Assembly: GCA_023474015.1 (NCBI GenBank) | Contig: JAMCYN010000149.1 | Span: forward strand, 1 to 14,010 | Direction of reading: 5' to 3' | DNA length: 14,010 bases | Source: Armatimonadota bacterium | GTDB lineage: Bacteria; Armatimonadota; UBA5829 | Shown here: piece after piece, positions 1 to 14,010 of the stretch | Position numbering within the stretch: position 1 is the stretch's first letter | Layout of the letters: each line of letters opens with the position of its first letter | Position numbers and translations under genes: made by a program | The notes under the pieces: model-generated | What the model saw: only the letters and a program-made list of their open reading frames with translations | The model's database searches: none | What the model was told of the DNA's origin: nothing

Positions 1-532
1 GGGCGTAGACATAGGAATTGTCCGCGCCGTAGTAGACCATGCCGTTATTGCCAATAAGCATCGCACCGCTGATCCCGGAGCTTCCGATGCTATAGGGCGA
101 CGACCAGTCCGGGTCACCGCTGCTCGCGAGCGAGTAGACGCGTCCACCCAGCGTGCCGAAGCATATTGATCCGTCGGCATCGACCGCCGCGGTTCCGCTA
201 ATTATGCTGTTTGCCCTCACCTGCCAGGCGAGGCTCCCGCCGCTTGTGATGGAGTAGAAATACTTGTCGTACGCGCCGAAATACACGCCGCCGTCCTCGC
301 CGACCACGGGCGACGCGCTGCAGGTCGTGCCGGTCTTGTAGGTCCAGGCAATCTTAGGGTCGCTTCCGGCCTCGAGTTGCGACCTGCCAGTGCGTTGAGG
401 GTCTCCCCTGAACATCGGAAACTGTGCGAGAGACTGAGCTGTCCCGGCCGATGCAAGCAAAATCAGAGCCGCGAGCGTAGCCGATGGATAGCCGCGTTTC
501 ACCGCATCTATGGTGTAGTTCGATATTTGCAT
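1..532 (-). CDS. Secreted PQQ-type beta-propeller protein (3' end beyond window)
   Basis: Reading leftward from the ATG at 532-530 the frame stays open for 177 codons to the window edge, so only the N-terminal part is present. Residues 1-35 form a long Sec signal peptide with hydrophobic core ATLAALILLASAGTAQS. FPMFRGDPQRTG follows, the typical entry of PQQ-like propeller proteins. At least three beta-propeller blades then follow, with PVVGEDGGVYFGAYDKYFYS, AAVDADGSICFGTLGGRVYS and AMLIGNNGMVYYGADNSYVYA as repeated outer strands. The role is probably extracellular or periplasmic. PQQ binding cannot be inferred, because many such repeats are purely structural. A GGGTGGGG stretch lies about 7 nt before the start, and a perfect sigma-54 promoter lies just upstream. 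A PEP-CTERM tail would fit that promoter but would be outside the window. Confidence 0.85.
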   Translation of the reverse strand, partial: MQISNYTIDAVKRGYPSATLAALILLASAGTAQSLAQFPMFRGDPQRTGRSQLEAGSDPKIAWTYKTGTTCSASPVVGEDGGVYFGAYDKYFYSITSGGSLAWQVRANSIISGTAAVDADGSICFGTLGGRVYSLASSGDPDWSSPYSIGSSGISGAMLIGNNGMVYYGADNSYVYA

Positions 533-574
533 TATTGATCCCCACCCTTGAATCTTGATGCCATTGTGAAGCAC

Positions 575-590
575 TGCAATAATCGTGCCA
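575..590 (-). promoter_or_regulatory. Sigma-54 (-24/-12) promoter of the PQQ-propeller gene
   Basis: On the minus strand this reads TGGCACGATTATTGCA, a complete match to the RpoN consensus TGGCACG-N4-TTGCA. The invariant GG and GC have correct spacing. The transcription start should fall near 565, giving a leader of about 30 nt before the ATG at 532. That is a natural distance. Confidence 0.85.
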
Positions 591-950
591 ATATGTAGTG
601 CTGCAGACCTAAAAGTTGACTAATTATTTATGGTAGAGGTGTTAGTTATTGATGAGTTGTTTCGTGCTACGACACAATGTGGATATATGGCAGAGGCAGT
701 GACAAATATTAGTGTTTTTATGATAGGCAGGTTTGGAACGTTGTGTCTGCTGGGTATTTTGCCTGGGCTGGTGAATGCAGCGGGCAAGCAGAACCCGCTA
801 CACTTACGATCAATAGGCAAACAGTCCGGCTCCGCAAACCGGCGTTAGAAAATGCGCCCGCCTCTCTCGGTAGAGGCCTCTGAGATCAGGCAGGAGTTGG
901 ACCCGTGTCAGTCGAAGATGCGGAAATCTGTCAAGTGGACAAAAGCAAAG

Positions 951-976
951 GGCTGAGAAGATGCAACTTCTCAGCC
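951..976 (-). terminator. Hairpin with leftward terminator shape
   Basis: GGCTGAGAAG (951-960) and CTTCTCAGCC (967-976) are perfect 10-bp inverted repeats around a 6-nt loop. On the minus strand the stem is followed by CTTTGCTTTTG, a moderately U-rich tail as in an intrinsic terminator. On the plus strand the tail is GC-rich. No minus-strand gene to its right is recognisable. Confidence 0.45.
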
Positions 977-1144
977 GCGGCCTCCAAGAACGGTCATGGG
1001 TAGGGATCGCTTTGTCGGCCAACAAATATTGTAGTCGGTGCCGGACTTCGTGTCAAGACACCGCGGTGGCCAAGAAGCTGTCCAAAGCCCACTTCGAGGC
1101 GCACTTGCGCCGAAGAAGCGACGTGCTCATTCTTGAAGAGTACC

Positions 1145-1212
1145 TGTCATCCTGAACTTGATTCAGGATCTGGTACCTGCGAAGAAGATGCTGAATCGAG
1201 TTCAGCATGACA
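1145..1212. repeat. REP-like palindromic intergenic repeat
   Basis: Two 26-nt arms at 1145-1170 and 1187-1212 are inverted copies of each other with three mismatches, and they flank a 16-nt loop. The arm starts TGTCATCCTGAAC and contains GATTCAGGATC. Intergenic palindromes of this kind are dispersed in many bacterial genomes and are often linked to REP-associated tyrosine transposases. The palindrome creates an MLNSIQHL-like pseudo-peptide on the minus strand that should not be annotated as protein. Confidence 0.75.
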
Positions 1213-1282
1213 GCAAGACTGAGCTGTTGCAACGAAGCGACGTGAAGGCTCGGAGGAGGTGGTGTATATCGCTTAGATAGCT

Positions 1283-1385
1283 GGACGGCTAAGCCCACGG
1301 TCACTGTGGGAAGTCCGCGCCCAGGTTGCATTTTAGCCCCTGGTTTGCGGCGGCGTCCCCCAGAAAGTTTGCGCGGCAGTGCCGC
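1283..1385 (+). promoter_or_regulatory. Structured leader upstream of the 1462 gene
   Basis: Three consecutive hairpins are visible. The first has outer stem GGAC/GTCC (1283-1286, 1313-1316) enclosing CCCACGG/CTGTGGG. The second is CCAGG/CCTGG (1321-1325, 1339-1343). The third is GCGGC/GCCGC (1373-1377, 1381-1385). They end about 65 nt before the ribosome binding site of the next gene. It matches no riboswitch class I know. It may be a regulatory leader or simply a GC-rich spacer. Confidence 0.3.
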
Positions 1386-1461
1386 CCGCGTTTGGGAGGC
1401 GTGTCTTATGAGATACGCGGCACGGAAAGAATACCTGTTTACCTCAAAAGGAGGCTATAAG

Positions 1462-2367
1462 ATGCGAAGGATTATACTTCTTGTCCTGGCACTGACCTTG
1501 GTAATGGCCGCGCCCTCAATGGCGGGCAGGATTACCAGCACAATGATTCAGCACTACAACCAGGTCTATCAGGCCTATCCGGCCTGCTTGGACCAAGTGG
1601 CGACCGACTCCAGTGTGGTCGACGGCTCTGCTTCCAGAGTCTTCAAGGGCTACCTTGGCCTCGGTAAGGACGTAATCAGCTCCGTGCCCGGAATCCTGGC
1701 GATTTGCCCGGGCGGAACGACCTGGCCGAACTTCATCGAGGCAGCACAGGCAGGCGTGCCCTACACGATCAAGAACACGACTTTCGTCAAAGAGACGCCT
1801 GAGTTTGTGCAGTGCAATGACGTGTTCCCACCTCACAGAGTGACCCAGCAGGGCACTCCCAACATCAGGCTCTGGTGGCCGTTGATGTATGAGGTTCCGT
1901 CGACCACGTTCACGCTGACCATTCTCTATGGAACGCCGACCTTGTTCGACGACGACGGCGACGGCCCCAACCCGCCCGCGTGGGTTCACGTGGAGCAGTG
2001 GGTGTGGCACGTTGACGCCGATCTGCCTCACCTGTCCCTGCTTCTCGAGCTCTTCCATGAGATCCCGTTTGGCAAGGACGAAGTGCCGTTGATCTCCGAC
2101 GAGCCGCTCTATTGGGCGCTCCAGGACAAGATCGCTGCCGCCTATGCCGCATTCCAGGCCGGCGACACGGCTACAGCCGCCGCGTACCTGACTGACTTCG
2201 AGTTGGAAGTCATGGATGCCTGCATCCCGACTTCGCCATGCAACCCGAATCCGACAGGCCCCGGCACCGGCATTGCGAACACCGAGGAAAACCCGGCCTG
2301 CTGCAAGCTGCTTGTGGACGTGGAGTACATTCTCCAGAACACCGGCATCGGCATGCCCGGCAAGTAA
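1462..2367 (+). CDS. Exported protein of unknown family
   Basis: This 301-aa protein starts at the ATG preceded by AGGAGG (1449-1454) with 7-nt spacing. An in-frame ATG at 1409 is possible but would put 18 residues before a normal signal peptide. Residues 1-22 (MRRIILLVLALTLVMAAPSMA) are a classical Sec signal. The mature part begins GRITSTMIQHYNQVYQAYP and is rich in Trp, Pro and Asp, with an acidic loop DDDGDGPNPPAW and several Cys, including a C-terminal CC pair. Around residues 217-256 a helical stretch ALQDKIAAAYAAFQAGDTAT is loosely reminiscent of FIMAH-type C-terminal domains (K-rich helix, AGD turn, then L..F...V), but this is weak. I do not recognise the family. It appears monocistronic, with a structured leader and a following 10-bp hairpin. 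Confidence 0.85.
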   Translation: MRRIILLVLALTLVMAAPSMAGRITSTMIQHYNQVYQAYPACLDQVATDSSVVDGSASRVFKGYLGLGKDVISSVPGILAICPGGTTWPNFIEAAQAGVPYTIKNTTFVKETPEFVQCNDVFPPHRVTQQGTPNIRLWWPLMYEVPSTTFTLTILYGTPTLFDDDGDGPNPPAWVHVEQWVWHVDADLPHLSLLLELFHEIPFGKDEVPLISDEPLYWALQDKIAAAYAAFQAGDTATAAAYLTDFELEVMDACIPTSPCNPNPTGPGTGIANTEENPACCKLLVDVEYILQNTGIGMPGK

Positions 2368-2380
2368 GAGCCTGCACTAG

Positions 2381-2410
2381 AAGGTCCTGGTCTTCAACGG
2401 CCAGGACCTT
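2381..2410 (+). terminator. Hairpin after the 1462 gene
   Basis: AAGGTCCTGG (2381-2390) and CCAGGACCTT (2401-2410) are perfect 10-bp arms around a 10-nt loop, beginning 13 nt after the stop codon. The tail TATACAAAT has no strong U-run, so it may be a weak terminator or an mRNA 3'-end stabiliser. Confidence 0.6.
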
Positions 2411-2520
2411 ATACAAATCAGAACCAATCAAATACATACTAATCGCTGAATTACTTAAAGCTAGAGCTGACACCGAGGGGCTCAGAGGACTGAAAGGTTA
2501 TTGAGTCAGGACGGTTGCGG

Positions 2521-3198
2521 ATGAGGAGAATGAACGTGAACGTCAAAACCAATCTACTCGTTCTATGCGGTATTGTCTCGATGGGCACAGCTTGCGGGGC
2601 TGATACCCCCAAGCAAAAAACATTGCACTACGAGCTGAAAGTCAAGTCCGCGAGTTTCGGCGACATGGGCTCCAGGAAGATGTGGATAAAGGGTGACAAG
2701 ATGCGCTGGGAAGCCAAGACGGACCGCTTCCCCTTGTGTCTCGTGAAAAACAAGCAGGGGGTGTTCCTGATTCACCCGTGGAACAAGTATGCGGCGAAGT
2801 ATCCCGATGGTTCTTCTCGCGGCAATCCCAGTGTGCTGTTTCCCGGGCCCACCGGCCCAGTCCCCAGCTTCCTGGCGAAAGTCAAGGCAACAAAGCACGG
2901 AACCCAGAAAGTGGCGAAAGAGCTGTGCAATGTTTATACCTACACAGATCCGGTCACCCGGCATCAAGCTAAGATGTGGGTGGGCGTAAAATCGGGAAAA
3001 CCCGTGCAACTCCTGCTAAAGGGTGAGCGCGGAAAAGCGGACACTATCACCGCTGCGTATACCAAGTTCGAACTGGGCGCCAAGGCGCCTGACTCACTCT
3101 TCGAACTTCCAAAGGGCTACGCAATCAGGCCCATGCCGGCTCAGAAGCTTACGTCTAAAGCGACAGCTGAGAAGCCGAAGACTAGGAAATCGGGTTAG
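2521..3198 (+). CDS. LolA-like exported protein (possible lipoprotein)
   Basis: The product is about 225 aa. Start codons compete: TTG 2515, ATG 2521 and ATG 2530. I chose 2521 because AGGA about 9 nt upstream fits better, while AGGAG sits too close to 2530. The N-terminus is basic, followed by LLVLCGIVSMGTAC. Cys25 could be lipidated, though Gly at -3 makes a poor lipobox. The body looks like the LolA/DUF4412 fold: WIKGDKMRWE, then LVKNKQGVFLIHPWNKYAAKYP, and a C-terminal KAPDSLFELPKGY signature typical of outer-membrane lipoprotein-sorting-like proteins. These families bind hydrophobic ligands in the periplasm or outer membrane, and no specific ligand can be inferred. The tail after about residue 205 is Lys/Thr/Ala-rich and probably disordered. 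A hairpin overlaps the stop codon. Confidence 0.8.
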   Translation: MRRMNVNVKTNLLVLCGIVSMGTACGADTPKQKTLHYELKVKSASFGDMGSRKMWIKGDKMRWEAKTDRFPLCLVKNKQGVFLIHPWNKYAAKYPDGSSRGNPSVLFPGPTGPVPSFLAKVKATKHGTQKVAKELCNVYTYTDPVTRHQAKMWVGVKSGKPVQLLLKGERGKADTITAAYTKFELGAKAPDSLFELPKGYAIRPMPAQKLTSKATAEKPKTRKSG

Positions 3199-3207
3199 AG
3201 CCCGATT
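3188..3207 (+). other. Small hairpin spanning the stop codon
   Basis: AATCGGG (3188-3194) and CCCGATT (3201-3207) are perfect 7-bp arms. The loop contains the TAG stop of the LolA-like gene. It lies just before the larger fold at 3214-3293. Confidence 0.4.
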
Positions 3208-3213
3208 ATCATA

Positions 3214-3293
3214 GACGCTCGGATCGGCGCGCTCGAGCATCGGTTCAAGCCACACGGCCCGAACCTCGCGACAAACGCGCCGATTTGGGCGTC
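3214..3293 (+). ncRNA. RNA-like structure with 18-bp stem downstream of the LolA-like gene
   Basis: GACGCTCGGATCGGCGCG (3214-3231) pairs with CGCGCCGATTTGGGCGTC (3276-3293) over all 18 positions if the plus strand is transcribed. Fifteen pairs are Watson-Crick and three are G-U wobbles. On the minus strand those three would be A-C mismatches, so the fold favours a plus-strand RNA. Inside lie GGTTC/GAACC (3242-3246, 3261-3265) and GCC/GGC around an ACAC loop (3249-3258). It could be a 3'-UTR element, a terminator or a small RNA. The class is unknown. Confidence 0.4.
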
Positions 3294-3301
3294 TTGCACA
3301 A

Positions 3302-3336
3302 GAGTGTTGAGTTTTAAGTTTTGAGTGTTGAGTGAA
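3302..3336. repeat. Degenerate heptamer tandem array (5 copies)
   Basis: The sequence divides exactly into GAGTGTT, GAGTTTT, AAGTTTT, GAGTGTT and GAGTGAA. It lies in the spacer before the multihaem gene. Similar 7-nt-period arrays occur at 8997-9031 and, less clearly, at 8134-8154. Confidence 0.6.
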
Positions 3337-3378
3337 GGGAAGCGTGGGTTGTGAGTTGGGGAATGCATGCTCTAGGTT

Positions 3379-3431
3379 GCTTCGGACCGCGAAGCGAAGC
3401 GGAGCTGCCGAAGCCGGGACCGATAGGTCCC
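3379..3431. repeat. Structured dispersed repeat, copy A
   Basis: A GCTTCGG/CCGAAGC stem encloses a GC-rich inner hairpin and is followed by GGGACC-GATA-GGTCCC (3416-3431). Copy B at 12102-12154 has the same architecture and the same core, including CGGAGCTGCCGAAGCCG. Its second hairpin is GCGACC-GCA-GGTCGC, so one base pair has changed on both sides. Confidence 0.65.
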
Positions 3432-3485
3432 GAGTCCCTTCCGGCTTTCCACTATCCCTTGCTACCTCGAAGGGGGCACATGGGC

Positions 3486-4904
3486 ATGAAGCACATTCTG
3501 ATAATAATCGCGGCGATCACCGCCGCAACGACAACCTCGCACACCGCGAAACTTCCCGCGAAGGCGAAATCCCTGGTCATTCTTTATACATCGTCGGCCA
3601 GGGGCCAAATCCGCACTTGCAACTGTACGAAATTCCGGTTCGGCGGCTATGGGCGCGAGTTCACGCTGGTGAAATCGGTCCGAGCAAGCAGCCCCGACGT
3701 TGTGTTGATCGAGGGAGGCGATCTGACCGGCGGGAGCGGCTTCCAGGATATGTTAAAGACCGATGTCGCGGCGAAAGCTCTCAAGCTGATAGGTTACGGC
3801 GCTGTCGTGCCCGGAGACGAAGACATCCGCCCGGCGGCCGCGCAAGCCATGAAGCGGCTCAAGGCGGGATCGGTCCCGATTGTGTGCGCAAACCTGCACG
3901 CCGTTGGCGACCCCAAACCCATGTTTCCGTCATATGTAGTCATCGAGACGAAGAACCATCTCAAAGTGGGCGTGGTGGGGGTCATCGATAAATCACTCGC
4001 CGGAAGCCTGCTCGAGAAGGGGTCGGGGCTGACCGTAGACGATCCTCTTCCACGGCTGAAATCCGTAATACCCGTCGTCCGCGCGAAGGCAAGCATGGTC
4101 GTGGTGATATTCCACGGTACTCTCACCGGGGCGGAGAAGCTCGCGGCGCTCAAGGGTATCGACCTGATCCTGTGCACGCATCGCGGCGACCGCGACATAG
4201 CGTTTCCCGATAAGACCAAGGACTCGAACGAGGTCACGCTGCCGGTTGAAAAGCGCGGAAGCTTGGTCTTGGTGAAGTCGGGGACGGTCTCGAATTGGAG
4301 CCTGGGCAAGCTGGATATCTCGCTCACGCCAGGGCGCAGGATCGGCGAAGTGAAGAGCACCTTGCTTTACCTCGACCGCCGCTACCCCGAGGACCCCGCG
4401 ATGGTGAATGTCTACGAAGACTACAGCGAAAAAGTGACCACCGCCGTTCTCGCCGCGTCGAAGCAGTTCAAGAAGGAATCGGAAACGTATCTGCTCAAGC
4501 GTGGGCTGAACCCGGATGATATGCGAAAGCGGCTGCGGAAAACTCCTTACGCCACGGCGGAAAAGTGCAAAAACTGCCACGTCGATATCTACGAGAGCTG
4601 GTCGAAAACCAGCCACGCAAGCTCCATTGCCAGCCTGCAAAAGACCAAGCAGGAATTCGACCCCGAGTGCATCAGTTGCCATGCGACCGGTGTGCTTGCG
4701 CGCGACGGTTTCACGAATTTTAAGGAGACTCCCGAACTCGCGAACGTCCAGTGCGAGACCTGTCACGGTCCCGGCCTTGAGCATTCCAAGTTGCCGTCAA
4801 CGGATTACGGCAAGGTCGAGGAGCAGACCTGCCGCGCGTGTCACAACGACGAGCGTAATCCTGAGTTCGACTTCGATGCCGCTTGGCTGAAGATAAAGCA
4901 TTAG
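3486..4904 (+). CDS. Exported 5'-nucleotidase-like protein with four haem-c motifs (cytochrome c554-like)
   Basis: The product is 472 aa. ATG 3486 is chosen because AGGGGG (3471-3476) is 9 nt away. ATG 3480 would leave only 3 nt. Residues 1-21 are a Sec signal. Residues about 30-300 resemble the UshA/5'-nucleotidase metallophosphatase fold (VILYTSSARG, EGGDLTG, LILCTHRGD). Metal-ligand motifs are degraded: the usual D-x-H is SAR at 37-39 and GNHE is replaced by GDED at 110-113. A CNC pair at 45-47 resembles the C-G-C of cytochrome-linked relatives. The C-terminal part carries CKNCH (361), CISCH (395), CETCH (423) and CRACH (449), four haem-c sites as in cytochrome c554-type domains. It is probably a periplasmic electron-transfer protein whose nucleotidase-like domain is non-catalytic. 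Cytochrome maturation genes are not in this window. Confidence 0.88.
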   Translation: MKHILIIIAAITAATTTSHTAKLPAKAKSLVILYTSSARGQIRTCNCTKFRFGGYGREFTLVKSVRASSPDVVLIEGGDLTGGSGFQDMLKTDVAAKALKLIGYGAVVPGDEDIRPAAAQAMKRLKAGSVPIVCANLHAVGDPKPMFPSYVVIETKNHLKVGVVGVIDKSLAGSLLEKGSGLTVDDPLPRLKSVIPVVRAKASMVVVIFHGTLTGAEKLAALKGIDLILCTHRGDRDIAFPDKTKDSNEVTLPVEKRGSLVLVKSGTVSNWSLGKLDISLTPGRRIGEVKSTLLYLDRRYPEDPAMVNVYEDYSEKVTTAVLAASKQFKKESETYLLKRGLNPDDMRKRLRKTPYATAEKCKNCHVDIYESWSKTSHASSIASLQKTKQEFDPECISCHATGVLARDGFTNFKETPELANVQCETCHGPGLEHSKLPSTDYGKVEEQTCRACHNDERNPEFDFDAAWLKIKH

Positions 4905-4940
4905 GGGGCACTTCGACGGGATATTCATCAAATGTATGAT

Positions 4941-4992
4941 GGTCCGGGATTTGCAATCCCGGACCCCTCTTTGCGGGTTTGTAACGCGCAAA
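4941..4992. repeat. Paired hairpins (REP-like), possible terminator
   Basis: GGTCCGGGATT (4941-4951) and AATCCCGGACC (4955-4965) form a perfect 11-bp stem with a TGC loop. A second hairpin follows, TTTGCG/CGCAAA (4970-4975, 4987-4992). The pair lies 36 nt after the stop of the multihaem gene. It could terminate that transcript, and the double-palindrome form also resembles dispersed intergenic repeats of other bacteria. Confidence 0.6.
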
Positions 4993-5186
4993 CATGCGTC
5001 TATCCGAAGAGCCAGACCTCCCAAGCCTACGCCCCTTTCATTCCGCATTGCCGAAGCCTACCGCATTCAAGTCGGTCGCCGGCGTGTCAGCCAAAAAGGA
5101 CTTCTCCCCGTTCCCAGCGAATACTATTGTGCGTTCGGCTGCCTCAAGAGAGGCCGCCATCAAAACCAAATTGGGAGGTAGGCACG

Positions 5187-6083
5187 ATGGGGCTTGTTTG
5201 GCTGGGAATTATACTGTTTATTGTTTCGTTCGTATTGAAGCGATTTCACACGGAAACGGGGGACAAGATCAATCTTGCTCCCTGGGCTTGGACCGCTCGG
5301 ATTGTCGCGATGCTGATGATTGTTGCCGGGCTGCTGTCGGCGTCCATCGTCATCGTTCCAGCGGGCAACAGGGGCGTGCTCCTGAGGTTCGGCGCTGTTC
5401 AGGGCGTGATGTCTGAGGGAATACACCTGATCCTGCCGTATATGAATGATGTCGAGCAGATGGAGGTCCGCACGCAGAAGGAGGGCAGCCAGGCCACGGC
5501 GGCATCTAAGGACCTGCAGATAGTAACCACCTCGCTCGCGCTCAACTTCCACATCGAGCCCACGAGAGTTGGCGATCTCTTCAAGAGCGTCGGCATCGAC
5601 TACAGGAGCCGGATCATCGACCCGGCGGTCCAGGAATCCATCAAGATGGTCACGGCCAGATACACCGCCGAGGAACTGATCAAGAACCGCGCGGCGGTGA
5701 AGGCCGAAGTCGAGCTCGACATCACCAAGCGCCTGAATGCTTATGACATAGTTGTCGAGCCTGCCGGGCTTTCAATCACAAACTTCAACTTCTCCGGGGA
5801 GTTCAACGCCGCAATCGAGGCGAAGCAAGTCGCGCAACAGGAAGCGGAGAAGCAGAAGTATATTCTCCAAAAGGCCGAGCTTGAGCGGCAGACCGAGATC
5901 ACCAAGGCAAAAGGCGCATCCGAGGCCGCCAGGCTCAATGCCCAGGCCCTTCAGGCGCAGGGTGGCTCAAAGGTGCTCGCGCGCGAATGGATAGAGAAGT
6001 GGGACGGCCACGTACCCACCGTCTCCAGTTCCGGCGGCGGCGTAATCATCGACATCAATTCGCTGCTGAAGACGGCGCAGTAG
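5187..6083 (+). CDS. Prohibitin/SPFH-family membrane protein
   Basis: The product is 298 aa, starting at the ATG with GGGAGG (5173-5178) 8 nt upstream. Two N-terminal hydrophobic segments lie at about 3-17 and 33-58. The SPFH domain starts at IVPAGNRGVLLRFGAVQGVM and continues through GIHLILPYMNDVEQMEVRTQ, DLQIVTTSLALNFHIEP, RSRIIDPAVQESIKMVTARY and YDIVVEPAGLSITNFNF, all characteristic of prohibitins. The C-terminal third is a coiled coil rich in Glu, Lys, Gln and Ala (AKQVAQQEAEKQKYILQKAE), followed by WIEKWDGHVPTV as in bacterial prohibitin homologues. Length matches the family. SPFH proteins oligomerise at membranes and scaffold or protect membrane protein complexes. The substrate is unknown. 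The next gene starts 65 bp downstream on the same strand. Confidence 0.93.
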   Translation: MGLVWLGIILFIVSFVLKRFHTETGDKINLAPWAWTARIVAMLMIVAGLLSASIVIVPAGNRGVLLRFGAVQGVMSEGIHLILPYMNDVEQMEVRTQKEGSQATAASKDLQIVTTSLALNFHIEPTRVGDLFKSVGIDYRSRIIDPAVQESIKMVTARYTAEELIKNRAAVKAEVELDITKRLNAYDIVVEPAGLSITNFNFSGEFNAAIEAKQVAQQEAEKQKYILQKAELERQTEITKAKGASEAARLNAQALQAQGGSKVLAREWIEKWDGHVPTVSSSGGGVIIDINSLLKTAQ

Positions 6084-6148
6084 TTGACCCTAGCCTGCAG
6101 CCATTGTATAATCAGACCGATCATTGGAGAAAGGCAGGTTTTGGGGAA

Positions 6149-7237
6149 ATGAAGATTTGCTCTCGCTATATTATCGTGTTTGTGGCGGTCCTTTGCTTGA
6201 TTGGGACGGCCGTTCTTGCAGCCGATCAGGTGATCAACACCAAGTCGGGACTTGTGGAGAAAGTGAAGGGCGGCCTCATTGACTGGGGCACGGAAATGTA
6301 CTACGCAACCGGCGAGGGCGCCATGCCCCCGGCTTCGGAAGAGCCCAACAGGGCGAAGGCTTTGCTTAAGGCCAAGGGCTACGCGAGAATGCAGGCAGTC
6401 GCGAACTTGCTGATGGCGGTCGAAGGCACGCCGATCTCCTACGAGGCCTACGGCAAGGACTATATGGCCCAGAGCGAGGTTCTCAAGCAGAAAATCGAAG
6501 GCTACGTCAAGAACGTCGAGATAATAAAGATGGAGCAGGCCAAGGTAGAGGGGCAAACGGTAGTCAGGATCACCGTCGGCACCCACATGTATGGCAATGC
6601 TACCCCCGGCTCCGCGCTGCTCACCTCGCTTTCCGATGAGCTTGGAAGCCCCGAAGGTTATATGGCTGAGTCCACCGCAAAATCAGAAGCCTCTCTGGAG
6701 AAGGCCGTGCAATCGACGGTGAATGTTGAACTAAAGCCGGAAGCCAAACCGAAGCCGAAAGTTGAGCCCAAGGTCGAACCCAAGGTTGAACCAAAGCCAG
6801 TGACCATTGCAAAAGCCGTAGAAAAACTTGAAGTGAAAGCTGAGGAAGTCAAGGTCGATGCCAAGCCGGAGGCCAGCTACACCTCGGTGATCATAGATAC
6901 CACCGGCTACAAGGTGTCCCGCGCGATGAGTCCGAAGATCAGGCGCAAAGACGGCTCCGAGGTCTGGGGCACGATTAAGATGGACCCGGATGTCGTTCAG
7001 GACCACGGCCCGGTGGCATATACGCGCAACCTGGCTGAGGCAAAGAAATGCCCCCGCGCCGGTTCGAACCCTCTGACGCTGACTGCCGCGGGCCGCGCGG
7101 GTGGGGCGCGAATGTGCGACGTGGTACTTTCCGATGACGATGTTACCAAGCTGACGGCGGCGAACGAGTCCTCGAAACCGCCGTTTCTCGATCAGATGGC
7201 GGTAGTTTTCGTTGTCGATCCGATTAAGCTGTTCTAA
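6149..7237 (+). CDS. LPP20-like exported protein with VEPK-repeat linker
   Basis: The product is 362 aa. ATG 6149 is chosen because a signal peptide starts there (MKICSRYIIVFVAVLCLIGT, ending about AVLA). The ribosome binding site GGGGA is unusually close, so initiation may be weak or coupled. Residues about 40-150 match the LPP20/lipoprotein-20 pattern (AKALLKAKGYARMQAVANLL, then YVKNVEIIKMEQ), although no lipobox Cys is present. A linker holds VEPK tandem units within a Lys/Pro/Glu-rich region. The C-terminal domain (about 245-362; SYTSVIIDTTGYKVSRAMSP, EVWGTIKM, NPLTLTAAG, FLDQMAVVFVVD) resembles the one that often follows LPP20 domains in envelope proteins. The function is unknown and it is probably periplasmic. 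It sits between the SPFH gene (65 bp) and the next gene (41 bp), suggesting one operon. Confidence 0.82.
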   Translation: MKICSRYIIVFVAVLCLIGTAVLAADQVINTKSGLVEKVKGGLIDWGTEMYYATGEGAMPPASEEPNRAKALLKAKGYARMQAVANLLMAVEGTPISYEAYGKDYMAQSEVLKQKIEGYVKNVEIIKMEQAKVEGQTVVRITVGTHMYGNATPGSALLTSLSDELGSPEGYMAESTAKSEASLEKAVQSTVNVELKPEAKPKPKVEPKVEPKVEPKPVTIAKAVEKLEVKAEEVKVDAKPEASYTSVIIDTTGYKVSRAMSPKIRRKDGSEVWGTIKMDPDVVQDHGPVAYTRNLAEAKKCPRAGSNPLTLTAAGRAGGARMCDVVLSDDDVTKLTAANESSKPPFLDQMAVVFVVDPIKLF

Positions 7238-7278
7238 GCTGGCGAGAATTGATTGCACTGCATTAGTGGAGAATTGCT

Positions 7279-8100
7279 ATGTTCCTAAGGCGAATATTCA
7301 AAGGTATGCCCGACCTGGGCCCCTGGGTCTCGGTGGCGGAGTTGGTTGCGGCGCTCGCGACCGTTATCGCGACTTTGATGGCGCTCAAGGTGGTCCCGAC
7401 CCCATTTAAGTCGCCCACCGGGACTGTCTCGGGCATAGTGACGGATGTGAAAACCGGTCAAGCGATTCCCGAGGCGACAGTGCAGATAGTCGATGCCGCC
7501 AGCAAGGTGATAACCGCCGAATCGATCCCTGATGCTAAAGGGAGTTGGAAAGAGATGGTGAAGCCTGGGGAGTACACGGTCAAGGTGGTGTGCGATGGCT
7601 ACCATCCGGCCCAGAAGAGTGTCACGGTCGCCCAGGACAAGTGCCGCGTCGTTCGGCTGGAGATAGAGAAAGCGCAGCCCACGCGTGTTGATAGCTCAAG
7701 CGCCGCATCAGCCTCCTCCGGTTCGTCGCCGCGGAATGTGATAGTGGTGGGCGGTCCGTCGCGGGTTGCGTCATCCGGGGTTGCTCCGTCCGCCGCGCCA
7801 GCGAAAAGCGCTGTGGCTCCGGCAAGCGGCTCGGCATCCAGCGACAACGTGCGGATGGCTCGCGCTGAGTGCGCCAAGGGCAAGAAGTTTGCCAACCAAG
7901 GCAAGCTCACCGATGCAATAAACGCCTTCACAAACGCGGTGAATCTCGATCCAACCGACGGCGAATACTACGCGTGTATTATCAAAGTTGACCTCGAGAT
8001 GGAAAACCTGGCGGACGCCAAGGAATGGGCTGCCGATGGCAAGAAGAATGCCACCAAAAATGTCGAAAAACTCAACCAGGCCGCGGCGCTGCTGCAGTAA
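7279..8100 (+). CDS. Membrane-anchored carboxypeptidase-regulatory-like and TPR protein
   Basis: The product is 273 aa, with TGGAG 7 nt before the ATG. Residues 17-39 form one transmembrane segment (VSVAELVAALATVIATLMAL). Next comes a carboxypeptidase-regulatory-like beta-sandwich at about 48-125 (GTVSGIVTDVKTGQAIPEAT through KPGEYTVKVVCDGYHPAQKS). A low-complexity Ser/Ala/Pro/Val linker covers about 130-190. A C-terminal TPR-like pair starts at ARAECAKGKKFANQGKLTDA and includes AINAFTNAVNLDPTDGEYY. The topology suggests a membrane-tethered scaffold facing the periplasm. It is the third gene of the 5187-8100 cluster and is followed by a 13-bp inverted-repeat terminator candidate. No enzyme activity is indicated. 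Confidence 0.85.
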   Translation: MFLRRIFKGMPDLGPWVSVAELVAALATVIATLMALKVVPTPFKSPTGTVSGIVTDVKTGQAIPEATVQIVDAASKVITAESIPDAKGSWKEMVKPGEYTVKVVCDGYHPAQKSVTVAQDKCRVVRLEIEKAQPTRVDSSSAASASSGSSPRNVIVVGGPSRVASSGVAPSAAPAKSAVAPASGSASSDNVRMARAECAKGKKFANQGKLTDAINAFTNAVNLDPTDGEYYACIIKVDLEMENLADAKEWAADGKKNATKNVEKLNQAAALLQ

Positions 8101-8112
8101 AGGGAAAGCAAG

Positions 8113-8167
8113 TAGGCAATAGAAGAAAGCCAATGACTCACGACCCACAACTTCCTTCTATTGCCTA
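8113..8167. terminator. Bidirectional stem-loop between convergent genes
   Basis: TAGGCAATAGAAG (8113-8125) and CTTCTATTGCCTA (8155-8167) are perfect 13-bp arms around a 29-nt loop. The element fills the gap between the plus-strand TPR gene and the minus-strand PEP-CTERM gene. The loop contains a GACTCAC GACCCAC AACTTCC heptamer-like run. Confidence 0.6.
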
Positions 8168-8172
8168 GGCCT

Positions 8173-8694
8173 TCAGCTTCTTCTTTTCCTAAGTAGCCCC
8201 GCCGCGAATCCCAGCCCGGCGATTAGCGCGGTCAGGCTTCCCGGCTCGGGGACTGTGATTATCGGCCCGCCGTCCGTCGGCATTTCGTACGGGTCCGCCA
8301 GATTATTGAACATAGCGGACCAGGTCTGGTTTGTCGGCGTCGCGCTAAACTCCGCCACAAAGCCGGTCTTTGACTGCCCCGCCGGCAGGTCGGTCATGGT
8401 GGATGTCCAGGTAACGAACTGAGGCACGCTCGCGTCCGCCGCCCATCCGTCAGGGCTGAAGACGTTAGTCACATCGACACCCTCGTCGATCCCTATTGCG
8501 AAGAGCCACACCGTGTAGTTCGGGCTGGAACTCGTGTTAGAGACCGTGTAACTCCACGCCTCGGGCCCCGCCATACCCAATTGACTTCCCACAACTTGTA
8601 CGCCATATAGTTGTCCGCTTAGTGACTGGCATAACGCCGGCGTCATGCCTGGCGCGACCAGGGACACCAAGACGGTGATTATCAACGCTCGCAT
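8173..8694 (-). CDS. PEP-CTERM sorting-domain protein
   Basis: The product is 173 aa, starting with ATG at 8694-8692 and AAGGAGG (8704-8710 on the plus strand) at 9-nt spacing. Residues 1-23 form a signal peptide (MRALIITVLVSLVAPGMTPA). The mature part is a beta-rich, Asn/Thr/Ser-rich domain with no recognised family beyond this class. The C-terminal 26 residues are a textbook PEP-CTERM signal: VPEPGS at about 148, a hydrophobic helix LTALIAGLGFAAGLL, then RKRRS. Such proteins are processed by exosortase and routed to the surface or exopolysaccharide matrix. The exosortase must be encoded elsewhere. A perfect sigma-54 promoter lies about 120 bp upstream. Confidence 0.92.
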   Translation of the reverse strand: MRALIITVLVSLVAPGMTPALCQSLSGQLYGVQVVGSQLGMAGPEAWSYTVSNTSSSPNYTVWLFAIGIDEGVDVTNVFSPDGWAADASVPQFVTWTSTMTDLPAGQSKTGFVAEFSATPTNQTWSAMFNNLADPYEMPTDGGPIITVPEPGSLTALIAGLGFAAGLLRKRRS

Positions 8695-8782
8695 TTACTC
8701 TGCCCTCCTTGTGCTGAGCTGTACTGCGGGAACAGAGTCGGCTGTAACCGCATTTGTGCTGGCTGATCAATATGCAAACTCA

Positions 8783-8798
8783 TCTGTCACATGACAGA
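8783..8798. promoter_or_regulatory. Palindromic candidate operator
   Basis: TCTGTCACATGACAGA is a perfect 7-bp inverted repeat with a 2-nt centre. It lies just downstream of the expected start site of the sigma-54 promoter for the PEP-CTERM gene and within the divergent spacer. The size and symmetry fit a dimeric DNA-binding protein. Confidence 0.4.
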
Positions 8799-8815
8799 CC
8801 TATATTGACACATGG

Positions 8816-8831
8816 TGCAAGATGCGTGCCA
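8816..8831 (-). promoter_or_regulatory. Sigma-54 (-24/-12) promoter of the PEP-CTERM gene
   Basis: On the minus strand this reads TGGCACGCATCTTGCA, a complete match to TGGCACG-N4-TTGCA. The expected start is near 8805, leaving a leader of about 110 nt before the ATG at 8694. Together with the identical-quality site at 575-590 it points to RpoN control of surface proteins. Confidence 0.87.
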
Positions 8832-8996
8832 GATTCCACCTGAGTTAGGTGTTTTCAGTGGGGGATATTATTGTTCAGCTTAAACCCAAAAAGCTCAATA
8901 AATATCATACATCAGGTTAGCCAAGCAGGCGAGCGGGTATACTCGGTTATGCCGGTTTGTGAGTTAACGGGTTAGTGCATCCTCGGTAATTCTGGA

Positions 8997-9031
8997 TTCT
9001 AACCTCTAACCTCCAACCTCTAACTTCTAAT
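8997..9031. repeat. Heptamer tandem array (5 copies)
   Basis: The sequence divides exactly into TTCTAAC, CTCTAAC, CTCCAAC, CTCTAAC and TTCTAAT. It abuts the GAGGAGG ribosome binding site of the following gene (9035-9041), so it forms the end of that gene's leader. Confidence 0.7.
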
Positions 9032-9053
9032 TTCGAGGAGGATGTTCAACCAC

Positions 9054-11960
9054 ATGGCTAACTTCGTCAAATGGCCTCGCTTTGCATGGGGCTTCGTGTT
9101 TGCATTGTCAGTCATCACACCGGGCGCACACGCAGCCGTCGTCGGCCCTGAAACGCCGATAGCTCCGACATTCGGAGCTGCCCCGGGCATGCAGGAGAGT
9201 GTTTCCATGGCCGTCGGCTCAAATGGCTATCTGGCTGTGTGGCAGGATCAACGCGGCCTAAACGGGGCGGACATTTTTGGCTCCAGAATCAGCCCGTCCG
9301 GCCAGGTGCTGGATGTGTTTGCAATAGCGATATGCGCGTCGATGGGGGACCAGACCCAGCCCTCGGTCGCGTGGGACGGACGCCAGTATCTCGTGGTGTG
9401 GGCCGACAGGCGAGGCGCGAACCAGCACGTCTACGGCGCCCGCGTCCTCGACAGCGGAGTCGTGCTCGATCCCCAGGGATTTCTTATTTCGGGGACGGTT
9501 GCGGATCAGACCAATCCCAGAGCGGCTGGTGACGGCAGCGGCTGTCTTGTCGTGTGGCAGGACAGCCGAGGAGCCTCACCCGATATCTACGGGTGCAAGG
9601 TCAGTTCCGACGGGATCGTCGGCAAGACATACGGCATCAGCACGCGCTCGGACAACGAGGAAACCCCGGATGTTGCCTACAACGGTTCGACCTATCTCGT
9701 GGTCTGGCGTGATTATCGCAATATGATTTCCTCGGATACCGACATATACGGCTGCCGTGTGTCGAAAACGGCAATACGCACCGGCGCCGATATCCTGATA
9801 TCGTGCACGCCCGACGGCACTGCCGGCGCTCCGGGAGCGCAGAGGGCGCCGCGCGTGTGCGGGTTCGGATCCACTTGGATGGTCGTATGGGAGGACCTTA
9901 GAACCGACTCAACCCACTCCGACATCTATGGAGCAAGGGTCAGCTCCGCCGGTACCGTGTATGACAAGGGCGGCATCGCCATCTCCACCATGGTTGGCGA
10001 CCAGGAACTCCCATCCGTCGGTTTTGACGGCGGCAAGCTTCTGGTCGCATGGCGGGATCGGACCGACCGTCTCGTCAAGGGCGCGAGACTCGGCTCCACG
10101 GGCATCCTGCTCGACAACAGCGCCATCGCCATCTCTCCGGCAATGGCCGGTTCCTCCGGCACGGCTGTAGCCGGGATGAACAGCAAATTCGTCGTCTGCT
10201 GGAGCAGCCTCAACGCCACCAATTCCGATGTGTTGTCGTCGATGGTGTCCGATGCCGGAGTCGTGCAGAGCCCCGCGGGCACGGTTGTTTCCATGGGGCT
10301 GATGGATCAGGCGGACTACTCCGTGGCCGACAACGGCGACGAATATGCCGTGGTCTGGTCTCAGATGTCCGGTGGTTACCGTAAGATAATGGGCGCGAGG
10401 GTGTCTCACGCGGGAACCGTGCTTGCGGCCGCTCCCATCAACATCACCGGGACATACTCGGGCGATCAGGCGCAGCCATCCATAGCCTGGAACGGGACCA
10501 AGTATCTCCTCGTCTGGACCGGCAGCGAGACCTACGGGACTTCGAGCTGGGACATTCGCGGGTGGTTCCTCGACACGACGCTTATGCCCATTGGCGCGAC
10601 TCCAATAACAATCTGCAGTGCCATTGAGGATCAGGTGAGGCCGTCGGTCGCGTCCAACCACAACAATTTCCTGGTCGTTTGGGAGGACGCTCGGAACGCG
10701 GTCTCCCCGGACTATGTCAACGACATCTACGGGGCCGTTATCTCTTCCGCTGGGACCGTGACCCCGACCAGTCCGGCGATCAGCCTGGCGGCGGGCTTCC
10801 AATACGTTCCGAAGGCCGCCACGGACGGGGCGAACTACTTCGTGGTCTGGGAGGACCATCGCGGTACCGGGGCGGCGATCTACGGTGCAAGGGTGAACTC
10901 GAGCGCGCAGGTGCAGGACGCGAACGGCATTCTTGTGCCCGCAACTTCCTCATACCAAGTATCACCGAGCATCTGCTACGGCAACGGCGGTTACTTCGTT
11001 GCCTGGGCCGACTCGAACAAGATAAGCGGGTGCCGCATCAGTTCCACGGGCTCGATCCTCGACGCAAATGGCATCACCATCAGCGCCGGTTCCAAGCCCA
11101 AGGCCGCCCCGGGCGTCTTCTGGGACGGGTCTAAGTACCAGGTGGTTTGGGAGGACTACAGGTCTTCCGATCCGAGCAACTCCGATATCTATGGCACCTC
11201 GCTCAACGCCAATGGGGTCGTGTCACCCTTGCCGGAAATGGCTCTAGTATCCGATCTCGCGCCGCAGCTCAGGCCGCAAGTCCTCGCCTTCGGCGGGTCC
11301 GGGCTGCTCATGTATTCCAAGTTCGTCAACTATGCCGATGCACTCTGCGCGGTGACTCTCACGGACAGCGTAATCCAGGAGCTCGACAAGATATCGGCGG
11401 CGAAGGGATTATCGACCGGCGCTATGGTCTCCCTTTCGGGCAAGGTTGTGATGGCTGCCTTCACGGACTACTTCTACATCGAGGAGCCGGACAGGACCAG
11501 CGGTATCAGGGTAATTGGAGGCATACGCCCCAACGTCAATGACCTCGTGGATGTTATCGGCACTGTCTCGATAGCCGACGGAGAGAGGCAAATCAATGCC
11601 GGCCAGGCCGTAACGATGGGCACGGCGAGCGACCCTCCCAGGCCTCTGGCGATCAGGGGTGATTGGCTCGGCGGGGCGGGTCTGAACTCCTACACCCCGG
11701 GCATCACCGGCGGGTGCGGCTTGAACAACGTCGGGTTGTTGGTGACTACGTGGGGCAAGGTCGTTTCCACCGGTACCGGCTATTTCTACATCGAGTGCAA
11801 GCCGGGAGTTACTGTCCGAGTCAAGTCGGGCAGCCTGACGATACCCGCGGTCGATAAGGTCGTGTCGATAACCGGAATAAGCTCCTGCGAGCTGTTGTCC
11901 GGCAACATAGCCCGCGCGATCATCCCAAGGACCCAATCGGACATCCGAATTCTGCACTAA
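9054..11960 (+). CDS. Large secreted repeat protein (probable double beta-propeller with OB-fold-like C-terminus)
   Basis: The product is 968 aa. ATG 9054 is chosen because the first in-frame ATG (9042) directly abuts GAGGAGG, and 9054 leaves 12 nt and begins a clean signal peptide (WGFVFALSVITPGAHA, cleavage before AVVGPE). Residues about 30-770 hold roughly 14 repeats of 50-60 aa. Each has a YLVVWxDxRG strand, usually followed by DIYGxRVSSAGTVLD and ending IxISxxxxDQxxPSVA. The last copies (SSLNA, QMSGG, SKFVN) are degenerate. Fourteen units would suit two seven-bladed propellers. Residues about 785-855 and 890-965 are two similar OB-fold-like domains (VSLSGKVVMAAFTDYFYIEE; WGKVVSTGTGYFYIEC). 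It is probably extracellular. There is no PEP-CTERM or other sorting tail. Ligand unknown. Confidence 0.88.
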   Translation: MANFVKWPRFAWGFVFALSVITPGAHAAVVGPETPIAPTFGAAPGMQESVSMAVGSNGYLAVWQDQRGLNGADIFGSRISPSGQVLDVFAIAICASMGDQTQPSVAWDGRQYLVVWADRRGANQHVYGARVLDSGVVLDPQGFLISGTVADQTNPRAAGDGSGCLVVWQDSRGASPDIYGCKVSSDGIVGKTYGISTRSDNEETPDVAYNGSTYLVVWRDYRNMISSDTDIYGCRVSKTAIRTGADILISCTPDGTAGAPGAQRAPRVCGFGSTWMVVWEDLRTDSTHSDIYGARVSSAGTVYDKGGIAISTMVGDQELPSVGFDGGKLLVAWRDRTDRLVKGARLGSTGILLDNSAIAISPAMAGSSGTAVAGMNSKFVVCWSSLNATNSDVLSSMVSDAGVVQSPAGTVVSMGLMDQADYSVADNGDEYAVVWSQMSGGYRKIMGARVSHAGTVLAAAPINITGTYSGDQAQPSIAWNGTKYLLVWTGSETYGTSSWDIRGWFLDTTLMPIGATPITICSAIEDQVRPSVASNHNNFLVVWEDARNAVSPDYVNDIYGAVISSAGTVTPTSPAISLAAGFQYVPKAATDGANYFVVWEDHRGTGAAIYGARVNSSAQVQDANGILVPATSSYQVSPSICYGNGGYFVAWADSNKISGCRISSTGSILDANGITISAGSKPKAAPGVFWDGSKYQVVWEDYRSSDPSNSDIYGTSLNANGVVSPLPEMALVSDLAPQLRPQVLAFGGSGLLMYSKFVNYADALCAVTLTDSVIQELDKISAAKGLSTGAMVSLSGKVVMAAFTDYFYIEEPDRTSGIRVIGGIRPNVNDLVDVIGTVSIADGERQINAGQAVTMGTASDPPRPLAIRGDWLGGAGLNSYTPGITGGCGLNNVGLLVTTWGKVVSTGTGYFYIECKPGVTVRVKSGSLTIPAVDKVVSITGISSCELLSGNIARAIIPRTQSDIRILH

Positions 11961-12010
11961 TCGCGCCTACTGCGCGGCACGCTTCGCGTGAAAACGAACG
12001 TATCAAATTT

Positions 12011-12092
12011 AGTCATTCCGAGCGAATGCGAGGAATCTGCTTTGAACCAGACGTATCTAAAAGCAGATTCCTCACTACGTTCGGAATGACTA
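12011..12092. repeat. REP-like palindromic intergenic repeat
   Basis: Arm 12011-12043 begins AGTCATTCCGAGCG and contains GAGGAATCTGCTTT. Arm 12061-12092 is its near-perfect inverted copy (AAAGCAGATTCCTCA, then GTTCGGAATGACT). It lies between two convergent genes. The GTCATTCCGAG...GAGGAATCT form is a widespread type of dispersed bacterial palindrome. Confidence 0.75.
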
Positions 12093-12101
12093 TCATTGTT
12101 G

Positions 12102-12154
12102 CTTCGGACTGCGGAGCCGCAGGCGGAGCTGCCGAAGCCGCGACCGCAGGTCGC
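12102..12154. repeat. Structured dispersed repeat, copy B
   Basis: It is the second copy of the element at 3379-3431. It has the GCTTCGG/CCGAAGC outer stem, a GC-rich inner hairpin, the shared core CGGAGCTGCCGAAGCCG, and a terminal hairpin GCGACC-GCA-GGTCGC (12140-12154). It starts about 10 nt after the REP-like palindrome. Confidence 0.65.
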
Positions 12155-12172
12155 AAATAGCACATGCTCGGT

Positions 12173-12232
12173 GTTTCGGGATTTCGTCTTTGTGCCTTCT
12201 CTCAATGCAACCGGAGGTTGAAATCCCGAAAC
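12173..12232. terminator. Long inverted repeat between convergent genes
   Basis: GTTTCGGGATTTC (12173-12185) and GAAATCCCGAAAC (12220-12232) are perfect 13-bp arms 34 nt apart. It ends 22 nt before the stop codon of the minus-strand sensor gene, a suitable place for a terminator of that transcript. It lacks a clear U-run, so the function is tentative. Confidence 0.45.
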
Positions 12233-12254
12233 TCACTGAAGTCATGGCTTTATG

Positions 12255-14010
12255 TCAGGAGTACTCGGCGAAATATACACTGTTCTCGGGAGTGCCGGCC
12301 TGCTCCAGCGCCATCTGGATACCGGCGATCGTGCCCGTGGGACCGGTAGCCAGGTAGACCTTATCGGCCAATGAAATCATGACCTTGTATCCCATTCCAA
12401 GCGTTCCGGCGGTGGAGTAACCCTTTACGAGGGCCACCTCGGGCAAGATCATCGCTTCCATGCCCGGTCCCTGATCCGAAATCACGAGCAGCAACCCATC
12501 GGGCACGGCATGGAGTGATGTCGTGCCTCCGCCCGCATGCTTATAAGCATTGGTTGTTGCCTCTCCTATACAGAACAGCAGATCGAAGGACCGAGCTTCG
12601 TCCATTCCCGCGGACATGGCGAGAGTCGCGACCGCGCTTCGGATCATTCCAATATCCTGCGCTCCCGTTATCTCCCAAGTAGCCACCGGTGGCCCCGCGA
12701 TGGACCTTATCTCCTCCTGATCGCATATCACCAGCTTGCCTTCAGTCGCCGCGAGGATCGTGCGCCGGTAGAACTCTCGCTTGTGTGCCTCGGACTGCCG
12801 CAGGCCCTGTTCCGCCTCCTTGCGCTCGGTGATGTCGGCCAAAGTGCCGACCATTCTCACCGGGTTGCCTTCTTCGTCCCTTTCCACCACTGTGCCGTGG
12901 GTTTCTACCCATATCCAATGTCCGTCTTTAGTCTTCATACGGATATCGATGTCGTAGCTTGGCCTTCGTCCCTCGAAGTAGTCCGAAATAGCCTGTTCAG
13001 CTCCATCCGCGTCATCGGGATGGACCCTTGTTATCCACGCCTCGTAACTGCCGGGGAATTCATCCGGCTCGTAGCCCAGAATTGTGTAGAAGCGTGGGCC
13101 ATAATAGACTTCGCCGGTCTTGACTTGCCAGTCCCAGAGGCCCTCGTTGGCCGCGTCGAGTGCCAGCCGCAGCCGCTCCTCACTCTCTCGCAGCGCCCTT
13201 TCCGCCTGCTTGATATCGGTAATGTCGCGAACAATGGCGAGTATGACAGTCTTGCCGCGCAACTCGATCGTTTTTCCGGTTACAAGCACATCTCTAATCG
13301 ATCCGTCCTTGGTCCTGTGCTTGGTCTCGAACCGATAAGTTCCATCCGCGAGTATCAATTCTATGTGCGCCCTTGTCTGCTCCGGTGTCTCCGATGCTTG
13401 GAAATCCGAGATGCTGAGTTGGGCAAATTCGTCTCGCGTATAGCCTAGCTGCGCGTGGGCCACGTCGTTGAAGAGTGTGGGGCTGGCGGATTTTGGATCA
13501 ATTAGCAACACTCCGCTCGGTGACTGCTCGAAGAGAGTGCGATACTGCTCCTCCGATTCCTCTAACTGCGCCTCTATCCGTTTACGTTCCGCTATGACCG
13601 TGGACAAAGTGAGAGTAATCACGGTCGCCACGCCGACGAAACCCTGCAGCAGCAGAAAGGACTCGGTAGACGGGTGGCCCGCGAATGGACCGGTGCCGAG
13701 CACCGTATTGCTTACGAGTGCGCCCGACAGCAGGAGGTTCAGGGTCATAGCGTTGCGCTGTCCAAATCGAATGGCTGCCCAAATGATGAATGGCATCAGC
13801 CAATATGAGTAAGGACGACCAAGCGTGGGGAAAGGCCCCGTTTCCGCAAAAATGATCTGGATCATCGCAAACAGCGATGCGAGCAAAAGCACAGCCTCGG
13901 CAACGCGACCGGGCCGCACGCTAATCTCGGGTCGCTCGGCCCATAGCAGCAGCACGGGCGCAACCACGATAATTCCCGTAAAATCGCCCAGCCACAACGT
14001 GCTCCAGGTC
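12255..14010 (-). CDS. MASE1-PAS-PAS sensor with RsbW-type ATPase (5' end beyond window)
   Basis: The frame is open to the window edge and the first visible residues (TWSTLWLGDFTGIIVVAPVL) are the interior of a MASE1 membrane domain, so the true start is outside. About 584 residues are visible. Five hydrophobic segments cover the first 135, including MPFIIWAAIRFGQR, typical of MASE1. A short coiled coil follows. The first PAS lies at about 150-265 (EEQYRTLFEQSPSGVLLIDP). The second PAS/PAC, at about 275-392, has GLWDWQVKTGEVYYGPRFYT and ends TLADITERKEAEQ. The C-terminal 170 residues are an RsbW/SpoIIAB-type HATPase: GEATTNAYKH (N-box), DQGPGM and STAGTLGMGYKVM (ATP lid). No HisKA His-box is seen. 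It probably senses a signal and acts on an anti-anti-sigma or similar partner protein rather than by classical histidine transfer. Confidence 0.9.
   Translation of the reverse strand, partial: TWSTLWLGDFTGIIVVAPVLLLWAERPEISVRPGRVAEAVLLLASLFAMIQIIFAETGPFPTLGRPYSYWLMPFIIWAAIRFGQRNAMTLNLLLSGALVSNTVLGTGPFAGHPSTESFLLLQGFVGVATVITLTLSTVIAERKRIEAQLEESEEQYRTLFEQSPSGVLLIDPKSASPTLFNDVAHAQLGYTRDEFAQLSISDFQASETPEQTRAHIELILADGTYRFETKHRTKDGSIRDVLVTGKTIELRGKTVILAIVRDITDIKQAERALRESEERLRLALDAANEGLWDWQVKTGEVYYGPRFYTILGYEPDEFPGSYEAWITRVHPDDADGAEQAISDYFEGRRPSYDIDIRMKTKDGHWIWVETHGTVVERDEEGNPVRMVGTLADITERKEAEQGLRQSEAHKREFYRRTILAATEGKLVICDQEEIRSIAGPPVATWEITGAQDIGMIRSAVATLAMSAGMDEARSFDLLFCIGEATTNAYKHAGGGTTSLHAVPDGLLLVISDQGPGMEAMILPEVALVKGYSTAGTLGMGYKVMISLADKVYLATGPTGTIAGIQMALEQAGTPENSVYFAEYS

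What the first reader, a model, noticed from the sequence alone, without database searches (positions are those of the whole stretch)
575..8831. Two perfect sigma-54 promoters imply an RpoN regulon of surface proteins
TGGCACGATTATTGCA (575-590, minus) and TGGCACGCATCTTGCA (8816-8831, minus) both match TGGCACG-N4-TTGCA at every defined base. Both lie upstream of the only two minus-strand genes whose starts are visible: a secreted PQQ-propeller protein and a PEP-CTERM protein. Two exact 12-base matches in correct orientation and position are very unlikely by chance. PEP-CTERM/exosortase loci in other bacteria often carry the PrsK/PrsR two-component pair, PrsR being a sigma-54 activator. The inference is that both genes belong to one exosortase-linked, RpoN-controlled set, and that the truncated propeller protein may end in a PEP-CTERM tail.
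Basis: partly seen in the sequence, partly recalled or inferred. Interest (0 to 1): 0.72.

Follow-up and report, generated by a model that had tools for sequence, protein, structure and literature searches.

The report
Sigma-54 control of PEP-CTERM surface proteins
Two genes for secreted cell-surface proteins in an uncultured Armatimonadota bacterium each carry a textbook sigma-54 switch that is kept before the same genes in related species, which suggests that a small set of exported proteins is turned on together by a regulator unlike the one known from Proteobacteria.

Summary
Both sites exist exactly as stated. The window is Armatimonadota; its own genome is not held, so I tested 28 genomes of a relative's class. 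There the pattern occurs 174 times against 21 for the reversed pattern. Five genomes without rpoN over cut-off have none.

The window's PEP-CTERM gene has site-bearing relatives in 7 genomes, the truncated PQQ propeller in 6. Of 141 TTGCA sites, 68 precede a PEP-CTERM ORF, against 2 of 141 reversed and 5 of 1195 random positions.

Limits: only about 5-10% of PEP-CTERM genes carry a site, and no PrsR passes its cut-off.

New: (i) all 23 site-bearing genomes encode one activator type without a DNA-binding domain; in six it is the only activator over 60 bits. (ii) Sixteen genomes have a second RpoN, directly before the flgB operon in five. Conserved flagellar sites end TTGCT, conserved PEP-CTERM sites TTGCA. 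(iii) A direct repeat, AGCTCWRCCAT, lies upstream of some sites.

New variant of a known regulon; nothing shown experimentally.

The parts
575..590 (-). sigma-54 -24/-12 element TGGCACGATTATTGCA before the PQQ propeller gene; -11 base is A; expected transcription start about 564 (inferred from spacing)
   Evidence: exact; relatives in 6 genomes keep a site
1..532 (-). secreted PQQ-type beta-propeller protein, cut by the window's left end; ATG at 532
   Evidence: PF13570 45.8 bits, under its cut-off of 133; PF13360 28.3 bits against 27.6; 39-46% identical over most of its 177 residues to 6 site-bearing relatives that all end in PEP-CTERM
533..558 (-). leader, GATTCAAGGGTRGGGATCAA type, conserved before the ATG in the propeller relatives; role unknown
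628..642 (-). UAS-like repeat ACACCTCTACCATAA, 52 bases upstream of the site
   Evidence: score 17.0
646..660 (-). second UAS-like repeat ACAACTCATCAATAA, weaker
   Evidence: score 12.5
8816..8831 (-). sigma-54 -24/-12 element TGGCACGCATCTTGCA before the PEP-CTERM gene; -11 base is A; expected transcription start about 8805 (inferred from spacing)
   Evidence: exact; all 12 defined bases invariant in the 5 sequences aligned; 7 relatives with a site
8868..8882 (-). UAS-like repeat TAAGCTGAACAATAA, 51 bases upstream of the site
   Evidence: score 16.8
8757..8792 (-). conserved leader block TGTGACAG...ATATTGATCAGCCAGCA, downstream of the promoter; role unknown
8173..8694 (-). PEP-CTERM surface protein, 173 aa, signal peptide at the N-terminus by eye
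8179..8256 (-). PEP-CTERM sorting domain, residues 147-172
   Evidence: PF07589 25.3 bits against 20.7; TIGR02595 19.8 against 16

Best explanation
Both sites are working sigma-54 promoters of a small, conserved regulon of PEP-CTERM surface proteins. RpoN1, the paralogue present also in the genomes that have a single rpoN, holds RNA polymerase at TGGCACGN4TTGCA. A two-component system of a GAF-rich histidine kinase and a receiver-AAA+ activator without a DNA-binding domain (called EBP2 here) opens the complex when its unknown signal arrives. In the window's nearer relatives a separate DNA-binding factor may sit on upstream AGCTCWRCCAT repeats and give specificity. The exported proteins would then be sorted by exosortase. 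Shown by sequence: sites, their conservation, co-occurrence, EBP2 domain make-up, PEP-CTERM tails. Inferred: transcription, RpoN1 as the sigma factor used, EBP2 as the activator, the role of the repeats, and that the window's own genome carries these parts.
For: Exact sites. 174 sites against 21 reversed in 28 genomes; 0 sites in the five genomes (G010, G023-G026) with no rpoN over cut-off and no PF00158 match over 60 bits. EBP2 found in all 23 genomes with sites. 68 of 141 TTGCA sites precede a PEP-CTERM ORF against 2 of 141 reversed and 5 of 1195 random positions. Four PEP-CTERM families keep the site in 11, 8, 8 and 7 genomes, the last two counting the window. All 12 site bases are invariant in 5 aligned upstream regions. 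EBP2 has receiver, Sigma54_activat and AAA lid but no HTH in 3 of 3 scanned; in 23 of 23 the protein ends at most 13 residues past the alignment and keeps a GAFTGA or GSFTGA loop. In six genomes (G004, G006, G007, G008, G009, G011) EBP2 is the only PF00158 match over 60 bits.
Against: No transcription data. The window's own genome is not held. Only 3 of 67 PEP-CTERM genes carry an exact site and 8 of 67 with up to 2 mismatches, so most are controlled otherwise. 73 of 141 TTGCA sites have no PEP-CTERM ORF by my test; some lie inside long ORFs and may be chance. G007 has 4 sites but no rpoN match; I take its genome for incomplete, untested. G023 has 2 exosortases and 14 PEP-CTERM matches but no rpoN, EBP2 or sites. 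Outside the class only 2 of 31 sites looked at precede a PEP-CTERM ORF. EBP2 is tied to these promoters by co-occurrence only. PF00158 also has weaker matches (37 bits or less) in the genomes, which I take for other AAA+ proteins, as all 14 control genomes ring too. Several genomes are close relatives (G012/G013; by their sites also G006/G007), so counts are not independent.
Confidence: 0.77

Rival explanations
1. A PrsK/PrsR system like that of Proteobacteria (Haft 2006) controls these genes.
For: PEP-CTERM genes with sigma-54 motifs and NtrC-family response regulators.
Against: TIGR02915 over cut-off in 0 of 28 genomes; the best match (433.9 against 502.6) is EBP1 of G012, beside rpoN2 and flagellar genes. 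EBP2 scores 371.6 and its kinase 114 against 300 for PrsK, one protein each. EBP2 lacks an HTH. I did not search PrsK or PrsT genome-wide, nor Haft's motif 1.
Confidence: 0.05
2. The two sites are chance matches or sites of another factor.
For: Matches to a consensus alone prove nothing; 73 of 141 TTGCA sites have no PEP-CTERM target by my test.
Against: 8-fold excess over the reversed pattern, absence in the five genomes without rpoN over cut-off, conservation of all defined bases, similar distance to the start in relatives.
Confidence: 0.05
3. The second sigma factor RpoN2 and the HTH-bearing activator EBP1 transcribe the PEP-CTERM genes too.
For: EBP1 is the closest match to PrsR and is found in the 16 genomes with two rpoN genes. 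RpoN2 lies beside flagellar genes in only 5 of them, so it may have other targets. Two of 32 TTGCT sites precede PEP-CTERM ORFs.
Against: Six genomes have TTGCA sites before PEP-CTERM genes but only EBP2 over 60 bits. Conserved flagellar-family sites have T at -11 in 14 of 14, sites of the four largest PEP-CTERM families A in 34 of 34.
Confidence: 0.08

Closest known systems
PEP-CTERM regulon of Proteobacteria with PrsK/PrsR/PrsT (Haft 2006, PMC1569441, passages read)
   Same: sigma-54 motif before PEP-CTERM genes, NtrC-family response regulator, exosortase (EpsH)
   Different: Haft found the motif only in Proteobacteria, before 99 of 167 genes; here another phylum, a small minority of the PEP-CTERM genes, and a different two-component system whose activator has no HTH
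RpoN1-dependent pepA of Aquincola tertiaricarbonis (PMC9850573, passages read)
   Same: a PEP-CTERM gene with a mapped -24/-12 promoter that needs one RpoN of several
   Different: Betaproteobacterium (recalled) with prsK and prsR; -12 element CTGCTT there
RpoN1 (nif) and RpoN2 (flagella) of Cereibacter sphaeroides (PMC11999139, passages read)
   Same: RpoN paralogues with separate regulons, discrimination reported at the -11 position, one regulon flagellar
   Different: the other regulon is PEP-CTERM, not nif; here discrimination is inferred from sequence only
CtcC of Chlamydia (PMC7482065, passages read) and FlgR of Helicobacter pylori (recalled)
   Same: sigma-54 activators without a DNA-binding domain
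   Different: other regulons; here paired with a GAF-rich kinase, and apparently fused to it in one genome (L293)

Membership tests
sigma-54 promoter | GG and GC elements with the -24/-12 spacing, consensus bases | tested here: met
   exact at both
sigma-54 promoter | rpoN in the organism | tested here: inconclusive
   own genome not held; over cut-off in 22 of 28 genomes of a relative's class
sigma-54 promoter | transcription start 11 bases past the -11 base, dependent on RpoN and an AAA+ activator | not testable with these tools
   needs RNA mapping and mutants
PEP-CTERM/exosortase substrate | C-terminal PEP-CTERM domain over cut-off | tested here: met
   8173-8694 passes PF07589 and TIGR02595
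PEP-CTERM/exosortase substrate | PEP-CTERM tail on the window's propeller | tested here: inconclusive
   gene cut by the window; 6 of 6 site-bearing relatives, all complete, have it
PEP-CTERM/exosortase substrate | exosortase in the organism | tested here: inconclusive
   own genome not held; 24 of 28 in the class
PrsK/PrsR regulon | PrsR (TIGR02915) over cut-off | tested here: not met
   0 of 28 genomes
PrsK/PrsR regulon | PrsK (TIGR02916) over cut-off | tested here: not met
   kinase beside EBP2 in G001 114 and kinase beside EBP1 in G012 84 against 300, two proteins; no genome-wide search
PrsK/PrsR regulon | motif 1 upstream, PrsT | not tested
   no call made
HTH-less sigma-54 activator | AAA+ domain with GAFTGA-type loop and no DNA-binding domain | tested here: met
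   HMM scan of 3, ends and loop of 23; in relatives, not in the window

The most novel reading that the evidence does not exclude
In this Armatimonadota class two sigma-54 paralogues divide cell-surface programmes through one base: RpoN2 with an HTH-bearing activator reads TTGCT (-11 T) for flagella, RpoN1 with an HTH-less activator reads TTGCA (-11 A) for PEP-CTERM proteins, and in the window's nearer relatives an unknown protein bound to AGCTCWRCCAT direct repeats replaces the activator's missing DNA-binding domain.
Probability: 0.37. Interest if true: 0.78.

Novelty: new variant of a known kind. Interest (0 to 1): 0.62.

Why it matters
Sigma-54 control of PEP-CTERM genes was reported by Haft 2006 for Proteobacteria only. 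Finding it in Armatimonadota with another two-component system suggests separate recruitment or an old link with a swapped regulator. Five genomes with one RpoN and one HTH-less activator (G004, G006, G008, G009, G011) give an unusually simple sigma-54 circuit. The -11 split between two paralogues would test a rule that I know from one organism (Cereibacter). I found no paper on this in the held open-access library: Armatimonad with PEP-CTERM gave one paper, on LuxI/LuxR by its title; Armatimonadota with sigma-54 none; Armatimonadetes with RpoN none; PEP-CTERM with RpoN gave ten and PEP-CTERM with sigma-54 and exosortase three, none on Armatimonadota by title.

Tried and rejected
Rfam over the window and 19 loci found no RNA family at the promoters or leaders; the four matches were three tRNAs and SRP RNA in L001.

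The idea that sigma-54 controls PEP-CTERM genes in general was rejected by the reverse test (3 of 67 exact). The idea that flagella always go with RpoN2 was rejected: G006, G007 and G008 have flgC-fliI type operons but no second rpoN; G006 and G007 have no TTGCT site and G008 has one, inside a long ORF. The idea that RpoN2 always lies in the flagellar operon was rejected too: it does in 5 of 16 two-rpoN genomes (G012, G013, G014, G016, G017); in the other 11 it does not lie beside the flagellar structural genes in the stretches read, and in G003 an RpoN1-type gene lies 1.3 kb from a FliG-like gene. The idea that the link is phylum-wide was not supported (2 of 31 sites in 30 loci of other genomes).

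Upstream k-mers in the genomes outside the close group gave nothing clear above the reversed control. The AGCTCWRCCAT matrix was trained on the same sequences that it then scores, so its counts (25 sense, 3 antisense, 1.8 in Markov controls at score 10 for 52 sites; 0 at 15 TTGCT sites; 1 at 89 sites of other genomes) are partly circular. The seed was seen by eye; with up to 2 mismatches it gave 20 sense, 3 reversed, 3 antisense at 51 sites. Scanned over 663 kb, 28 places reach score 13, a density not above chance, but a pair outside the training set (L269) lies before a one-mismatch site of a PEP-CTERM gene.

My PEP-CTERM test is a regular expression; about 5 of the 67 genes do not look like PEP-CTERM proteins by eye. 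Names of flagellar genes other than FliG (PF01706) are my reading of the sequences, carried to other loci by tblastn, not HMM results.
Full report
The observation. Both 16-base sites are present at the stated places, on the minus strand, with every defined base matching. They lie before a PQQ-type propeller gene, cut by the window's left end, and before a 173-residue protein whose PEP-CTERM domain passes both the Pfam and the NCBIfam cut-offs. The window belongs to Armatimonadota: its Band 7 protein is 83% identical to a protein named from an Armatimonadota bacterium. No genome is held for the window, so everything about rpoN, exosortase and enrichment comes from relatives.

The relatives. A scan with the Band 7 alignment gave 33 loci. 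The three most similar lie in genomes G001, G002 and G003; G002 is titled UBA5829. The search of the class of G001 covered 28 genomes. In these the pattern TGGCACGNNNNTTGCW occurs 174 times, against 21 for the pattern read backwards (my sums). RpoN (PF04552) is over cut-off in 22 of 28: 16 have two copies, 6 have one. Six have none over cut-off (G024 has a weak match with stops). Five of these six have no site at all; the sixth, G007, has 4 sites and is perhaps incomplete.

What follows the sites. I collected 171 of the 174 sites plus the window's two. Of 141 sites ending in TTGCA, 68 have a PEP-CTERM ORF starting from 60 bases before to 400 bases after the site's end; in the opposite orientation 2 of 141 do, and at random positions of the same loci 5 of 1195. 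Of 32 sites ending in TTGCT, 2 do. Clustering the downstream proteins gave four PEP-CTERM families with a site in 11, 8, 8 and 7 genomes, two of them containing the window's genes. The window's PEP-CTERM protein is 29-47% identical to its 7 site-bearing relatives, its propeller 39-46% to 6; all six propellers are complete and end in a PEP-CTERM tail. In five aligned upstream regions of the PEP-CTERM gene (four relatives and the window) all twelve defined bases of the site are invariant, together with stretches of the leader, while much of the rest differs.

How large the set is. The reverse test took 50 stretches around PEP-CTERM matches: 40 in list order, leaving out one near-copy, and 10 more picked from the same list. 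They were not chosen by sites, though I had the list of sites by then. Of 67 PEP-CTERM genes by my test, 3 have an exact site, 5 with up to one mismatch, 8 with up to two. Of 534 other genes the numbers are 0, 3 and 27 (Fisher p 0.0013, 0.0006, 0.045). So the link is real but covers a small share of PEP-CTERM genes. Exosortase is found in 24 of 28 genomes. G023 has exosortase and PEP-CTERM genes without rpoN, activator or sites, so the sigma-54 layer is an addition to the sorting system, not a needed part of it.

The regulator. No genome has a PrsR over its cut-off. Two main activator types are seen. EBP1 has receiver, AAA+ and a Fis-type HTH (one scanned, L214) and is found in the 16 genomes with two rpoN genes. 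EBP2 has receiver, AAA+ and AAA lid but no HTH in 3 of 3 scanned. It is found in all 23 genomes with sites, ends at most 13 residues past the alignment in all 23, and keeps a GAFTGA-type loop. A kinase similar to the GAF-rich kinase of G001 lies beside it or in one frame with it in 21 of 23: in G021 the stretch ends there, and in G018 none was found. Repeated GAF domains were checked by Pfam in two of these kinases. In G004, G006, G007, G008, G009 and G011 EBP2 is the only PF00158 match over 60 bits; weaker ones (37 bits or less) I take for other AAA+ proteins. If sigma-54 promoters need an AAA+ activator, as established, EBP2 is the only good candidate found in those six. G015, G016, G017 and G003 have one further match over 60 bits that is neither EBP1 nor EBP2. 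The five genomes without sites have none over 60. In G012, G011, G013 and G014 a receiver-PilZ type protein, possibly a c-di-GMP reader, lies next to EBP2.

Two sigma factors and the -11 base. RpoN1 and RpoN2 are 31-36% identical and differ in the helix-turn-helix (HESTVSRATANK against HEST[VI]CRA) and in the RpoN box (ARRTVVKYRE against ARRTVAKYR[EDA]) in the 15 rows aligned, 13 of them distinct. RpoN2 lies directly before flgB in G012, G013, G014, G016 and G017; in the other 11 two-rpoN genomes it lies elsewhere, in 8 of them on one stretch with EBP1. The four largest PEP-CTERM families have A at -11 in 34 of 34 sites. Sites before flgB/flgC (6), a CheX-like gene (4), flhB (2) and flgE (2) have T in 14 of 14 (Fisher 2e-12, but orthologs are not independent). 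This includes flgB in G020, G022 and G028, where RpoN2 is not beside it. A smaller mixed PEP-CTERM cluster has one T among five, and 2 of 32 T sites precede PEP-CTERM ORFs, so the rule is not absolute. T sites make up 29 of 109 in two-rpoN genomes and 3 of 58 in one-rpoN genomes (p 0.0007). In Cereibacter sphaeroides the -11 position is reported to separate RpoN1 from RpoN2 promoters (PMC11999139, passages). That TTGCA belongs to RpoN1 here is inference.

A possible helper site. In the window and 7 of 11 nearer genomes a directional repeat, AGCTCWRCCAT (score 9 or more), lies upstream of TTGCA sites, often near -53 and -90 or near -66 from the site. The window has one strong copy before each site. 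At score 10 it has 0 matches at 15 TTGCT sites and 1 at 89 sites of other genomes. Since EBP2 has no HTH, another protein may bind there. The matrix is trained on the same data; the one outside case is L269.

Beyond the class. RpoN is over cut-off in 105 of 151 Armatimonadota genomes sampled, and the pattern occurs in 113 of 151, but the reversed control is common there too, and only 2 of 31 sites looked at outside the class precede a PEP-CTERM ORF.

What is known. [quoted passage not shown] Aquincola pepA is an experimental case (passages). Francke 2011 argues that sigma-54 controls the bacterial exterior in general (passages), and a 2025 survey of sigma-54 regulons has no mention of Armatimonad, PEP-CTERM or exosortase in its main text (term counts and passages). 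The finding is therefore a new variant: same logic, new phylum, other regulator.

Noticed in passing
L293:3-2873 (G002): The kinase part and the HTH-less activator EBP2 lie in one open reading frame of 956 residues, apparently a kinase-activator fusion.
   Followed up: no
L261:1988-3043, L262:10848-11960, L298:5858-6913, L299:5572-6693: A receiver-PilZ type protein lies next to EBP2 in four genomes (PilZ by Pfam in L261 only), hinting at a c-di-GMP link.
   Followed up: partly
L036, L037, L079, L194 around the site: One PEP-CTERM family keeps long blocks on both sides of the promoter (GGCTTGTGCTC, GGTGCACC, GAAAGGGG and the like) that could pair; no Rfam match.
   Followed up: partly
window 3486-4904 (+): A fusion of an UshA-like part with a multiheme cytochrome part (NF041198 223 bits, under its cut-off of 275; Cytochrome_C554).
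   Followed up: no
window 1144-1212 and 12010-12090: Short inverted repeats of the type CTGAACTTGATTCAGGAT and ATTCCGAGCGAATGCGAGGAATCTGC, intergenic, by eye.
   Followed up: no
L034 (G004), L186 (G017): TTGCA-type sites also lie before a gene that looks by eye like a rhomboid-type membrane protease in two genomes.
   Followed up: no
G023: A genome with two exosortases and 14 PEP-CTERM matches but no rpoN, good activator or site.
   Followed up: partly
L343 (G003:C110): A FliG-like gene lies 1.3 kb from an RpoN1-type gene, on one contig with EBP1, while the flgB-fliI type genes lie elsewhere (L362) without an exact site.
   Followed up: no
L001:11012-11610: Three tRNA genes and the large SRP RNA follow the Band 7 gene in the closest relative.
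   Followed up: no
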